Source: a virus
Virus record (IMG/VR): IMGVR_UViG_3300027996_000034
Coordinates: 1 to 60,501 of that record
Reading direction: 5' to 3' (one strand)
DNA: 60,501 nt
Shown: one piece after another, positions 1 to 60,501 of the stretch
Position numbering within the stretch: the first letter of the stretch is position 1
Layout of the letters: each line of letters begins with the position of its first letter
Notes under the pieces: generated by a model
What the model was told of the DNA's origin: nothing
Database searches by the model: none
The model's input: only the letters and a program-made list of their open reading frames with translations
Program-made: the position numbers and the translations under genes

Positions 1-662
1 ATTTCTTGTTGGTTTATTTCGAATATTTGAGGTTCATCTGTAACATCGTTTGCTATCCAGATTTCTGCAGCTTCTGGCATTTCACCATACACATCATAAT
101 ATGCAACTGCATAAGCAGCACCTTGCATTTTATAGTTGTCTATCCATTTTTCTGGTTTAGGTTTTCTGCTAGATTTGTAATCAACAATCTTTAATTTTCC
201 ATCGATTTTAGCAGCTTTATCAAGAGTTCCTGCGTAACCTCCACCACGTCCAGACCATACTGCTTCTTCTTGTAAAAGTAATTTTTCAACTCGATCAAAA
301 GATCCGGTATTTAAGAATTTCATGAAAAGATTTTTTCCATTTTCTTTGTTTTCTGGTTCAATCTCTGCCATTTCTGGTTTGGCTAAGACATCTTCGAAGG
401 TTTTCTTTAATATACCATTAGTGGATTTTTCATTCATTAAAAGGTACATATACCGTTCATTGAGTTCATGCATAAATGTACCACGTTTAGCAGCATTATG
501 AGATATTTTATTGGCTTCTTCTTCGCCAACTCGTTTTTTCCATTTTTCAATTCCAGACTTATCGGTCATTTCACCTAAGATTGTTGTTACACTAGGGAGT
601 TGAATGTGTTTGTTTACGACATAGTATCTACCATGTCCGTGAGGTCCTGTTGTTCTTTTCAT
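1..662 (-). CDS. PD-(D/E)XK nuclease, RecB/Cas4-like (3' end outside window)
   Basis: The reading frame starts at an ATG at 662 that shares one base with the stop of the upstream gene (TAATG) and stays open to the window edge, so at least 220 residues are seen. About two thirds along is GTLDKAAKIDGKLKIVDYKS, the G-x-x-D ... D-Y-K-[ST] signature of the RecB/Cas4-type PD-(D/E)XK fold, with metal-binding Asp residues and the catalytic Lys. The later QGAAYAVAYYDVYG stretch fits the Q-x-x-x-Y helix of the same family. It probably acts as a DNA exonuclease in phage replication or recombination. The missing C-terminus means fused domains cannot be excluded. Confidence 0.75.
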   Translation of the reverse strand, partial: MKRTTGPHGHGRYYVVNKHIQLPSVTTILGEMTDKSGIEKWKKRVGEEEANKISHNAAKRGTFMHELNERYMYLLMNEKSTNGILKKTFEDVLAKPEMAEIEPENKENGKNLFMKFLNTGSFDRVEKLLLQEEAVWSGRGGGYAGTLDKAAKIDGKLKIVDYKSSRKPKPEKWIDNYKMQGAAYAVAYYDVYGEMPEAAEIWIANDVTDEPQIFEINQQE

Positions 663-1189
663 TAATTAAATAGTTGAGAGATCCAACCAAATATACTATG
701 GCCGGATATGTTAGTAATAAATGCGTTGATAGCTAAAATTATAGTTGTCCATAAAAACATTTTAAATAGCCAAGTAAGACCTTTAATGATAGAATAACTT
801 TCTTTATCAGTTTCTAACGTTAATAGATATGCAAACGATTCTGGAATGTCAGTGATGATGTTATATTCTGGGTAAAGTATTTCACTTACACCTAGTTTAA
901 GTGTGGTAGCTTCAATTTTACGTAGTTCATCAATTAGAAAAGTTTCCCTTGCTTGTTCATGTTGTTTATCATATAATTCTGTTGGTATATTGATAACGGT
1001 ATATAGTCTATATTTTTTATCGAATCTAATTTCAGGTTTATGTTTCTTGAACATTGCTTGAACTCCAGATTCTTGACACATTTTTTTAATGATGTAATGA
1101 TTTTTAAAATCTTCACGTACATCGCTAGGCCAATCAAACGGCTTGAATAACCATTTAAATGCATCTACTAGCATATTATCCTTTTTCAT
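662..1189 (-). CDS. Hypothetical protein with C-terminal membrane segment
   Basis: This 175-residue protein is not recognised. The first ~140 residues are charged and soluble-looking; residues about 142-162 (LFKMFLWTTIILAINAFI) form one hydrophobic segment near the C-terminus, suggesting a tail-anchored membrane protein with its bulk in the cytoplasm. The start overlaps the end of a 42-residue ORF by 14 nt and its stop overlaps the start of the nuclease gene by 1 nt, so it appears translated as part of a tight operon downstream of the sigma factor gene. No catalytic motif is visible. Confidence 0.65.
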   Translation of the reverse strand: MKKDNMLVDAFKWLFKPFDWPSDVREDFKNHYIIKKMCQESGVQAMFKKHKPEIRFDKKYRLYTVINIPTELYDKQHEQARETFLIDELRKIEATTLKLGVSEILYPEYNIITDIPESFAYLLTLETDKESYSIIKGLTWLFKMFLWTTIILAINAFITNISGHSIFGWISQLFN

Positions 1190-1304
1190 ATTTATTGAGT
1201 TTATTTTGTTTTGCTATTAAATATCGTACATACAGATCAAGATTAAAATGATCCCAATGTTCTTTCCAATCTGCTATATTCGTTCCAAATATTGTTTGTT
1301 TCAT
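1176..1304 (-). CDS. Small hypothetical protein (42 aa)
   Basis: An ATG at 1304 opens a 42-codon frame ending in TAA at 1176, beginning MKQTIFGTNIADWKEHWDHF and rich in Trp, His and Asp. It exactly fills the gap between the sigma factor gene and the membrane protein gene and overlaps the latter's start by 14 nt, the same kind of overlap seen elsewhere in this genome. Natural-looking composition and position support a real gene; function is unknown. Confidence 0.5.
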   Translation of the reverse strand: MKQTIFGTNIADWKEHWDHFNLDLYVRYLIAKQNKLNKYEKG

Positions 1305-1317
1305 TATATTTATTTGA

Positions 1318-1929
1318 TTAGTTTTGTAATTCCTTTAGGTGAGATTGAAGAGTTCGTTTACCACGAGCAATTCGATTTTTGATTGTGTGTAAAGGTAATT
1401 TATGTTTCTTAGAAATATCACCATATTTCATTTCTCGAACTAATCGATCTTTTACTATTTCTTTGTATAATGGATCGAGCATTTCGATGGTATCTAATAT
1501 AACTTGATGTTTCGCTTGCATCTCATATTCACGTTCTTGGAGTGTTTGAAAATCTTCCTCTGATGGTTCATTTTCAATAGTATTGTACATTATTTTATCG
1601 GTCATACGATCATTATCGTAATAAGAATCGAAAACAGAAAAATTGGTAGTTGCCGCACGTTTTTTTCTTCTTAAAAACATGATTGCTTCATGGTAACCTA
1701 TTCGATATATCCATGTTGATATATGATATTCAGGATTGAACTGATGTATTTTATTGTAAACGATCGCCATAGTCATTGAGAATAAATCCTCAGCAGCATC
1801 ACGATCTCGTGTTATTTTATTGATGTAATTGAGTAGTCCAGGTTTGATTCGATTATAAAGTTCGTTAAATGATTTTTCTGATTTTGTGGAAGAAAAATCT
1901 TCGCCTAAGGTTTTCAATGAATTTGCCAT
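1318..1929 (-). CDS. ECF-type RNA polymerase sigma factor
   Basis: This 203-residue protein has the two-domain layout of extracytoplasmic-function sigma factors. Region 2 (about residues 20-92) includes FNELYNRIKPGLLNYI, the AAEDLFSMTM helix and the ISTWIYRIGYHEAIMFLRRK segment, which binds the -10 element and core polymerase. Region 4 (about 140-200) carries the helix-turn-helix KYGDISKKHKLPLHTIKNRI for -35 recognition. No region 1.1 or 3 is seen. A phage ECF factor would redirect host polymerase. It is distinct from the gp55-like factor at 33813-34175. The upstream region contains an element shared with 22701-22761, so the two genes are probably co-regulated. Its target promoter class is not known. 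Confidence 0.85.
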   Translation of the reverse strand: MANSLKTLGEDFSSTKSEKSFNELYNRIKPGLLNYINKITRDRDAAEDLFSMTMAIVYNKIHQFNPEYHISTWIYRIGYHEAIMFLRRKKRAATTNFSVFDSYYDNDRMTDKIMYNTIENEPSEEDFQTLQEREYEMQAKHQVILDTIEMLDPLYKEIVKDRLVREMKYGDISKKHKLPLHTIKNRIARGKRTLQSHLKELQN

Positions 1930-1970
1930 AATTTGCTTTTTTGTCTTTTGATGTTATTATTAATTAATTA

Positions 1971-2031
1971 TATTTAAATATAATACTTTTTTGTGGTAAA
2001 TAAAAATTTTTTATGTTAACAAATTGTTAAC
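1971..2031 (-). promoter_or_regulatory. Conserved upstream control element (copy 1) with paired GTTAAC sites
   Basis: The 61 bp here align without gaps to 22701-22761 (about 53 of 61 identical by eye). Both contain an AT-rich promoter-like core (TATTATATTTAA on the minus strand) and two GTTAAC palindromes at 2015-2020 and 2026-2031, spaced exactly 11 bp, one helical turn. It sits about 40-100 bp upstream of the ECF sigma gene. Probably a promoter with a dimer-binding operator; the binding protein is unknown. Confidence 0.55.
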
Positions 2032-2547
2032 TTATTCGGTTTTTTCGTGTATTAGTTCATTTACTTCTTTAAGTGATTTTAGTGATACTGGCCCGAGTGA
2101 CCATAAATCGCAATTAACATTGAACCGCAATTCGTTATGTAATTCTGCTTTATATTCTTTATCACATCCATGTATAAGCATAGTTCCTTTATCTTTTCCT
2201 GGCCAATTCACCATAGGGTAATGTGATAAGACTACATTATGTCCAGTTAACTCAAAATAACCTTTATGTGTTGGTATTCCGTGGATATGAAATACATCTT
2301 TTTGACACTCATCAGTAGGTGCCATGATGATATTAATGATTCCATTTAATTTAATTAAAACCGATTCTGTTGATAACGCATCCCAACCAAAACCTCCAAG
2401 ATGCCATACAATATCATCCGGTTTTATAATTGAATTCCAATTATCTATTAATTGCTGGTTATATTTTTCTGGTTCTATTAATCGTTTCTTTGCCGATGTA
2501 AATCTACCAAAATATGTATCTGAAATTAAGTATATCATCTTTTCCAT
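2032..2547 (-). CDS. Calcineurin-like phosphoesterase fold, metal site degenerate
   Basis: The 171-residue protein follows the small single-domain metallophosphoesterase family from end to end (ISDTYFGR, PDDIVWHLGGF, VLSHYP, LIHG, then PVSLKSL near the C-terminus). Most metal-binding positions are altered: D-x-H is D10-T-Y12; the G-D pair is G51-G52; the G-N-H-[DE] block is replaced around residues 76-80 by A-P-T-D-E; the G-H-x-H end is lost after H126-G127-C128. H109 in SHYP remains. It is probably catalytically dead or repurposed, perhaps as a binding protein or inhibitor. It overlaps the preceding gene by 13 nt. Contrast gp47 at 41491, where every motif is intact. Confidence 0.75.
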   Translation of the reverse strand: MEKMIYLISDTYFGRFTSAKKRLIEPEKYNQQLIDNWNSIIKPDDIVWHLGGFGWDALSTESVLIKLNGIINIIMAPTDECQKDVFHIHGIPTHKGYFELTGHNVVLSHYPMVNWPGKDKGTMLIHGCDKEYKAELHNELRFNVNCDLWSLGPVSLKSLKEVNELIHEKTE

Positions 2548-2840
2548 CGTTGTCCCTTTTTATATTCTGCTGGATGTAATCTACATGAATCTGCATGAAA
2601 ACATCGTGTAGTTCCATCGTTAGTTATTAAAGTGCATGTTCGTTGTGGATATCCTGGAGTACCAGGTTCGTGGATTTGTTTAAGATAGAATTTTTTAGTT
2701 ACCTTAAATCCAGCAACCATAACTCGTTTTCCCACATGAATATCAGATAACAAAGAAGATTCTTTGATATTATCATATTCATAATAAGTAAAACCACTTT
2801 GTGATTTCACTTCAACTGTTGTAAAATGTTCCTTCGCCAT
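2535..2840 (-). CDS. Hypothetical protein (101 aa)
   Basis: Not recognised. The 101-residue basic protein has a central beta-rich part and a C-terminal block with Cys and His residues (RTCTLI, TRCFHADSCRLH) that might bind a metal, although no standard zinc-ribbon spacing is present. It is the first gene after a clear TTGAAA-N19-TATAAT promoter and is followed, with overlap, by the degenerate phosphoesterase, so the two are likely an early operon. Confidence 0.6.
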   Translation of the reverse strand: MAKEHFTTVEVKSQSGFTYYEYDNIKESSLLSDIHVGKRVMVAGFKVTKKFYLKQIHEPGTPGYPQRTCTLITNDGTTRCFHADSCRLHPAEYKKGQRWKR

Positions 2841-2872
2841 TAAATAGACCTTAACTTATTAATTAATTATTT

Positions 2873-2903
2873 ATTATATGCTTTTTGTTATAAAAAGTTT
2901 CAA
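2873..2903 (-). promoter_or_regulatory. Promoter, TTGAAA-N19-TATAAT class
   Basis: On the minus strand TTGAAA (2898-2903) is followed after exactly 19 bp by TATAAT (2873-2878), with the shared extensions ACTTT after the -35 box and AATAAA near the -10. It lies about 35 bp upstream of the start at 2840 and just after the tape measure stop on the opposite side. Same class as sites at 34213, 48065, 50226 and 54203. Confidence 0.7.
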
Positions 2904-2914
2904 TAAATAATATT

Positions 2915-5900
2915 TTAAATTCCTCCTCCTTGTACTCTAACTGTCAATACAGTATTTTGCAATGCTTGTGTAATTTTTTTCGCCATATCTCCTCCGGCAG
3001 GAGCTGCAGCAGCTGGAGCAACACCAGCAGCAGCAGGTTTAGCACCAGGTTTAGCTGCAGCGGTTGGATCTTGGCCTGGTAATCCGGCTGGTGATTCGCC
3101 ACCACCAGCACCTTGCTCTAATAACTCTGCTAAATATTCGGCTAATAATTCAAAACCTTCTTTCATTCCTTCACCAATAGATTCACCTAATTTATCTAGG
3201 CCGACATCTGTACTTCCTAATGTTGCAAGTGCACACATTAATGAATTCAATATTTTAAGTCTTTCAATATCTATGCCGTTAATTTGTTCTTTTAATCGTA
3301 CTGTACTCGTTGATATTGATTTAGCGCCTTTCCATGCATTAGGTTTTGACATTGAATCAACTAACCATCTAGCTTGATTAGCTTTCTTTCCATTAATTTT
3401 GTTTATACTAGCAACCCATTTAGTAGATGCAAAGGCCATTTGTTCAAATCCTTTACCTGCTCGAACAAGGCCATCTGCATTTTGAGCAATAACTTTCATA
3501 TTTTGAGTGAACATATTGAAATACATTGCAGAGCTTGAAGCGTTTGGTGCATTCTCTGGAGAAAATATGTTATAAACTCCGGTAAAAATCGTGTTCATTT
3601 TAGCAACATAATCGGTTGCAACTTCCATAGTAATCTTTTCCATTTTCTTAATAGCTCCTTGGACTTTACTAACAACATCGGTTACAATAGTATTAGCTTC
3701 AACCGCATACTCTAATGCCCATATTTTGCCTGAAAAGTCTTTACCAAACCAGTAAACCTCCCAACCCATTAATGATATAACCTCGCCTAATGCTGTTGCA
3801 GCTGCTTTAAGTTCAGTTTTACCTAGTCTAACACTCGGTCCAATAGCAACGATATTTCCATCTTTATCTGGGCCCATTGGTGTGAATGATGCGGTTGCAA
3901 AACCTAGAACTGCATCTGCAATTGCTCCAATATTTAATCCAACATTACCTAATGCTTCCTTTCCTGCAGTTACATATCCATCAGAAAACCACCCAGATGA
4001 TTCTTTATCTGCTTTACCGACTGCTGCAACCGCTTCAACAACAATTCCTAATACAAGCTTCAATGAATTAGCTGCAGCTTCTAGATCGGCATTCGTTAAT
4101 TTTATTGGTTTTCCTGGTACTAACTTAGCATCTTTGGTTCCTGCATTAATAAGTTCCATTGGAAATATTGTTAAATCCGCATATCCTTTAACCGTATCGG
4201 CAATTGCTTTAATATTATCTCCAACTCCGGCTAGTGCTTGAGCACCTTTAGAGACAAATCCACCAGAAAACCATCCAGAAGAATTAGCTTCAGTTCTACC
4301 AACCTCTGCAAGAGCTTCCGCTACTACTCCTATAACTAAAGATATATTGTCACTTGCAAGTTGAATATCAGTTGTGGTCATTGTCTTCCGTTCAATAACC
4401 TCGAGTTTAGTGTTTTCATTTCCTTGTTCATCAGTACTTGTAACAAGACCATAAACAGGAATAGTAAGATTTGCAAATGATTGTACACCTTCAGCTAATC
4501 CAACGATAGTATCTCCAGCATTTCTTAGTGCACTAACACCTTTAGATACAAAGTTTCCTGCAAATATAGCATCTAATATTGGATTTCCTGAGCTTGCACC
4601 CTTTTCTAATTTACCAACCGCTGCGAGAGGTTCAGCGATTGCTCCGATAACAGTGGCCATTCCATATGCAGCTTTATCAAAGTCTGAATTCGACATTTGT
4701 CGTTTTTCAACAATTTGTAGAGAACCACCAGAACCATCTTCAGCATCGACCCAACCATAGATAGGTACAGTTAAATTTGCAAATGCTTGGATTCCTTCAG
4801 CTAAACTTGCCATAGTTGATCCAGCATCTTTTAGCGCCCATATACCCATCATTAACATAAATGGATTTGTGTATATACCTAATTCTTTTTGTCTTGCATA
4901 ATCTCCAGGCAATGAGAACGCACTTATTATCGCTGCCATTACTCCTTCCATATTAACAGAATCTGCAGGTGTCCACTTAGCCTCCTTGAACATTTTTAAA
5001 GATTTTGCGATTGGAATTAATGCAAGTCCTGCAAGTATAAATGGTGGTACTGTAATAAACATTAAAACTGCTCTTGCTGCAGCTTTTGCTGCAAATTTGA
5101 TCATCGCAAATATACCTCCAGGCATTCGTCCTCCTAAGAATCCAGCAACAACCGAATCTAATGCACCTTCAAGTGCTGAGCCATCTTCAGATTTCCAACC
5201 AATTGTTTTGAAAACCGCTAATGAACCAGTAATAAGAATTAATGGTATAGCAGCAAATGCCATAGCTGCAGCTCCAGCAAATATAAATGGAGATGCAAAC
5301 CCAAGAAGTGCCATTTCAACACCAATCATTGCAACCGTTGCACCTAATATTCCAACATCCTCCCATCCAACTTTTGAGCTCATCCATACAAACATTGCTG
5401 CAGCAATTAACAATATCGCAGCTCCTGCAACTATCATAGCTGCGGCTCCAGCCATAATGAATCCAGGTATAGGACCTAATCCAGCAAGTAAACCGATAAG
5501 TCCAACAACTACAACCGTTGCTGCAAGTTTTGCAATATCTTCCCAGTCTGGATTAGCCGATTTCCACATCATCATAGATATAGCGATTAGTAATATTGGG
5601 ACCGCTGCGATAATCATAGCTATGGAACCTTTTTCAATATTAACAGCTTGTTTACCAACTATCCACATTATTAAACCTAGGCCAGCAAGTGTTACTGCTA
5701 CTTTAAGTAATGCTTCCCAAGTAACCATTTTATCAAAGAATGATATAACTAATGCGAATATTAAAATAGCTAATCCTAGTATAACAAGACTCATAACACC
5801 CCTTCTAGCCTTTTTAGATGAAATTAATCTAAGTCCTAAGTTAATGATAACTAAAGTTAATGCAAATATTAATGCACCAAGTAAAAGAACCGGAAATAAT

Positions 5901-6646
5901 AACACTACCACTATCATTGCAAGAGCAAACAATAATATACCTTTTGCTAAATCTAATATAGATCCGATACCTTTGGCCGTTTCTTTAGCATTTTTACCAG
6001 ATGCACCCATAACCCATAATAACAATCTTATAGTTAGTCCAAATAATATGGCTCCGATGATTACAATCGGTGCAACTAGTACGTAAAGAATCATTGCCAG
6101 TGCAAATAATAAAATACCTTTTCCTAATCCTAATATTGCTTCTAATCCTTTTGTACTTTCTTTATCAGCTTTTCCTGCAGAACCCATTGCCCATAACAAT
6201 ACTCGTATAGTTAGTCCAAATAAGGCAGCCCCTATTGGCGCTAACAATAAAAATGGTATAGCTATAACCATTTGTATAGCAAATGATAACGTATATTTTC
6301 CTAAAGCCTGTAGTAACAATGCAAAACTAGTGACTTGCTTTTCATCAGTTTTTTCAAAAAATTGTGCTATCGTTTCTCCGATCTTACCTATGAATTTACC
6401 GAACCTTTCACCAGTTTTAGCACTGACTTTGTCCATAGCCTTAACCATAGTAGTTAAACCTTTGGCCATTTCACCGAAGAATTTTGCAAAGGATTCATAT
6501 TCCTTTTCGCTTACAACTCCAGTTTTTGCCATACCTTCTAAATTGGTATTAAGCTTTTGTGCTGATTTTTCCGATGCATCTAACTTCGCGTCAATAGACT
6601 CTAAGACATTTAATATAGCATTATTAATATTCTTTGGCTGAGCCAT
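2915..6646 (-). CDS. Tail tape measure protein, membrane-helix rich
   Basis: At 1243 residues this is the longest protein here, and it lies directly after the tail assembly chaperone frames, the standard place for a tape measure. Residues 1-115 are a charged helical N-terminus. Residues about 118-550 hold a long series of hydrophobic segments, including two near-identical copies of an LFGLTIRxLLWxMGxxGK block (about 142-160 and 201-218). Residues about 595-975 contain four tandem copies of a ~95-residue unit marked by GD-x-I-x-x-x-A-x-x-V-x-x-FA-x-LT. The C-terminus is Ala/Pro/Gly-rich. The hydrophobic part may form the channel in the host inner membrane on ejection; that role is inference. 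Confidence 0.75.
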   Translation of the reverse strand: MAQPKNINNAILNVLESIDAKLDASEKSAQKLNTNLEGMAKTGVVSEKEYESFAKFFGEMAKGLTTMVKAMDKVSAKTGERFGKFIGKIGETIAQFFEKTDEKQVTSFALLLQALGKYTLSFAIQMVIAIPFLLLAPIGAALFGLTIRVLLWAMGSAGKADKESTKGLEAILGLGKGILLFALAMILYVLVAPIVIIGAILFGLTIRLLLWVMGASGKNAKETAKGIGSILDLAKGILLFALAMIVVVLLFPVLLLGALIFALTLVIINLGLRLISSKKARRGVMSLVILGLAILIFALVISFFDKMVTWEALLKVAVTLAGLGLIMWIVGKQAVNIEKGSIAMIIAAVPILLIAISMMMWKSANPDWEDIAKLAATVVVVGLIGLLAGLGPIPGFIMAGAAAMIVAGAAILLIAAAMFVWMSSKVGWEDVGILGATVAMIGVEMALLGFASPFIFAGAAAMAFAAIPLILITGSLAVFKTIGWKSEDGSALEGALDSVVAGFLGGRMPGGIFAMIKFAAKAAARAVLMFITVPPFILAGLALIPIAKSLKMFKEAKWTPADSVNMEGVMAAIISAFSLPGDYARQKELGIYTNPFMLMMGIWALKDAGSTMASLAEGIQAFANLTVPIYGWVDAEDGSGGSLQIVEKRQMSNSDFDKAAYGMATVIGAIAEPLAAVGKLEKGASSGNPILDAIFAGNFVSKGVSALRNAGDTIVGLAEGVQSFANLTIPVYGLVTSTDEQGNENTKLEVIERKTMTTTDIQLASDNISLVIGVVAEALAEVGRTEANSSGWFSGGFVSKGAQALAGVGDNIKAIADTVKGYADLTIFPMELINAGTKDAKLVPGKPIKLTNADLEAAANSLKLVLGIVVEAVAAVGKADKESSGWFSDGYVTAGKEALGNVGLNIGAIADAVLGFATASFTPMGPDKDGNIVAIGPSVRLGKTELKAAATALGEVISLMGWEVYWFGKDFSGKIWALEYAVEANTIVTDVVSKVQGAIKKMEKITMEVATDYVAKMNTIFTGVYNIFSPENAPNASSSAMYFNMFTQNMKVIAQNADGLVRAGKGFEQMAFASTKWVASINKINGKKANQARWLVDSMSKPNAWKGAKSISTSTVRLKEQINGIDIERLKILNSLMCALATLGSTDVGLDKLGESIGEGMKEGFELLAEYLAELLEQGAGGGESPAGLPGQDPTAAAKPGAKPAAAGVAPAAAAPAGGDMAKKITQALQNTVLTVRVQGGGI

Positions 6647-6654
6647 TCATTATT

Positions 6655-7053
6655 CTATATTTTTAACCCAGAAGGCATTGAAGGAAAACTCGGCATTGAT
6701 CCGCCGCTATAACCACCCATATTAGGCATTTTAGGCATCATTCCTTTAGCTTTAGACATCGCTCCAGCTTGTTGTTCTTTAGCGGATTCTCCGTCACCCT
6801 CTTCAGCTTCTTTCTTTTTCTCTAATATATCTATTAGATTCTCTAGTATATATTCAAACTCATAGTATGGCATTTCCATCACTTCACTCGGTTGCAAACG
6901 CAAGTGGTATAAAAGTTGAGTTTGTACCTTAAAGAAGTTCTTCAGAGAGATCTGAAACAACGAAAAGAGATTTGACTCCTCCGGGAAACATAATGGCGCT
7001 GTGTACCTCCCCACCACAGCTTGTACATGTATCGTGACATTCTGCGTCAACAC
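6655..7053 (-). CDS. Tail assembly chaperone, downstream frame (probable +1 frameshift product)
   Basis: This frame overlaps the end of the 339-residue gene and ends 8 nt before the tape measure start. Its first possible start is a GTG at 7053, but that stretch looks like a shadow of the upstream gene; convincing protein begins near 6930 (KVQTQLLYHL ... MPYYEFEYILENL), followed by an acidic linker and a Met/Pro/Gly-rich tail. Chaperone pairs before tape measure genes are commonly joined by programmed frameshifting. A +1 slip at CTT-TAA would give a fusion of 339 + 91 residues. Independent initiation is the alternative. Confidence 0.6.
   Translation of the reverse strand: MLTQNVTIHVQAVVGRYTAPLCFPEESNLFSLFQISLKNFFKVQTQLLYHLRLQPSEVMEMPYYEFEYILENLIDILEKKKEAEEGDGESAKEQQAGAMSKAKGMMPKMPNMGGYSGGSMPSFPSMPSGLKI
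6928..6937 (-). other. Candidate programmed +1 frameshift site (CTT CTT TAA G)
   Basis: The upstream frame ends ...GAA CTT CTT TAA, with the stop at 6929-6931. A +1 slip of peptidyl-tRNA from CTT to TTT at the stop codon continues in the downstream frame at AAG GTA. CTT before a slow stop codon is the arrangement used by the bacterial prfB (RF2) +1 frameshift. No strong internal Shine-Dalgarno is seen upstream, only purine-rich GAAGAA. Confidence 0.5.
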
Positions 7054-7948
7054 CTACTCTAATCATATCAACTACATTAAAAAATGTAGAATATTTTGTA
7101 GCGTCCCAACTCATAAAATCTACTTGTATATCTTTTATTTTATCCTTTTTAAATCCTCTCCAATCATCAGTAATAAATGGCAAACATTTTACAAAACCTT
7201 TATCTATCCGTTTTCGTTGACCTTCAGTTTGTGTATTGTCTTTTATCCAATCTGTTATAATTCTCATTACCCCGATAGTCGGTGGTTTTAAACGTAATGT
7301 TCCTGAACTTTTTGTTTTTACATTGAATACCTTTTCATCATAGTCAAAATATTTCATTATATCATCTTTGACTTTTGCTGGTCTTAAATTATTATTAGTG
7401 AAAGCCATTTTTCCTTCATGGCCACAATCATCACATTCATAAGGAATTTCCATTTTATTTTCACCTTCTTTGAACGTTAATTCTCTAACAGCTAATACAA
7501 CGAATATTCTATCCTCTTCTAAAATATCTTTAAAGTTCGATATCTTTCCTTTGATATTTACATTGACACATGAGCTCATTATATGATTCATTCCTTCATC
7601 TATTGAAAATGGATCATCATCACTTACAACTGAAAATTGTCTAATTTCTTTTACGGTTGCAGCACGGATTTGCACCTTCACATCTTCTGGATAAAATATC
7701 CCACCTGACGGGAAGTTTGATACAGGAAGATTATGCCATCCCATTTTAAATTCAGCACCAGAATCTTGGTTTTTATTTTGCCAATCTGAACTTTTACCAA
7801 GTGATTTATGTACTACTTCTTTACTTAAATCTTCATCTTGTTTAGCTCTATCAGCTGCGGTTTTATCAAATAAACCTGATTCATTTTCCCTTTTTTCTAG
7901 ATCACGCTTTGCAGCGTCTTCAAAATTTTGTTCGTCGTTGTTGCTCAT
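6929..7948 (-). CDS. Baseplate hub/tail assembly protein with two zinc-binding motifs (gp26-like)
   Basis: This 339-residue protein has a disordered charged N-terminus (1-60), a middle domain, a CxxC site in IPYECDDCGHEGKMAF (about residues 170-185), a further domain, and a C-terminal Cys/His cluster in ECHDTCTSCGGEVHSA followed by FPGGVKSLFVVSDLSEELL. The layout resembles T4 gp26-type hub proteins found just before the tape measure; I cannot confirm homology without a profile search. The start overlaps the stop of the ribbon-helix-helix gene (ATGA). The last codons overlap a second frame, and the pair probably forms a tail assembly chaperone through frameshifting. Confidence 0.6.
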   Translation of the reverse strand: MSNNDEQNFEDAAKRDLEKRENESGLFDKTAADRAKQDEDLSKEVVHKSLGKSSDWQNKNQDSGAEFKMGWHNLPVSNFPSGGIFYPEDVKVQIRAATVKEIRQFSVVSDDDPFSIDEGMNHIMSSCVNVNIKGKISNFKDILEEDRIFVVLAVRELTFKEGENKMEIPYECDDCGHEGKMAFTNNNLRPAKVKDDIMKYFDYDEKVFNVKTKSSGTLRLKPPTIGVMRIITDWIKDNTQTEGQRKRIDKGFVKCLPFITDDWRGFKKDKIKDIQVDFMSWDATKYSTFFNVVDMIRVGVDAECHDTCTSCGGEVHSAIMFPGGVKSLFVVSDLSEELL

Positions 7949-8190
7949 GTTATTATATTTTTTGAGTTAGTCATTTTTTTATGTTCTTCTAAAATCTTTT
8001 GTACTTGTTTGTTTACAAAAGAAGTTTGTATTCCTTCATATTGAGTGATGTGGTGTAAAATTAAATCTCGTACATAACTAGATGTTGCAATCAACTTTCC
8101 TTCATGCATAGATACCGAGGTTATTATTCTATTTAATTTTAATTCATCATCACTATCAAGAAGAACTTGAATCTTCCTGTCTTTTGCCAT
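7945..8190 (-). CDS. Ribbon-helix-helix (CopG/Arc-like) DNA-binding protein
   Basis: The 81-residue protein begins with a beta strand (KIQVLLDSDDELKLNRII) followed by helices ending SSYVRDLILHHI, the strand-helix-helix layout of CopG/Arc repressors, which dimerise and bind inverted repeats. Its stop overlaps the start of the hub gene (ATGA), so it leads the tail operon. Between it and the tail tube gene is a perfect 18-bp inverted repeat (8265-8323), a natural candidate for its operator, with autoregulation of the tail operon as the simplest model. Family call moderate; target is inference. Confidence 0.6.
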   Translation of the reverse strand: MAKDRKIQVLLDSDDELKLNRIITSVSMHEGKLIATSSYVRDLILHHITQYEGIQTSFVNKQVQKILEEHKKMTNSKNIIT

Positions 8191-8229
8191 AGTGTTGTTT
8201 TTTTTTGATTATCATATTACTTGATTATT

Positions 8230-8241
8230 ATAATATATATC
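8230..8241 (-). promoter_or_regulatory. Late-promoter-like box, GATATATATTAT
   Basis: Minus-strand GATATATATTAT lies about 40 bp upstream of the ribbon-helix-helix gene and resembles the GATATATAA boxes in front of the structural genes. Would drive the chaperone-tape measure operon. Slightly farther from the start codon than the other copies. Confidence 0.4.
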
Positions 8242-8264
8242 ATCATTGTCAAGGCTTTTTTCTA

Positions 8265-8323
8265 TGTATTATATATGATTCAAAGGTATCCTATTTTTGA
8301 CTTAATGAATCATATATAATACA
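8265..8323. repeat. Perfect 18-bp inverted repeat with 23-nt spacer
   Basis: Arms are 8265-8282 and 8306-8323; the left arm reads TGTATTATATATGATTCA on the plus strand and the right arm is its exact reverse complement. The AT-rich arms and long loop argue against a simple terminator. It may be an operator for the neighbouring ribbon-helix-helix protein, or a cruciform-forming site. Confidence 0.8.
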
Positions 8324-8392
8324 CACCAAAGATATTTAAGTTCACTAGCCACCAACTCTTAAATCAAAAAATGTCATTCTATACAAACAACA

Positions 8393-8416
8393 AATGATAC
8401 CCATAAGGATATCATT
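8393..8416 (-). terminator. Hairpin after tail tube gene
   Basis: On the minus strand AATGATATCC, loop TTATG, then GGTATCATT form a stem with one bulge, followed by the U-rich TGTTGTTTGT. It lies 55 bp after the tail tube stop. A weak intrinsic terminator is the likely reading. Confidence 0.4.
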
Positions 8417-8470
8417 CGTTCTGAATATTAAGAGGAAAAAGTATTCATTAAGCGGATAAGCAAAATAAGC

Positions 8471-9028
8471 TTATACCATATCTTCGCTCCACCAATCTGA
8501 TCGCCATACCATTGACAATTCAGCTGGATCGCCGCTTTCGTAAGCAAGTTCAGCTGCAGCAGCCAGTTCAGCGCCATTAGGTATACAACCATAAAAGGTT
8601 CTTTGCCAAAAGATATCGCCAGCTCTATTATAGTTTGAAACAACTATTGTTCCAACGTAATCCTTTTTCAATCCTTGTTCTCCAGTTAAAGGATTCCAGA
8701 TTAATCTGTTCCAATCTCTTAAAGTTTTGTAAATATATAATTCATTCGCATCGTTAAGATTCAATGTAAAATCAATTGTTAAATCTACTACTGTAGAATC
8801 TGGCATTGATTTTGCAAAAGATCTCGTTGCAAATTTATATTTTTGTTCAACGATACCTTCCATCTTTTCGTTATTTAGTCCACCGATCTTCTTAACGTGC
8901 TCTAGTAGCATTTCGCCACCAGCGATAGTAGAAGGAGGTAAAATACTAACCTCGAACAAGTTTGCATAAAACGGTTCGTAATACTTAGTGGAGGCTATTG
9001 AATTTGTAAAGTGTGGTAATCCAGCCAT
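8471..9028 (-). CDS. gp19: Tail tube protein (gp19-like)
   Basis: This 185-residue protein matches myophage tail tube proteins in length (T4 gp19 is 163) and layout: an N-terminal FTNSIASTKYYEPFYANLFEVSILPP strand pair cut short here as FEVSILPP, a central KIGGLNN...KYKFATRSF segment, TVVDLTIDFTLNLND, and the C-terminal RDWNRLIWNPLTGEQG part typical of gp19-type tubes. It follows the sheath gene, the same 18-19 order as T4. It forms the inner tube through which DNA passes. A GATATATAAA box precedes it and a hairpin follows, fitting high late expression. Confidence 0.85.
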   Translation of the reverse strand: MAGLPHFTNSIASTKYYEPFYANLFEVSILPPSTIAGGEMLLEHVKKIGGLNNEKMEGIVEQKYKFATRSFAKSMPDSTVVDLTIDFTLNLNDANELYIYKTLRDWNRLIWNPLTGEQGLKKDYVGTIVVSNYNRAGDIFWQRTFYGCIPNGAELAAAAELAYESGDPAELSMVWRSDWWSEDMV

Positions 9029-9050
9029 AATGTTCTCTTTTTTTGTTTAT

Positions 9051-9060
9051 TTTATATATC
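9051..9060 (-). promoter_or_regulatory. Late promoter box GATATATAAA (tail tube)
   Basis: Minus-strand GATATATAAA starts 32 bp before the tail tube start codon. The position would put the transcript start a few nucleotides before a short leader. It resembles T4 late promoters (TATAAATA), read by gp55. Confidence 0.55.
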
Positions 9061-9072
9061 CATTTGCTTAAG

Positions 9073-9096
9073 GACTCTCTGGAGAACCAGAGAGTC
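9073..9096. terminator. 10-bp perfect hairpin between sheath and tube genes
   Basis: GACTCTCTGG (9073-9082), loop AGAA, CCAGAGAGTC (9087-9096). It lies 12 bp after the sheath stop. The U-run is on the plus-strand side (TTTTAG), while the minus transcript continues CCUUAAG, so efficiency on the coding strand is uncertain; it may instead stabilise the sheath mRNA 3' end. Confidence 0.55.
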
Positions 9097-9107
9097 TTTT
9101 AGTTTTA

Positions 9108-12100
9108 TTAGAAATTTCCAGCTTGAATAGATCCTGTAGCAAGAATTGTTACTCGGTTAACCAAGATACCCATTCCTCTTACTGGTTCTACGTATGTATC
9201 AATAATTCCAATGTTATTATCGATAACTTCTGATGTGTTGTTTGTTGAATCCATTACATTATCGAAGTCGTAAAGACCACCATCGTTTAAGATTTGAGAC
9301 ATAAAGGTATCAGCCAATGTTTTGATCTCTAATCTGTTTTGAGCAGTGTTAAACTCCCAACGATAATTTTTAAGAATTTCAGCGATTCCATCTTCAATAT
9401 AGATAAGTAATTCTCTAGTACTGATTTGTGATAGCGCACTTTTAACAGTTTGCTGTGCTGTTTGATTAGCATTAATTACTAATCCAAATCCTCGTTTGTT
9501 TATAATGGCATTTAAACCAAATGGTTCAATTGAATCAAGTGCTCTTCTGTCAAATTCATATTCAACTCCAGCAACTCCCGTTCCACTAACAACGCCTCTC
9601 CTAGGTCCAGCAATAATAGACCATGGTTGCGCTAAATTATATTTGTCAATGTATAAGTTAGATATTGATGCAGCTGGTGGAACAAATTTTGTTGCACCTC
9701 TTTCAACAACTCTCAAGTTTGGAGTATAGAATCCACAATAATTAGCTCCATCTGCAATACTTGGTAAAGTATATACATTCGTTGGATTCAGTGCTAAATT
9801 ACCACCAGTTCCAATATATGTAGGATTAAATGTAGATGTAGAATCAAATTTAAACATTGGATTTGTCGAAGCTTTGAATTCCTTCACTGAAGGAGCATTA
9901 AGAATCGCAAATGCATTTTGTCTGTTAAAAGCAATCTTAGACCATCTAGATTTTGATGATGGTTCAATACCGTTATTAAATGTATCTACTAAATATCTGA
10001 ATGTAATAGCGTCTCTATCAGCAAGTGATTCTGCGATATTAGTGTTATACATTACATCTAGTATGTCATTCATTTTTGTGTTTGAACCATCTGGTTTAGC
10101 GCTTTCTGGTATTGTATATCCAGTAAGTGCACTAACTGTATAGTAGTCTACGAAATCATCGATAGATGTATATCGTTCAACTGCGGTAGCATCTCCACTT
10201 AAATCAGGATTCAAGAACATTGCATCATAAGTTTCTATAATAAAGAATCCGTATGTTGCAGAACCTAAAGTTCCATCGTAAGATGCAGCTTTAACTCTTG
10301 TTAATCTCGAAGTTCCAGTTCGTGGATCGACGTTATCATCATAATCACCGCTTCCAGCAACAGATTCAAAACCTCTCACCATAAATTGTCCAACTTGTAT
10401 TTGGCCGATAAAGGCCTCTCCAGCAGTTGTTCCAATAGTTCCTAAAGTAACTTTATTAGGAGCAAGAACGTTTGAATTAATTATTGGGAATACCTCATTG
10501 ATATCTCCTTCAAGTGTACTAATATAAACTGATTCATTGTATGTTGCACCAGTTGCACCGTTTTGTGGGATTGCAATGAATTGATCCCAAAATCCATTAA
10601 CGGATGGTAAAATACCGATTTCCGCAGCAAATGAATCATCTTCATATGCAGTAACTCTGGCATTTACTATATTATGTGAAAGAACTAAATTTGTTTCTGA
10701 AGCACCTACACCTAATGAACTTGAAACGGTACTGTTAGAAAATGTAAAAATGTCATTTTCAGTAACGGTTTCAACTCGAATTGGGTTTAATGGTCCAGCA
10801 GTCGTTCCTTGAATATTATCACCAGTTGTAATGATTCCACCGATTGCATCTTGTCCTAATTGAGATGCAGGTCCACCATACATAATTGAATAAGTTGGTG
10901 CAATTCCAGCTGGATTGACTGTGTAATTAATAGATGGCATAATTTCTAGGTCTCCTAATGGACTTCCACCACCAGTTGATCCGGCAGCATATCCTAAAGA
11001 AAACACTGTACCAATTCCAGTAGTAGTTCCAACTGCTGGAGCTACAAGACCAGCTTCATCAGTATATTCGATTCTAACTGTAAGTCTATCAATACCTAAA
11101 CTAGAATCATTGCTTTTAGATACTTCTGCAACTCTAGCATAATTATATAATTCTCCTGTGTATCCAGTAGCACTAGATCCAGTATATCCACAAGATACAA
11201 ATGATCCAGTGTTTAAAGAATTACCGAATGCTAAGAATTCACTTTGTTGGGTTGTGTTCCAAATAGAACTAACAGTTCCTCCAACAATTGCAGGATTTAA
11301 AGGTCCATAAATATTTATTTCATCATATCCAGCAGTCATACCTAATGCAGCATATTCAGCAGATTGATCCACCGTGTAATTTGGAGTTACTCCCGTTCCA
11401 TCAAAAATATATGTAGATATAGAAGATGTAGCACCACCATGGTTATAATCTAATTGTAAGTAAGGTTGTAATGCATTTAAAGAACCATAGTATGAAAGAA
11501 AATCTAAAGTAGAAATTCCATTAGTATTAAGTTCTAATCCATGCCCGATAAGATCTATTTGAAGTCCATCAACCATTGCATTTAATGTTGGATTATCATA
11601 ATACCAATCTCCGTTAATTGCACAAACTAAACCGGTTTTAGAAGTTTCGTTGTTAACAATATCTTCTATAAATAAGTTAGTTCCATCTTTATCGATGAAT
11701 TCAGGTATTAAAGAACCTGTGTATTCCGCAAGAGTAGTAACCTCAGGTAGTTGTAGTAATTTATCTAAACCGCTTGCAGAATTACCAAACGCATCGGTAA
11801 CATTAGCTTTAAGTCCTTTAGTATCAAATAAGTCTCCATATATAGGATCTATTGATAAAGCTTGGTAATCACTAAAGTCACCATCTAATACAATAACTCT
11901 TACTAAGAAATCGCTTATCCAACTTGATCTATCTAAGAATGGTGGTACATTTCCACTTCCGTACCATTCCTCTGCACTAATATCAAATCCATTAACGGAT
12001 GATTTAGTAACAAATACTGATACTGTTTTTTTACCTGCATTCGCTAGGTTAAATAATGTAGATCCTTGTCCATCATGTTGATTAATTGCAGATATAACAG

Positions 12101-12515
12101 AATCATCTTCTATAAACCAGAATTTATCTTGGTTAAAGAATTCTGATACTGGTGCAGCACCTTCTACATGATTTGTTGAATCTGATGCAGAGCTTAATGC
12201 TCTAAATTCAGCGGTAACTGAATCATCAAGTTTTAGTAAATTTAAGACGATAATCGGTCCTCTATCTAAAGCGGTTAAGCAAGATCTATGAAAGTAAGAT
12301 CCTTTTAACTCAAGTCCATTATCAATATCTCCGAATACATCTTTGAAGAATTGTACATCTGGTACAAAAATTGGTGTATTGAAAGGACCTTTATTAGAGT
12401 ACCCAATAACTAGTCGGATGGTTTCGGTTGGAATATTAATAAGTTGAGACTTATCGAATTCTAAACGATACACACCAGAACTTTTAAATTGTTGAATATT
12501 TGCTGGTAAAGCCAT
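9108..12515 (-). CDS. gp18: Contractile tail sheath protein (gp18-like, enlarged)
   Basis: The N-terminus (SSGVYRLEFDKSQ, then TIRLVIGYSNKGPFNTPIFV) and the C-terminal domain (AQPWSIIAGPRRGVVSG, NKRGFGLVINANQTAQQ, ISTRELLIYIEDGIAEIL, PVRGMGILVNRV) are those of phage tail sheath proteins. At 1135 residues it is far larger than T4 gp18 (659). The extra ~450 residues lie in the middle, Gly/Ser/Thr-rich and beta-looking, which by analogy with gp18 should face outward on the tail. It contracts around the tube to drive injection. Neighbours are the large terminase and tail tube genes, as in T4. Confidence 0.9.
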   Translation of the reverse strand: MALPANIQQFKSSGVYRLEFDKSQLINIPTETIRLVIGYSNKGPFNTPIFVPDVQFFKDVFGDIDNGLELKGSYFHRSCLTALDRGPIIVLNLLKLDDSVTAEFRALSSASDSTNHVEGAAPVSEFFNQDKFWFIEDDSVISAINQHDGQGSTLFNLANAGKKTVSVFVTKSSVNGFDISAEEWYGSGNVPPFLDRSSWISDFLVRVIVLDGDFSDYQALSIDPIYGDLFDTKGLKANVTDAFGNSASGLDKLLQLPEVTTLAEYTGSLIPEFIDKDGTNLFIEDIVNNETSKTGLVCAINGDWYYDNPTLNAMVDGLQIDLIGHGLELNTNGISTLDFLSYYGSLNALQPYLQLDYNHGGATSSISTYIFDGTGVTPNYTVDQSAEYAALGMTAGYDEINIYGPLNPAIVGGTVSSIWNTTQQSEFLAFGNSLNTGSFVSCGYTGSSATGYTGELYNYARVAEVSKSNDSSLGIDRLTVRIEYTDEAGLVAPAVGTTTGIGTVFSLGYAAGSTGGGSPLGDLEIMPSINYTVNPAGIAPTYSIMYGGPASQLGQDAIGGIITTGDNIQGTTAGPLNPIRVETVTENDIFTFSNSTVSSSLGVGASETNLVLSHNIVNARVTAYEDDSFAAEIGILPSVNGFWDQFIAIPQNGATGATYNESVYISTLEGDINEVFPIINSNVLAPNKVTLGTIGTTAGEAFIGQIQVGQFMVRGFESVAGSGDYDDNVDPRTGTSRLTRVKAASYDGTLGSATYGFFIIETYDAMFLNPDLSGDATAVERYTSIDDFVDYYTVSALTGYTIPESAKPDGSNTKMNDILDVMYNTNIAESLADRDAITFRYLVDTFNNGIEPSSKSRWSKIAFNRQNAFAILNAPSVKEFKASTNPMFKFDSTSTFNPTYIGTGGNLALNPTNVYTLPSIADGANYCGFYTPNLRVVERGATKFVPPAASISNLYIDKYNLAQPWSIIAGPRRGVVSGTGVAGVEYEFDRRALDSIEPFGLNAIINKRGFGLVINANQTAQQTVKSALSQISTRELLIYIEDGIAEILKNYRWEFNTAQNRLEIKTLADTFMSQILNDGGLYDFDNVMDSTNNTSEVIDNNIGIIDTYVEPVRGMGILVNRVTILATGSIQAGNF

Positions 12516-12540
12516 TTTCGTAAAGTTTTTTTTATTTTAA

Positions 12541-12549
12541 TTATATATC
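12541..12549 (-). promoter_or_regulatory. Late promoter box GATATATAA (sheath)
   Basis: Minus-strand GGATATATAATTAAAA begins about 35 bp before the sheath start codon, matching the consensus seen before other structural genes. Confidence 0.55.
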
Positions 12550-12570
12550 CCTTAGCTTCTATGTTTTATG

Positions 12571-14379
12571 TTAATCAAGTATATCATAAATATTGAATGA
12601 ATCTCCTGATAGATTTCCACTAAGTTCTAATGTTTTTTCTATTTCTGTTTTATATATTTCATCTATGTAATCGAATAGCTCTTCTACCGTTTCTGAATAA
12701 TCAACTGTATCAAAAAAACTACACGCATTAACCACAGTCATCATACAGTCATCATTACCTGTTTGTGCGCTATATGTACCGTTTTCATTCCTAGAAAACA
12801 TAGATGCTTCACTAACAGTATTTATATCTTTTACTATCATTCTATTATTACGTATGTAGTTCTTGACTTTAGTTGTTAATATTCGTTTGTTATCTCTATT
12901 TATTTTGATACCTGGTTTTTTAATCTTAGATCCTACTCGGTGTGCATATTTTACTAGGATTTCTTCATCAAAATCATTTCTAGTTGGATATAACGCAATT
13001 AAGTTATTTATTATTTCTTGTCCAAATGCATTATATTCAATTATACATCTTAAGTTTTCTTGATTAAATATGTTTACACAAAGCTCGTATAAAATCATAC
13101 TAAAATCTTTTAATGAATGAACATTTGATCTAAATATACCGATTTGTTCGAGCTTAAAAAAGTCTGTTATATCGCTTGGAGAAACTAGTTCTCTATGATA
13201 TTTAAGTTCAGTAGGCAGTACTTTAAATATATTACATACCGTATGATCCTTTCCTACACCTTCTGCTAAATCAACCGAGAACAAATAAAAATCTTGATTT
13301 CCCTCTAACATATCTACATCGATATCTGGATCCCATTTCATACATGAATAATCTATACCAAGGTCATCTAATGGATCGAATTCTCTAAATACAAATTCCT
13401 TTTCAGAACCTTTTAGTTTTTTCATCTCCACTGAGTTCAATAATAAAGAAGATGCAGATAGAAATTGGTTATTATATTGTTGATTGAATGCTTCTATTGT
13501 ACCTAGATTTGCAATTTCTTGAGCCTTCCATGCCTCATCTCTTCCAGGCACTTGCCACCAATCTACTCGAAATGGTGCATATTCATTATTACCTTCTACC
13601 GCATTTTGATATATGTCATGAAACTTATTATAACCATTTGGTGTAGAAGTTATGATAACTCTGGATATCTTAGATGATGATAATGTTGGATATACATTCT
13701 CGTAAAAAGGATTTATGATACTTGGCATAATATGAGCAAATTCATCTAAGTATAGCAAATGGATTGTAAAAGATATACCACCAGTCTTTGTTGTATTCTG
13801 ACCAATAACTCGACATCCATTATCAAACCTCATCTCCATTACATCCTTTTTCATAACGCCAGGTTTTAAAAAGAATGGAAGGTTTTCATATATGTGTTTA
13901 GTTTTCATAAGAATCTCTTTGGTCGTAGCTCCTTTATTAGCCATTACCATTGCATTTTTATCGAAATTGAATAATGAATACCATGCTATGAATATACCTG
14001 AACAAATAGTTTTACCAATTTGTCTAGATGCTAAACATACGTTCCAACGGTTTTGTTGATATTGCCTTAACATATCTTCTTGATATGGACGTAATGTTAT
14101 TTTACGTACCCCTTCATCTGTCATTGCATGGCAATATGTATTTGCAAAATAAACAATATCCCTTGCACATCTTTTTATTTCATCAACCTCAGTCTCAGAA
14201 TAATCAAACACGGTATTTCCTTTTCGATAATTGATATCGCCTTCATAAAATGGTGCATTTGGTACTTGGTATCCAAGTTCCATAGATTCAATAGCCTTCT
14301 GAACCTTATTAGTAGTCCATACTATTCTATTATCATCATTATTAGGCTCTTCAAACCTTTTTACTGTTAATTCACTCAT
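12571..14379 (-). CDS. gp17: Terminase large subunit (gp17-like packaging ATPase/nuclease)
   Basis: The 602-residue protein has the two domains of T4 gp17. The N-terminal ATPase has the Walker A variant ASRQIGKT (about 117-124), Walker B LLYLDEFAH (208-216, catalytic Glu) and the coupling motif ITSTPNGYNK (about 242-251). The C-terminal RNase H-like nuclease has FSVDLAEGVGKDH (about 371-383), CIIEYNAFGQ and the late Asp in TGNDDCMM. It pumps DNA into the prohead through the portal and cuts concatemers. It overlaps the small-terminase gene by 8 nt, so the two are probably translationally coupled. Confidence 0.95.
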   Translation of the reverse strand: MSELTVKRFEEPNNDDNRIVWTTNKVQKAIESMELGYQVPNAPFYEGDINYRKGNTVFDYSETEVDEIKRCARDIVYFANTYCHAMTDEGVRKITLRPYQEDMLRQYQQNRWNVCLASRQIGKTICSGIFIAWYSLFNFDKNAMVMANKGATTKEILMKTKHIYENLPFFLKPGVMKKDVMEMRFDNGCRVIGQNTTKTGGISFTIHLLYLDEFAHIMPSIINPFYENVYPTLSSSKISRVIITSTPNGYNKFHDIYQNAVEGNNEYAPFRVDWWQVPGRDEAWKAQEIANLGTIEAFNQQYNNQFLSASSLLLNSVEMKKLKGSEKEFVFREFDPLDDLGIDYSCMKWDPDIDVDMLEGNQDFYLFSVDLAEGVGKDHTVCNIFKVLPTELKYHRELVSPSDITDFFKLEQIGIFRSNVHSLKDFSMILYELCVNIFNQENLRCIIEYNAFGQEIINNLIALYPTRNDFDEEILVKYAHRVGSKIKKPGIKINRDNKRILTTKVKNYIRNNRMIVKDINTVSEASMFSRNENGTYSAQTGNDDCMMTVVNACSFFDTVDYSETVEELFDYIDEIYKTEIEKTLELSGNLSGDSFNIYDILD

Positions 14380-14980
14380 TCGGATCCTCCTCTTCGTTAA
14401 ATTCTACATCTTGCATTTCTTCTTGAATGCCTTTCATAAAATCTCGATTTCCTCTGGCAGTTATTTTTTCCTCATCTTTAGATTTTATAACGGTTGTTTG
14501 GTCACTATATATGTCTATATCATGTTTCAATTTTTTCATACCTTCTTCAGATGCCATAATATGTAATGTTGCATGTTTGTTTATTTCTAACATAGTTTTC
14601 TGAAGACCTGCTAAAACCTCAAACATTCTAGGAGTTAATTCACCAGATTCAATAGTTCTCATTAACATTTCTATTGAATGTTCCATTTGATGCATTTGAT
14701 TGATTAAAGTTGCTAGTTGCATCTCTTCAATCTTTTGTTTCATTTGAACATATTCATTTTGTTCAATTACTTCTGCACTAAGATACAACTTCATAACAGA
14801 TTGCATCATCTTCTTAGCGGCAGCTACAGATTTACCTTTAGATTCTGTATATGTGTATTTTTCAACATTATGAAATGATGGTAAATCTCCTTTTGCGACA
14901 ATAGGTAGTTTTGTACCTTCGTCTAATAGTGATTTTAAACTATCTCTTGCTTCATCTTTTTGTTCGTCGTTTAATGCCAT
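14372..14980 (-). CDS. gp16: Putative terminase small subunit (gp16-like)
   Basis: This 202-residue protein is highly helical with a long central coiled coil (about 75-150: EQNEYVQMKQKIEEMQLA ... MHQMEHSIEMLM), the architecture of T4 gp16, which forms a ring that recognises DNA and regulates gp17. It lies directly upstream of, and overlaps, the large subunit gene. The acidic C-terminus (FNEEEDPNE) is plausible for contact with the motor. The call rests on position and architecture; the small-subunit families diverge strongly. Confidence 0.7.
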   Translation of the reverse strand: MALNDEQKDEARDSLKSLLDEGTKLPIVAKGDLPSFHNVEKYTYTESKGKSVAAAKKMMQSVMKLYLSAEVIEQNEYVQMKQKIEEMQLATLINQMHQMEHSIEMLMRTIESGELTPRMFEVLAGLQKTMLEINKHATLHIMASEEGMKKLKHDIDIYSDQTTVIKSKDEEKITARGNRDFMKGIQEEMQDVEFNEEEDPNE

Positions 14981-14998
14981 ATTATTGGTTTTTGAAAG

Positions 14999-16915
14999 TT
15001 ATCTAACTGGTTCTCGAGTCATTTGTAATGGTGGTAATGCATTATCAATCATTTTTGCATATTGATTATCTCGTACCGTGTATCGATTTAACATCAATGG
15101 TTGGTTTTCTTCGTTTATCAATTCAGTTAAAAGTCTTATATTAGTTAATTGTATAGGTGCACCTTTAAGTTCGTAAAAAACTTTAGGCTGTATTGCTTGT
15201 TTTGTAAATTCTTTAGTTTCTCCAAATATCAACCTTAATTGTGTTGTTTGTTGTACATACGCAGGTTTATTTGCATCAAATTCCATTTCCCATACATTCA
15301 AATTCATTGTTTGATATTCATTAGATACATTTAATACCACTGCATACCACTTACGAGAATCGACTAATAGATTCTGATCATATTGGTTTGCATCAATTAA
15401 TAAATTAGGAAATTGTTGGTCAGGCCATGGTTTTAAATAATTCTCGTTAAAGTCATATGATGTTCCATTTACTTTAACTTCAAATCCTTTTGTTACATAT
15501 TTTTTATTTCCATTAGTATCATTATATTGTAAGTTAATTTGGATTCCGTTTCCTTGATCATCCATACCATCGATAATCGTGTCATATAACATACCGTTAG
15601 GATCTATATTAACTACAGTTGGTCCAATCTCAGTATTTTCAAAAACTGTTCTATTTGATCTAAACCAAAATGTATAAACTCTATCATCATCTTCAGATAT
15701 ATCGACTTCAGTTTTGTATTTAACTGCTAAATCATTATAATCGACTGAATTCAAATCATATGCATATTTTGCAACAATAGTAAAATAGTTGTTAATATCA
15801 TGTTTTGCTATATCTAATGTTTCATTAATACTGCTTCTAATAAAATCATATTTGCCTACATTAATAGTATTGTATTGTAATGGTTTAGTTATTTGTGTAA
15901 ATTCCTTTTCCTTTTCATCATTAAAGATATCAAAGTTTTGTGCTATTGGATCTATAATCGTTGCAGCCTCAGCTCCAGTTGCACCAATATTTAACATATT
16001 AGAACTATCTTGCCACTTAACTAAATTAACTTTGTAATAGACACCATCTCTCATGAAGTCTTTATACAGATACGGTGATTCCACTCGATATATCCTATTC
16101 TCTAAAGGAAAGTACAAATAATCTCGTTCTTCTGGACGAGTACAATAACCGAATGCTCTTTCAAAATCTTCTTTTACAATATGCACTTCAAATGGTGATT
16201 CGAAATCCATATCGAACGGAGTAAACATTATTTTATTATCTGGAAATTGATTATCAGGGACCACCACGCGTATATTCTTAATATCTGATACATTGTAAAG
16301 TGAATATTCTTTAAGTATAACATCTTTAGTTCTGCCATCTACTGCAGTCTTAAAATAACATACTTGGTGTCCGAACATTTCACTTACAGTAAGTGCTAAT
16401 TCTCGGTTAAGTTCAATTGCAGGAGCCATTAAATCATATACTCTAAATAATGTACCATCTTCACAATCAACTCGAATGCCTTTATAATAATCTCCAGATG
16501 GACATATACTTGCAGGAGGTGGATTGAATGGTGATTCGGTTGAGGTCAAATCAAAGTCAAATGTAACCGAATTTATTGAAAGTAATGTTGGTGTTGGTGG
16601 TTCTGGAGCAGAGACCCGTATAAATTTAAGTTCTAAATATACGTTTGCACTACTTTCAAAATCTATTGATGGAAAATTCTTTGTACCATCAGGATTCCTT
16701 GAAACCAATATCCATGGTGACCAAGTTTGAAAATCTTTAGACCACCTAATATTTGTAATCAGATAATCGTTATCTGTCTGATTTGGTGTTGTTATTTCAG
16801 AATACGCAGTGAATGTATCTATACCTACAAAAGGACCATCGAATGATACGATGAGAGAATCGCCATTTCGATAAGTTATGTTATTAGATGCAAATTCTAT
16901 ATTGACACTAGCCAT
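14999..16915 (-). CDS. Virion structural protein, possibly neck protein (gp14-like core)
   Basis: The 638-residue beta-rich protein is not firmly recognised. Its middle (about 180-305) has the order GHQVCYF ... FESPFEVHIVKEDFERAFG ... RPEERDYLYFPLENRIYRVE, which recalls gp14 neck proteins of T4-like phages (a GHTVxY start, a CRPxEGDLIYFPL-like strand). The position immediately before the terminase genes matches the T4 order 14-15-16-17. The N-terminal 140 residues and the C-terminal half are extra and could be receptor-facing or collar domains. A degenerate late box lies upstream. Alternatives are a baseplate or fibre protein. Confidence 0.45.
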   Translation of the reverse strand: MASVNIEFASNNITYRNGDSLIVSFDGPFVGIDTFTAYSEITTPNQTDNDYLITNIRWSKDFQTWSPWILVSRNPDGTKNFPSIDFESSANVYLELKFIRVSAPEPPTPTLLSINSVTFDFDLTSTESPFNPPPASICPSGDYYKGIRVDCEDGTLFRVYDLMAPAIELNRELALTVSEMFGHQVCYFKTAVDGRTKDVILKEYSLYNVSDIKNIRVVVPDNQFPDNKIMFTPFDMDFESPFEVHIVKEDFERAFGYCTRPEERDYLYFPLENRIYRVESPYLYKDFMRDGVYYKVNLVKWQDSSNMLNIGATGAEAATIIDPIAQNFDIFNDEKEKEFTQITKPLQYNTINVGKYDFIRSSINETLDIAKHDINNYFTIVAKYAYDLNSVDYNDLAVKYKTEVDISEDDDRVYTFWFRSNRTVFENTEIGPTVVNIDPNGMLYDTIIDGMDDQGNGIQINLQYNDTNGNKKYVTKGFEVKVNGTSYDFNENYLKPWPDQQFPNLLIDANQYDQNLLVDSRKWYAVVLNVSNEYQTMNLNVWEMEFDANKPAYVQQTTQLRLIFGETKEFTKQAIQPKVFYELKGAPIQLTNIRLLTELINEENQPLMLNRYTVRDNQYAKMIDNALPPLQMTREPVR

Positions 16916-16931
16916 TAATTAAATTGTTGTT

Positions 16932-16944
16932 TTAATATATATTC
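16932..16944 (-). promoter_or_regulatory. Late-promoter-like box GAATATATATTAA
   Basis: Minus-strand GAATATATATTAA lies 17-29 bp before the start at 16915; it deviates from GATATATAA at the first bases, so it is a weaker candidate. Confidence 0.35.
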
Positions 16945-16950
16945 AACAAA

Positions 16951-17187
16951 TTATTTTGGCTGTGAGGAATTTTTTGAAAATGCTTTTAATGTTGAAACTC
17001 CTAACATAGTTGCTGAAAATACAAGCATAGAATTAAATAGAGTTTCGTTAACAGTGAACCAATGGAAACCATCGCCTATAAATGCAATACATACAAGAAC
17101 TCCAGTAAGTATTCCCATTGTTTTTTTTGAAGAATATTTACCATCGTTTAAATCTTCTTTTAAAATATCTGATGTAAATTTGCTCAT
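16951..17187 (-). CDS. Small membrane protein with two TM segments, holin-like
   Basis: The 78-residue protein has a polar N-terminus and two hydrophobic segments (about 25-42, GILTGVLVCIAFIGDGF, and about 50-68, FNSMLVFSATMLGVSTL) joined by a short loop. Size and topology resemble phage holins, which open the inner membrane for lysis, but no endolysin is visible in this window. It follows the TM-GAF gene by 8 nt. Function is uncertain. Confidence 0.5.
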   Translation of the reverse strand: MSKFTSDILKEDLNDGKYSSKKTMGILTGVLVCIAFIGDGFHWFTVNETLFNSMLVFSATMLGVSTLKAFSKNSSQPK

Positions 17188-17195
17188 AATAGTAG

Positions 17196-17813
17196 TTATT
17201 TTTTTACTCCTTCAAGATAGCCTGGGAGTTGTGTCGCTAGTGATTTTAACAATACATTATCATTATCACTTAATTTAGTTTTTCTTTTTACAAAGTCAAC
17301 ACATAAAACAGCTATTGCATTATCATGTAAATCTATTATTGGATATTGATATGTGGATTTTACACCATCATTTAATAAATGATGCTTGAATAAACCTTCT
17401 GGATATGTTTTAGTATCAATGCAAAAAAATTCACCGTTTTCCATTAATGGTTGTAACGTCGTTATACATGCGGATACTGGTAAATTTTGTCGGTCTATCA
17501 TTGTATTAGAAATTCCTGCATCACACTCTTCATATGAAGCTGACATTTTCTGCATAGATTTTCCTGAATAAAAGGTACCACCATTATGAAATGACATTAT
17601 CGATATACGATCCGCATTTATTTCACTTAGAACACTTCTTAATTTTTCTATTACCAAAATGTCTTCTGAAACACATGCACCAATTGGACATTCATGATCA
17701 GCTTCAGAATCGATACGCCTTTGTGTTAGTTTATGTTTATACCTGATTGCTACTAATGTTGCAGCTGCACCAATAAATGTCGTTATAATAGGGACCCAGA
17801 CTTCAATCGCCAT
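17196..17813 (-). CDS. Membrane-anchored GAF-like sensor-domain protein
   Basis: Residues 5-23 (VWVPIITTFIGAAATLVAI) form an N-terminal membrane anchor, followed by a basic stretch and a GAF-like domain (about 55-203) with NADRISIMSFHNGG, SYEECDAGIS, PEGLFKHHLL and a C-terminal strand IAVLCVDFV. The FHNGG motif is recurrent in phage and prophage GAF-like proteins. Paired with a holin-like gene, it could sense a small molecule and gate membrane function or lysis timing; that is inference. A GATATATAG box is 20 bp upstream. Confidence 0.55.
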   Translation of the reverse strand: MAIEVWVPIITTFIGAAATLVAIRYKHKLTQRRIDSEADHECPIGACVSEDILVIEKLRSVLSEINADRISIMSFHNGGTFYSGKSMQKMSASYEECDAGISNTMIDRQNLPVSACITTLQPLMENGEFFCIDTKTYPEGLFKHHLLNDGVKSTYQYPIIDLHDNAIAVLCVDFVKRKTKLSDNDNVLLKSLATQLPGYLEGVKK

Positions 17814-17831
17814 TTGCTATTGTTATTTTTT

Positions 17832-17840
17832 CTATATATC
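17832..17840 (-). promoter_or_regulatory. Late promoter box GATATATAG (TM-GAF gene)
   Basis: Minus-strand GATATATAGAAAAAA ends 19 bp before the start codon at 17813; one base off the GATATATAA consensus. Confidence 0.45.
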
Positions 17841-17856
17841 TTTATATAGATTATCT

Positions 17857-18504
17857 TTATGCCATTACTGTTAAATGAACCACAGTATCGTCAGACTCTA
17901 GCTTAGAATCTATTAAATTTAGTAGAAGTTCGATGGCTAAATTATGAGTTTCCATGAAATTACTCCTTCCTTCATGATAATTAATTTGATAGATTAAATC
18001 TCGTGATGAAATTTCTATAAAGGTTTGAGGGCTAAATATATTATCTGTCCAAAACTTAATATCAATCAATAAATTTTGAATAGATTCTAACTCAGATATA
18101 CTTATTAATGATGGTAAATCTATTTTTGCATGAAGGATTTTGTAATCAAATGATACAGTATCACCAACTCTCCTTGTATAATTTTTAGATGGAGAAACAT
18201 TAAACTTTATATATTTTAAATTTTTAAAAGTTAGCATAACCGAATCTAAAAAATAAGCAGACGTAATATCTTCAACTAATTTAGTCTCATTTAAACTGTT
18301 TTGATGATCTAAATCATCTTGGAAATTATCAGATAATATTTCTTGAATATCATTACACGAAACAAAAAAATGATTGTTAGAATTGTTTATTTTAGATAAC
18401 TTTGCATTTCTTTTGACCAGACTTAATAGTCGATTATCACCAAGATTATGTTTATACATGGTAACTTCAACTATTAATGGATATTTTGCATTAGTCTCTA
18501 ACAT
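17857..18504 (-). CDS. Hypothetical protein (215 aa)
   Basis: Not recognised. The 215-residue protein is rich in Asn, Asp, Leu and Ile, with alternating strand and helix propensity and no Cys pair, membrane segment or catalytic motif that I can identify. Its start overlaps the end of the gp62-like gene by 14 nt, so it is the last gene of the clamp-loader/RNase H operon. Confidence 0.6.
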   Translation of the reverse strand: MLETNAKYPLIVEVTMYKHNLGDNRLLSLVKRNAKLSKINNSNNHFFVSCNDIQEILSDNFQDDLDHQNSLNETKLVEDITSAYFLDSVMLTFKNLKYIKFNVSPSKNYTRRVGDTVSFDYKILHAKIDLPSLISISELESIQNLLIDIKFWTDNIFSPQTFIEISSRDLIYQINYHEGRSNFMETHNLAIELLLNLIDSKLESDDTVVHLTVMA

Positions 18505-18910
18505 AGGTTTCGTACTGTAATTTCATTTTTTTGAAATACTCTTGCATTACCTGTGGATGTAATTTTGTTAATAAATCAAAATCTCTCCTAGATATTTCGT
18601 TGACTTTTAGATATATTTCAACTAATTCTTCAGAATACTTAAATTCAAGTGATTCTTGTGCTTTAGTTTTCTTAGTCTTAGTATATATCCATCCAGGAAC
18701 TCGTTTGAATCGAGATGTTATAAATTGCCATGTATCTATGACACCAATTCCATTAATACCATTACGATTCATTTTTTGAGATTCAGATGGCCAGTTGATA
18801 GCCATAAACCTTTGAATCATAAAATGATTTTTAGCTTTATCTGAATTTTTAAGTTCTTCGTACCGCTTCGGGTTCGTAAACATCACTCTTACGAGGTCAA
18901 ATAACTGCAT
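18491..18910 (-). CDS. Hypothetical protein, possible clamp loader small subunit (gp62-like)
   Basis: The 139-residue basic protein begins LFDLVRVMFTNPKRYEEL, then KNHFMIQRFMAINWP, a Met-Asn pair, SRFKRVPGWIYTK and a C-terminal helix ending EYFKKMKL. The order (N-x-F-x-I-x-R-F near the start, M-N, then a basic R-F-x-x-x-P-x-W block) recalls clamp loader subunit A of T4-like phages. In T4, gp62 and gp44 form the loader; here gp44 is encoded two genes upstream in the same operon. Homology is not proven. Confidence 0.4.
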   Translation of the reverse strand: MQLFDLVRVMFTNPKRYEELKNSDKAKNHFMIQRFMAINWPSESQKMNRNGINGIGVIDTWQFITSRFKRVPGWIYTKTKKTKAQESLEFKYSEELVEIYLKVNEISRRDFDLLTKLHPQVMQEYFKKMKLQYETYVRD

Positions 18911-18912
18911 AC

Positions 18913-19074
18913 TTATTTAGGTTGGGTTGTTGGTTTAGTTCTAAGTTCTCGTTCCTTTAATGCATTTTGCTTTTCAAGAGCAGCTGCTAAACGGTTATTA
19001 GATTCTATTAATTTAGGTAAGTCATAATTGTAATATTTCTGACCCATTTTAGTTTGAAAAAAGTCTAGTGCCAT
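18913..19074 (-). CDS. Small hypothetical protein (53 aa)
   Basis: An ATG at 19074 opens 53 codons ending in TAA at 18913, beginning MALDFFQTKMGQKYYNYDLP and continuing as a charged helix with a Pro/Thr-rich tail. It fits exactly between the RNase H stop (3 bp away) and the next start (2 bp away). The N-terminal GQKYYNYDLPKLI stretch has a natural protein look. Function unknown. Confidence 0.6.
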   Translation of the reverse strand: MALDFFQTKMGQKYYNYDLPKLIESNNRLAAALEKQNALKERELRTKPTTQPK

Positions 19075-19076
19075 AA

Positions 19077-20270
19077 TTAATCTAATTTTAATCCTTTGAA
19101 GAATGAAGATTCCTGAGTTTGATCAAGGTTCTTTTCATCATTCAACATAGGTTTTGTTATATTCTGTTTATTTATTTCTGATAAATTACGAATTGTAGAG
19201 TGATTTGCCGATTCAATTGATTCGAGCATTACATTCATAATAGAAGGTGGTAATGCACTGTTATGCAAATACATTAAATTTCTATTAGTTTCATATTTAT
19301 CAATTAATTGATCTAAATTACGATCATGTATTTTTAAGTTGACTTTAGCTATTTGACAAATATTACTTATTGCCTCTCGGCTAAAAAATGTCGATTCATT
19401 TATTGTACCATAATCTTCTTCATAATCATTAAGAATTTTAGTTGCTTTATTGTCTGTTATATTAAAAACTCTAACTTTACCATCCTTAGAGGTCTTTTTG
19501 AATTGATAAAGTGGTGATACATTATCTCCAGCATCTCCAGTAAGTATTTTCTTAAATACAAATTCTGATGTGTTCATTTCTTTTATTGTGACTCCTCGTA
19601 AGACACTCTGTAATGCATTTTTGGTATTACTAGTAAGATCCAATGGTTGATCAAATATATCTACACTTTTGATATCGGAAGTTGATATCCAATTCTCAAA
19701 GTTTTCGAATGTATACATTGTTTTAGCAAATTTATTATAGTACAATGTGTTTGTACCATTTGCTTCACTATTACATACTAATTGTATTAAGTCATTATCA
19801 CCTGAAAATATAAGTCCATTTTTAGAATTCATATTTAGATAAGATGACCATGCAAATATTAGATCATCCGCTTCAGCTCCATCAACTCTAGATATTGTAA
19901 CACCTAAAGTCTTTAATGATTCCGCGAATTTGTCATGTAAATCATAAACTGCTTTCCAATTTATTTTATTATCTTTTGTTCGAGTTCCTTTATATTCACC
20001 AGATTTTGCAGTATCTAATGCATTAGTTGTTGGATAAAAATCTTTTCGCCAAGAATGTGAATCTATGCAATAAACAACACCATCAAGAATAGGAGCAAAT
20101 CGCCTAACTTCATATGCAAAATCAGTTGCTAATTTAGATGCTAATAAATCTGAATCCTTTTCAGGATCATCTATAAAATTTAAGGTACCATCTCGTTTAA
20201 TTTTTCCAGATATGAAAAAAGTCTTATGAAGGAAAAAGTTTCCATCGACTATTAATGTATATTTGTTCAT
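19077..20270 (-). CDS. rnh: Phage RNase H / 5'-3' flap exonuclease (FEN family)
   Basis: The 397-residue protein carries FEN/PIN motifs: VDGNFFLHK near the N-terminus (Asp ligand), DGAEADDLI (about 126-134) and FSGDNDLIQLV (about 154-164) with the clustered Asp/Glu metal site, and ILTGDAGDNV (about 246-255) followed by the helix-hairpin region. T4 RNase H removes lagging-strand RNA primers. It is longer than T4 RNase H (305), with an extra C-terminal part ending SSFFKGLKLD, which may be a sliding-clamp-binding tail. It lies just after the clamp loader gene, with its own promoter candidate. Confidence 0.85.
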   Translation of the reverse strand: MNKYTLIVDGNFFLHKTFFISGKIKRDGTLNFIDDPEKDSDLLASKLATDFAYEVRRFAPILDGVVYCIDSHSWRKDFYPTTNALDTAKSGEYKGTRTKDNKINWKAVYDLHDKFAESLKTLGVTISRVDGAEADDLIFAWSSYLNMNSKNGLIFSGDNDLIQLVCNSEANGTNTLYYNKFAKTMYTFENFENWISTSDIKSVDIFDQPLDLTSNTKNALQSVLRGVTIKEMNTSEFVFKKILTGDAGDNVSPLYQFKKTSKDGKVRVFNITDNKATKILNDYEEDYGTINESTFFSREAISNICQIAKVNLKIHDRNLDQLIDKYETNRNLMYLHNSALPPSIMNVMLESIESANHSTIRNLSEINKQNITKPMLNDEKNLDQTQESSFFKGLKLD

Positions 20271-20285
20271 AATGTATGTTTAAAT

Positions 20286-20316
20286 ATTATATGATGATTT
20301 ATGTATTTAGATTCAT
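20286..20316 (-). promoter_or_regulatory. Promoter candidate, ATGAAT-N19-TATAAT
   Basis: TATAAT (20286-20291) lies 19 bp from ATGAAT (20311-20316), a weaker -35 than the consensus TTGAAA. It overlaps the clamp loader stop and lies 16 bp upstream of the RNase H start. Identical spacing supports it. Confidence 0.4.
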
Positions 20317-21263
20317 TTTATTATCTTTTGTATTTTGAACACAAGTGATAACATGGTAACTACTGGATCAATAACAAATCTAGATTCATATGAATGTTTG
20401 TTGACTTCATAACAAATTTCACCTAAGTTTTTAATTGAATCAGGTCGTTCCGTTTGAATATATTCTACAAAATCGCTTCCTAATGCTTTAATAACATCAT
20501 CTACTCGATGTCCATAGTTTGATACTAAAAATTTATAGTTCACTGCTGGGGTTGCGGTTTCGGAATAAATATGATCGAATAAATCTTTGAATACTCCATG
20601 GAATGTTGTTACATCCGTTTCTGTTATTGTAGTAAGGCCTTGAGCATAATATCCTTGAAGTATATTAATTGTATTTCGTAAATCAGGAAATTTTCTTTTG
20701 ACTAATTCAAGTAGTGCAGGTTTTTCAATTTCCATACCTTCAATTTTACATATTTCATATATTCTACGAAGATACATTTTAAGAATTTCAGTTTCTTCTG
20801 CATCAGTAAAGTCAAAATTAATACATTCAAATCTTGATTGAATATTATCAGGAATCTTATTGAAATAATTACAAGTTGCTATGAATCTTGCGCTCATATG
20901 GAATTGTTCAATAGTTCCACGTAAGGCCTTCATGTATTGGTCTGAGACTCCATCAAACTCATCTAATATAACTACTTTAAGTTTTCGTTCGCCATCCAGT
21001 AAGGACAACGTAGAACAAAACTCGGATATCTTACCTTTAACTGTATCGACTCCAGTTTCAACGGAACAATTAATATACATATATGGATGATCTTTTGCAA
21101 GTATTTTTGCAGAGGAAGTTTTGCCGCTCCCAGGACCACCATAAAAAAGTAAGTTTTGATAGACACCTTTGTCTAATTTTTTTGATATTCTCTCAGGTAC
21201 AATAAGATCTTTTAATTCGTGTGGACGATATTTCTCAGTCCACAAAAGTTTTTCTGCGTGCAT
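20313..21263 (-). CDS. gp44: Clamp loader large subunit, AAA+ ATPase (gp44-like)
   Basis: The 316-residue protein has WTEKYRPHELKDLIVPE at its N-terminus, Walker A FYGGPGSGKTSSAK (about 41-54), Walker B VVILDEFDG (about 97-105), sensor 1 ATCNYFNKIP and the arginine-finger motif QSRFECINF, all typical of RFC/gp44 AAA+ clamp loaders. It opens and loads the sliding clamp (47312-48052) at primer ends. A GTGAAA-N19-TATAAT promoter lies 18 bp upstream. Confidence 0.93.
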   Translation of the reverse strand: MHAEKLLWTEKYRPHELKDLIVPERISKKLDKGVYQNLLFYGGPGSGKTSSAKILAKDHPYMYINCSVETGVDTVKGKISEFCSTLSLLDGERKLKVVILDEFDGVSDQYMKALRGTIEQFHMSARFIATCNYFNKIPDNIQSRFECINFDFTDAEETEILKMYLRRIYEICKIEGMEIEKPALLELVKRKFPDLRNTINILQGYYAQGLTTITETDVTTFHGVFKDLFDHIYSETATPAVNYKFLVSNYGHRVDDVIKALGSDFVEYIQTERPDSIKNLGEICYEVNKHSYESRFVIDPVVTMLSLVFKIQKIIK

Positions 21264-21280
21264 ATATATTTTGTTTAGTT

Positions 21281-21311
21281 ATTATATGCTATGTTTTGTC
21301 TTTGGTTTCAC
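21281..21311 (-). promoter_or_regulatory. Promoter, GTGAAA-N19-TATAAT (clamp loader)
   Basis: TATAAT (21281-21286), 19-bp spacer, GTGAAA (21306-21311) on the minus strand, inside the 3' end of the preceding small gene and just upstream of the clamp loader start at 21263. Confidence 0.6.
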
Positions 21312-21492
21312 TAGAGTTATCTCGTGCTCTTCCATATACATTAAGCAATAACACAAAAAGCATTGCGGTTGCAGTTGGCTTTAAATAATTGATTGGCATT
21401 GCATACATGGCTAAGTGGCATAAATACCATAATACACCAAGGATTGAAAGTAATGTTGCTATCGCGAGGGTTCTACTTATTAGTTTTTTCAT
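21289..21492 (-). CDS. Small membrane protein (67 aa)
   Basis: The 67-residue protein has two hydrophobic stretches (about 8-30 and 38-52) and a polar C-terminus (RARDNSSETKDKT). Its start overlaps the stop of the upstream gene (ATGA). No family recognised. It is in a run of small proteins typical of T4-like early accessory regions. Confidence 0.55.
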   Translation of the reverse strand: MKKLISRTLAIATLLSILGVLWYLCHLAMYAMPINYLKPTATAMLFVLLLNVYGRARDNSSETKDKT

Positions 21493-21710
21493 CTTCTTTG
21501 TTTTGGTTTAATTACATTTTCGGATAGTGCTCTATTAAACTTGTCTTCACTCATCACGAATTCATCCCTTGATAATTTCCAATTAGGATTTATGATTGAC
21601 ATCACTCCTTCATTGGGGAACTTATGAATCTTAACAGTATATTTGTTACCTGTCTTATGTGTTAGTTCTAGTACACAACCTGTTTCTACTTCTTCAAATA
21701 CTTTACTCAT
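21489..21710 (-). CDS. Hypothetical protein (73 aa)
   Basis: A 73-residue protein with an N-terminal beta-rich half (GCVLELTHKTGNKYTVKIHK) resembling a small barrel, and a basic C-terminus (KPKQRR). Not recognised. Its start is preceded by ACCAAAACAAAGAAGATG, a leader repeated at neighbouring starts, and its last codons double as the leader of the next gene. Confidence 0.6.
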   Translation of the reverse strand: MSKVFEEVETGCVLELTHKTGNKYTVKIHKFPNEGVMSIINPNWKLSRDEFVMSEDKFNRALSENVIKPKQRR

Positions 21711-21725
21711 CTTCTTTGTTTTGGT

Positions 21726-22007
21726 TTAATAAGCTAATTCTAAAGTAAACTTTAGAAAGTAAAAGCTAAAGCATCTGTATTCTACATGTAGGTTAAATGT
21801 TGGTATAAAATACCAATCATCTTTTGACCACCATACTATATTAATTTCTTTAGCTTTTTTCATCTTTTTTGGTTTTGTGTAGTTTTTCATCTTCTTTGGT
21901 TTTGTGTAGTTTTTGCATTTACTACATTTATATAATCGTTTTGTATCAATAGCTGCAACTAAAATTAATTCTTCATTGCAACAAGGACTTATTAATTCAC
22001 TCATCAT
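21726..22007 (-). CDS. Zinc-ribbon protein with internal duplication
   Basis: The 93-residue protein begins MMSELISPCCNEELILVA and has a second Cys pair in YKCSKCKNY, a four-Cys zinc ribbon in the first 33 residues. It then carries a duplicated nonapeptide (KNYTKPKKM twice) encoded by a 27-bp tandem repeat (21861-21914), followed by an unrelated hydrophobic/aromatic C-terminus. Each repeat contains an AAACCAAAGAAGATG-like start cassette, so two short genes may have been joined by duplication of the intergenic leader. Function unknown. Confidence 0.55.
   Translation of the reverse strand: MMSELISPCCNEELILVAAIDTKRLYKCSKCKNYTKPKKMKNYTKPKKMKKAKEINIVWWSKDDWYFIPTFNLHVEYRCFSFYFLKFTLELAY
21861..21914 (-). 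repeat. 27-bp tandem duplication
   Basis: Two copies (21861-21887 and 21888-21914) of a 27-bp unit ending in CTACACAAAACCAAA-like sequence, differing at one or two bases. In frame, so it duplicates nine residues of the zinc-ribbon protein. Confidence 0.7.
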
Positions 22008-22018
22008 CTTTGTTTTGG

Positions 22019-22336
22019 TTATTTAGTATTTAAGTTTGTATTTGATGATTTAACTAGCCAATCTAATTCTCTACCAGAAATATTTACTCTAACTTCTTGA
22101 TGTAACTCGGCTTCAGTTGATGAAATTATTCCGAACTCCATTTGGTCATGGTAGGTTCCATCATCTTGTATACCATCAAAAATAATTATTTTAGATACGT
22201 TTGGTTCGATAGCATTAATGCCAGAATGAATTGTTTCAATATCATCTTGATGTTTTCCGAAAAACTCGAATAAAACGTTGTTAGATGATTTGTAAAAGAT
22301 TCGCATAGATAGTTTTGATCGTGGTGTTTTTTTCAT
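22019..22336 (-). CDS. Hypothetical protein (105 aa)
   Basis: A 105-residue soluble protein, not recognised; mixed strand/helix with an acidic middle (HQDDIETIH, DGIQDDGTYHDQ) and no Cys. Its stop is followed after 11 bp by the next gene of the small-protein run. No motif supports a function. Confidence 0.55.
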   Translation of the reverse strand: MKKTPRSKLSMRIFYKSSNNVLFEFFGKHQDDIETIHSGINAIEPNVSKIIIFDGIQDDGTYHDQMEFGIISSTEAELHQEVRVNISGRELDWLVKSSNTNLNTK

Positions 22337-22348
22337 GATTGTTTGTTT

Positions 22349-22675
22349 TTATTTGTTTCGGTTATTTGTATAGTTTTTCCAAGATCTCATTGAGATACCG
22401 CTTGAATGGTATCGTTTTTGAAAATACATCTTGAACTCGATCTCGAGTGTGAATGGAAAAAGTTTATTTCGTAATTTTCTAAAGTGTCTTTTTGGAATTC
22501 CACTAAAGATAAGCGTTATTCCAAGTATTGTTGAAAGTAAACAAAACGCAATTTCATTTGGAATTCCATTAAATTGAATGTATTTTTGAATGGTTCCTCG
22601 CATTGTTAGAAATGCGATAGTTAAGGAAGATATTCCGGTTAAAAGAAAGAGGATGTTTTTTTGGTACGATTTCAT
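22349..22675 (-). CDS. Small membrane protein (108 aa)
   Basis: I choose the ATG at 22675 (MKSYQKNILFLLTG) over one at 22729, because the longer version would run through the conserved control element at 22701-22761. The protein has two hydrophobic segments (about 7-25 and 38-58) and a basic, aromatic C-terminus. It is the first gene behind an element shared with the ECF sigma gene, suggesting the same timing. Function unknown; host membrane modification is possible. Confidence 0.6.
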   Translation of the reverse strand: MKSYQKNILFLLTGISSLTIAFLTMRGTIQKYIQFNGIPNEIAFCLLSTILGITLIFSGIPKRHFRKLRNKLFPFTLEIEFKMYFQKRYHSSGISMRSWKNYTNNRNK

Positions 22676-22700
22676 AAAGGTATATTTTATTAATTTGTTA

Positions 22701-22761
22701 TAATTAAATATAATACTTTTATGTGGCAAATAAAAACTTTTGATGTTAACTTAATGTTAAC
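22701..22761 (-). promoter_or_regulatory. Conserved upstream control element (copy 2) with paired GTTAAC sites
   Basis: Gap-free match to 1971-2031. GTTAAC palindromes are at 22745-22750 and 22756-22761, again 11 bp apart; the TATTATATTTAA core is at the same relative position, about 35-45 bp upstream of the start at 22675. Confidence 0.55.
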
Positions 22762-22879
22762 TTTTATCTTTTTTAATTAATTTTCCATTTTGCATCTTAA
22801 ATTTGCTTGGATCTATTAAAGGATTGTGAAGATTCGATTTTTTCTTCTTGGGTTTGTGTTTTTTGTTAACTAAAGCCAC
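22757..22879 (-). CDS. Small Lys-rich basic protein (40 aa, GTG start)
   Basis: A GTG at 22879 opens 40 codons to TAA at 22757. The peptide starts ALVNKKHKPKKKKSNLHNP after the initiator and contains 13 or so Lys. It is about 25 bp downstream of a TTGAAT-N19-TATAAT promoter, the usual leader length here, which supports the GTG start. Likely a nucleic-acid-binding or ribosome-interacting peptide by charge alone; function unknown. Confidence 0.45.
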   Translation of the reverse strand: MALVNKKHKPKKKKSNLHNPLIDPSKFKMQNGKLIKKDKS

Positions 22880-22903
22880 TTTACTACGATTATTAATTTA
22901 TTG

Positions 22904-22934
22904 ATTATATGATGAAAATATTATTTGGATTCAA
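22904..22934 (-). promoter_or_regulatory. Promoter, TTGAAT-N19-TATAAT
   Basis: TATAAT (22904-22909), 19-bp spacer, TTGAAT (22929-22934), overlapping the last codons of the RimK-like gene. It precedes the 40-residue basic protein and the small-protein run. Confidence 0.55.
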
Positions 22935-24381
22935 ATTTAATTCCACCATGTTTGTTTCCAATCGTATCATCTACTAAGAAATGTCCGTCAAAGTTTGTTA
23001 GTTTAAACGCCTTTGATGGACTAACTATAATTCCTAAACGATCCATGAACTTTCTATTAGCTAAAGCTGGAGTTGATTTAGCGGTTCTATCTATAATTGA
23101 TATATCTACTTTAGGAACTAATTTTCCTGCAAATATTACATCTCGGTGTATAATAGGACGTTCATGTGTGTTACCATCCGTTCCAATCGCATTAGAAGTT
23201 CCAATTATTTTATCTTTAAATTGCTTACCATTTACTTCCCATTCTAAGTATTTTCCATTAACTTCGAATTTATCTCCATGTATAGTCATTGAAGATGCAC
23301 CATTTCCAGTGTCCATTTTAATAACATAATCTCCAATACCTGGAATATTTATGCATTCTCTGAATCCACAATACATTGTTGGGTATGTCCAATTTTCTTT
23401 ATTTAGAATATAGTCTAAAACTATACTAACCACCGGTTTCCCAGTAGCTTCAGTAATACCTTTAGTTCCTGGTGATGCATTGACTTCTAATATATACGGT
23501 TTTTTGGTTTTTTTGTCGATGATCAAATCAACTGCACACCATGTACAATCCAACACTTTTGCAGCATCTTTAGATATTTGAATCATCTCATCTGTTAAAT
23601 TTACTTTTTGTATTCCTCCACCGATAGAATAATTAGTCCTAAAATCCTTTTTAGCAGAGGTTCTTTTCATTGCTGCAATAACTTCAGATTCTTCATCATT
23701 AGGATTATAAAACTTTTTAGAAAGAACATGAATCCTTAAATCACCATCAGCTGGTATCATTTCTTGTAGTAATATCTCACTTTTTCCACTAGACTTCCAA
23801 AGTGTTTGTAACACAGATTTTAACGATGCATATGAATCTACTTGCGAAACTCCAATACCTTGAGAGCCAGAAAGAAGCTTTATAATAACCGGAAATTGGC
23901 CTCCAATATTTTTTAATGCTTTATCAATACCTTCAACATCCGTAAGAATAGAATTTTTTGGGGTAGGTAATCCAGCAGCCTCTAATATTCTATTGGTTGT
24001 ATTTTTATTTTCACAGTTCATTGTAGAATCTAACGTATTTACACAAAAGAAATTAAATGATTCTAGATCTTCTAATAATTGTTGAGTATACGTACTAGAC
24101 ACAATGCCTCGTCTTGACATTATAACAGTATTTGATCGATTGATAGCAATGGGTTTTGTATCAGCATCTCCTATTTTAATATCATTTCTTTTATTAACAA
24201 ATTCTTTTATAAATGCGGTATTAACATCTAATGCATAACATGGAACATTTCGTTTTTCACAATCTGCTTTTATTGAATCAACTGTAGATGATTTTGAATC
24301 AAGATTTGATAATATAATTACTTGAACTTTATTAAAAGATAAAGCTTCAGTTATTAGTTCGTAGTTTCCAAAATGTTTCAT
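22921..24381 (-). CDS. RimK-like ATP-grasp ligase fused to a RimB-like retropepsin domain; likely packaged
   Basis: Three parts are visible in 486 residues. Residues 1-13 (MKHFGNYELITEA) resemble T4 capsid-targeting peptides (MKTYQEFIAEA) and contain an I-x-E/A prohead-protease site. Residues about 120-325 are an ATP-grasp domain of the RimK family (FPVIIKLLSGSQGIGV, LLQEMIPADGDLRIHVL, CAVDLIIDKKTKKPYILEVNAS cut to its core LEVNASPG). Residues about 345-460 match RimB-type aspartic proteases, with DTG at 357-359. RimK adds glutamates to ribosomal protein S6 and RimB trims them; here both are on one chain. The start overlaps the previous stop (ATGA). The target is not known; S6 or another host protein is inferred. 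Confidence 0.75.
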   Translation of the reverse strand: MKHFGNYELITEALSFNKVQVIILSNLDSKSSTVDSIKADCEKRNVPCYALDVNTAFIKEFVNKRNDIKIGDADTKPIAINRSNTVIMSRRGIVSSTYTQQLLEDLESFNFFCVNTLDSTMNCENKNTTNRILEAAGLPTPKNSILTDVEGIDKALKNIGGQFPVIIKLLSGSQGIGVSQVDSYASLKSVLQTLWKSSGKSEILLQEMIPADGDLRIHVLSKKFYNPNDEESEVIAAMKRTSAKKDFRTNYSIGGGIQKVNLTDEMIQISKDAAKVLDCTWCAVDLIIDKKTKKPYILEVNASPGTKGITEATGKPVVSIVLDYILNKENWTYPTMYCGFRECINIPGIGDYVIKMDTGNGASSMTIHGDKFEVNGKYLEWEVNGKQFKDKIIGTSNAIGTDGNTHERPIIHRDVIFAGKLVPKVDISIIDRTAKSTPALANRKFMDRLGIIVSPSKAFKLTNFDGHFLVDDTIGNKHGGIKFESK

Positions 24382-24854
24382 TTATTCTTTATATATTTAA
24401 GAAATGTTTTTCTATCTCTATTTATCAAACGTTTGCAATGGTCTGTGAATGCAACTGAATTATTAAGTACTAATTCGCTGACCTTTTTTCCATCATCAGT
24501 ATAAGCATCATAACAAGAATCACAACAAAAATTTGATATTTTAAAATCTTCCATACGTGATTTAATATCGGTTTTGCAATAAGAACATAACCATGGTATT
24601 ATTCTAATCTCATCTAAAAGTTTACGTTTATCTTTTATTTCACCATCAGTTGGATCAATGAAAAATTTGCTTTTATTTTTTTCATAGTTTTCTTTATCTA
24701 TTAACATAAATAAAGCTTTAACGAAAGTATCATCTTCATAATGCTTCTTTATAAGCGGATATCTTACTAATACTTCTACATGCTGTGGCTTCAATCCTTT
24801 TATTTTAATTCCACATCTAGTTAGACTACTAGGTTTGCCTCTATGAATTTCCAT
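24378..24854 (-). CDS. Zinc-finger hypothetical protein (158 aa)
   Basis: The 158-residue basic protein has a C-terminal metal site: CSYCKTDI and NFCCDSCYDAY (about 90-120), a CxxC...CxxC zinc finger. The N-terminal half is unrecognised. It overlaps both neighbours (the 853-residue internal protein by 14 nt, the RimK fusion by 4 nt), so the three genes form one translationally coupled unit downstream of the capsid gene. Confidence 0.6.
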   Translation of the reverse strand: MEIHRGKPSSLTRCGIKIKGLKPQHVEVLVRYPLIKKHYEDDTFVKALFMLIDKENYEKNKSKFFIDPTDGEIKDKRKLLDEIRIIPWLCSYCKTDIKSRMEDFKISNFCCDSCYDAYTDDGKKVSELVLNNSVAFTDHCKRLINRDRKTFLKYIKNK

Positions 24855-27402
24855 TTACTGCATTTATCCATTTATCCCTAAATGACATTGACTCTTCTAC
24901 CTTTTTATCCTTTTTATCCTTAATTTCTTTAAAGAAGTTTTTAGTTACATTAATAGTAGGATACATAGGATCTTTAGGTTTATCTAAAGTTATTTGATAA
25001 ACTTCTTCTTCGCCTTCTCGTCTAGGCATATCTCCTTCTGGCTCTCTTTCATTTTCTAAAAATGAATGCGTGATTTTTCCAGTAGCATTATTTAAGTGGC
25101 CAAGATCTTTATCCGACATGTTGCGTAATGATACTTTTTTATTCATAAGTGGATTATCTTTATTCTCATCCTCGCTTTTGTCCATTAACTCTTTAGCAAT
25201 GGTATCCTCATCTTTTGGAATATCAGCATCGTCATCAGATGGACATTCATCTTTACCATCGGCTTCTTCATCACCTTTGGCCTTTTCTTTATCCTCTTCA
25301 GAAACAAGTTCTTTTCGTTTATTAGATTCAACTAATACTGATCGATATTCAATTGATACTGATTCTCCGATTGTAGCAAGTTTTTCTTTTGCATCCTCTA
25401 ATTTTTTCTTTTCAGTCTCTAATTTATTCTTAGCTTCTTCCTTTTTAGGACCTTCTTCCGCGTTTTCAAAATCAGTTGTTGCCTTTTCAACCGATTTTTG
25501 CTGTAACTCAATCAATGCCTGTTGAGCCTCTTTTTTAGCTTCAAGGTCCTTTTTTGCAGCTTCAGTATCTTCAACGTTTTGAGCGGCTAATTTATCGGTA
25601 ACTCCAGTTTTCGCTTTTTCTTTTTCGGCATCCGTTGCATCTACTGCAGCTATTGCTGCAGCATGATTTTTATCTGCAGTTTTTCCAGCACCTTCAATTT
25701 TAGGAGTAATTGCCTTAGCTTTCTTTTCTTTTGCTGCAGCATTTTTAGCCAATCCTTTATCAACTTGTTGTTTATCGATCGCGGCTTTAGTCATTAATGC
25801 ATCTCGCTCTGCTTCTAATTCTTCTTTTTTATTAGCGCCTTTTATTTTTGCAGCATAACCGGCTTTTAATCCCATCGCCTTTCCTCCTAAAGAGGTGGCC
25901 TTACCATCTTTATCTATACCGCTAACTCGTTGAGCATCCTGTTCAGCAGCCTCTTGTTCTTTATCTAACTGTTCAATCTCTTTATCTAGATCAGCCTTTA
26001 TCTGTTTTCTTTTCTCTGAAGCTTTAGGATCCGGTACTGTTTTTGCTTCCTCTTCTTTAATATCCGTTCGAAGTGCTTCGATTTGATCATCAAATTCCTT
26101 AGCCTTAGCTTCAATAGCTTCAGGCGTAGTCAATTCAGCTCGCTCCTTTTTAAGTTCACGTGCCTCATCCTCCTTCTTTTCAATATCCTTTTTTATCTTT
26201 TCAACATCCTCTTTAGCTTTTTGAAGTTTTTTAGTTCCTTCATCATTCAATTGAGCCTTTTTATCAGTAAGTTTTTTCTTTTCTTTAGTCCAAGCTTCTT
26301 TCTTTTTTGGGTCTGTTTCTTTAGCATTTTTGTCAACACCTGCTTGGATTTGTTTATCTATAGCTTCAAGTTCTTTTTTTAATGCTTCTTCCTCTTCCTC
26401 TTGCTTAGTTTTTACTTTATCTTGTGCAACTTGCAAGTCACCTTCTTCTCCACCTTCTTCTCCACCTTCTTCTCCACCTTCTTCTCCAGCTGGTGGATCT
26501 GGTTCTGCTGGTGGATCGCCTCCTTCAGGTGTATCCGTTTCTCCATCTGCTGGTGGATCTGGTTCTCCACCTTCTCCGGCCTCTTTTACAGACTCTTCTG
26601 GTGGATCTGGTTCTGCTGGTGGATCGCCTCCTTCAGGTGTATCCGTTTCTCCATCTGCTGGTGGATCGCCTCCTTTAGGTGTATCCGTTTCTTCTTCTGG
26701 TGTTTCTTCAGGCTCTTTTGGTAATGGATGATTTTTTGGATCTAAATCATGTAATGTCTTTTTTAAATCGTATATTTCTTTATCCATATCTGCCATTGCA
26801 TTAGGACCAGTGGCCTTTTTCTTATCATCTTCAAGCTTTGCTATTTCAGCTTCCTTATCCTTTTTGAATTCCTCATATTCCTCTTTAGTGATTGTAGGAT
26901 TGAGATCGTTTTCTTCTTTATATGATTGAACATCCGCTTCAGTCTTGGCCAATTTAATATCTTTTACCGCCTCCCACGCTTTTCGAATTTTTTTCTTCTT
27001 AAATAAAAATGCAATATATGCACCAATTCCGACAGCTGCAATCCCTACACCAGCTGCAGTTGATTTAATTGCGGTAGATCCCATTTGACCAATATCATCA
27101 TCCCATCCTTCAGTAATAGATTCAAAGACTTCAAATCTTTCATGTATAATTAAATCAATATCAAGAGTTTCAAACCGATTTTCTTCAATTAAATCAGATT
27201 CAATTAATAAATGTTTAATAGTATCTAAAGATTCAAATAATCCTCCAGATCCATCACCAACCGATTGAAGTAATAAAAATTTAATGATATTTGCAAATTC
27301 ATCTTCATCTAATTGTTTCAAATCTTCTTTAGTAGCAAGCCGTCTAAGACCTATTACCGCCTCGTTTATCTTAGTAAAATCTTCTAGCGAAATTATGTTC
27401 AT
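24841..27402 (-). CDS. Long coiled-coil internal head protein with TM segment and Pro/Gly/Glu repeats
   Basis: This 853-residue protein starts MNIISLEDFTKINEAVIG, a capsid-targeting-like peptide with the site INE/A at 14-15. Residues about 110-135 form one hydrophobic segment (STAAGVGIAAVGIGAYIAFLF). Residues about 225-320 are low-complexity (TDTPEGGDPPAEPDPP twice, then GEEGG repeats), and about 320-680 is charged coiled coil rich in Lys, Glu and Ala. The C-terminus ends with another conserved-looking block (SFRDKWINAVNG). It follows the capsid gene. I infer a packaged or scaffold-associated protein. Confidence 0.55.
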   Translation of the reverse strand: MNIISLEDFTKINEAVIGLRRLATKEDLKQLDEDEFANIIKFLLLQSVGDGSGGLFESLDTIKHLLIESDLIEENRFETLDIDLIIHERFEVFESITEGWDDDIGQMGSTAIKSTAAGVGIAAVGIGAYIAFLFKKKKIRKAWEAVKDIKLAKTEADVQSYKEENDLNPTITKEEYEEFKKDKEAEIAKLEDDKKKATGPNAMADMDKEIYDLKKTLHDLDPKNHPLPKEPEETPEEETDTPKGGDPPADGETDTPEGGDPPAEPDPPEESVKEAGEGGEPDPPADGETDTPEGGDPPAEPDPPAGEEGGEEGGEEGGEEGDLQVAQDKVKTKQEEEEEALKKELEAIDKQIQAGVDKNAKETDPKKKEAWTKEKKKLTDKKAQLNDEGTKKLQKAKEDVEKIKKDIEKKEDEARELKKERAELTTPEAIEAKAKEFDDQIEALRTDIKEEEAKTVPDPKASEKRKQIKADLDKEIEQLDKEQEAAEQDAQRVSGIDKDGKATSLGGKAMGLKAGYAAKIKGANKKEELEAERDALMTKAAIDKQQVDKGLAKNAAAKEKKAKAITPKIEGAGKTADKNHAAAIAAVDATDAEKEKAKTGVTDKLAAQNVEDTEAAKKDLEAKKEAQQALIELQQKSVEKATTDFENAEEGPKKEEAKNKLETEKKKLEDAKEKLATIGESVSIEYRSVLVESNKRKELVSEEDKEKAKGDEEADGKDECPSDDDADIPKDEDTIAKELMDKSEDENKDNPLMNKKVSLRNMSDKDLGHLNNATGKITHSFLENEREPEGDMPRREGEEEVYQITLDKPKDPMYPTINVTKNFFKEIKDKKDKKVEESMSFRDKWINAVNGNS
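26440..26700 (-). repeat. Coding repeats in internal head protein
   Basis: Two kinds are present: a 12-bp unit (TTCTCCACCTTC type) repeated about four times around 26440-26487, encoding GEEG; and a roughly 70-bp unit encoding DGETDTPEGGDPPAEPDPP present twice (about 26500-26570 and 26610-26690), plus a partial third copy. All in frame; expansion by slippage or recombination is likely. Confidence 0.7.
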
Positions 27403-27424
27403 GTGGTATAATTTTATTTATATT

Positions 27425-27434
27425 CTATATATCC
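27425..27434 (-). promoter_or_regulatory. Late promoter box GGATATATAG
   Basis: Minus-strand GGATATATAGAATATAAA lies 23-32 bp before the start of the 853-residue protein and directly after the capsid gene terminator. Confidence 0.5.
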
Positions 27435-27446
27435 TTACCATAAAGC

Positions 27447-27472
27447 AAAAGGCTCTCCGAAGAGAGCCTTTT
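27447..27472 (-). terminator. Intrinsic terminator after the major capsid gene
   Basis: On the minus strand AAAAGGCTCTC, tetraloop TTCG, GAGAGCCTTTT form an 11-bp perfect stem with a stable UUCG loop and a U-rich 3' side, 22 bp after the capsid stop. The symmetry makes it potentially bidirectional. Confidence 0.8.
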
Positions 27473-27494
27473 GAATATGTATGATTAATTAGTA

Positions 27495-29201
27495 TTAAGC
27501 TAATTGACCAGCATCGTTTTGAACACCGAACGACATGTACATAGTTTGTGGATGGAATCCAGCCTCAACTAAAGCATATCTAGATTTAACAGCGATTTTT
27601 GGCGCCATTGTACCTTCAGCAATAGTTTGAACAGATTCAGCCATTAGATATGGCATAAACACTAGTCCAGGAGAGTTTCCGTCACCTTTTCTACCTACAG
27701 TGATTCGAGTATCACTCCAGCTCATATATGGATCAACATAAACAACCAATCCAGCTAAAGTACCGATAGGGTACAATGAACCAGTTTGTTGGTTTAATGT
27801 ATTCATCATTGGAGCAGGAACGAATCCAGCACAATCTTGTAGTCCAGAACCAACTTGTCCGTTTGTTACTACAAATGTAGCAGGTCCACGTCTTCCTCGG
27901 ATAGCAATCAAGTTTCCAACCGCAAGGATCTTAGACATGATTTTTCTCTGACGAGTATGTAAGTTCTCTGCAGCTGAGTTAGTCTCAGAAGAATTAACTT
28001 GTGGATTTTGATCAAATAGACCAGGTAAAGCATCCATTGGGAATACTGAATTTCCACCAGTTACCCAATCAGATCCTCTAGAATCTAGAGTTGTTAATTG
28101 TGTTTGAGTAGAATAAAGACCACCAGTGGTAGTTCCAAGTAACAAGTTAAATTGAACGTTTTGCGTTGCAACAACTTGACCATGGTTAGTATAACCTAGT
28201 TTTCTAATTCTTGAAAGAATGTTCTTATTAATAGATTGAGTTAACTCGTTAATAAGTACTGACTCAACTTGAGCAACAGCATCTATACCGAATTGTTTCA
28301 AATCTTGAACTTGTTCTCTAGTAACTGCTGCAGCAACTTGGAAAGTTTGTGCCTCAATTGACTTATTGAATAAGCTTAAGTTCATTACATTCTCTTGATT
28401 AGATTCACCTTCTAGTCTTGACATCGGTTCGTTAGTATCATAACGATTTGATGAGAATCCTTGAACGTGATCTTCTAGAGCTTTTACTAAAACTGGTAAA
28501 CCAGCTAAAGTTACAATACCAGTACCACCACTTGCCCAAGTAAATGTTGTTCCTGCAGTTAAACCAGCAGCAACAGTTTGAGTAGCGTTAGCCATAGTAT
28601 CAACTCTAATAATATCGAATGCATCGATTCTAGATTCACCAACGTACATACCAGTAATACCTGTAGAAGTAACAACTACTTCTCCAGCAGATGGTGCAGT
28701 TGTTATGGCCCCTCCTGCAGGATCTGGTGTAATAGTACCATTAGATTTGATTAATAGTGGCATGTCCGGAGAAGCACCTCTATTTTGTGGAACTGGAAGA
28801 GCTCCGGTTTGTCCGATTGAAGGAACAAGTCCTCCACCGTAAACGAAGTCTAAGTATGTCAACACACCCATCGGTCCGTTCATTGGTACTACAGGTACTA
28901 GATCTAAACCAACAGTCTGTGCAGCAACTTGCATAGCAAGCGGAAGAAGAGTGTAAGGTTTATCACCGGAACCAGTAGTTTGAGTACCAAATCCAGATTG
29001 CAATCCAGGATCACCTGGGAATCTAGTAGCACCCATACCATTAACAGAACCAACTGTTGCAAAAGCATTATTCTCATACAACTCGTGGTTATGACAGTAT
29101 TTAGACATCCATTCTAATTTTCCTTTGTCCTCAATACCAGTAGTGGACTCGATAATTGGAGACCATTTTCCGTATATTTCGGATTCATTAATTAAATTCA
29201 T
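27495..29201 (-). CDS. gp23: Major capsid protein (gp23-like)
   Basis: At 568 residues it matches T4 gp23 (521) in size and layout: a cleavable N-terminus, then AMQVAAQTVGLDLVPVVPM and MGVLTYLDFVYGGG, the long E-loop/P-domain with NRYDTNEPMSRLEGE, VLINELTQSINKNILSRIRKL cut to its core INELTQSINKNI, and the C-terminal GLVVYVDPYMSW, GRKGDGNSPGLVFMPYL, KSRYALVE typical of gp23. Prohead sites are visible near the start (LINE/S at 6-7, IIE/S, and LYE/N before NNAFATVG). The ATVGSVNGMG region recurs in the polyprotein at 54247-56742. It forms the capsid lattice. Confidence 0.93.
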   Translation of the reverse strand: MNLINESEIYGKWSPIIESTTGIEDKGKLEWMSKYCHNHELYENNAFATVGSVNGMGATRFPGDPGLQSGFGTQTTGSGDKPYTLLPLAMQVAAQTVGLDLVPVVPMNGPMGVLTYLDFVYGGGLVPSIGQTGALPVPQNRGASPDMPLLIKSNGTITPDPAGGAITTAPSAGEVVVTSTGITGMYVGESRIDAFDIIRVDTMANATQTVAAGLTAGTTFTWASGGTGIVTLAGLPVLVKALEDHVQGFSSNRYDTNEPMSRLEGESNQENVMNLSLFNKSIEAQTFQVAAAVTREQVQDLKQFGIDAVAQVESVLINELTQSINKNILSRIRKLGYTNHGQVVATQNVQFNLLLGTTTGGLYSTQTQLTTLDSRGSDWVTGGNSVFPMDALPGLFDQNPQVNSSETNSAAENLHTRQRKIMSKILAVGNLIAIRGRRGPATFVVTNGQVGSGLQDCAGFVPAPMMNTLNQQTGSLYPIGTLAGLVVYVDPYMSWSDTRITVGRKGDGNSPGLVFMPYLMAESVQTIAEGTMAPKIAVKSRYALVEAGFHPQTMYMSFGVQNDAGQLA

Positions 29202-29230
29202 GTTTGTCGAATTTTTTTTGTTTGGTTTGG

Positions 29231-30991
29231 TTATTTATTAAAGCGTCTTTTAAGTTCTTCCGTAACTGTGTCCATGTAAGCAGATGAAGTTTCGTAGTTA
29301 GAAGAATCATCAGATTCTTTTACTACTACTGTTTCGTTTATTTGCTCAGACGGATTATAAGCCCTTAGCTCACGGGTTGACCAGAAATGATCGATCTTGT
29401 ACTGTGTATCAAGAGTTCTCACCGATGCTTGAGCAGTAATAGAAGATTTTTGTGATTCGTTTATAGAATCCCAAGAACTTTTATATTTGCTCGGCATATT
29501 TTTTAGCCAATCGATTTTTGCTTCAGGCTCAACAAATACTGATTCCCATATTGCAGATGCATCAGTTGAACCGAACCACTCATTATTCTCAAATGTTCTA
29601 ATAACTTTCGCCTTAGTCTCATCATCAAATGATTTGTATTCAGTTCTCCTATCTTCATTTACAAAATGTAAGAAGTGAGTATTTGCAGAAGTTTCGTCCA
29701 CCTTTTGCTTCTTAGCGGATTCAACCAACGCTGAAATTTTCTCGTTTAATTCATTTTTGAATGTATTAGTTTCTATAATTAATTCATCAGCAGTTTCTTT
29801 AACTGTTTCTGATTCATTAATTGTTTCTCCAACATTTTTGGATTTGAAATTTTCATTCATTGTTTTAGAAACATAATCTTGGTATTTACCTAGATTTTCT
29901 ACATTATCTTTAACATACTCGGTATAATTAGCAACGGCATCAACACCTTCCATAACGTAATTAGAATATTCAATTACTTTATCTGTTTGTTCGTTTACAT
30001 AATCTTGATATCCGAAACGAGTATTTACATTTTCAGATATATGTTTAGAGTACTCAATGTTTTGATCGGTTTTAAGACCTACATATTCTGCATAATCTTT
30101 TACCTTTCCTAAATTTTCTATAATATAATCATTATGTGAAATAAGGCTATCAACATTTTCTGATAGATTCTCTACATAATTTCCGATTTGATTTACTCGT
30201 TTTGCAATAGCTTCTGAGTATTTAACTAAATCTGTATTTGCGGAAGCTTCATTTACCTTTTCAACTTCAGATTTTAATGAGTCAAAATTCTCTTTAACGA
30301 TTTTTGAATATTCGTTAAAATCTTCGACTGAAATAAAATTGCTGTTAGAATTAGACTCAGCTTCATTTATTGTTTCTTTTGGTGTAGTATTATCCATTGC
30401 TATTAATTCTTTTTGAATATCTGTATTAGTTTCTTCTATATATCCATTGATCTCGAAAATTCCTAGATTATCATCATCAACAAATCCATACTGTTCATTA
30501 ACTCGGTTGAGTTCTGCGTTTTCAAAACCAGGATCTGCAACTAAATCGTATGTAAATAATTTTTTAATTTTAACGTGGCCATTTTCTTGAACCACACCAG
30601 CAGCTCTACTAGAAATGTGTATTGGAATGCCACCATCAACAAGTGCTTGAGCTTGTTTTCCTGCGGTAGTATCTAATAACCGGATTTTTCCTCTAACAAC
30701 CTTGTTAGCTTTGTCATATGTTATTTCCTCAATAACATGAGATACATTTTGTAGAGAAATGTCAAATTGTTTTGGGTGATCTAATTCACCAAGAAGCTTA
30801 CCGCTTTTGAGTTTTTCTTGAAGACCTTCAATATGAGGCATCAACTCTTTCTCATCGTATATACGATTGTTCTTATTTTTTTTACCTATCTCAGAAAATA
30901 TTCCTTCTAATACATACTTGTCAGCGCCGGTTCCATTGGCTTCAAGTATACTAGTGGATCTTTCTAAGACTAATAATTTTGCGTCATTCAT
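29231..30991 (-). CDS. gp21: Prohead protease fused to scaffold (gp21-gp22-like)
   Basis: Residues about 1-175 are a gp21-type prohead serine protease (S77 family): EGIFSEIGKKNKNNRIYDEK, GELDHPKQFDIS with the catalytic His, and IPIHISSRAAGVV with the catalytic Ser. In T4 gp21 (protease) and gp22 (scaffold) are separate genes; here one 586-residue chain continues with a long coiled coil (about 215-420) in which Y-x-x-Y-V units recur every ~14-16 residues, then a C-terminal tag AYMDTVTEELKRRFNK. Self-cleavage sites (ILE/A at 17-18, INE/A, VNE/A) would free the protease from its scaffold. It sits between portal and capsid genes. Confidence 0.85.
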   Translation of the reverse strand: MNDAKLLVLERSTSILEANGTGADKYVLEGIFSEIGKKNKNNRIYDEKELMPHIEGLQEKLKSGKLLGELDHPKQFDISLQNVSHVIEEITYDKANKVVRGKIRLLDTTAGKQAQALVDGGIPIHISSRAAGVVQENGHVKIKKLFTYDLVADPGFENAELNRVNEQYGFVDDDNLGIFEINGYIEETNTDIQKELIAMDNTTPKETINEAESNSNSNFISVEDFNEYSKIVKENFDSLKSEVEKVNEASANTDLVKYSEAIAKRVNQIGNYVENLSENVDSLISHNDYIIENLGKVKDYAEYVGLKTDQNIEYSKHISENVNTRFGYQDYVNEQTDKVIEYSNYVMEGVDAVANYTEYVKDNVENLGKYQDYVSKTMNENFKSKNVGETINESETVKETADELIIETNTFKNELNEKISALVESAKKQKVDETSANTHFLHFVNEDRRTEYKSFDDETKAKVIRTFENNEWFGSTDASAIWESVFVEPEAKIDWLKNMPSKYKSSWDSINESQKSSITAQASVRTLDTQYKIDHFWSTRELRAYNPSEQINETVVVKESDDSSNYETSSAYMDTVTEELKRRFNK

Positions 30992-31017
30992 GCGGAAAGA
31001 TTATTTTATCATTTTAA

Positions 31018-31026
31018 TTATATATC
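31018..31026 (-). promoter_or_regulatory. Late promoter box GATATATAA (protease-scaffold)
   Basis: Minus-strand AAGATATATAATTAAAAT ends about 27 bp before the start codon at 30991. It may also serve the capsid gene, which lacks a clear box of its own. Confidence 0.55.
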
Positions 31027-31047
31027 TTCATCAATATATTGAAATTA

Positions 31048-32628
31048 TTATTCTTCTTCTGATGCCATATCATCGAGTTTCTTTTGTTCACGTTCCTTGA
31101 GCGTTTGATTTGATTTTATATCAGCCTCACTTAAGTCCATGAATCGTCGAATTAACCATTCAGAAGAGAAATATTTGATTTCGTTACCTTCAGGATCGAA
31201 GTCTACAAGACCATCTTTCATTGCGGTTACAAAGTCTATTCGTTTTTGAAGAAGTTCCATTTCTTTCATTTCTTCAAATATATTGTATTTGTTAAATTTA
31301 ACCCCAATCTGTGCTTTAAATGAATCATCATTCATTAAGTCAGGATAATCTAGAGTCATTTGGATCCATAGAGGTTTTACGATTATTTCTTGGAATGTTG
31401 ATCTTAATCTATTTATAAATCTACCAAATTTGATTTCATCTCGAGTCATTCCTTCAGCATTGATTTCCCATGATGGTGGGTTTTCAACATCAAAACGATT
31501 CATTGGAATTTTAGATACTCGTCTAAGATTTTCTTTAAAGTAATTTAAAGAACTTGTATCAGAAAGATCAGGACCATCACCACCGATTGTTTCGATTTGT
31601 GGAGAACCTGCGTCACCTTCAGGTAACCAATACTCTTTATTGAAAGGCATCATCGGACGACCATTTGTTTTCAATTCACCGCTATCATAATCAAAATCTA
31701 CTTGTTCTCGATAGTTTTGCATTAAAACACCAAGTGATTGTTTTGCTCTAGTTTTTGATTTACCACCAATTGGTATAATAAATTTAGTTTTGAATGATGA
31801 ATTAACAACCGCCCATATAATTCTAGAATGTTCCATAATTCTAAGAAGGTTAAATGATCTTATAAGTCTTTCAACATAAGAAATTCTAGTTGGAGAATTC
31901 ATATTTGCATATGATATGTAAATAATTTGAGAATCATAAAGAGATCTTGCTTTTGCAGGTATATCTTTAAATTGTTTCCAAACTCGTTTACCTTGATCGT
32001 CTAATCCAGGTTCTAATGTAATTGGATCTAGCTCTTTAAACCCTATTACATTTCGTTGTTCATTATCATATATTATCTCAAATGCGAGATATCCATCAAC
32101 TAGCCATTTTCTAAAATATGACCATGCCGTTATATCATTATTAAAACCAAAATATTGGTAAATTCGTTTATAATTGATTGATATAGCTCCTCTGATTTCT
32201 TCGACCTTTTCTTCTGCTAAAAGATCATCATCAAAAAGTATAGGATCTGCGAAATAGTTTTTATCATCATATACAATAACTTCATCACAAAGAGTGTCTA
32301 ATATTTCTTCAATTTCATCTTGTACTGCAAATCTTCGAAGTTCCTCTCGTTTCTTTGGATATGATTTATCAAATACTGATATAGATTTCTTTAATGCTAT
32401 ATCTGATAAAGCTAAGTTAGCAAATAATGCATAATCATCGTAATCTCCTCCAACTAAACCTCTTGGGTCATAAGTCCATCCGAACTGATCTTCAACAATA
32501 CCGACTGCTTGTGAATTACGAAGAACCATATCATCGTATTTCATACCAAATGAACTTAATTGTTTAAGTGCATTTGAGGCAACGAAACCTCTTCCTGAAG
32601 TATCATTCCTTTCTACAAATCCTGCCAT
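31048..32628 (-). CDS. gp20: Portal protein (gp20-like)
   Basis: The 526-residue protein equals T4 gp20 (524) in size. Recognisable blocks are RRFAVQDEIEEILDTLCDEVIV, given here by its core EIEEILDTLCDE, the wing GYLAFEIIYDNEQRNVIGFKELDP (core AFEIIYDNE), KTKFIIPIGGKS, and LRRVSKIPMNRFDVENPPSW with EGMTRDEIKFGRFINRLR, typical of T4-like portals. The C-terminus is acidic. It forms the dodecameric vertex through which DNA enters and leaves and where prohead assembly starts. A late box lies 22-31 bp upstream. Confidence 0.93.
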   Translation of the reverse strand: MAGFVERNDTSGRGFVASNALKQLSSFGMKYDDMVLRNSQAVGIVEDQFGWTYDPRGLVGGDYDDYALFANLALSDIALKKSISVFDKSYPKKREELRRFAVQDEIEEILDTLCDEVIVYDDKNYFADPILFDDDLLAEEKVEEIRGAISINYKRIYQYFGFNNDITAWSYFRKWLVDGYLAFEIIYDNEQRNVIGFKELDPITLEPGLDDQGKRVWKQFKDIPAKARSLYDSQIIYISYANMNSPTRISYVERLIRSFNLLRIMEHSRIIWAVVNSSFKTKFIIPIGGKSKTRAKQSLGVLMQNYREQVDFDYDSGELKTNGRPMMPFNKEYWLPEGDAGSPQIETIGGDGPDLSDTSSLNYFKENLRRVSKIPMNRFDVENPPSWEINAEGMTRDEIKFGRFINRLRSTFQEIIVKPLWIQMTLDYPDLMNDDSFKAQIGVKFNKYNIFEEMKEMELLQKRIDFVTAMKDGLVDFDPEGNEIKYFSSEWLIRRFMDLSEADIKSNQTLKEREQKKLDDMASEEE

Positions 32629-32649
32629 TTTTTATTTGTTTTTATTAGT

Positions 32650-32659
32650 TTATATATTC
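32650..32659 (-). promoter_or_regulatory. Late promoter box GAATATATAA (portal)
   Basis: Minus-strand GAATATATAAACTAATAAAA, about 22-31 bp before the portal start; one base from consensus. Confidence 0.45.
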
Positions 32660-32664
32660 GTTTA

Positions 32665-33339
32665 CTATTTTGACCTTGCTCGGACTAAATAATCTTGGTA
32701 TAGTTTTATAAGTTGACTTTCATCAATTTGATCATAATCATCCCAATTAGCCATTACCATACGTATCCATTCTTCATAACAAACAACCGATAATTCGTAC
32801 ATTTGTCCCATATAATATTGTCGTAATGCAAAATCTAAACCCCATGCTTTTAAGTTCTTGGCTAAAAGATCATAAGTTATTGGTACTTGTTTTTGTTCAT
32901 ATGCTCGCCTCCATTTGTCACCAGCGGCAGATGATATAATATCTTGTTCGTAATATCTAAATATCTCACCAACCATCCAATATTTTACTTCTTTTGGTAA
33001 GAAATTTAAGTTTATACCAAGTTCTAAACCACTTGGACTTTTACCTAATGAAATTACTAATGGTGATCTATCCCAATATGCTAATCTATCCTTTGTTTTT
33101 GGATCATACCGAAATTTAAACATTTTTCCTTGGGTTAATTCTCCATCAGAAAATGTTTCTATATATGTGCTATCTTTATCATTTAAAGTTTCTTCATACC
33201 AATCCATAACATAAGCACTAGCCTGGTTAGCTCCGCCATATTTCTTTTCCCATAATTCTACATAGGCTTTAAAATCTCGATTTACTTGATCTAGTTCTGG
33301 TAAATCTGCAAATGCTTCACCTCTAATATTATCTCCCAT
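32665..33339 (-). CDS. Conserved T4-like phage protein, probable morphogenesis role
   Basis: This 224-residue protein contains FRYDPKTKDRLAYWDRSPLV followed by LELGINLNFLPKEVKYWM, a block I associate with a conserved but functionally unassigned T4-like protein family. The N-terminus is an acidic helix with KYGG. It lies between the gp4 nuclease and portal genes, so a role in head or tail completion is likely from context only; T4 gp53 occupies a comparable slot but the sequence does not look like gp53. Confidence 0.5.
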   Translation of the reverse strand: MGDNIRGEAFADLPELDQVNRDFKAYVELWEKKYGGANQASAYVMDWYEETLNDKDSTYIETFSDGELTQGKMFKFRYDPKTKDRLAYWDRSPLVISLGKSPSGLELGINLNFLPKEVKYWMVGEIFRYYEQDIISSAAGDKWRRAYEQKQVPITYDLLAKNLKAWGLDFALRQYYMGQMYELSVVCYEEWIRMVMANWDDYDQIDESQLIKLYQDYLVRARSK

Positions 33340-33813
33340 TTACTTAATTGTTTTGAAAAAATCTTCGGTTATTATTTTGAACTCCCATCCTTTTTTATTA
33401 CAGAATGCTTCAGCAAATTGAATTTTGCACATATTAGTAACATACATCTCGTATGCATATTTATAATTCTTAACAGACTTAACAGTCTTTCTTTTAGGTT
33501 TTTTAGGTTCTTTTAATTGAGCAGATGGCTTTATTTCGATTAGGTATTTTTTACCGCTAGACAGTTCTATAAAATAATCTGGAAAGTATTTATGTTCCTT
33601 TCCATCTAAACTATTTATATATGGGACTGTAACTGGTTCAGAAACCCATTTAACAACATCTAAAGTAGATTCACAGTACTTACAAAACTTATATTCCCAC
33701 GATGATCTATAAATTATAGGACCCTTTCCTATGTATTTTTTGCATTCGTTTATTGGGAAATAACCTTGCTTAAACTTTGATTTCCTCTTTGGCTTATTGT
33801 TTTTTATATTCAT
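33340..33813 (-). CDS. gp4: Head completion nuclease (gp4/gp50-like)
   Basis: The 157-residue basic protein has a TnsA/PD-(D/E)XK-like layout: KQGYFPINECKKYIGKGPII, then YRSSWEYKFCKYCE (catalytic Glu in SSWE), KYFPDYFIEL (Asp) and KKYLIEIKPSAQL (E-x-K). This is the signature of T4 gp4, which acts on head completion before tail joining. It abuts the gp55-like gene with a 1-nt overlap and the downstream gene directly. Confidence 0.85.
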   Translation of the reverse strand: MNIKNNKPKRKSKFKQGYFPINECKKYIGKGPIIYRSSWEYKFCKYCESTLDVVKWVSEPVTVPYINSLDGKEHKYFPDYFIELSSGKKYLIEIKPSAQLKEPKKPKRKTVKSVKNYKYAYEMYVTNMCKIQFAEAFCNKKGWEFKIITEDFFKTIK

Positions 33814-34175
33814 TATATTGAATAGATGCCTGCACCTTCTTCACCACCACCATTAATTCTGATAGTACCGCTATATTTTTTTGGATGTAATTTGTTCCAA
33901 CCTTTAGCATACCCCTTCTTTGCAATTTGAGTATAATATGCAAATGCATTTGTTGATTTTTCTGGATTGAATCGATCCCAATATTTGAATAAGTCCATCT
34001 GTGCGAAAGCAAGACAATCGCGTTTATCTTCAGGGTCTTTGTATTGTAATTTTCTTATTGCTCGTTCTGATAATAGAATAAGCATATCGATTGCATCTTT
34101 TGTTAGTTTTCCTTCTTCCTTCGATTTAATTATTTCAGGAACTAGGTTTTTATTTGTTACGTAGTGTACTGCCAT
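33813..34175 (-). CDS. gp55: Late transcription sigma factor (gp55-like)
   Basis: The 120-residue protein aligns by eye with T4 gp55: it begins YVTNKNLVPEI (T4 has YVNNKELLQAI), then DAIDMLILLSERAIRKL, and a region-2-like block DLFKYWDRFNPEKSTNAFAYYTQIA (core NAFAYYTQIA; T4 NPHAYITQA). It is shorter than T4 gp55 (185) and lacks an obvious clamp-binding tail; it ends EEGAGIYSI. It should direct host polymerase to the late boxes listed here. It is driven by a TTGAAA-class promoter, fitting expression before late genes. Confidence 0.8.
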   Translation of the reverse strand: MAVHYVTNKNLVPEIIKSKEEGKLTKDAIDMLILLSERAIRKLQYKDPEDKRDCLAFAQMDLFKYWDRFNPEKSTNAFAYYTQIAKKGYAKGWNKLHPKKYSGTIRINGGGEEGAGIYSI

Positions 34176-34212
34176 GTCAAGTCCTATAAGTATATTAATA
34201 ATTGGTTTAGTT

Positions 34213-34243
34213 ATTATATGACGTAAATTTGATAAAGTTTCAA
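34213..34243 (-). promoter_or_regulatory. Promoter, TTGAAA-N19-TATAAT (gp55 gene)
   Basis: TATAAT at 34213-34218, 19-bp spacer, TTGAAA at 34238-34243. It lies 38 bp upstream of the gp55 start and directly follows a terminator, so it starts a new transcription unit. Confidence 0.7.
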
Positions 34244-34246
34244 ACT

Positions 34247-34273
34247 AAAAAAGGAGCCCAAAAAGGACTCCTT
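34247..34273 (-). terminator. Intrinsic terminator after the 489-aa gene
   Basis: Minus strand: AAGGAGTCC, loop TTTTT, GGGCTCCTT, then TTTTAG. A 9-bp stem with one G-U pair and a U-run, about 20 bp after the stop of the upstream gene. Confidence 0.8.
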
Positions 34274-34293
34274 CCAAACGAGGGATAGTTTGA

Positions 34294-35763
34294 TTATATT
34301 GTTACGTCTAGATATTTCTTCTGAACTTCAATTATTTCGTTTGTAGGTAAAATAATAGATATCATATCTTTTCCACCAGATTCAGTATATTGTCCTGCAT
34401 TAACTTGGACTTTAGTTCCTGGACGAAATCCATTCGTTTTCATTTTTAATTCTCCTGGAACATAATCAGCATCACTAGCTTCATGTACTGTTACATTTTT
34501 AGATTTGAACATTTTATTTAATCTACCTTGTTGTGCTTCTAATGCATCGTTTAAAACTTTCTTAGCTTCTTTAATAGCATCCATATCATCCATATTTAAC
34601 TCAGAAAGTTTATTGATCTCATCTTTGATGTAATCAATTCTTTCATAAATATCATGTTCTGCTTTTGCTTTATCTGCATTTATTTTAGCTTCACCTTCTA
34701 GTAAATCTTGTACACTATTAGTGATATCATAATCAACGAATTCTTGTACTAAATTAACAGCATCAGAAGCCGTTTCAGTTTTAATTAATGTATTTTCATT
34801 CATTGATGGATTGATCTTATTGATATAAAGATTATTTCCAGATTTCATGACGTTAACTTCAACACCTTCATAAACATTTGACTTAATCGTTTCAACGAAA
34901 TCTAATTCATAAATACTATCGATTTTGTTTAATGCATGTTCTAATACTTTAATCGTATCATATTGGCCATATCTAAATTTTCCATTAGACATTAATTTTG
35001 CAGCTAATTGAGATTCTTTAACTAATTCACCATCTACATAAATTTCAGTACCTTTATCATCTTCATTAATAACTAAGTCAATATTGCAATTGTTTTCAGA
35101 TAGTCTAAGACCTTCTGCAGTTGGAGTAAAGTTTTTTGCTAATTGAACAAGCTTAGCGAAACTTTCATCTATTTCATCTCGGTGTGCTAAACGAATTTCT
35201 TCGCTCTCATCCATTGCATAAACTCTATCAGAAACACAAAAAATAGTTTCACCATTTACATTTTCTAAAACTGGAGATACCGGTCTAGTACTAGTGAAAC
35301 GGTTATCTGTTGTTTTATTTGTACCTGAAATGTTTTCGCTTAATGCAACTAATTCTTTAATTCCTGGTACCCATGAATGTTTTTTGAGTGTAGAAATAAC
35401 AGCATTTTTTAGTTGAGATTCACTAAGATCTTTAATTTCTTCTAATGCATTTATTGCAGCGGAGAATGATTTTTGATCTTTTGATGTTCTAATAGCTTCT
35501 AATGTGTTTAGAACGGCAAATGATAATTCATTATCTTTTGCAAATTTATAAGCTTCATTGATAAACGATTCAACTGGAGCTAACCAATCGAATGCTTTCA
35601 TTTCATTGCAAACATCTCGGAGAATATGATAATCAGATTTAAGTCCAATTTCTCTCATATATTTCTCTAAAATTAATCTACTAGAACCATTATTATCTGT
35701 TAATGATTCGTATAGAGATTCTAATCTAGTTCGCAAATCAAGAGTTTCTAATACTTTTGACAT
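34294..35763 (-). CDS. Hypothetical structural or internal head protein (489 aa)
   Basis: Not recognised. The acidic 489-residue protein is helical at the N-terminus (1-140), has a beta-rich middle (150-310) and a coiled-coil segment around 360-420 (AKAEHDIYERIDYIKDEINK). Several [LVI]-x-E sites are present (e.g. LLE/G). A GATATATAAA box upstream and a strong terminator downstream make it a single-gene late unit, as expected for an abundant virion protein. Confidence 0.55.
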   Translation of the reverse strand: MSKVLETLDLRTRLESLYESLTDNNGSSRLILEKYMREIGLKSDYHILRDVCNEMKAFDWLAPVESFINEAYKFAKDNELSFAVLNTLEAIRTSKDQKSFSAAINALEEIKDLSESQLKNAVISTLKKHSWVPGIKELVALSENISGTNKTTDNRFTSTRPVSPVLENVNGETIFCVSDRVYAMDESEEIRLAHRDEIDESFAKLVQLAKNFTPTAEGLRLSENNCNIDLVINEDDKGTEIYVDGELVKESQLAAKLMSNGKFRYGQYDTIKVLEHALNKIDSIYELDFVETIKSNVYEGVEVNVMKSGNNLYINKINPSMNENTLIKTETASDAVNLVQEFVDYDITNSVQDLLEGEAKINADKAKAEHDIYERIDYIKDEINKLSELNMDDMDAIKEAKKVLNDALEAQQGRLNKMFKSKNVTVHEASDADYVPGELKMKTNGFRPGTKVQVNAGQYTESGGKDMISIILPTNEIIEVQKKYLDVTI

Positions 35764-35791
35764 TTTTGTATAGTTTTTTTAGTTATTATTG

Positions 35792-35801
35792 TTTATATAT
35801 C
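35792..35801 (-). promoter_or_regulatory. Late promoter box GATATATAAA (489-aa gene)
   Basis: Minus-strand AAAGATATATAAACAAT, 29-38 bp before the start at 35763. It overlaps the last codons of the methyltransferase gene. Confidence 0.55.
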
Positions 35802-36578
35802 TTTGATTTTCTTTTGAATAATATATTCGTTGTTGATATCACCAGCTCCACCGTTAGAAAATGCTTTAGCTTCGTTCTTAATTGTTCCGATAACATTATA
35901 ATTTTCGAACAAACCATCGTCAAGCATTCCATCAACTGCTTTTTTAACACCAGGCGATTCTTTATGATCCATATAATCGTCGAATATTATTAGGCCACCA
36001 GGATTAACTGTTGCTTCATAGTTTTTAAAGTCTCGCTCAACCATATGTTTTGCATGTGATCCATCTATAAAGAATACATCAGCACCACCTGCCTTTTCAA
36101 TTGCAGCACAAGATTCTTTAATGATTTTAGGGTTATCTGATAGTCCAACAAATTTTTCTAAGGTTTGACCTTCGCTGATATATTTTGCTGTGTTATTATC
36201 GAACATTTTTTCTTGACCGGATTTAGCTTTGAATGGATCGATAGAAATATGAGATTTACCTTTTTTATTTTGAAGCATTAAGCACATAGATCCTCCACAA
36301 AAACTTCCAATTTCAGCAAATGTTTTATAGTCTTCTCCGAGCATTTCTGATAATGGATATGTTATATGAAAGTGATGGTGAAACGTATTTCCTTCCATAT
36401 CTTCACTTATTGATTGAACCATTTCAGAAGATTTCTTATATGATGGATGTTTAAGAATATCAGATTCTGTAAACATTTTAGTAGAAGATTTACCTTCATT
36501 CAATCCCCATTGTTCTACATCAGGGAATTGTTTATCATGCATTTCATTAAGAAAGTCTTTAAATGATAGTAATTTCAT
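35793..36578 (-). CDS. SAM-dependent methyltransferase with capsid-targeting-like N-terminus
   Basis: Residues about 84-230 form a class I methyltransferase: FAEIGSFCGGSMCLML (glycine-rich SAM loop), HISIDPF (acidic after strand 2), FFIDGSHAKHMVERDF and NPGGLIIFDDYMDHKE (motif IV/post). It resembles the Methyltransf_24 type that modifies small molecules or saccharides. Residues 1-28 (MKLLSFKDFLNEM, then GLNE/G) look like a capsid-targeting peptide with two prohead-protease sites, so the enzyme may be packaged, trimmed and injected. It is flanked by internal head protein genes. Substrate unknown. Confidence 0.7.
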   Translation of the reverse strand: MKLLSFKDFLNEMHDKQFPDVEQWGLNEGKSSTKMFTESDILKHPSYKKSSEMVQSISEDMEGNTFHHHFHITYPLSEMLGEDYKTFAEIGSFCGGSMCLMLQNKKGKSHISIDPFKAKSGQEKMFDNNTAKYISEGQTLEKFVGLSDNPKIIKESCAAIEKAGGADVFFIDGSHAKHMVERDFKNYEATVNPGGLIIFDDYMDHKESPGVKKAVDGMLDDGLFENYNVIGTIKNEAKAFSNGGAGDINNEYIIQKKIKDI

Positions 36579-36587
36579 ATTTGTATA

Positions 36588-38864
36588 TTATTTGTTAAAT
36601 CTATATTTAAGACCTTCAGTTACTGCATCCATATACGCATTTGATGTTGATTCTTCTTGTGGCTCTTCTACTTGAATTTCATCACCAGTTTTTGTATCTG
36701 TAATATTTTCAGTATCTTCAACCTCTTCACCATCATCGTCGATTGTAACCTCTTTAGTTTCTTTAACTGATTCGTTTTTCATATCCGAATAAAATTCTTT
36801 GAACATCTTTTCAAGTCCATCAAATTTTGCTCCTTGATCTTTAACGAAATCTTTTGCTTTTGCAATAAAATCCTTTTCATCTTTGGCCTCTTTAGCAAGT
36901 AAATGAAGTTCACTCATTGCACCATCATTAACCATTCTAGTAAGATCTTCGTTAGTTGTTGATTCGTCTAGTAAAATTTTCTTTAATTTTGCAAGTTTCT
37001 TAGAATCCTTTTCTAGTTCTTTAGTTGCAGCTGCAATTTTGGAAGAAGCATCATCACCACCTTCAGTAGCATCTTCAGGAGATTCACCATCTTTTATTTT
37101 AGATTCTGGAGAATCTTCACCGTCTGGTGCTGAATCATCAGGTCCTTGAGTTTCATCCTCATCACCATCTGCAAGATCATCGATCATATCATCAATATCT
37201 TCTCCATCACCTTCTTCAACTTGTAAAGTTTTTTTGTTAAGTTTTTCATTAACACGTTTAGCATCTAAATAAAATTCATTATTCTCAAATGTACCAGTTC
37301 TTAAATACTTACTTAAATCTGTAAAGTAACCTAATTCCTCTGGTGTCAATTTAGATTTGATATATTTTGCAATTTCCGCCATTTCTTTTGTACGTAATTT
37401 AGAGGCTGCTCGATTTTTTGCATTTGAAGTTCCCATATACGGTGTTAATTCCGCATACATTTTTTTCAGAACATCATCATTTTCAAATTTCTTAACGATT
37501 GGTTCTAATATTGCTTTTTTATCAGCTAATTTATCAGCAGCTCTTTTAGCAGCTTTTTTAGCATCGGCCTTTTCGGCAGCATTTACTATTGCCTTTCCAG
37601 CAACGATTGCAGCAACCTGAGCACCGTTGACTAATGCAATAACACCGACAACACCTAATACAATTCCACCAGCTATTGTTAAAACACCAACGGCTTCATC
37701 AATATTTTCATCATCATTAACCACATCACTACCTTGTAGTCCTAAAAGAAATGCAGCAGTAGCATCTTCAAATGTTTTCTTTTTTGCTTCATTAACTGAT
37801 TCTCTAATTCCAAACTTAGCTAGAATTCGAATAGCAGGAACCGCATTATCTTGATCACCATCACCCATGATTACTAATTTACCATTAAGTGTTCCAAATT
37901 CGATCTTATTTATCGTTAGCTCCTTATATAACTTTTTATTTACCGGGTCTTTTATTTCGAATTCCCAATCATAATTATTTCCTTTATCTAGTTTTTTAAC
38001 TTCGAAACCTTCATTAACTTCATCGTCTTCGTTAATATCTTTTAGAAACTTAGTTGCATTTTCTTCAAATGTAAGTTTTGCTTTTTTAGCTTCATAAACT
38101 GCAGCTCCATCAGGATCATAAGAAAATACCGCAGTACCACCTCTTCCATCTAATGCGATTGCATCTTCATTTGGATCTAATTCTTCAGCAGCACCAGAAT
38201 CATCATATTCCGCTAGATCTTTAACTTTACCTATTGCAATAACATTCCAAGTATCACCATTGTAATCAGTAGCTTTATCACCGATTTTAACTTTCTTAAA
38301 AGGTTTGATTTTTTTACCTTCATTAATTGATTCTTCAGATTCATTTAGGAAGTAATAAACTTCAATCCCATAATCATCAACTCTTAATACGTTTAATTTT
38401 TTACTGTAAGTTATATTACCAGCAACTTCAGCAGATAATTTAGGAAGTTTCTTATGAACCATTTCCCAATCCGATCCTTTTTTGTATTTTTCATACTCAT
38501 CACCAGATTCACTATCAGTTGCTTTAACATCTTTTATATTTTTAACTTTAAAGAATTTAGCAATTTCCTTTTTAACCGCAGTAGGAAAACTTGATTCTTC
38601 AGCATTGTACACATCTTCATTAACTGATTCGTTAACTTTCTTTTCTATGGTTATAGTTTCTGCCATTTCTTGCATAACTTTATCTATTCTCCAAGGAACA
38701 ACACCGATAGATGTTAAATAAGTTCGTATAATAGATTCATTCTTTCCTTCACCAACAAGTTTCTGTACTAGCGGTTTTAAAGAACCTGGTCCATAAAAGT
38801 TATATTCGCCTTTAGTAACGAGATTTTCATTTACAAAATCTTCAAAGCTTTTTAATTTACTCAT
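36588..38864 (-). CDS. Internal head polyprotein with prohead-protease sites and capsid-binding-like tag
   Basis: The 758-residue protein starts MSKLKSFEDFVNEN (targeting-like, VNE/N) and contains spaced sites NESVNE/D (83), ESINE/G (182), DEVNE/G (285), ESVNE/A (359) and ENIDE/A (390), which would release five or six small domains. After 390 comes a hydrophobic stretch (VLTIAGGIVLGVVGVIALV), a Lys/Ala helix, an acidic linker and a coiled coil. The last 18 residues (SNAYMDAVTEGLKYRFNK) nearly match the scaffold C-terminus at 29231. It is probably core protein: built into the prohead by its tag and then cut. Confidence 0.65.
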   Translation of the reverse strand: MSKLKSFEDFVNENLVTKGEYNFYGPGSLKPLVQKLVGEGKNESIIRTYLTSIGVVPWRIDKVMQEMAETITIEKKVNESVNEDVYNAEESSFPTAVKKEIAKFFKVKNIKDVKATDSESGDEYEKYKKGSDWEMVHKKLPKLSAEVAGNITYSKKLNVLRVDDYGIEVYYFLNESEESINEGKKIKPFKKVKIGDKATDYNGDTWNVIAIGKVKDLAEYDDSGAAEELDPNEDAIALDGRGGTAVFSYDPDGAAVYEAKKAKLTFEENATKFLKDINEDDEVNEGFEVKKLDKGNNYDWEFEIKDPVNKKLYKELTINKIEFGTLNGKLVIMGDGDQDNAVPAIRILAKFGIRESVNEAKKKTFEDATAAFLLGLQGSDVVNDDENIDEAVGVLTIAGGIVLGVVGVIALVNGAQVAAIVAGKAIVNAAEKADAKKAAKRAADKLADKKAILEPIVKKFENDDVLKKMYAELTPYMGTSNAKNRAASKLRTKEMAEIAKYIKSKLTPEELGYFTDLSKYLRTGTFENNEFYLDAKRVNEKLNKKTLQVEEGDGEDIDDMIDDLADGDEDETQGPDDSAPDGEDSPESKIKDGESPEDATEGGDDASSKIAAATKELEKDSKKLAKLKKILLDESTTNEDLTRMVNDGAMSELHLLAKEAKDEKDFIAKAKDFVKDQGAKFDGLEKMFKEFYSDMKNESVKETKEVTIDDDGEEVEDTENITDTKTGDEIQVEEPQEESTSNAYMDAVTEGLKYRFNK

Positions 38865-38882
38865 GTTTATGTAGTTATTTTA

Positions 38883-38893
38883 TTTATATATTT
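38883..38893 (-). promoter_or_regulatory. Late-promoter-like box AAATATATAAA
   Basis: Minus-strand AAATATATAAATAAAATAAC, 19-29 bp before the polyprotein start; close to T4 TATAAATA as well (TATAAATA is present exactly). Confidence 0.55.
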
Positions 38894-38897
38894 ATCT

Positions 38898-39797
38898 TCA
38901 TTCATTTTGTGGTTTATCGGGATCTGGTGGAGGTAATGGATTACTGTATCCTGATGGATCGATAGGCCATGCTGCATCTTGTGCTCCTCTAGATCCAACC
39001 CATAGGCCACTGGCATTAGGATTGAATGGATCAGTAACCGGAGTGAACCCGCCAGTTTGTGCAATATTTGTAGAGCTGCGGAATGCCTCCATAACCGTTC
39101 CAGCAAACATTTCAGTGTTATTGGGCCCTGAAAAACCGTTATCTTCATTTTTAAATATAGGCATAAATGTCTGTACCTCGATAGTATAATTTATTTTCCA
39201 TTCCTTTTTATCACCAAACGAAAATTCAATCGGTCTTTCTTTTGCAAAATCTTCAGGTAATTGAGCAACTGCTGGAATTCTAGTACCATCAATATCTATT
39301 TGGAAAACATTATTCTTATAAAATATCTCTATGGTTCTTTGAATTCCTTTAAATACATCTAAACTAGAATCAACATATAAATCAACCGTAAAACTTAATT
39401 TCAGTGGTACCATAAATACCTCAGAATTAAATGTTTGCAAAGTGCCATCATCTTGAACTCTTTGATAAAATGCTCTTACAAATTTATTTGTTAATGATCC
39501 AGCATCGATTGAGATACCATCTAATTGTAAAATTGCTCTAGGTAATTGATTGTATACCGATTCTGCACTAGTTGAATTAGTTCCACCAGCCGAGACGGTA
39601 TTCATAAACATATCCATCAAAAATCTTTCATCTCCAGTTGTACTGAAGTAAAATGGAACTTGTACTTTTTGTTTTTCGGTTGGACTTATTTGTTGGTACC
39701 ACCACATCCTATTGTTAAGGGTAGCTAGCACACCAACAATTATATTACGTAAAACAACGTCATCTTTATTAAATTCTAAATCGTAGAGTTGGGACAT
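38898..39797 (-). CDS. gp15: Tail terminator / sheath stabiliser (gp15-like)
   Basis: The 299-residue protein follows T4 gp15 (272) in layout: an N-terminal hydrophobic segment then a strand RMWWYQQISPTEKQKVQVPF (core KVQVPFYFST), LPRAILQLDGISID, MVPLKLSFTVDLYVDSS, KEWKINYTIEVQTFMPIF and a Pro-rich end PPPDPDKPQNE (T4 gp15 ends in a PPEPPGP tail). gp15 caps the sheath and joins the tail to the head. It is a late gene, with GATATATAAA upstream, immediately after the gp46 replication gene. Confidence 0.75.
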   Translation of the reverse strand: MSQLYDLEFNKDDVVLRNIIVGVLATLNNRMWWYQQISPTEKQKVQVPFYFSTTGDERFLMDMFMNTVSAGGTNSTSAESVYNQLPRAILQLDGISIDAGSLTNKFVRAFYQRVQDDGTLQTFNSEVFMVPLKLSFTVDLYVDSSLDVFKGIQRTIEIFYKNNVFQIDIDGTRIPAVAQLPEDFAKERPIEFSFGDKKEWKINYTIEVQTFMPIFKNEDNGFSGPNNTEMFAGTVMEAFRSSTNIAQTGGFTPVTDPFNPNASGLWVGSRGAQDAAWPIDPSGYSNPLPPPDPDKPQNE

Positions 39798-39814
39798 CTA
39801 TAAAGTCTTATTTG

Positions 39815-39824
39815 TTTATATATC
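39815..39824 (-). promoter_or_regulatory. Late promoter box GATATATAAA (gp15)
   Basis: Minus-strand AGGATATATAAACAAATAAG, 18-27 bp before the gp15 start; marks the switch from the replication block to late genes. Confidence 0.6.
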
Positions 39825-39826
39825 CT

Positions 39827-41494
39827 TTAAACAATTGACTCTAATGAAAGTTTAGAAAAGCCACCTTCTTTATATGCTTCGGCTTTGATATCGAAGAGAT
39901 TGACTGGTAATTCGGAATGATTAATAACCCATGTATTCAGGCCAGTTTCTTGTACAGTTTCTTTAAGGATTCCTATAATTTCATGAATACCTGCTCCATC
40001 GATTGATGAGAATATTTCATCTAAAAATAGCATATTAACGCTTGGATATCGGACCTTAAGAAGTTTTATCATTGCAATAATAATTATAAAGTCTGATTTC
40101 TTTCTTTCTCCAGTACTCATAGTATTTGGATTGATTTCTTCACCTAATGAAGTTATTTTGCAATTGAATTTTTCATCAAATTTAATTCGATGAGGTATAT
40201 GCATTTGCTTTACCATTGAATCAATAGAAGCATTTAGTGGAGGTAGGATAGTTTTTAATGCAAGGTTTTTAACTCCATCTTCTCCAAGTATATTTTCAAC
40301 AACTTCTAAAAATTTCTCATTAATTTCTCTTTTATATTTTAAATCATTTTTAGATTTAGTTGTTTCTGTATTTTCATTTATAAGTTGTTTAAGATATTGA
40401 AAGTCTTTATTTTCAGATTTGGATATAGTACTGTTTAATTCAAATTCATATTGTCCGATAAGGGTTTCTAATCGAGTTATTGAATCTTTAGAATCTTTCA
40501 CAAATTTAGTACATTTAGATAAATTATCCGTTGCAGTAGTTAGCTCCTCGCGTATAGTAATTAAATCTGTCTTTTTTTCTTTAGCTTGTTTATTGAAACT
40601 CTTTCTAGTATGATCGTAATCAGGTCCATGAAAATCATTTCCACATGTTGGACATTTATCACGTTCAAACAAATCAATGGATTTCTTAATAAAGGATAAA
40701 TCGTTGATTAAAGTTGATTCATCTCGTGATTTCTCTTGAACTATCTTTTCTAATACAATATATTTATTATTGAGTTTTTTCAATATTTTAAGTGTATTGG
40801 CATGTTTATCTGTGACTTTCACTAATTTATCTTCGTATTCTCCGATCAATTTAGTTTGATCAACTCGATTTTCTTTCTTTAATAATTCAATTTTTTGATT
40901 GATTGATGTTATTGATTCATCTAATATATTAAGTTCATCATAAAGAGTTTGTATATCTTGTTTGGCATCTCTACGCTTTTCTCGTATACTTTCCCTCATA
41001 TGATTGATGATAGTGAATCCAAATAATCGATCGACAATATTTCGTTTGTCACCACTTGACATTGTTAAAAACGATTTGAAATCATTAACTGAAAGGATAA
41101 TGATGTTCTTAAAAACTTGATATGGAATATCTAATATTTCAGTCTCTAAATAATCTTGTACGTTTTTGTTTCCGGCTTGATCGTATATAGTTCCATTTAT
41201 AAACAATTCAAAATAATTTGGCATTATTCCACGTCGGATAGTTATTTCTTTACCTTTAGCTGAAAGTTGTATTGTAACTTCCATACCTCTATTAATTCGA
41301 TTAGCTAAATCACCCAATCGTTTACCTTCAACTTTACCATATAGTCCATAAGTAATAGCTTCAGCAATAGAGCTTTTTCCGGATCCATTCTGACCAACAA
41401 GTAAATATAATTGGCCTTCTTTAGTGAAGTCTATTTTTTGTATAACGTTACCATATCCGTTAAAGTTCTTCCATTCAATGTTTCTTATTTTCAT
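39827..41494 (-). CDS. gp46: Recombination endonuclease subunit, SbcC/Rad50-like (gp46)
   Basis: The 555-residue SMC-type ATPase has Walker A LVGQNGSGKSSIAEAI (about 34-49), a coiled coil interrupted by the zinc hook CPTCGNDF (about 275-282), the ABC signature MSTGERKK and Walker B MLFLDEIFSSID near the C-terminus. With gp47 it resects DNA ends for recombination-dependent replication and degrades host DNA. Its start overlaps the gp47 stop (ATGA). The coiled coil is short, as in other phage gp46 proteins. Confidence 0.95.
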   Translation of the reverse strand: MKIRNIEWKNFNGYGNVIQKIDFTKEGQLYLLVGQNGSGKSSIAEAITYGLYGKVEGKRLGDLANRINRGMEVTIQLSAKGKEITIRRGIMPNYFELFINGTIYDQAGNKNVQDYLETEILDIPYQVFKNIIILSVNDFKSFLTMSSGDKRNIVDRLFGFTIINHMRESIREKRRDAKQDIQTLYDELNILDESITSINQKIELLKKENRVDQTKLIGEYEDKLVKVTDKHANTLKILKKLNNKYIVLEKIVQEKSRDESTLINDLSFIKKSIDLFERDKCPTCGNDFHGPDYDHTRKSFNKQAKEKKTDLITIREELTTATDNLSKCTKFVKDSKDSITRLETLIGQYEFELNSTISKSENKDFQYLKQLINENTETTKSKNDLKYKREINEKFLEVVENILGEDGVKNLALKTILPPLNASIDSMVKQMHIPHRIKFDEKFNCKITSLGEEINPNTMSTGERKKSDFIIIIAMIKLLKVRYPSVNMLFLDEIFSSIDGAGIHEIIGILKETVQETGLNTWVINHSELPVNLFDIKAEAYKEGGFSKLSLESIV

Positions 41495-42582
41495 TTTGAT
41501 GCTGTTTTATATACGTCTTTTAATAATGACAAAACTTCGGTTTTCATACCTTCATCTATAGACATTCCATCTACGTATTTCTCGCAAAGGTTATACGTAT
41601 CTAAGGTTTTGTCATAATCAATATCGTAATCATGTTGATGATCAGATTCGTCAATTTCAAAAGGTATCACATCTAATCTTTTAGATACCTTGCTTATTTC
41701 ATCTATTAATGGAGTCACTTGATATTTCATTAAATAATCATTTGGTACATATATGTCTACGAAGTTATTTGTAGCAACTTTAATTAATTCATCTAATGTT
41801 GACTCCAATGCTTTATTAATATAGATCTTTACGAATTTTGGAGAATATGTGTTTTCGTAAAACGTTTCTTCACCAGATTCAAAATCTAAACACCAAAATC
41901 CTTTTGTATTTTGTGCATCACTTCTAGTCATTTGATATGGATTGCCTACATATAAAATATTCTTATATTCTTGAGTGGTATGTATATGTCCAGTATAAAC
42001 CCTAGTAAAATCTTTACAATGATCTGAACTAACTCCATCTCCAGCATGTCTATATTTATCGAATCTTGCACCTTGGATTGTAGTATGACAAAATAAATAA
42101 GATGCAGGACTGCCTGCAATACAAGCTTCTTCATCGGCTGGAGATTTCCTCCAAGGCATTAAAAGCAATTCAGTTCCATTCTTAGTAGATAATGTAACCG
42201 GTTCTTTATATATGTTTACATTTGGTATATACTTGATGGTATCTAACGATGTTATATCATTTGTGTTTTTTCTCATGATATCATGATTTCCTGCAATAAC
42301 ATATATTCCATCTACAAAAATTTTACCCAACTCTTCAAAAAGCTGCATTGTTTGATGAAGAACCAACAAATTAACACTTTGTCGATTATCATACACATCT
42401 CCACAATGTATTAGAATATCACCTGGCCGATAATTTTTTTTGACTATTGGTATAAAGTAGTCATTAAAATATCCGATCATTCGATCAAGCCATTCTACGC
42501 TATTATTTCTAGCACCAAAATGAGTATCTGATATTATCCAAACTCTTTTTGCTGGGGTTTTGTGTGATTTATCTTCTGTCAT
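41491..42582 (-). CDS. gp47: Recombination endonuclease subunit, SbcD/Mre11-like (gp47)
   Basis: The 363-residue protein has the full calcineurin-like phosphoesterase set: ISDTHFGAR (about 18-26), ILIHCGDVYDNR, VIAGNHDIM, LFCHTTIQG and YTGHIHTTQ. These metal-binding motifs are intact. It is the nuclease partner of gp46. The C-terminal third is the DNA-binding or gp46-binding cap. It starts just before the 163-residue gene's stop, so the four genes 43-39 kb are likely cotranscribed. Confidence 0.95.
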   Translation of the reverse strand: MTEDKSHKTPAKRVWIISDTHFGARNNSVEWLDRMIGYFNDYFIPIVKKNYRPGDILIHCGDVYDNRQSVNLLVLHQTMQLFEELGKIFVDGIYVIAGNHDIMRKNTNDITSLDTIKYIPNVNIYKEPVTLSTKNGTELLLMPWRKSPADEEACIAGSPASYLFCHTTIQGARFDKYRHAGDGVSSDHCKDFTRVYTGHIHTTQEYKNILYVGNPYQMTRSDAQNTKGFWCLDFESGEETFYENTYSPKFVKIYINKALESTLDELIKVATNNFVDIYVPNDYLMKYQVTPLIDEISKVSKRLDVIPFEIDESDHQHDYDIDYDKTLDTYNLCEKYVDGMSIDEGMKTEVLSLLKDVYKTASK

Positions 42583-42584
42583 AC

Positions 42585-43076
42585 TTAAAATAATGGTCCT
42601 CCAGTTTTCTCTCGTAAATTACCATCACTGCGTAATTCATCGATAAGTTCTTTTTTAAATGTATTTGAAAGTGAATCATAAAATTTATTTGAATTCACAT
42701 CAAAATAATCTTGTACAATTGAAAATATTTGAACTCTAGGAAAGTCTGGTAATTTAGCTAAAACATATGAGTATACCTCGTTGATTTGCATTTTATTTAA
42801 TTTTTTGTATTGGCCTTCAGAATCCGGTTTGTTATATTTTATGAATTTACTTTTTTCTAATACTGTTAGAACCACATCATAAGACATATCATATTCTAAC
42901 GAATCCATAAAATCTTTACCTTGATTGTATTGAGATGATAATGTAAAATTAGTATCCGGTCCTTGATACGCAGTTTGTTCATATTTATTATCAAATATTT
43001 TATCCTGTGGTAAATTAGTTGTTTCATCTAATTCATCTTTTATAGGCTCATCTTTTGGTTTTTTATCTGGGAACAT
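42585..43076 (-). CDS. Hypothetical replication-block protein (163 aa)
   Basis: Not recognised. The first ~60 residues are acidic and probably disordered (PKDEPIKDELDETTNLPQDK); residues about 65-150 are helical (YDMSYDVVLTVLEKSKFIKY, LNKMQINEVYSYVLAKLPDF). Located between the gp41 helicase and gp47, so a helicase loader or accessory role (T4 gp59-like) is possible by position only. Confidence 0.5.
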   Translation of the reverse strand: MFPDKKPKDEPIKDELDETTNLPQDKIFDNKYEQTAYQGPDTNFTLSSQYNQGKDFMDSLEYDMSYDVVLTVLEKSKFIKYNKPDSEGQYKKLNKMQINEVYSYVLAKLPDFPRVQIFSIVQDYFDVNSNKFYDSLSNTFKKELIDELRSDGNLREKTGGPLF

Positions 43077-43085
43077 ATTTTTAAT

Positions 43086-44387
43086 TTAGGTTAGTGAATG
43101 AACGATTTCATCCGTTTCGTGGAGTCGCATATAATCGTATGCTATATTGTATTTACATTTGGTATTTTTACCAGTACCTTTTCTTACTTTAAGAATTTTT
43201 AGCCAGTATTCATTATCTAAATGCATTGAACTATCTTGTATAATACCGTACATAAAATCAGCAGTGTGGCCGAGTCCAGCTGATTCTGCGATATTTCCCA
43301 TGTTAATTTCTGATGCATCATAACCACTACGATTAATTTGAGTTGCCGTTATAATTATCCATGCATTTCGACTAGCCATAGCTCTAAGATCTTCTGCTAT
43401 TTGTTTAATCTTCATATATGTATTTTCAGTATTAGGATTTCGTTGATTTGCTAATATGTTTATGTAATCTACAATAACAACTTTTAATTTAATTCCTTTG
43501 GATTCTTCTAAGGTTCGTAAATATGCTTCAAGATCATTTACAGTTGCTTGAGACGTTGGATAGTCTTTTACATAAAGATTTCCAGGTGGAATTATAGATC
43601 CACTAAGAGAAGCGAGTTTCTTTTTTACTTTTGATTCATCTTTTGAAAACGTGATATATTTAGACATTGGGATGTTAAGCATATTAGCACCGATTCTTTG
43701 AACAACATCGCCTTCTGCCATTTCTGCACTAATGAATGCAACATCATAACCATCTTTGATATAATTGACTGCATCATTAGCTAACCATATAGATTTTCCT
43801 ATATTTTGTTCACCTGCATAACATATTAAATTTCCTACTGAATAACCACCATCAGTTCGTTGGTCTATCCATCGATGATTAGATGGTATTTTATTTTCAC
43901 TTGCAATCTTATGTGAAGATGCATCGAAAAAGTTAAGACCTAAAGATTCATCAAATACAATTGAATTACGTTCAACAAAAAGTTGTTTAACTTTAGAAAC
44001 CACTTCATTTATATTTTGTGGTGTAACTTTGACGGTTTTCATATACTCTAAACCATCGATAAAAGTCTTATCTAAATTCTTCCATAATATCCAAGCTTCT
44101 GTAGTTTCTTGAACCCATTCATCGTCATATGATTTTAGATTCTGACTGAATACTAAATCTATTAGTGATTCAGATAATCTATCTTTAAATTTATCTTGTT
44201 TGGTTAAAAGCTTTAATTGCTCTCTTGATGGGGATTCGTTGAATCTGGTATAAAAGGCTTCTGATACCTCAAACATTAACCCTAATTCATCGTTTTCAAA
44301 AAAGTGAGTCTTAATAGACTTAAAATATTTAGGTTTTTCTAATGTATGTAAATAGAATACCTTTTCAAATTCAACAATATCTAACAT
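43086..44387 (-). CDS. gp41: Replicative DNA helicase, DnaB-family (gp41)
   Basis: The 433-residue protein has a helical N-terminal domain (1-130) and a RecA-like C-terminal motor: GNLICYAGEQNIGKSIWLAN (Walker A EQNIGKS, about 191-197), FISAEMAEGDVVQRI, KVVIVDYINIL (Walker B), and ITATQINRSGYD (H3). It is the hexameric 5'-3' helicase at the replication fork. T4 needs gp61 primase alongside; no primase is visible in this window. Confidence 0.93.
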   Translation of the reverse strand: MLDIVEFEKVFYLHTLEKPKYFKSIKTHFFENDELGLMFEVSEAFYTRFNESPSREQLKLLTKQDKFKDRLSESLIDLVFSQNLKSYDDEWVQETTEAWILWKNLDKTFIDGLEYMKTVKVTPQNINEVVSKVKQLFVERNSIVFDESLGLNFFDASSHKIASENKIPSNHRWIDQRTDGGYSVGNLICYAGEQNIGKSIWLANDAVNYIKDGYDVAFISAEMAEGDVVQRIGANMLNIPMSKYITFSKDESKVKKKLASLSGSIIPPGNLYVKDYPTSQATVNDLEAYLRTLEESKGIKLKVVIVDYINILANQRNPNTENTYMKIKQIAEDLRAMASRNAWIIITATQINRSGYDASEINMGNIAESAGLGHTADFMYGIIQDSSMHLDNEYWLKILKVRKGTGKNTKCKYNIAYDYMRLHETDEIVHSLT

Positions 44388-44388
44388 T

Positions 44389-44697
44389 TTATCTTTTATT
44401 TATTTTATGATAGATTGTGTGTTTAGTTTCTTTTATAATTTCAACATCACCGCATTCAATCATTTCTGATAAAATATCATATGCTTTTTTAGGTAGGTTC
44501 TTTTCTTTAATGAGATTATTTGTAAATATAGTATCAGATTCCATAGGTAATCCTCGATTATCATGTATAAATGCCTTTCCTCCTTCTAAATGATACCATT
44601 CGTCTGCCATTGCAAATATATCCTCTTTAGTTGGATAATCTGGTTCATCTCGATATGTGCCGATGATGTATTTTATTTTAAGATTGTTCCTCTTCAT
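44389..44697 (-). CDS. Hypothetical protein (102 aa)
   Basis: Not recognised. A small basic protein with DEPDYPTKEDIFAMADEWYH near the start and a C-terminal helix plus strand (AYDILSEMIECGDVEIIKET) that could be a winged-helix-like fold. It sits between uvsX and gp41 with a 20-nt overlap into uvsX. In T4 a small gene also separates uvsX and gp41. Confidence 0.55.
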   Translation of the reverse strand: MKRNNLKIKYIIGTYRDEPDYPTKEDIFAMADEWYHLEGGKAFIHDNRGLPMESDTIFTNNLIKEKNLPKKAYDILSEMIECGDVEIIKETKHTIYHKINKR

Positions 44698-45892
44698 CTA
44701 TTTCCATTATTGTTTCTAATTCATCTACTAGATTTTCATTATTGACACCATAATTAAATGCCGGTTTAATAACCTTTTCATCTAATTCTCTCAATATATT
44801 TTCAGGGAATGTTGTTTTTGTAAATAATTCAGCAACATTTACCGAATCATCTAAATGTTTAACCACCCATTTCATAGCTTTTGGATTAGCCATAAATGCT
44901 AATTTTCTTCCATCCGCTGCAGTCCAAACCGTTTTTCTAATTTTGTTTTTTGCTTGTTCTGAAATTTTTTGTTTATCTATTGCAGCTTCCGTTATTATAT
45001 TTCCTTTTGCGATTCCACAAGATTCCCATGTTATATAATCATGAAGTCCCATAAATTCATTCATTCCTTTATCAAAATGTATAATGACTTTAACTGGAGT
45101 TGGTTTAGCAAAACGATTTTTGTTCGGAGTCGCTGTCATGATAATTCCAGATTTAACTGCATTTTCTTTTAGTTGGGCCTTTCTTAAAAACAAAATTATA
45201 GATGCAAAATACTCAGGACCGGTTCCACCACCAGCAGTAACGATTGGTATAAATGATTGACCGGAATATGTATGATTTGTAAATATAAACGGAATCTTAC
45301 ATTCCGCTAATTGAGTTCCTAGTATTCTGAATAACGATTTGATGGTTTTTGCTCTAGTCATATCGGCCTTTTCACTGCCTGATAATGCATCATCGATTTC
45401 TTTTTGTGAAGCAAGGTTCCCTAGAGAATCTAAGCTTACTAATATTTTTGGAACTTCGAGACCTTTACGTTTTTGGTCACTTATTATTTTAGTTAAGTTT
45501 GTTATTGATGTTCTAAATTCTTGAACCGTATTACACGGTTCGTATCTAAGTTTTTTTGGATCTATACCAAATCGTTTTATTAATTCTGTATCAACCGCGG
45601 TTTCTGAATCATAAAATATAATTTGATATCCCATTTCAGTAGCCTTTTTAATTGCATTTAATAACACAAATGTTTTTCCAGTACCAGATGGACCAGCAAA
45701 ACATACAGAACGATTGTTTGGAATTCCTCCAAATAATGATCCTGATATACATGCATTTAGTAAATAATTTCCGGTACCGATATATTCATCGATTTTAGAG
45801 AAAACACTTTTGTCCATAACTTCCCCGTGTAGAGATGTTTTTGATAATGATGCATTTAAATCATCAAATGTAAATTCTTTTTCTTTTGCCAT
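44678..45892 (-). CDS. uvsX: RecA/UvsX-like recombinase
   Basis: I choose the ATG at 45892 (MAKEKEFTFDDLN) rather than one 75 nt upstream, because the longer form would run into the preceding gene. The 404-residue protein has Walker A CFAGPSGTGKTFVLLN, Walker B PKILVSLDSLGNL and the L2-like region with FTNHTYSGQS. UvsX forms filaments on ssDNA and catalyses strand exchange that initiates recombination-dependent replication. The acidic C-terminus (MEIDEEEQS) resembles that of UvsX/RecA. Confidence 0.92.
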   Translation of the reverse strand: MAKEKEFTFDDLNASLSKTSLHGEVMDKSVFSKIDEYIGTGNYLLNACISGSLFGGIPNNRSVCFAGPSGTGKTFVLLNAIKKATEMGYQIIFYDSETAVDTELIKRFGIDPKKLRYEPCNTVQEFRTSITNLTKIISDQKRKGLEVPKILVSLDSLGNLASQKEIDDALSGSEKADMTRAKTIKSLFRILGTQLAECKIPFIFTNHTYSGQSFIPIVTAGGGTGPEYFASIILFLRKAQLKENAVKSGIIMTATPNKNRFAKPTPVKVIIHFDKGMNEFMGLHDYITWESCGIAKGNIITEAAIDKQKISEQAKNKIRKTVWTAADGRKLAFMANPKAMKWVVKHLDDSVNVAELFTKTTFPENILRELDEKVIKPAFNYGVNNENLVDELETIMEIDEEEQS

Positions 45893-45893
45893 T

Positions 45894-46166
45894 TTATTTT
45901 TTATTTTTAAGTTCACAATCACAAATTGCGTTGCCTCTATTACACCAACATCCTTTGCTATAAACATACTCGATATTTTCTTCAGTTATGTATCCAGAAT
46001 CTGTTATAAGTTCTTGTTTGGTTACACAAACTGTCTCGAATTTTATTGAGAAGTCTTCAAATTCTTCTAATGCGAGAACCTTCAATTGAATAAAATCTTT
46101 TACAGATTCTGTTCCATTAGTTTGTATTATGATTAATTTCTTTTCTTCGTCTATTGTATATTTCAT
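45894..46166 (-). CDS. Hypothetical protein with C-terminal Cys cluster (90 aa)
   Basis: Not recognised. The first 65 residues look like a small alpha/beta domain (KLIIIQTNGTESVKDFIQLK); the end holds GCWCNRGNAICDCELKNKK, four Cys that could bind zinc. Between the C-terminal polymerase half and uvsX. Confidence 0.5.
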   Translation of the reverse strand: MKYTIDEEKKLIIIQTNGTESVKDFIQLKVLALEEFEDFSIKFETVCVTKQELITDSGYITEENIEYVYSKGCWCNRGNAICDCELKNKK

Positions 46167-46179
46167 GTCTTTATATTTT

Positions 46180-47310
46180 TTAGAATAACGATAATGTATA
46201 CGCTAAGCTTCGGTTTAATCTTGGCATTCCGGATGGAATAACAATTCTATTTAATGGTTCGAGTATAAACATTTCAAATTGTCGTTCAATATCTATTTTT
46301 GGTGCTAATTGATATGGATATTCTCCTGGCAAATAACCAAATACATCACAAAATTGATCATCTGCATAATACCAACGAATTTTATCGCTTGTTTTTACAA
46401 GGTCAAAATTATTTTTTTGTGGTGAATTATTGACTAAATAGTTATGATACGCACCAGCTCGAACATGTATTGGACATCCTTTAGCGAGTTCAAATTCGTT
46501 TGTATCATTTAATACAAATTTATTGTAATCTCCGATTCTTCGATTAGATGATATTTGTTCTATATCGGCTAATTTGAATTGAGTCTTAATATCTTTAAGT
46601 ACTTGAGTTAATTCAGCAACAACATCGTTATCTAATCTATCTTTTGAAAATAGAAATTTTACGATATCAGTTAGTTTATCTCGACAGAAAGCCGGGGTTG
46701 ATGATTGTATAATTTCTAAACCTTTAGTCGATATGTATGTAAGAGGATCATAAGTTTTACCATCCTTCCAAACAATATTTTGAACATATTTCTTTTTTGA
46801 AACCCATATTGCATTATTTGCTATCGTCTCAAGTTCAAAATCTAAGAAGTTTTCAGAATTATAAGAATTTGCATAATCAGAAAGTACTTTTTTAATATAG
46901 TCTGCTAATCGATGTTTGTTAATTTGTAAAATGAAGTCTGTTATTTCGCCATCCCATTTACAAGATTCCATAACCTCTTCGAATACGATATATCCTGAAT
47001 CCGTATCTGTATATTTCCATACATGTCGTTTGAGCGGCTTAACCTCACTTAATCCCATTGTTTTATGAAGTGCAAAATCTTTATGCCAAAATTCTTTGAA
47101 GTATTTTTCAACACAACGTTCAGTATATTTTATTGCATCTTGGCCTTGAAGAGTTACTGTTTCAGCGATTACTGTGCTTCTAAAATGGAACCAGTCATTT
47201 GCAAATGCTCCATAAATAGAATTAATGCACAACTTTATAGCTTCTTGTAAGTTGAAACATCTAAGGCTTTCCTTTTCTAGACTCTGTATTTTAAGTTCTT
47301 TTTCAGTCAT
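46180..47310 (-). CDS. gp43B: DNA polymerase, family B, C-terminal part of split gp43 (fingers/palm/thumb)
   Basis: The 376-residue protein starts at the fingers helix: NLQEAIKLCINSIYGAFAN (Pol motif B, K-x3-N-S-x-Y-G) and has YTDTDSGYIVF (motif C, catalytic Asp pair) and a thumb, ending NRSLAYTLSLF, which resembles the clamp-binding tail of T4 gp43. Exonuclease and Pol motif A are missing; they are on 52127-53509. The first residues (TEKELKIQSLEKES) are a charged helix that could pair with the last helix of the other half. It follows the sliding clamp gene directly. Confidence 0.9.
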   Translation of the reverse strand: MTEKELKIQSLEKESLRCFNLQEAIKLCINSIYGAFANDWFHFRSTVIAETVTLQGQDAIKYTERCVEKYFKEFWHKDFALHKTMGLSEVKPLKRHVWKYTDTDSGYIVFEEVMESCKWDGEITDFILQINKHRLADYIKKVLSDYANSYNSENFLDFELETIANNAIWVSKKKYVQNIVWKDGKTYDPLTYISTKGLEIIQSSTPAFCRDKLTDIVKFLFSKDRLDNDVVAELTQVLKDIKTQFKLADIEQISSNRRIGDYNKFVLNDTNEFELAKGCPIHVRAGAYHNYLVNNSPQKNNFDLVKTSDKIRWYYADDQFCDVFGYLPGEYPYQLAPKIDIERQFEMFILEPLNRIVIPSGMPRLNRSLAYTLSLF

Positions 47311-47311
47311 A

Positions 47312-48052
47312 CTAAGCTTTGATTGCTAAATTTAATGCAATTTTAGTGCTTGAGTCAACTGAATCCATTACGAGTTTATTTTGACATACTGAAATTTCAT
47401 ATGATTCTTTATCAATTCTAGAAAAGAATGATTTGAAAAGGTTAATTTCTGGATGGTCTGATTCGCTAGAATCATCTACAACAATATCATATGTATCACC
47501 AGCAATATGAACACCTTTATTATCTGAATATATCTTGAACAATTCATTTTTATCTAATGTTATTAGATTATTTAGTTTTGTTAGTAATTCATTTGAAAGG
47601 TGGAAGTTAAAAACTTCACCATCGGTTCCGAATGCTGCATCTATTTGAACGTCAGACATTGTGGTAAACCCTAAAGAAACATCCGCACAATGCAAAGTTA
47701 TTTGTAATGATTGGTCATTAATAACCATTTTCTCTGCAAAAAACTCTCCGGCATCTTCATAATAATGTAGTTCTCCACATAATTGGTGAGGATCAAAATA
47801 CTTTAAGCAATCTATTAATTTCTGACCACCAAAAAATGATATTTTAATGTTAGGAATTTCCTTTTCATCGAATTCAAATACGGAGTCTGTTGGTATCTGA
47901 GTAACTTTCGCAACATCTTTAGATGGAATGAACGAGTTAGAATATAATCGATCTCCAGATAAGTTTAAATAAATAGCTGAATCCATTAACAGCAATTTCT
48001 TAACCATAGTTGATAATGGTCCTGGATGAATTTTTGAAATAGTTAAATGCAT
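47312..48052 (-). CDS. gp45: Sliding clamp (gp45-like processivity factor)
   Basis: The 246-residue protein has the size (T4 gp45 is 228) and repeated strand-helix layout of trimeric phage clamps, e.g. KKLLLMDSAIYLNLSGDRLY, ITLHCADVSLGFTTMSD, FNFHLSNELLTKLNNLITLD, KGVHIAGDTYDIVVDD. It is located before the polymerase C-terminal half and is transcribed from its own TTGAAA-class promoter. It tethers the polymerase and, in T4, also activates late transcription through gp55/gp33. Confidence 0.8.
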   Translation of the reverse strand: MHLTISKIHPGPLSTMVKKLLLMDSAIYLNLSGDRLYSNSFIPSKDVAKVTQIPTDSVFEFDEKEIPNIKISFFGGQKLIDCLKYFDPHQLCGELHYYEDAGEFFAEKMVINDQSLQITLHCADVSLGFTTMSDVQIDAAFGTDGEVFNFHLSNELLTKLNNLITLDKNELFKIYSDNKGVHIAGDTYDIVVDDSSESDHPEINLFKSFFSRIDKESYEISVCQNKLVMDSVDSSTKIALNLAIKA

Positions 48053-48064
48053 ATGTTTTTATTT

Positions 48065-48095
48065 ATTATATGCATTTATTCGAAAGAAGTTTCAA
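48065..48095 (-). promoter_or_regulatory. Promoter, TTGAAA-N19-TATAAT (sliding clamp)
   Basis: TATAAT (48065-48070), 19-bp spacer, TTGAAA (48090-48095); ends 13 bp before the clamp start. Identical over 32 bp (48065-48096) to the promoter at 50226-50257. Confidence 0.75.
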
Positions 48096-48096
48096 A
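48065..48096 (-). repeat. 32-bp direct repeat, copy 1
   Basis: Identical to 50226-50257 at all 32 positions. The two copies are 2161 bp apart and bracket the U32 and DAHP synthase/chorismate mutase genes exactly. Confidence 0.85.
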
Positions 48097-48098
48097 AG

Positions 48099-49118
48099 TT
48101 ATTCACTCTGAATTTTCAACGATGCTTTATGGATTGACTCATACATTGATTCAACCAATTCTTCAGTTAAGCCATGTTCTTTACCTTGTGCTATTCGACT
48201 TGTAAGGATTTGATTCCATCGATTCATCTGTAAAGGTAAGATGTTGTTATCTGATTTGTATGTTCCAATTTGTTTAGCAACTTGCATTCTTTCTGAAAGT
48301 GTACTTATCAATAATGAATCTAACTCATCGACTTTTCTTCTGTAGGGTGCAAGACCATCATCTTCAACTTCATGTTTTCCAAATTTTAATCCATCAACAA
48401 GGAATCTATATTGAGTTGGTGTTATTTGTTGTTCAGCATCAGTTATTGCATCTTCTGGATTTGAATGAACCTCAACCATCATACCATCAGCACCGAAATT
48501 TATTCCGCGTTGCGTGACGTGTTGAATTAACATTGGATTTCCAGCAATATGTGAAGGATCAATTAACATAGGAATGTTAGGCATCTTTCTTTTGAATGCA
48601 ACTGGAACGTGCCATCCAGGCATATTTCTATATTTTGTTTTTTCGAATGTTGAGAAACCTCTGTGAATTGCACCGATGTTTTTAACGCCTTTTGCCTGTA
48701 ACCTTTCAATTGCACCAATCCAAAGTGATAAGTCAGGATTCATTGGGTTCTTTACATAAATTGGAATGTCAGTACCTTCAAGTTCTTCAGCTATAGCTTG
48801 CATACTAAATGGATTTCCACTTGTTCTAGCACCAATCCATAACATATCAACTCCATGTCCAATAGCTAATTTTATATGAGCTGGTTCTGCAACTTCACAA
48901 CAGATTTTGAATCCGAATTTTTCTTTGACATCTTGAAGCCATTTTAAAGCATCTTCACCATGTCCTTCGAATGCACCTGGATTAGTTCTCGGTTTCCATA
49001 CTCCTGCTCGGAAATAATCTATTTTGATATTTTGTTTCGATAACCCAAGAGCAACTTTCATAAGTTGCTCTTTAGATTCAGCTGAACAAGGTCCAGCAAT
49101 ATGTGTGAATTCTGTCAT
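48099..49118 (-). CDS. Bifunctional DAHP synthase / chorismate mutase
   Basis: Residues about 1-255 are a DAHP synthase of the KdsA-related class: IAGPCSAES, RAGVWKPRTNPGAFEGHG, CEVAEP, LWIGARTSGNPF, YVKNPM, GAIHRGFS, DPSHIAGNP. Residues about 262-339 are an AroQ chorismate mutase (YRRKVDELDSLLISTLSERM, GTYKSDN, NRW, IHKASLKIQ), retaining the substrate-binding Arg, Lys, Arg and Gln positions. This fusion is characteristic of Bacteroidetes. It makes DAHP (first shikimate step) and converts chorismate to prephenate. It overlaps the upstream U32 gene by 1 nt and is probably translationally coupled. It is unusual in a phage. Confidence 0.93.
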   Translation of the reverse strand: MTEFTHIAGPCSAESKEQLMKVALGLSKQNIKIDYFRAGVWKPRTNPGAFEGHGEDALKWLQDVKEKFGFKICCEVAEPAHIKLAIGHGVDMLWIGARTSGNPFSMQAIAEELEGTDIPIYVKNPMNPDLSLWIGAIERLQAKGVKNIGAIHRGFSTFEKTKYRNMPGWHVPVAFKRKMPNIPMLIDPSHIAGNPMLIQHVTQRGINFGADGMMVEVHSNPEDAITDAEQQITPTQYRFLVDGLKFGKHEVEDDGLAPYRRKVDELDSLLISTLSERMQVAKQIGTYKSDNNILPLQMNRWNQILTSRIAQGKEHGLTEELVESMYESIHKASLKIQSE

Positions 49119-50179
49119 TACGCTTTAGGTTTTAAGTAAGATTCTAATCTGTTTTCTAAGAATGCGTATTCAAAGTCAAGATCTTTCATTTCAGGATTTT
49201 CATATTCTTTAATAAAGTCAGTTCCATATCCAGCGATATCAATATCATATTTAGGATCCATGAAACTTGTTTTACCTTTTGCAACTCTAGCGATGTTTTT
49301 AACATCAGCCCATAGTTCAAGTAAATTACCTTCGAACTTTTGAGATAAGTAAGTTTCAACAATCCATAAGATGTAAGGTGTTGGATGTGTTCTTCCTGTT
49401 ACTTTGAATTTTTTGATTCCATGAACTTCATTATAGTAAGCCATAGATTGTGGAGCAATAAATCTTGAACGAGTCCATTCAACAGGATTTCCAATGTTTC
49501 TTATTTGTGTACAGATACCCATTGGATATCTTTTGAATTTAGAAGCATCTTTATCAGTTTTACATTGAGCATGTTCGTTGTAACATTGAACTCGATCAGC
49601 ACAATCAGTAATACAATATTCATTAGCAAGTAATTCAGTTTCGATTCCTAATGCATCGCCTTCTTTTTTCAAAAGAGCTAAGGATTCGAAGTTACGATTT
49701 AATGCAACATCCAAACAAACTTTATTGATGTTTGGGTTTCTTCGTTTTAATTCTCTTAATTGATAAGGAGTATTTGCACGATAAATTGTAGAGATCTCAA
49801 CTGGAATATCAGAATATTCAGCAATTATTTCCATTGACAAAGGATGTGCTACTGTTAATCTTCCAATTCCAATTCGTTTAAGATATGCTAGAGTTTCTTT
49901 GACATGTTCAATATCAATTTTAGCTTTATCAACGATTGGAGTATTGTCTGTGTAGTTAACGAGAATTCCTGCTTCATTGTAATCTTTTACTGATTGTTCG
50001 AAAGATTCTAGTGAAACATCTGGAACTCTAAAGTCAGGACGAGCAGATCCAAAGATTTTGATTTTTCTGATAGAGCCGTATACTTCATGTACTTGGACTT
50101 CAGAATATTTTTCGTTCAATTCCTTAAATTTTGAAGGAAGAACTGGATCATAGTTTGATCCGACCATTAGTTCGATCAT
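49118..50179 (-). CDS. U32 peptidase-family Fe-S protein (TrhP/RlhA/UbiU-like)
   Basis: The 353-residue protein has a TIM-barrel N-terminal part (RLTVAHPLSMEII, VEISTIYRANTPYQL, KVCLDVALNRNF) and Cys189, 193, 199, 206 (ANEYCITDCADRVQCYNEH region) plus Cys223, fitting the [4Fe-4S] site of U32 proteins. It ends with FIAPQSMAYYNEVHG, KFKVTGRTHPTPYI and FEGNLLELW. Characterised members hydroxylate tRNA (TrhP), 23S rRNA (RlhA) or ubiquinone precursors (UbiU/V), the RNA enzymes using prephenate as hydroxyl donor. It is the first gene after a strong promoter, coupled to the DAHP synthase/chorismate mutase. The substrate is inferred only. Confidence 0.8.
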   Translation of the reverse strand: MIELMVGSNYDPVLPSKFKELNEKYSEVQVHEVYGSIRKIKIFGSARPDFRVPDVSLESFEQSVKDYNEAGILVNYTDNTPIVDKAKIDIEHVKETLAYLKRIGIGRLTVAHPLSMEIIAEYSDIPVEISTIYRANTPYQLRELKRRNPNINKVCLDVALNRNFESLALLKKEGDALGIETELLANEYCITDCADRVQCYNEHAQCKTDKDASKFKRYPMGICTQIRNIGNPVEWTRSRFIAPQSMAYYNEVHGIKKFKVTGRTHPTPYILWIVETYLSQKFEGNLLELWADVKNIARVAKGKTSFMDPKYDIDIAGYGTDFIKEYENPEMKDLDFEYAFLENRLESYLKPKA

Positions 50180-50225
50180 AGATATTATTTTAAGTGTTAA
50201 AGAGTTATTTTAAAAACTTATAATG

Positions 50226-50256
50226 ATTATATGCATTTATTCGAAAGAAGTTTCAA
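50226..50256 (-). promoter_or_regulatory. Promoter, TTGAAA-N19-TATAAT (U32 / DAHP synthase operon)
   Basis: TATAAT (50226-50231), 19-bp spacer, TTGAAA (50251-50256). It lies 47 bp upstream of the U32 start and just after the ribonucleotide reductase stop. Confidence 0.75.
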
Positions 50257-50257
50257 A
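50226..50257 (-). repeat. 32-bp direct repeat, copy 2
   Basis: See 48065-48096. Both copies contain a full promoter, so loss or gain of the intervening two genes would leave one intact promoter in place. Confidence 0.85.
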
Positions 50258-50260
50258 GTT

Positions 50261-52123
50261 TTAATTGATTTCGCATGCTCCTCCAGCACAAGCCAATTCT
50301 CCAGAAAGATTAGTATTATCATCGATTTCTACTATATCTTCAAGATCAACTTGCTTTAATGATTCCAACATATGTTCATAAACATCCTTAGTAATATCTT
50401 CAAACGGTGTTTGTTTATATTCAGCACCATCATATGGTAGAACTGATAAACCGTTATAATATTCTCGGTTATTCCACATCCATTCTCCAATTTCTGGCCA
50501 TTCTTCCCATTTTAATGAAATTGTTGCAGAGACATTATGTGTATTAGAACCTTTTCTATGTCCAGATTTTACCCATTCTTTTGATATCTTTTTAACTCGT
50601 TCTAATAAGTCTATTGGCTTTTCTGTTCTAAGAATAGAACCTGCAGGTGCTTTTTGTGGAACTTCTATTACCGCGGTATCCAATGGTCTATAATAATCAT
50701 CTTCTACTAATGTCGGATGTTGATTTGCAAGGTAATGATATATTGATTCATTTTTACCAACACGCAGTCGTCTAATATAATAATCGTTATGCCATGCATG
50801 TATTCCAGAAGATGTTCCTAAAGTTAAAGATGTTGTTCCGGCCGGTTTCACGGTTGTGCACCTTGCTGCGGAATTAATTCCAATAAGTTTAGCCACTCTA
50901 GCATTTTCTCTTTTTACTTTATCTGCAGCTTGTTTAAGATCATATTTTAAAACAACCCCACTACCAATACCGGTCATAGATACACCTATTAATGCTTCCC
51001 TTTCTGTGGTATCGTTCCATATTTCTCGAAGATAATGAAAGTCAGTATAACCTGCTTGAAGCGTTCCTATAAATGCGGCTGCTTTTACTCGTTCATTTAA
51101 ATCTTCCTGCGATTCAATATCACTTGCATTAACTTCGCAAAGATTGCAAAATTGATAAGGTCTTAGAGCGATTTCACAGCATGGGTTGGTTCCCCAATCT
51201 TTGTCGTTATTGAAATAAATTCCAGGCTCACCGGATCCGCTATATTGTACACGTTCCCATAATTCCATAAAGAATTCTTTTGTGATTTTATGTCTCATTA
51301 AACATGCAGAATTGTTTGCTCTTGCTCGTTGGCCGTTTAATTCCCACCAGTCACCAGCTTTACATTGGATCATTTGTAAATCATCCGCGCTAAATAAACT
51401 AATAAGTGCAGCCCTTCGAATTCCACCAGCTAAAACCGCATCAGCAATATGACAAACAATATCGTGAGTTTCGATTGTTGTAAGTTGATCTCCATCAATT
51501 TTAGATTCAAGTAATCCTTTAATTTTAACTAAACATTCTTTTAACGGTTGTGGGCCAGGAGCTTTGCCGCCTGAAGTTACAAGTTGTGCACCTTTAGGTC
51601 TAATATCTGAATAATCAAAACTAATTCTAGATGATCGTCTATCACCTAAATATGATTTCATTAAAACTTTTATTGCATCAGCCCATCCTTCAATAGAATC
51701 GCCGATTAAAAACCTCCGTTGTCTTTTAGAATATGGTTTGTTTATTTGTGGTAATTTTATTACATGATGTTTCTGAACAGAATATCCAACACCAGTTCCA
51801 CCTAATAATAAGAACATTGTCTCGCTAAACGAATCAACACTATCTATTGGTAGATAAGCACAGTTATAAACTCGATTCGGTGATATTTCAATAGGTTTGC
51901 CACCGAATTGAAGACTTCTCATTGATGGCAAAACTTTTTTATCATATACAAATTTATAGTTCTCTTCTATCTGTTCAGTTAAATCCGGATACCGCTTTAT
52001 ATGCATTTTTTTATTTCTAGTAACTAATTCTTCCCACGTTTCACGTCGATTAAGTTCTGTCAAATATTTTGCATATTTCATATGTACCGTGATGTCTGAT
52101 AAAATCTGATTAGATATCTCCAT
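50261..52123 (-). CDS. nrdJ: Adenosylcobalamin-dependent ribonucleotide reductase (class II)
   Basis: The 620-residue protein resembles monomeric class II ribonucleoside-triphosphate reductases: RETWEELVTRN, YNCAYLPIDS, LLGGTGVGYSVQKHHV, NNSACL, then the active-site block NPCCEIALRPYQFCNLCEVN, PAGTTSLTLGTSSGIH, and a C-terminal redox pair CAGGACEIN. It reduces ribonucleotides to deoxyribonucleotides with a B12 radical and needs no second subunit. It is shorter than the Lactobacillus enzyme (739). It lies between the two DNA polymerase halves. Confidence 0.92.
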   Translation of the reverse strand: MEISNQILSDITVHMKYAKYLTELNRRETWEELVTRNKKMHIKRYPDLTEQIEENYKFVYDKKVLPSMRSLQFGGKPIEISPNRVYNCAYLPIDSVDSFSETMFLLLGGTGVGYSVQKHHVIKLPQINKPYSKRQRRFLIGDSIEGWADAIKVLMKSYLGDRRSSRISFDYSDIRPKGAQLVTSGGKAPGPQPLKECLVKIKGLLESKIDGDQLTTIETHDIVCHIADAVLAGGIRRAALISLFSADDLQMIQCKAGDWWELNGQRARANNSACLMRHKITKEFFMELWERVQYSGSGEPGIYFNNDKDWGTNPCCEIALRPYQFCNLCEVNASDIESQEDLNERVKAAAFIGTLQAGYTDFHYLREIWNDTTEREALIGVSMTGIGSGVVLKYDLKQAADKVKRENARVAKLIGINSAARCTTVKPAGTTSLTLGTSSGIHAWHNDYYIRRLRVGKNESIYHYLANQHPTLVEDDYYRPLDTAVIEVPQKAPAGSILRTEKPIDLLERVKKISKEWVKSGHRKGSNTHNVSATISLKWEEWPEIGEWMWNNREYYNGLSVLPYDGAEYKQTPFEDITKDVYEHMLESLKQVDLEDIVEIDDNTNLSGELACAGGACEIN

Positions 52124-52126
52124 AGT

Positions 52127-53509
52127 CTATAATTCTTTTTTTAATTTTTGGATCTCAATTTCAAGATCTAAATGTTTGCGTTTATGTTTTTTCCGTTCTG
52201 TATATAATTCTGTTAAGATTGATTTCATAGCACTTGGTTTTTTATCAAATACTGCTCCAGTAACTGCTACTATTTTAGTTGGGTCTTTTCTATATATTTC
52301 TAATTTTTCTTGGCTATGTTCTTTCTTTATGAAGGATTCAGGAGATATATTTATTTGTCTCATTATTGATGGGTATAGAGAAGCAAAATCAAAACACGCA
52401 GCGCCTTTAAAGAATCCAGTTTCTGGTTCTTTAACATATGCACCTTCATATCCTTGTCTTTCTCCAGGTCTAATAAATTCATCGGCTACGACACAATCTC
52501 TTTCATAATATTTTTTCCAAAGAAATGCTTCAGTAATATTAACTGCAGATGTACATTTGTACATTGATATGTTGCACAATACTGATACTGATAACACCGC
52601 ATTTATTGTTGCAATTTTTTCATGGATTTCTGTTACCAACGCTGAATCAATCGCATTATAGAACACGTATTTGTCATAATCATTCTCGTAGAGTTCCTGT
52701 AAGGTACCATTGTATTTAATCTTATTAATACCTAATACTTGTTTTGCAACGAAATCTAGTGTATTATTTTCTTTAACTGCAACAGTTCTATCAAATTGTC
52801 GATAAATTTGGAGATAGTCCATCATTGCAATATGTAATGGAATCATATCTCGATTAACTTTATTTGATACACTGGCTTTTGCACAATCAATACCAAGTTT
52901 TCTACATCGATTATAAATGTATTTCCAGTCAAATCCTATGAAATTCCATCCAGTTACAAATGCCATGTGTGGTAGCATTTTAGTAATGAATGTGTATAGC
53001 ATATTATATTCATCATCAAAGCAAACATATTTAAAATCCCAATCACCATAATCTTTCATATGGTTTCGAACATCATCAAATATTTTTTTTTGTTCTTCTG
53101 GTGATATTGGCTTCCATCCTAATACAGCAACTTGTTTATTTTGCATTGCAATTGACATACATGTGATTCGTTCTCTAGCAACCTCCGGGTTTGGAAAACC
53201 ATCTATTACCTCAGTCTCAATATCAACCGAATATATTTTTGGAAAGTTTAATGCAGATAATTGTTCAATATCAGAATTGTTATGAATAAACTCATAGATA
53301 GACCATTTGTTTAAATACTTTGCTCGAACTTTTTTAACAGGCTTACCATCCCAATTTCTATATTTAGGATCTTTATCTTTATCTGTTTCCGAACATATCG
53401 CCCAATTCTTTACATCTTCAATTTTATAATCATTTACTTTTACATCACCATTTTCATCGAAGTATGATATTCTTAAATCATTAAATCTACTTTCTATATC
53501 TAATATCAT
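52127..53509 (-). CDS. gp43A: DNA polymerase, family B, N-terminal part of split gp43 (exonuclease and palm motif A)
   Basis: The 460-residue protein has the proofreading motifs YSVDIETEV (Exo I), TGWNFIGFDWKYIYNR (Exo II) and FYNAIDSALV (Exo III), and Pol motif A CFDFASLYPSIMRQ. It ends within the fingers (LTELYTERKKHKRKHLDLEI then LQKLKKEL-like helix, reading IQKLKKEL) with a TAG stop. Motifs B and C are on 46180-47310. A functional polymerase would need both chains to associate. Split family B polymerases are known in some T4-like phages, but here RNR, U32, DAHP synthase/chorismate mutase and clamp genes lie between the halves. Confidence 0.9.
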   Translation of the reverse strand: MILDIESRFNDLRISYFDENGDVKVNDYKIEDVKNWAICSETDKDKDPKYRNWDGKPVKKVRAKYLNKWSIYEFIHNNSDIEQLSALNFPKIYSVDIETEVIDGFPNPEVARERITCMSIAMQNKQVAVLGWKPISPEEQKKIFDDVRNHMKDYGDWDFKYVCFDDEYNMLYTFITKMLPHMAFVTGWNFIGFDWKYIYNRCRKLGIDCAKASVSNKVNRDMIPLHIAMMDYLQIYRQFDRTVAVKENNTLDFVAKQVLGINKIKYNGTLQELYENDYDKYVFYNAIDSALVTEIHEKIATINAVLSVSVLCNISMYKCTSAVNITEAFLWKKYYERDCVVADEFIRPGERQGYEGAYVKEPETGFFKGAACFDFASLYPSIMRQINISPESFIKKEHSQEKLEIYRKDPTKIVAVTGAVFDKKPSAMKSILTELYTERKKHKRKHLDLEIEIQKLKKEL

Positions 53510-53733
53510 ATGTTTTTTGGTTTAAATATTTCATTAACATTACCACAATCTGCACAACGCATAACCGGTATAGGAATAATTTTATCTTTAACTGCACCGG
53601 TTAATAGTTTTGAAGCTTTTCTAATAATGTACGCTTCAACGAAATATTCAGATTCACACTCTTCATTTTCACATTTTACTTCGGTAGTTGTAGCAATATC
53701 TATTTTAGGCCCACCATTCATTGTATTTTTCAT
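53506..53733 (-). CDS. Small zinc-finger protein (75 aa)
   Basis: A 75-residue protein with two Cys pairs (CENEECESEYF and MRCADCGNVNEIF), spaced as a treble-clef or zinc ribbon. Its end overlaps the polymerase start by 4 nt. Similar small zinc proteins accompany replication genes in T4-like phages; role unknown. Confidence 0.65.
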   Translation of the reverse strand: MKNTMNGGPKIDIATTTEVKCENEECESEYFVEAYIIRKASKLLTGAVKDKIIPIPVMRCADCGNVNEIFKPKNI

Positions 53734-53738
53734 ATATT

Positions 53739-54182
53739 TTATTTTTCTCCAGTACTTCCAAATCCACCATCACCTCTTTCAGTTTCTTCACCATTCCACA
53801 TATCATCTTCATCTGTAGCTAATTCTACTACATCATAATTTATCGGCATTAATAAGCATTGAACTATTTTATCACCACCTTCGATGGTACACGGATGTGT
53901 TCCAACATTTGTTAGATGTATATGAACTTCGCCTTGATAGTCTTCGTCTATTACACATGCACCAACCTGTAAGTTCTTTTTTAATGCAATTCCGCTTTTG
54001 TTCATTGCAATTAAAACATTATTTTTAGGTACATTTATCTTAAGACCAGAAGGAATAAACACTGATACTTGTGGATCAATTTCGGTTAGAGGATAGTCAT
54101 TTGGTATATAAAGATCTATACCGGCTGATTGGCTGGTACCTCTAGTAGGTGTCTTTACATCTTTAATTTTTAGGAATTTCAT
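53739..54182 (-). CDS. dut: dUTPase
   Basis: The 147-residue protein has all five trimeric dUTPase motifs: SAGIDLYIP (1), NKSGIAL (2), VGACVIDEDYQGEVHIHLTN (3), GDKIVQCLLMP (4) and GDGGFGSTG (5). It hydrolyses dUTP to dUMP, keeping uracil out of phage DNA and feeding dTMP synthesis. First gene of the nucleotide/replication operon, behind a promoter at 54203. Confidence 0.95.
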   Translation of the reverse strand: MKFLKIKDVKTPTRGTSQSAGIDLYIPNDYPLTEIDPQVSVFIPSGLKINVPKNNVLIAMNKSGIALKKNLQVGACVIDEDYQGEVHIHLTNVGTHPCTIEGGDKIVQCLLMPINYDVVELATDEDDMWNGEETERGDGGFGSTGEK

Positions 54183-54202
54183 TGTACAATATAAGTTTAA
54201 TT

Positions 54203-54233
54203 ATTATATGTACAACTAGACTAGTAGTTTCAG
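54203..54233 (-). promoter_or_regulatory. Promoter, CTGAAA-N19-TATAAT (dUTPase/replication operon)
   Basis: TATAAT (54203-54208), 19-bp spacer, CTGAAA (54228-54233). It lies 21 bp upstream of the dUTPase start and close after the polyprotein stop. Confidence 0.65.
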
Positions 54234-54246
54234 TTTAGGTTATACT

Positions 54247-56742
54247 TTATTCTCCCAATGCTTCGATATCCCATTGAATTCTTTCTAATGGATCTTCATC
54301 ATTTGTTCTGTTCTTCTTCACCCAATCAACAAGACCTCTTTCCATAGTAGCATTTTGTGCCATATCATATGAATGTTTCCATCCATCGCCGGAAGCCATA
54401 TCTTCAATCCATTGATCATATTTCTTTTGATTCCATTTTACTGGCTTTATCTTCTTAGCATGGGGTCCATTACCTAAAGTTGATTTGATTGCATTGTAAT
54501 GATTCGGGACAAATACATCCACTGCCCAATCTTCGTCTCTTTTATTACCATTCCAATACTTAATCTTCTTTCTGAATCTTTTTAATTCGTAATCAGCATT
54601 TTCAATCTTTTCTTTTCTAGTAATGCCACCTCGTTTATATCCAAATGATAACTTCATATCATCTAATATATCTGGATCTGTTTCGAAATGAAGGTCTTTA
54701 ATATCAACATTATCATATTGGCCTTCATTAACTGATTCTTCATTAACATTAACTCCCTTTCTTTTAGCATACTTTTCAACATCTCTTAAAAGACCTAGTA
54801 GTTTATTTTTATCTAAATCTTCTTCATCGTTATTCAGTTCTTTTTGAAGATTATTCATTAAACTCTTCATGTATTTTTTTACACCGGAATCTAAATCACC
54901 CTTATCTATGTTGGTTTGTATAAGGTTAACAAGTTCTAAAACATCTTCCTTTTTTAGATTTTTAGCAGCTTGTTTATCCTTGAACTTCTTTTTATAGTGT
55001 CGAACTACGTCTCCCCAACTATCTCCAGGAAAGAACGCTCCTGGACTGACAATCATGCCGGGACCCATCACAGCAAATATTACACCTGCCATTAACCCAA
55101 CTCCTCCAGCTAAAGCTAATAAAGGTTGCCACCATTCAAAACCTTCATTAACTGAGTCATGAGCTTGTATTGAAGTTTCGATTGCTTCTTTAGCCTTTTT
55201 AATATCACCATTAAAGTATGCTTTTGCTAATTGATACAAAACTATATCTGATGGTATTTTACCAGATTTTCCAATTTTAGAAATTTCATCATCACCTTTA
55301 CCTTCATTAACTGATTCTGTTATAGAGTTACCAGTCTTTTTTACTTGATGTCCATCCATTGCATAGAATCGCATATCTTGGAAGTCAACTAAATATTGCT
55401 CATCCGATTCATAGCTTATTAATAGTCCTTTTTCACCTTTCTTAATAGTCATTTTAGTTCCAAAATAATCGAAGGTTTTTGTTGGTGCAATCCACTCAAC
55501 CTCTTCGTATTTTTTACCTTCATTAACTGATTCTTTCAAATCTGTTAATTTTATTACACGTTTCTTACCATCGAAAGAAACAAAATAAGATTTATCATCT
55601 GCTGCCGTTAAGTGATATCCGAATGATTTACCCCATACCTCTTTTGCCTTTTTAAGATCTGAGCCATAAAAATATTTTTCAAGACCCGATGTACTTTTTA
55701 TTGTTTTAGGAACTTTTACCTTGCCTTCATTTAAAGATTCTCCTACAAATGCATTGAACTTCAAAAAATTGTAAATATTTTTTGCTTGTTTTTCATTTTC
55801 CTCTTCATCATCAGTTAATTCGCTTGATGCTGCTAAATCACCAGAACCAGTTTCCTGAGTTGAAAATTCTGCTTGAGTTCCAGGATTTCCAGGCAATGAA
55901 ACATTACCCATTCCATTAACACTTCCTGGAGTTGCCATTGCATTATTTTCTTCAATCGCATATCTCATAGCTTCTGCATATGCAATTGCTTCTTCAAGAT
56001 GTTTATTTGATGATTCTTTTACCGCCATACCACCATTCTTTTTCATATATTTCTTAACGGTGGATCTCCATTTTGTATCAACATTTGTAACTGTAACTCG
56101 ATTACCAACTTGATCGCCTATACCAATTGCAGAATTTTCAATATCTAAATCAAATTGACGTGCACTTTCTTCATCAGGGAATTCAAATATTACACTTAAA
56201 CCTTCATCGACCGATTCATCAAACAATGTTTTTGCACGTGGAAATGTTAAAGATTTACCAAGTTCTCTATCATGATCCTTTTTCATCTCTAGATAATTCC
56301 AAGGAGATATCCAACCAGTTTCTTGCGCTAATTGAACTGCAAGATCAAAGGGTTTCATAGGCTTTGATAAAGTAACATTGAATCTAGGTGAAGAGTATCT
56401 ACCTTCCATATCACCTTCCACTATTTTATATTTTCCTTTTGGGATAACTTTAATTCGTTCGAAAGGTTTTCCAATTCCAACTATACTTACCGTTTTATGA
56501 TCTTTGTATCTTTTTTCTGCGTTCTTTTTTATTGGATCATCATATGCTGCTTCATCTACCGAATCTTCTAATTTATTTGGTAGCGTTTCTTCTGGAGTTT
56601 CTGCGTAATCTTTCAAATCGGCTTCTTTCTTTTTGGATAAATCTCTTATTTTCTGATCAACCGTGGATGCATCAACTTCACCTCGCTTAACTGCTAAGGC
56701 TAGTCCGAATAATTTCCGTTGAGCTTTTGATACTGCTGGCAT
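54247..56742 (-). CDS. Large internal head polyprotein cut at [VIL]-[ND]-E/[GA] sites
   Basis: The 831-residue protein is divided by repeated ESVNEG-like sites: VDE64/A, VDE180/G, IEE265/N, LNE339/G, VNE408/G, VNE480/G, VNE533/G, VNE673/G. These fit the gp21 rule [LI]-x-E. Module 1 (MPAVSKAQRKLFGLALAVKR...) resembles the small phage DUF3008 type. Module 4 starts NNAMATPGSVNGMG, matching the capsid protein N-terminus. Modules 5 and 6 look like small beta barrels. Module 8 has two hydrophobic segments (540-570) and a helical bundle; module 9 is a basic alpha/beta domain. I infer nine packaged products. No late box was found upstream, so it may share the promoter at 57343. Confidence 0.65.
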   Translation of the reverse strand: MPAVSKAQRKLFGLALAVKRGEVDASTVDQKIRDLSKKKEADLKDYAETPEETLPNKLEDSVDEAAYDDPIKKNAEKRYKDHKTVSIVGIGKPFERIKVIPKGKYKIVEGDMEGRYSSPRFNVTLSKPMKPFDLAVQLAQETGWISPWNYLEMKKDHDRELGKSLTFPRAKTLFDESVDEGLSVIFEFPDEESARQFDLDIENSAIGIGDQVGNRVTVTNVDTKWRSTVKKYMKKNGGMAVKESSNKHLEEAIAYAEAMRYAIEENNAMATPGSVNGMGNVSLPGNPGTQAEFSTQETGSGDLAASSELTDDEEENEKQAKNIYNFLKFNAFVGESLNEGKVKVPKTIKSTSGLEKYFYGSDLKKAKEVWGKSFGYHLTAADDKSYFVSFDGKKRVIKLTDLKESVNEGKKYEEVEWIAPTKTFDYFGTKMTIKKGEKGLLISYESDEQYLVDFQDMRFYAMDGHQVKKTGNSITESVNEGKGDDEISKIGKSGKIPSDIVLYQLAKAYFNGDIKKAKEAIETSIQAHDSVNEGFEWWQPLLALAGGVGLMAGVIFAVMGPGMIVSPGAFFPGDSWGDVVRHYKKKFKDKQAAKNLKKEDVLELVNLIQTNIDKGDLDSGVKKYMKSLMNNLQKELNNDEEDLDKNKLLGLLRDVEKYAKRKGVNVNEESVNEGQYDNVDIKDLHFETDPDILDDMKLSFGYKRGGITRKEKIENADYELKRFRKKIKYWNGNKRDEDWAVDVFVPNHYNAIKSTLGNGPHAKKIKPVKWNQKKYDQWIEDMASGDGWKHSYDMAQNATMERGLVDWVKKNRTNDEDPLERIQWDIEALGE

Positions 56743-56744
56743 GG

Positions 56745-57323
56745 TTATTTCATATTTTTTAAGTAATCTTTTGCTAATTGAGACAATACTGATAATGTAG
56801 CTTTCATATCATCCATATGGTCATATTCACCAGCTTTATATACTTGCTCTAAATAATCTTCCATATCTTCCATTACCGTATCGGAATTCTTCCAAGTTTT
56901 TTGGATATTAGATTTACCTTCATTAATCTCAGATTCATCCATTGCAATTGATTCAGATAAAGATGGTATATTTCTATATTTTGATTCATTAACTTCAGCC
57001 GGTAAAGAATCTCGTTTGTTTATCATTTCAAATACTCTTTGGCCATATTTTGAAAGACTATAATATGTAGTTCCTTTCTTTTCAAATGTTGTGAAAAACT
57101 TTTGATTTCTTTTAAACCATTTCGCTTTATTAACTTTTGCACCTCCACGGTCCTCTTCAAGTCTAATTAAATGATTATGTAAATCTTCTTCAGTTACATA
57201 ATTTTTTCCAACGTATTTAATAATAGTATCTCTAACATTTGCACCGTTTTCATTTATACGTATTCTATTATAATCACCGTACTTTCTTTTTACTTGGTGA
57301 CGTCCTTCATTAAGTTCTTCCAT
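56745..57323 (-). CDS. Internal head protein, two-module (192 aa)
   Basis: The 192-residue basic protein begins MEELNEGRHQVKRKYG, with an LNE/G site after residue 6. Residues about 40-100 look like a winged helix (EEDLHNHLIRLEEDRGGAK ... FEKKGTTYYSLSKYG). A second site, SEINE/G near residue 137, would release a C-terminal helical peptide. It is two bases from the polyprotein. A packaged DNA-binding protein is possible by fold impression only. Confidence 0.55.
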   Translation of the reverse strand: MEELNEGRHQVKRKYGDYNRIRINENGANVRDTIIKYVGKNYVTEEDLHNHLIRLEEDRGGAKVNKAKWFKRNQKFFTTFEKKGTTYYSLSKYGQRVFEMINKRDSLPAEVNESKYRNIPSLSESIAMDESEINEGKSNIQKTWKNSDTVMEDMEDYLEQVYKAGEYDHMDDMKATLSVLSQLAKDYLKNMK

Positions 57324-57342
57324 TTTGGTTTGTTTATTTTAA

Positions 57343-57351
57343 TTATATATC
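57343..57351 (-). promoter_or_regulatory. Late promoter box GATATATAA
   Basis: Minus-strand AAGATATATAATTAAAAT, 20-28 bp before the start at 57323; same extended sequence as at 31018. Confidence 0.55.
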
Positions 57352-59046
57352 TTACTGACTGTGACTTAATTCATTTTTTAATTGGTCATAAAATTTATGT
57401 TCAGCAGTTGGTGTTAATTTTTTAAATTCTTTTTCATTATCAGCGATCAAAGCATCTCTTACTTGAGTTGCACTTATGTTATTAGAATTTCTTTTAATTT
57501 CTGATGTTTGAAATTCTGGTAATACATTAGCTTCCTTACCATACAACTTAATCATACGATTATAATCTGATATTCTATCACTTCCAGTGCCCCATAGTAC
57601 AGGTTCATATTCTGGGCGTAATGCATTTAAAATTTGATCTAAAAACCCAGTTTGAGATTCCTTAACGGCATCAATAAATTTATATTGTTTTGCTATATCC
57701 ATCCAAATTTTTAAAATAGTCTCATTTTCAAATGGTGTTTTTTTACCACTTTTAGATCTAACTTGGATAACAACCACTGGTAAATTATTCTTAGCATGTA
57801 ATTGTCGAAGAACTTTAATATGTCCAAGTGTTGGTGGTTGGAATCGACCAACTAATATATTAACCGATTGTTTACCAGGTTCTGAATGTTCTAAACTTAA
57901 TTTACCTTCATATAAATTAGATTCTAATAATGCTCGTTTTTGATATTTGCCATAGTAATAATCTTCAAATGTCGGGATCGATTCCTTAGGTTTTGGTTTA
58001 TCAATGGTTCGATCAGATATCATGGCGATGATTTTGTTTATTTCGAATTTGGTATTGTTATCTATTAATATAGAAGTTTTCTTACGTTTTTTAGTAAATG
58101 TCCCTAAGAATAATTTGAATATTTCTTTATTGATTTGAGATTCTTTAATCCATTTAACGGCATTTTCATCAGTAACATTTTTTAAATTTATTCCGAAGTC
58201 TGGAATATCTTTTGCAAAATCAGGTCCATCTAAATCTTCCATACCATCATATTTAGATGCATTTTTAGACATATATTTAGCATAAAGTGCACTAATTAAA
58301 TTCAATATCCTATGGGCCTTATCTTCACCCTTAGGTTTGAATTTATCAAAATTTACCGTGTTCATAAAGGCTAGAACATCTTGTAATGCTATAGAATAAG
58401 TATCTGATGCATTCTGATCTTTAGCTTTAGTAGCTTTAATCATCGGATTTAGTATTTTAGTACTAACCGTTTCGTGTAATCGATCTAGGAATTTCATAGT
58501 TAAACTCTCTGATATGTTTTTGTTCGCTTTAAGTATATCATATATATCATTATTGCCTTTATCTAATGATTCGAGAATATCATCTATTTGATTCAATTTT
58601 AATCTCCCGAAATATATAACTGATATGCCATCTAAGTTTAAATCACTAGCCCATCTTTCTAATACAACATCATCTTCAATAAATCGTATTTTAGAAGATG
58701 ATTCGATAACTCGAATTTCCTCTAATAAAATTTTGTTAGTTTTTGGAGAATATCTAAAAGCAAATCTATAACTTTCTGGTATTAAACCAATTTTATACAT
58801 ATCTAAAATTTGATGTATTGTTCTATCTATCGGATTTTCATATATGCTTTGCAAAGATCTATCTATAATTGATATTTCTTTATTACTCGTTCCCTTAAAA
58901 TATTTTAAGTTACCTTCAACTATTTGTGCATGTAAAGATGTATCCGAAGATTTCTCTTTAACGACGATAAACTTCTTCAAAAGGCCATGAATATAATCAC
59001 GGCCTTTTGAATTGTATATGGTTAGTAAGTCGTTTATTTGTCTCAT
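57352..59046 (-). CDS. Two-domain protein with C-terminal nucleotidyltransferase; cleavage site between domains
   Basis: Residues about 396-550 form a HIGH-type nucleotidyltransferase: ILVGRFQPPTLGHIKVL (nucleotide-binding T-x-G-H) and NISATQVRDAL (I-S-x-T-x-[IV]-R) are those of the NMN/FMN adenylyltransferase superfamily. T4-like phages such as KVP40 encode NAD-salvage enzymes of this class. The N-terminal ~380 residues are not recognised. NLYE/G at 380-381 fits the prohead protease rule and would free the enzyme. It sits among internal head genes, so packaging is plausible. Substrate not determined. Confidence 0.65.
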   Translation of the reverse strand: MRQINDLLTIYNSKGRDYIHGLLKKFIVVKEKSSDTSLHAQIVEGNLKYFKGTSNKEISIIDRSLQSIYENPIDRTIHQILDMYKIGLIPESYRFAFRYSPKTNKILLEEIRVIESSSKIRFIEDDVVLERWASDLNLDGISVIYFGRLKLNQIDDILESLDKGNNDIYDILKANKNISESLTMKFLDRLHETVSTKILNPMIKATKAKDQNASDTYSIALQDVLAFMNTVNFDKFKPKGEDKAHRILNLISALYAKYMSKNASKYDGMEDLDGPDFAKDIPDFGINLKNVTDENAVKWIKESQINKEIFKLFLGTFTKKRKKTSILIDNNTKFEINKIIAMISDRTIDKPKPKESIPTFEDYYYGKYQKRALLESNLYEGKLSLEHSEPGKQSVNILVGRFQPPTLGHIKVLRQLHAKNNLPVVVIQVRSKSGKKTPFENETILKIWMDIAKQYKFIDAVKESQTGFLDQILNALRPEYEPVLWGTGSDRISDYNRMIKLYGKEANVLPEFQTSEIKRNSNNISATQVRDALIADNEKEFKKLTPTAEHKFYDQLKNELSHSQ

Positions 59047-59047
59047 T

Positions 59048-59521
59048 TTATGAGGTCATCGTAGTAAACCAAGACTCATCTGCTGAAGCTGAAAAATTCT
59101 TTTTGATATATTTTTCCATATCTTTGTATCCTTCAGGATCTTTCTTTTGCATAATATCTAATACCTTTCCTAATCCCATTTGCATGACTTTATCGTCAAA
59201 TTCTTCATGGTCTTCGTTTTTAGCAGCCTCTTCAATTTCAATTTCGATTTCTTCTTCACCTTCAGATGAATCTTTCATTTTTTTAGCAAGCGTAGCGGTT
59301 TTCTTTTTCTTTGCTTTATTTTCAGCTTCTTTCTTTCCATCTTCAGCTTCTGCATCTAATTCTTCTGGTGGTGTAGTTGGGCCTTTTGAAGCATCAGCCA
59401 TATCATCAGCTAATTGTTCTTCGTCATCTTTAGGTGCACCCATTTTGTTGATAGTTTTTTCAATTTCTTTAGCAGTTTTTGATTCTGTTAAGAATTGATC
59501 ATACGACTTAATGTGTTTCAT
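59048..59521 (-). CDS. Acidic internal head protein with capsid-targeting-like N-terminus (157 aa)
   Basis: The protein starts MKHIKSYDQFLTESKTAKE, closely resembling T4 internal-protein leaders (MKTYQEFIAEA), with LTE/S at 13-14 as the predicted cleavage site. The rest is highly acidic and Lys-rich, with an IEIEIEE run and a C-terminal helix (KVMQMGLGKVLDIMQ). Its stop lies 1 nt from the next start. A GAATATATAA box precedes it. A packaged, DNA-compatible internal protein is the likely role. Confidence 0.6.
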   Translation of the reverse strand: MKHIKSYDQFLTESKTAKEIEKTINKMGAPKDDEEQLADDMADASKGPTTPPEELDAEAEDGKKEAENKAKKKKTATLAKKMKDSSEGEEEIEIEIEEAAKNEDHEEFDDKVMQMGLGKVLDIMQKKDPEGYKDMEKYIKKNFSASADESWFTTMTS

Positions 59522-59544
59522 TTTAGTTAGTTTTTTTAGTTTTA

Positions 59545-59554
59545 TTATATATTC
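59545..59554 (-). promoter_or_regulatory. Late promoter box GAATATATAA
   Basis: Minus-strand GAATATATAATAAAACT, 24-33 bp before the start at 59521, as at 32650. Confidence 0.45.
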
Positions 59555-59572
59555 GATTCAATTTTAAAGGTT

Positions 59573-60501
59573 TTATGTACATGTACAATCATTGTATGAT
59601 AGACCTGAATATGTTTTTGGGAAAGTTAACGAAAGTGTATCATCTATCACATATTGTTTACCGGCAAATACTGGAGTAACACTTACTAATTGATAACACG
59701 ATGCACCTACTTTGAAATATTTAGAATAGTTTCTGCTTTTCAAATCTCCTCTAATTGCAATTAATGCACCATCCAAACATCTAGAGATATTAGTAAACAT
59801 TTCCACTTGGCCTCCCTGTGGCACAATATTCATACCACCTTCACCGCCTTTAACTAATTCATGCATATCTGTTACTTCATCAGATGGAATATCTGATGCA
59901 TTCTTTAAAGATTCTTTTGCTGGAGCCGATATTATTTGTTTGTTAGGATCAGTTAATTCGTCTTTCATTAAAGCATTATCTTTTGCATCAGCTTTTGCCT
60001 TTTCTTCTTTCTGTTCCTCTTTTGCCTTTTCTTCTTTATGTTCCTCTTTTGCCTTTTCTTCCTTAGGATCGTCTTTTGGCTCTTCTTTTGGATCGTATTT
60101 TGGCTCTTCTGGCATATCAGGTATTTCTGCACCAATTTCTTCTAAATCTGACATAACATCTTCAAGATCGTTCACCAAATCATTATATATTGCATGTGCT
60201 TCGTAATCTTTTGGATCCATTCCTTTAGAGTATTCTCTTTGAAATACAGCCAATGCTTGATGTGCAGCGATATATTCATTTTGTAAAGCTTCAACATCTC
60301 CGACTGGAGGGCCTTTAGGCTCCTCTTTTGGATCTTCCTTAGGATCGCCTTTAGGCTCCTCTTTTGGATCTTCCTTAGGATCGTCTTTAGGCTCCTCTTT
60401 TGGATCTTCCTTAGGATCGTCTTTAGGCTCCTCTTTTGGATCTTCCTTAGGATCGTCTTTTGGCTCCTCTTTTGGATCTTCTTTGCTCTTTGAACGAGCT
60501 T
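59573..60501 (-). CDS. Acidic repeat protein, 5' end outside window
   Basis: The frame is open to the window edge, so at least 308 residues are seen; no start is visible (a TTG at 60253 is internal). The visible N-terminal part is about five copies of a 12-residue repeat (EDPKEEPKDDPK), then a helical stretch (QNEYIAAHQALAVFQREY), more KEEKAKEE repeats, and a C-terminal beta-rich domain of about 80 residues (NISRCLDGALIAIRGDL ... SYNDCTCT). Charge-repeat linkers of this kind occur in head-associated proteins. Function unknown. Confidence 0.6.
   Translation of the reverse strand, partial: ARSKSKEDPKEEPKDDPKEDPKEEPKDDPKEDPKEEPKDDPKEDPKEEPKGDPKEDPKEEPKGPPVGDVEALQNEYIAAHQALAVFQREYSKGMDPKDYEAHAIYNDLVNDLEDVMSDLEEIGAEIPDMPEEPKYDPKEEPKDDPKEEKAKEEHKEEKAKEEQKEEKAKADAKDNALMKDELTDPNKQIISAPAKESLKNASDIPSDEVTDMHELVKGGEGGMNIVPQGGQVEMFTNISRCLDGALIAIRGDLKSRNYSKYFKVGASCYQLVSVTPVFAGKQYVIDDTLSLTFPKTYSGLSYNDCTCT
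60312..60490 (-). repeat. 36-bp tandem coding repeat, about five copies
   Basis: Copies start about 60312, 60348, 60384, 60420 and 60456 and differ at one or two bases. Each encodes a variant of KEDPKEEPKDDP. It continues toward the window edge. Confidence 0.85.

What the first reader, a model, noticed from the sequence alone, without database searches (positions are those of the whole stretch)
22921..24381. RimK ligase fused to a RimB-like retropepsin, with a capsid-targeting leader
An ATP-grasp glutamate ligase and a DTG-containing retropepsin domain, normally separate (RimK adds and RimB removes glutamates on ribosomal protein S6), are on one chain behind a T4-like leader MKHFGNYELITEA. 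A packaged enzyme delivered with DNA could modify ribosomes or another host target at time zero.
Basis: partly seen in the sequence, partly recalled or inferred. Interest (0 to 1): 0.82.

Follow-up and report, generated by a model that had tools for sequence, protein, structure and literature searches.

The report
Head-packaged phage glutamate ligase–protease
A large T4-like phage, and hundreds of uncultivated relatives, encode one protein that joins an enzyme predicted to add glutamate tails to proteins with a protease domain of the kind that removes them, behind a removable signal that sends proteins into the virus head, so the enzyme probably enters the host cell together with the viral DNA.

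Summary
The 486-aa ORF (minus strand, 22921-24381) is a RimK-family alpha-L-glutamate ligase (TIGR00768 above cut-off; best folds are RimK crystals) followed by a retropepsin domain (PF05618 in 17/41 relatives; fold matches RloA, then HIV protease). At least 541 IMG/VR stretches encode relatives; all 49 dereplicated full-length proteins compared have both domains with the key residues. The leader is real. A prohead-protease-type site ([LI]xE|[AGS]) lies near the N-terminus in 35/49 proteins, against 98/709 other ORFs of the same loci, also where the gene is far from capsid genes. In phage YerA41 the homologue carries that phage's own leader type (…NKFE|A), shared with four virion proteins, and was itself found in virions by LC-MS/MS. 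Corrections: bacterial RimBK hybrids are known, in the opposite domain order; the S6-ligase and RimB equivalog models are not met; the protease has DTGN instead of the usual DTGA. Most likely it is a packaged glutamate-tail writer/eraser ejected with the DNA. S6 is the best-known candidate target but untested. A hyperacidic protein next to the gene in 18/46 loci offers a phage-own alternative. New variant of known kinds.

The parts
24346..24381 (-). N-terminal leader, residues 1-12 (MKHFGNYELITE); predicted prohead-protease cut after Glu12, new N-terminus Ala13
   Evidence: sequence; disordered in the AlphaFold model (residues 1-15 pLDDT <50); motif enriched in family; conserved as MKHFENFQLITEA, MRHFENFQMITEA, MKHFEKYQMITEA in close relatives
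23392..24324 (-). RimK-type pre-ATP-grasp plus ATP-grasp ligase, about residues 20-330
   Evidence: PF08443, TIGR00768 above cut-off, Foldseek to RimK 7qys/5zct/5zk6 TMt 0.86-0.90, invariant K126 K168 D285 E299 N301 and DFRxN
23005..23376 (-). C-terminal retropepsin (PF05618/A2-like), about residues 336-459
23305..23313 (-). catalytic DTG (residues 357-359), followed by invariant Asn360
   Evidence: D357 49/49, T358 48/49, G359 49/49, N360 49/49
24378..24854 (-). upstream gene, 158 aa, overlapping the ligase start by 4 nt; conserved neighbour in the window's clade
   Evidence: found in 13 of 46 loci
24841..27402 (-). 853-aa acidic, Glu-rich head-cluster protein with leader ...FTKINEA; overlaps the 158-aa gene by 14 nt
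27495..29201 (-). major capsid protein gp23
   Evidence: PF07068 3.2e-36
29231..30991 (-). prohead protease (S77) fused to core/scaffold-like region: the likely leader-cutting enzyme
   Evidence: PF03420 9e-11; phrog_207 2e-38
31048..32628 (-). portal protein gp20
   Evidence: phrog_213 8e-70

Best explanation
The gene makes a head-internal effector. It is made with the head proteins; residues 1-12 target it to the prohead core; the S77 prohead protease of the phage cuts after Glu12; the mature two-domain enzyme is packed with the DNA and ejected into the host. There the RimK domain adds L-glutamate to a protein tail and the fused retropepsin trims glutamate tails, or stimulates the ligase as RimB does, so the phage can reset the glutamylation state of a target before any phage gene is expressed. 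Host ribosomal protein S6 is the best-known candidate target. Shown: domains, retained key residues, leader and its conservation, head-gene context, virion detection of a homologue. Inferred: cleavage at E12|A13, ejection, catalytic activity, target.
For: RimK family above curated cut-off; RimK crystals are the best fold match, including RimK with RpsF. Retropepsin by profile and fold. Both domains in all 49 dereplicated relatives. Leader motif 35/49 versus 98/709, and 24/28 where no MCP was found within about 8 kb, so it belongs to this protein and not to the neighbourhood. Leader disordered, fold starts at residue 20. YerA41: the homologue's leader LLNKFEAADE matches MSRISDLNKKFEADES..LKKFESEE, MSRISQLNKKFEAADES and MSKISQMNQKFESDN of virion proteins 205, 206, 208, 209, and the homologue was identified in purified virions by LC-MS/MS (PMC7354516 Table 3). 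Sphingomonas phage PAU, which has a related MCP, annotates two 'internal capsid proteins' with the leader ..LYExKLNEA. The window's own protease and MCP lie 3-7 kb upstream.
Against: No virion data for the window's phage. The YerA41 preparation gave 63 proteins, some enzymatic, so contamination is possible, and its homologue lacks the strict [LI]xE motif. One clade (L062-L078 type) starts FVFKG/FVFQG without the cut motif. The retropepsin has DTGN instead of the DTGA of RloA. The nearest equivalog models for S6 ligase and RimB are not met. The bacterial RimBK tested did not glutamylate S6 of P. fluorescens (PMC11957791).
Confidence: 0.6

Rival explanations
1. The enzyme is packaged, or acts in the prohead, but its substrate is the phage's own acidic head protein. 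The ligase and protease write or trim poly-Glu stretches of an acidic core or partner protein, so the function is in head assembly or DNA packing and not in the host.
For: In 18 of 46 loci a 93-268 aa protein with 30-78% Asp+Glu lies within 3 kb, in two different arrangements, while 0 of 378 ORFs of similar size further away are that acidic. Their C-termini often read V(L/I)xFxDFF, like the leaders. The window's Glu-rich 853-aa head protein is two genes upstream. RimB cleaves internal poly-Glu (PMC11957791).
Against: The hyperacidic gene is absent next to the gene in most other loci, including the window's clade. An uncultured phage with a 50% identical MCP (LR756500) gave no match to the fusion in the protein search, so the gene is dispensable for such heads. 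It also sits in replication-gene clusters.
Confidence: 0.2
2. The protein is an ordinary intracellular enzyme made during infection; the leader resemblance is coincidental or marks only weak virion association.
For: Several members sit among DNA-replication genes; the YerA41 gene is expressed in the middle phase; one clade lacks the motif.
Against: Motif enrichment p 5e-18, phage-specific leader matching in YerA41, detection in virions.
Confidence: 0.12
3. The ligase makes free poly-glutamate or modifies a small molecule or another host protein (RimK relatives include MptN, CofF and LysX), and S6 is not involved.
For: The window protein scores higher with MptN (121.7 bits) than with the S6-ligase model (75.1), all below their cut-offs. 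E. coli RimK makes poly-Glu in vitro (cited in PMC11957791).
Against: The full-length structure is closest to RimK, and the fused protease resembles a deglutamylase family.
Confidence: 0.3

Closest known systems
RimK and RimB of Pseudomonas (rimABK), separate proteins
   Same: glutamate ligase of the RimK family plus a retropepsin-like domain
   Different: fused, ligase first; phage-borne; leader; DTGN; below the S6-ligase and RimB equivalog cut-offs
Bacterial RimBK hybrid (Desulfotalea psychrophila DP2392, PMC11957791)
   Same: both domains on one chain; its protease is active on glutamylated S6
   Different: protease N-terminal there, C-terminal here; no capsid leader reported; its S6 glutamylation not observed
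T4 internal proteins IPI-III and Alt
   Same: leader ending in L/I-x-E cut by the S77 prohead protease; packaged and ejected; Alt is a host-modifying enzyme
   Different: different chemistry: glutamate ligation/proteolysis here, ADP-ribosylation or nuclease inhibition there
YerA41_066 (g112) of Yersinia phage YerA41 and Mosig_00005 of Pelagibacter phage Mosig
   Same: same two-domain architecture, 31-34% identity; the YerA41 protein was found in virions
   Different: annotated only as structural protein / glutathione synthetase; own leader types
Cyanophage and Methylophilales-phage RimK-only proteins (phrog_2599)
   Same: RimK domain; the Melnitz protein also begins with a leader-like MTQKFSQFITEE
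   Different: no retropepsin domain
Flavobacteriales chromosomal proteins (L095, L096, L098)
   Same: C-terminal retropepsin with DTGN and LxNR like the phage family
   Different: 393-403 aa, with a shortened, apparently degenerate ligase part

Membership tests
RimK family alpha-L-glutamate ligase | TIGR00768 score above the curated cut-off (143.4 bits) | tested here: met
   145.4 bits; Mosig 173.8, YerA41 168.6
RimK family alpha-L-glutamate ligase | conserved ATP-grasp lysines, acidic residues and asparagine, and the FRxN motif | tested here: met
   K126, K168, D285, E299, N301, F247, R248, N250 invariant in 49
Ribosomal protein S6--L-glutamate ligase (RimK proper) | equivalog model NF007764, cut-off 331 bits | tested here: not met
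   75.1 bits
Ribosomal protein S6--L-glutamate ligase (RimK proper) | adds glutamate to S6 | not testable with these tools
   needs biochemistry; host unknown
PF05618/retropepsin-like aspartic peptidases | profile and fold similarity | tested here: met
   PF05618 in 17/41 members; 9g59 1.1e-10; Foldseek RloA and HIV protease
PF05618/retropepsin-like aspartic peptidases | active-site motif D-T/S-G-A/S/T | tested here: inconclusive
   DT/SG conserved, but the fourth residue is always Asn (49/49)
RimB proper | equivalog model NF052261, cut-off 200 bits | tested here: not met
   no window match at E<=1; best of the four phage domains listed 19.1 bits (L085)
T4-type packaged internal protein | short N-terminal leader ending in L/I-x-E before a small residue | tested here: met
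   ..LITE|A; 35/49 relatives versus 98/709 other ORFs
T4-type packaged internal protein | cognate S77 prohead protease in the genome | tested here: met
   29231-30991, PF03420 9e-11
T4-type packaged internal protein | present in virions, processed at the site, ejected | tested here: inconclusive
   homologue in YerA41 virions by LC-MS/MS; processing and ejection not testable here
Bacterial RimBK hybrid | RimB domain N-terminal of RimK | tested here: not met
   order is RimK then retropepsin

The most novel reading that the evidence does not exclude
Many large phages deliver, inside the virion, a pre-made reversible glutamylation enzyme (writer and eraser on one chain) together with other leader-tagged effectors, to reset the ribosome (S6) or another host target at the moment of entry; some also carry a hyperacidic partner protein made from the same locus.
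Probability: 0.4. Interest if true: 0.87.

Novelty: new variant of a known kind. Interest (0 to 1): 0.72.

Why it matters
If true, a virus-delivered protein glutamylation system acts before transcription starts, a chemistry not among the known packaged phage effectors such as Alt. RimK's role in ribosome control is still debated, and a phage that installs a combined ligase-protease would make it directly testable. The family is widespread in uncultivated large phages, yet in the searched phage collection only three records, one from Pelagibacter and two from Yersinia ruckeri, carry the fusion.

Tried and rejected
Chance leader: rejected by enrichment, shuffles and internal-window controls. Leader as a by-product of lying in the head cluster: rejected, since it is more frequent away from the MCP (24/28) than near it (11/21). 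'Glutathione synthetase' and 'eu-GS' annotations of homologues: rejected, RimK models score far higher. T4-type late promoter TATAAATA: 7 in the window against 14 expected, so not informative. The terminase and sheath rows are an artefact of a reused profile and were ignored; my Shine-Dalgarno start picking misplaced a few starts (L042, L085). Literature: no paper on a phage RimK-retropepsin fusion in the held library. The host of the window's phage could not be identified; the nearest named MCPs are Prevotella Lak phages, Tenacibaculum phage pT24 and Sphingomonas phage PAU.

Full report
OBSERVATION. The finding lies on the minus strand: an ATG-started ORF of 486 aa from 24381 to 22921. Its start overlaps the preceding 158-aa gene by 4 nt (ATGA), which overlaps an 853-aa acidic head-cluster gene by 14 nt; upstream lie gp23, a gp21-type S77 protease fused to a core-like region, and the gp20 portal.

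DOMAINS. The ligase is a RimK-family alpha-L-glutamate ligase: PF08443 101 bits, TIGR00768 145.4 bits against a curated cut-off of 143.4. An AlphaFold model built on 41 relatives (pLDDT 85.5) has RimK crystal structures as its best matches (TM-score 0.86-0.90 over the target, including RimK with RpsF). The protease half is weak in one sequence (E 0.016) but clear as a family profile: RloA2 9g59 1.1e-10, Lpg0085 2pma 2.5e-10, RloA 9g58 8.7e-10, PF05618 in 17 of 41 members, and a domain model of pLDDT 92 that matches those structures and then HIV-1 protease.

WHAT IT IS NOT. It does not meet the S6-ligase equivalog (75 bits against 331), and the RimB equivalog does not reach the window domain at E<=1. 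The active site reads DTGN in all 49 dereplicated relatives (T358 is Ser in one), where RloA has DTGA, and the later LMG-type loop of RloA reads LxNR. The protease half is thus a distinct subfamily; activity is likely from conservation but unproven.

FAMILY. A profile search of IMG/VR found at least 541 stretches encoding relatives, 80 kept. After dereplication, 49 full-length proteins including YerA41 and Mosig all have both domains, and the ATP-grasp residues, FRxN, D357 and G359 are invariant. In the collection of named phage records only Pelagibacter phage Mosig and the Yersinia phages YerA41 and GN1 carry the fusion; cyanophages and Methylophilales phages have RimK alone. Bacterial RimBK hybrids have the opposite order, RimB first (PMC11957791). 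Flavobacteriales chromosomes carry a related protein with the same protease signature behind a shortened ligase part.

LEADER. In T4, head proteins are cut after L/I-x-E, and a leader of about ten residues is enough for packaging (PMC9026906). MKHFGNYELITE|A fits. Using the literature rule with a small residue after the cut, 35 of 49 family members have it near the N-terminus, against 98 of 709 other ORFs in the same loci (Fisher p 5e-18), 4% of internal windows, and a mean of 2.6 of 49 in shuffles. The leader sequences themselves differ widely (NYYDEFVNEA, VLDFWSFLNEA, MKHIKTYIQLKESLNEA) while the cut motif stays. It is kept in 24 of 28 members whose loci show no capsid gene, so it belongs to the protein. 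In the model it is a disordered tail in front of the first strand at residue 20.

VIRION EVIDENCE. In YerA41 the homologue (g112, 'Ribosomal protein modification protein*') is marked as identified in purified particles by LC-MS/MS (PMC7354516 Table 3). That g112 is YerA41_066 I infer from gene order. Its leader LLNKFEAADE does not follow the strict T4 rule but matches four other proteins annotated as structural and encoded near one end of that genome (205, 206, 208, 209); the motif [KQN]FE[AS] occurs in the first 28 residues of only 6 of 263 ORFs. So the enzyme carries that phage's own leader type. PAU, whose MCP is related to the window's, annotates internal capsid proteins with the leader LYExKLNEA.

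MECHANISM. Best supported: made with the head proteins, targeted by the leader, cut by the phage's S77 protease, packed and ejected, then ligating and trimming glutamate on a target. S6 is the best-known substrate of this enzyme pair in cells; in bacteria RimK changes translation, and RimB trims poly-Glu and stimulates RimK (PMC11957791). E. coli has RimK but no RimB according to that paper, so a fused eraser could matter in such hosts. The target here is untested, and the one bacterial hybrid tested did not glutamylate S6 of another species.

RIVAL FROM THE NEIGHBOURHOOD. In 18 of 46 loci a hyperacidic protein (93-268 aa, 30-78% Asp+Glu) lies within 3 kb in two different arrangements; none of 378 ORFs of similar size further away is that acidic. 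Many end in V(L/I)xFxDFF, shaped like the leaders. A poly-Glu ligase/protease beside a poly-acidic, possibly co-packaged protein suggests a phage-own substrate, inhibitor or packing partner. It is not seen next to the window's gene, where the nearest acidic candidate is the 853-aa head protein (25% Asp+Glu).

VERDICT. New variant of known kinds: RimK, RimBK-type hybrids and T4-type packaged effectors combined in a new way and widespread in large uncultivated phages.

Noticed in passing
IMG/VR loci L015, L028, L030, L031, L035, L040, L051, L054, L055, L056, L070 (convergent, about 0.2-0.3 kb past the ligase gene's end) and L062, L064, L065, L066, L071, L072, L078 (upstream side): A hyperacidic protein of 93-268 aa (30-78% Asp+Glu), usually ending in a V(L/I)xFxDFF-like motif, lies within 3 kb of the ligase-protease gene; 0 of 378 similar-sized ORFs further away are that acidic.
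   Followed up: partly
window 35793-36578, 36588-38864, 59048-59521, 24841-27402: Other window proteins start with similar leaders (MKLLSFKDFLNEM, MSKLKSFEDFVNEN, MKHIKSYDQFLTES, MNIISLEDFTKINEA); the 35793-36578 protein looks like a methyltransferase. More packaged proteins are likely.
   Followed up: partly
window 36588-38864 and 54247-56742: Long proteins with five internal [LIV]NE[AGS] motifs each, as if cut several times during head maturation.
   Followed up: no
L029, L032, L080, L085: Runs of consecutive genes whose products all begin with leader-like sequences (MKHIKxYEQFLNEG, MRLxxYLTE...), possible islands of packaged effectors.
   Followed up: no
L062-L078 clade: Family members starting FVFKG/FVFQG without the cut motif, although neighbouring proteins keep FINES/FLNEE-type leaders.
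   Followed up: no
L095, L096, L098 (Flavobacteriales contigs): Apparently chromosomal 393-403 aa proteins with a shortened, apparently degenerate ligase part and a retropepsin of the phage type (DTGN, LxNR); function unknown.
   Followed up: partly
L062, L065, L066, L071, L072, L078, just downstream, opposite strand: A conserved class-II glutamine amidotransferase-like gene (MCGILxA..., about 470 aa) converges on the ligase gene.
   Followed up: no

Follow-up and report, generated by a model that had tools for sequence, protein, structure and literature searches.

A candidate prohead-cargo polyprotein with copied protease-type linkers and a capsid-arm mimic in an uncultured T4-like phage

The internal proteins of phage T4 carry a short N-terminal capsid-targeting sequence. 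In IPI, IPII, IPIII and Alt an aromatic targeting motif is followed by [IVL]xE, with a predicted cut after the E by the gp21-type protease, and diverse cargo stands behind this conserved tag (PMC9026906, PMC7411985); in IPIII, residues 4 and 7 matter for targeting and residues 8 and 10 for processing (PMC9026906). The locus described here has a targeting-like motif of this kind and predicted cut sites beside diverse modules, but T4 uses one gene per cargo and an N-terminal tag that is cut off, whereas here many modules share one predicted precursor with repeated linkers, and its best targeting-like motif lies inside the chain. Several prohead-protease cuts within one protein are also known, from T4 gp22, gp67 and gp68 and from SPN3US gp53 and gp54 (PMC9958956, PMC10052503); in those cases the cuts leave debris of scaffold or propeptide, or one mature chain, whereas the segments considered here are conserved modules distinct from one another. 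The polyvalent proteins found in phages and conjugative elements, which are likewise multidomain and fast-shuffled and are in some cases packaged, have been compared with polyproteins (PMC5512222); in contrast to them, no embedded peptidase or known effector domain was found in our ORF, and its linkers resemble prohead-protease sites. A sequence-only reading of this DNA had called the mechanism little described. Multi-cut substrates are in fact described (T4 gp22/gp67 and the SPN3US gp53/gp54 propeptides), although we came across no account of a precursor that combines many different cargo modules, and a search of open-access papers gave no direct precedent for prohead-protease cleavage of a phage polyprotein and none for a capsid-arm mimic, which is weak evidence of absence.

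We propose, with a probability of roughly 77%, that an 831-aa ORF encodes a prohead cargo precursor that is cut by a T4-type protease into about nine small head proteins, including a copy of the capsid arm. Support comes from the sites, the protease gene, modularity at the sites, stand-alone counterparts of the modules, the identity of the arm and its tracking of the capsid protein, and the DNA identity of the linkers. The ORF is intact and lies in a 60.5-kb virus record, analysed whole and referred to below as the window, in which nearly all genes are on the minus strand (Table 1); the ORF too is on this strand, which the sequence-only reading had left unstated.

The eight cut sites proposed from the sequence alone proved right to the residue: 64 (SVDE/A), 180 (SVDE/G), 265 (IEE/N), 339 (SLNE/G), and 408, 480, 533 and 673 (all SVNE/G). 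Two extra candidates, 335 (FVGE/S) and 476 (SITE/S), adjoin listed sites. The spacing, described as regular, is roughly even rather than strict, with segments of 64, 116, 85, 74, 69, 72, 53, 140 and 158 aa. The strict motif [SED][VILM][NDT]E[GASDNV], which in this ORF includes 476 and excludes 265, is far more frequent than expected from residue shuffling (Table 1); elsewhere in the window it occurs five times in the 758-aa ORF, three times in the 192-aa ORF directly upstream and not at all in most other ORFs. A gp21-type prohead protease gene is present in the same genome.

Table 1. Positions of the features discussed, numbered from the first nucleotide of the window
Feature	Position	Strand	Basis
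Major capsid protein (MCP), gp23 family	27495..29201	-	T4 gp23 match, E 1.3e-5
T4-type prohead protease	29231..30991	-	Pfam Peptidase_S77 (PF03420) E 9e-11; phrog_207 E 2e-38
Head-region ORF, 489 aa	34294..35763	-	C-terminal 64 residues occur in relatives as separate targeted genes (MKLSTFDEWLNE/S)
Methyltransferase	35793..36578	-	N-terminal targeting-like MKLLSFKDFLNE
Second candidate polyprotein, 758 aa	36588..38864	-	N-terminal targeting sequence SFEDFVNE and 5 strict sites
Candidate polyprotein ORF, 831 aa	54247..56742	-	8 strict sites vs 0.28 expected
Module 9, residues 674-831, helical	54250..54723	-	57 loci found; 23-sequence alignment, AF2 pLDDT 73
Module 8, residues 534-673, hydrophobic segment and helices, ends SVNE/G	54724..55143	-	54-64% identity in L002, L003, L004
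Module 7, residues 481-533, short helical, ends SVNE/G	55144..55302	-	AlphaFold model
Module 6, residues 409-480, small beta module, ends SVNE/G	55303..55518	-	Strands 422-446 in AlphaFold model
Module 5, residues 340-408, ends SVNE/G	55519..55725	-	AF2 alpha/beta elements 361-408
Module 4, residues 266-339, ends SLNE/G	55726..55947	-	62% identity to own MCP 39-80, E 4e-12
Capsid-arm mimic proper, residues 266-302 (NNAMATPGSVNGMG...GSGD)	55837..55947	-	Arm comparison with own MCP
Internal capsid-targeting-like FNAFVGE, residues 329-335	55738..55758	-	Aligned FxxF[VI]xE in many relatives
Module 3, residues 181-265	55948..56202	-	71% identity over 183-244 to module in other contig
Module 2, residues 65-180	56203..56550	-	Both flanking sites SVDE with rare TCG serine codon
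Module 1, residues 1-64, DUF3008, ends SVDE/A	56551..56742	-	Pfam PF11450 E 1.3e-5, above cut-off
Upstream gene, 192 aa	56745..57323	-	3 strict sites
157-aa protein	59048..59521	-	N-terminal targeting-like MKHIKSYDQFLTE

An IMG/VR scan with the whole 831-aa protein returned four loci with one module matched in each, and when every ORF of about 150 loci was compared with it by blastp, single-module matches were again obtained, which mostly both started and ended at sites. In a non-redundant set of 56 related multi-site ORFs, homology broke off internally at 423 points, of which 118 fell within 6 aa of a site, compared with 49.5 expected, and none of 3000 rotations reached this count; the other 305 breakpoints lie away from any site at this tolerance, for which ragged BLAST ends are a partial cause. 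An alignment of trimmed module fragments to the full precursor with MAFFT misplaced the short modules and was discarded; an alignment of natural multi-module relatives worked and was used. It shows a common order of DUF3008, arm, charged stretch, FxxF[VI]xE and module 9, with modules 2-3 and 5-8 of the window as insertions at sites into this DUF3008-arm-module 9 frame. In the close relative G044 (the contig of L024/L178, with 77% identity in the capsid protein), a 194-aa gene reads DUF3008-DUF5661-arm and ends right after the arm and KFLKFNAFVGK, the point at which the gene of the window continues. DUF5661, which this gene carries as its middle module, has an ORF to itself in a 429/462-kb phage (IMG G062, LR756500.1), with the targeting sequence MEFVKTYLEFINE. 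The sequence-only proposal, in which many small proteins are packaged through one precursor, is supported in part: the genome has a prohead protease gene, and modules are shuffled, added or lost between conserved sites in many relatives, which is what that reading had suggested looking for. These comparisons speak well for a precursor of small head proteins that the protease would process.

The modules differ in how widely they recur. The block thought to be DUF3008-like is Pfam DUF3008, with a score above the curated cut-off, and it opens other polyproteins (L118, L124, L127, L135, L136) or sits in smaller ORFs. Module 3 has its counterpart in an ESVELDE-type polyprotein on a 134.8-kb contig that encodes its own S77 protease and carries five exact coding copies of the ESVELDE linker, all in that polyprotein gene. 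The homolog of module 6 is a stand-alone 61-aa ORF in L118 (E 4.6e-10), and module 8 recurs at 64% identity in L004 within a 1300-aa polyprotein, flanked by ESINE/G and ESVNE/D. Module 9 is the last module behind a targeting-like N-terminus in L121 and L132 and lies mid-polyprotein elsewhere, followed by ESVVTE, ESVNE or ESLVTE and then by unrelated modules. Among the loci compared, modules 2, 5 and 7 had no useful relatives: none was found for module 2, and the sole match of module 5 covered 21 residues. In isolated phages, tblastn of the precursor matched the DUF3008 part only, in Synechococcus phages S-SM2 and S-WAM1, and the module 9 search matched nothing; module 9 also had no homolog in a scan of bacterial and archaeal genomes and no PDB or Pfam relative.

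Polyproteins were also seen outside the window. L236:1500-3947, on a T4-type phage contig, encodes an 815-aa polyprotein that has module 3 in common with the window, and its eight ESVELDE-type linkers read as a second linker dialect. Longer polyproteins of 1163 to >1315 aa, with 8-12 sites of ESVVTE or ESVNE type, are found at L130:5025-8513, L129:5187-9131 and L004:690-4592.

Some modules of this kind are stand-alone genes elsewhere, where they open with a T4-type [FY]xxF[VIL]xE sequence. Modules homologous to independent proteins include module 6, the arm mimic, the DUF5661 of the close relative, and parts of two further ORFs of the window: the last 64 residues of the 489-aa ORF are separate targeted genes of 73-81 aa in six relatives, and residues 158-258 of the 758-aa ORF match a stand-alone targeted 104-aa ORF beginning MRNIESFEDFVNE in L200. 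Conversely, homologs of the 192-aa ORF are modules of larger polyproteins in L001, L098 and L142. The window holds at least one further candidate polyprotein ORF of the same kind, which the sequence-only reading had not noted. The density of the pattern [FYLW]xx[FYW][VILM]xE over the first 25 residues of ORFs is 6.2 times that elsewhere; the pattern usually ends LNE, VNE or INE, and fits the T4 IPIII rules in its residues. FNAFVGE of the 831-aa protein is internal and occupies the same place in many relatives; in the stand-alone counterparts the motif is N-terminal. At L001:4458-5514 two neighbouring ORFs both carry QVKLYEQFINE, one N-terminally and one internally, possibly a fusion caught mid-way.

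The linkers are also alike as DNA, a feature that goes beyond the sequence-only reading. The 831-aa gene codes each of its four SVNE sites as TCAGTTAATGAA, as the 758-aa ORF does its two, and SVDE sites 64 and 180 have the rare TCG serine codon in common. Across polyproteins, 41 of 98 same-peptide site pairs had identical DNA (3.9 expected), compared with 0 of 11 pairs when sites of similar type in the protease-scaffold ORFs were examined. Tetrapeptides that recur in these polyprotein genes outside the sites were DNA-identical in 127 of 312 cases (46 expected), so the copied-linker effect is stronger at sites, yet not exclusive to them, and the linker signal may in part reflect general internal repetition. 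With short repeats lying in frame between the modules, recombination could gain or lose whole modules.

These results bear on the possibility that the ORF encodes a scaffold or core protein which the protease degrades to peptides that leave the prohead, its modules being functionless after maturation. T4 gp21 does cut gp22, gp67 and gp68 to small peptides (PMC9958956), and the protease gene of the window has a C-terminal extension with several similar sites that looks like scaffold. However, the modules of the 831-aa protein are conserved at 50-70% identity, the sites lie between and not within them, and copied linkers are absent from the protease-scaffold ORFs. Because the modules are conserved as bounded units and some are present as separate targeted genes, we consider degradation to debris unlikely and favor the release of distinct head proteins.

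Module 4 offers a second feature that had escaped the sequence-only reading, in that it appears to mimic the arm of the mature capsid protein. It consists of the arm mimic, an acidic/basic linker and the internal FNAFVGE. Residues 261-302 of the 831-aa protein match residues 39-80 of the phage's own capsid protein, and the match runs from the predicted capsid cut (ELYE43/N44, in ELYE/NNAF) to GSGD, just ahead of the conserved capsid body, covering the capsid arm (residues 44-80, nt 28962-29072). The first residue of the mimic corresponds to the one with which the mature capsid protein is predicted to begin, so that the phage's own mature-arm sequence stands directly behind an E-site. It recurs in at least 25 distinct ORFs of relatives with the pattern GMG (rarely GIG) ... 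GSGD followed by a charged stretch, and the residue after GSGD is usually I, V or L in the mimic and K in the capsid protein; one entry in the arm-pattern list, from L004, was a false positive (a hydrophobic module). Stand-alone arm-mimic genes of 78-90 aa occur near the dUTPase gene in L181, L183 and L186, and in L183 the mimic sits behind a targeting motif and E (YEDFLKE/NSAAAT). Mimics score higher against the capsid arm of their own phage (82.7 vs 75.0 in a within-clade permutation, p 0.0002), and the loop lengths of mimic and own capsid arm correlate (r 0.78); this tracking is owed in part to shared descent. When isolated phages were searched for the mimic, the sole record to contain one was LR756500.1, itself from an uncultured phage; pT24 was rejected as a carrier (a weak match with three stops).

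Alternatively, the product could be an uncut multidomain virion or intracellular protein whose acidic ESVNEG linkers are alike by repeat descent, with no proteolysis. As DNA repeats, the linkers could indeed spread without being protease sites. However, their cores conform to the rule for prohead-protease sites and resemble the way targeting sequences end, the arm mimic begins at the equivalent of the predicted mature capsid start, and stand-alone genes put a targeting sequence and an E-site ahead of the same modules; we consider an uncut protein unlikely, slightly more so than a scaffold. A polyvalent-type ejected effector processed by an embedded peptidase (as P1 DarA/Ddr) is very improbable, since, although such proteins are also modular, shuffled and phage-encoded and have been likened to polyproteins (PMC5512222), Pfam scans of this and related polyproteins found no peptidase domain and no typical or known conflict domains, and the motif fits a separate prohead protease.

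Structure prediction for the whole precursor with 14 relatives gave a pLDDT of 55 and a pTM of 0.26, with several modules lacking a confident fold; the better-modelled stretches were 1-50, 181-220, 590-660 and 770-831. Seven of the eight sites lie in low-confidence stretches (block pLDDT 32-42 vs the mean of 55), which in these models agrees with domain boundaries at the sites without proving them. The exception is site 408, which lies outside disordered stretches in a confident helix (pLDDT 77). Module 9, modelled with 23 relatives, gave a moderate helical model (Table 1). Foldseek against the PDB returned nothing useful for either the whole precursor or module 9.

For a cargo precursor of this kind, we infer cleavage, packaging, ejection, arm docking and recombination at the linkers. 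The precursor would be carried into the prohead core, with targeting probably by the FNAFVGE inside it, and the T4-type prohead protease would cut after [VIL]xE at the linkers, freeing about nine products in the head: DUF3008, module 2, module 3, a free arm copy, and modules 5 to 9. The arm-mimic product, with the same start as the mature capsid protein, would probably fill arm-binding sites on the shell, and the other modules would ride inside the head and leave with the DNA on ejection. The linkers would double as short DNA repeats for the in-frame gain, loss and exchange of modules between phages, and at least some of the building blocks would be former single genes with their own targeting sequence.

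In T4, expansion brings the equivalent arm segment from inside the shell to its outer face, where it binds adjacent subunits (PMC9958956). The mimic copies the segment equivalent to this gp23* N-arm/N-fist, directly after the predicted maturation cut; it differs in being a separate small predicted product with a charged tail. By analogy with T4, it would be simplest to suppose that the mimic, once released, uses the same docking site. Our broader suggestion, to which we give somewhat less than even odds, is that large T4-like phages of one clade supply a free capsid-arm copy, as a polyprotein product or from a small gene, which docks in the arm sites of the expanding shell to seal the shell or anchor cargo, the linkers serving as both protease and recombination sites in a plug-in cargo cassette.

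If the cargo-precursor reading is correct, tailed phages would use RNA-virus-style polyproteins, with the head protease as the processing enzyme and many head proteins loaded at equal dose, and would acquire new cargo when modules insert in frame at linkers that can be used again. What large uncultured phages carry as cargo would then be readable from sequence, any module between such sites being a candidate packaged protein, and factors for host takeover or counter-defence could be sought among these few modules first. As for the arm mimic, it would be a testable new element of capsid assembly.

Several other genes of the window were noted in passing. An 853-aa lysine/glutamate-rich protein (24841-27402, minus strand) adjoins the capsid gene, as its relatives do in close relatives too, and carries an N-terminal NE site and a SITE/G site followed by a hydrophobic segment. 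The family-B DNA polymerase looks, from its translations, to be split in two minus-strand ORFs, 52127-53509, with DFASLYPSI near its end, and 46180-47310, with NSIYG and YTDTDS; the several genes between them read as ribonucleotide reductase, peptidase U32-like, DAHP synthase-like and sliding clamp. Judged likewise from translations, a DAHP synthase/chorismate-mutase-like gene adjoins a U32-peptidase-like gene (48099-49118 and 49118-50179), a pair that would be unusual metabolic cargo for a phage. An ORF at 1318-1929 (minus strand) reads like an ECF-type sigma factor.
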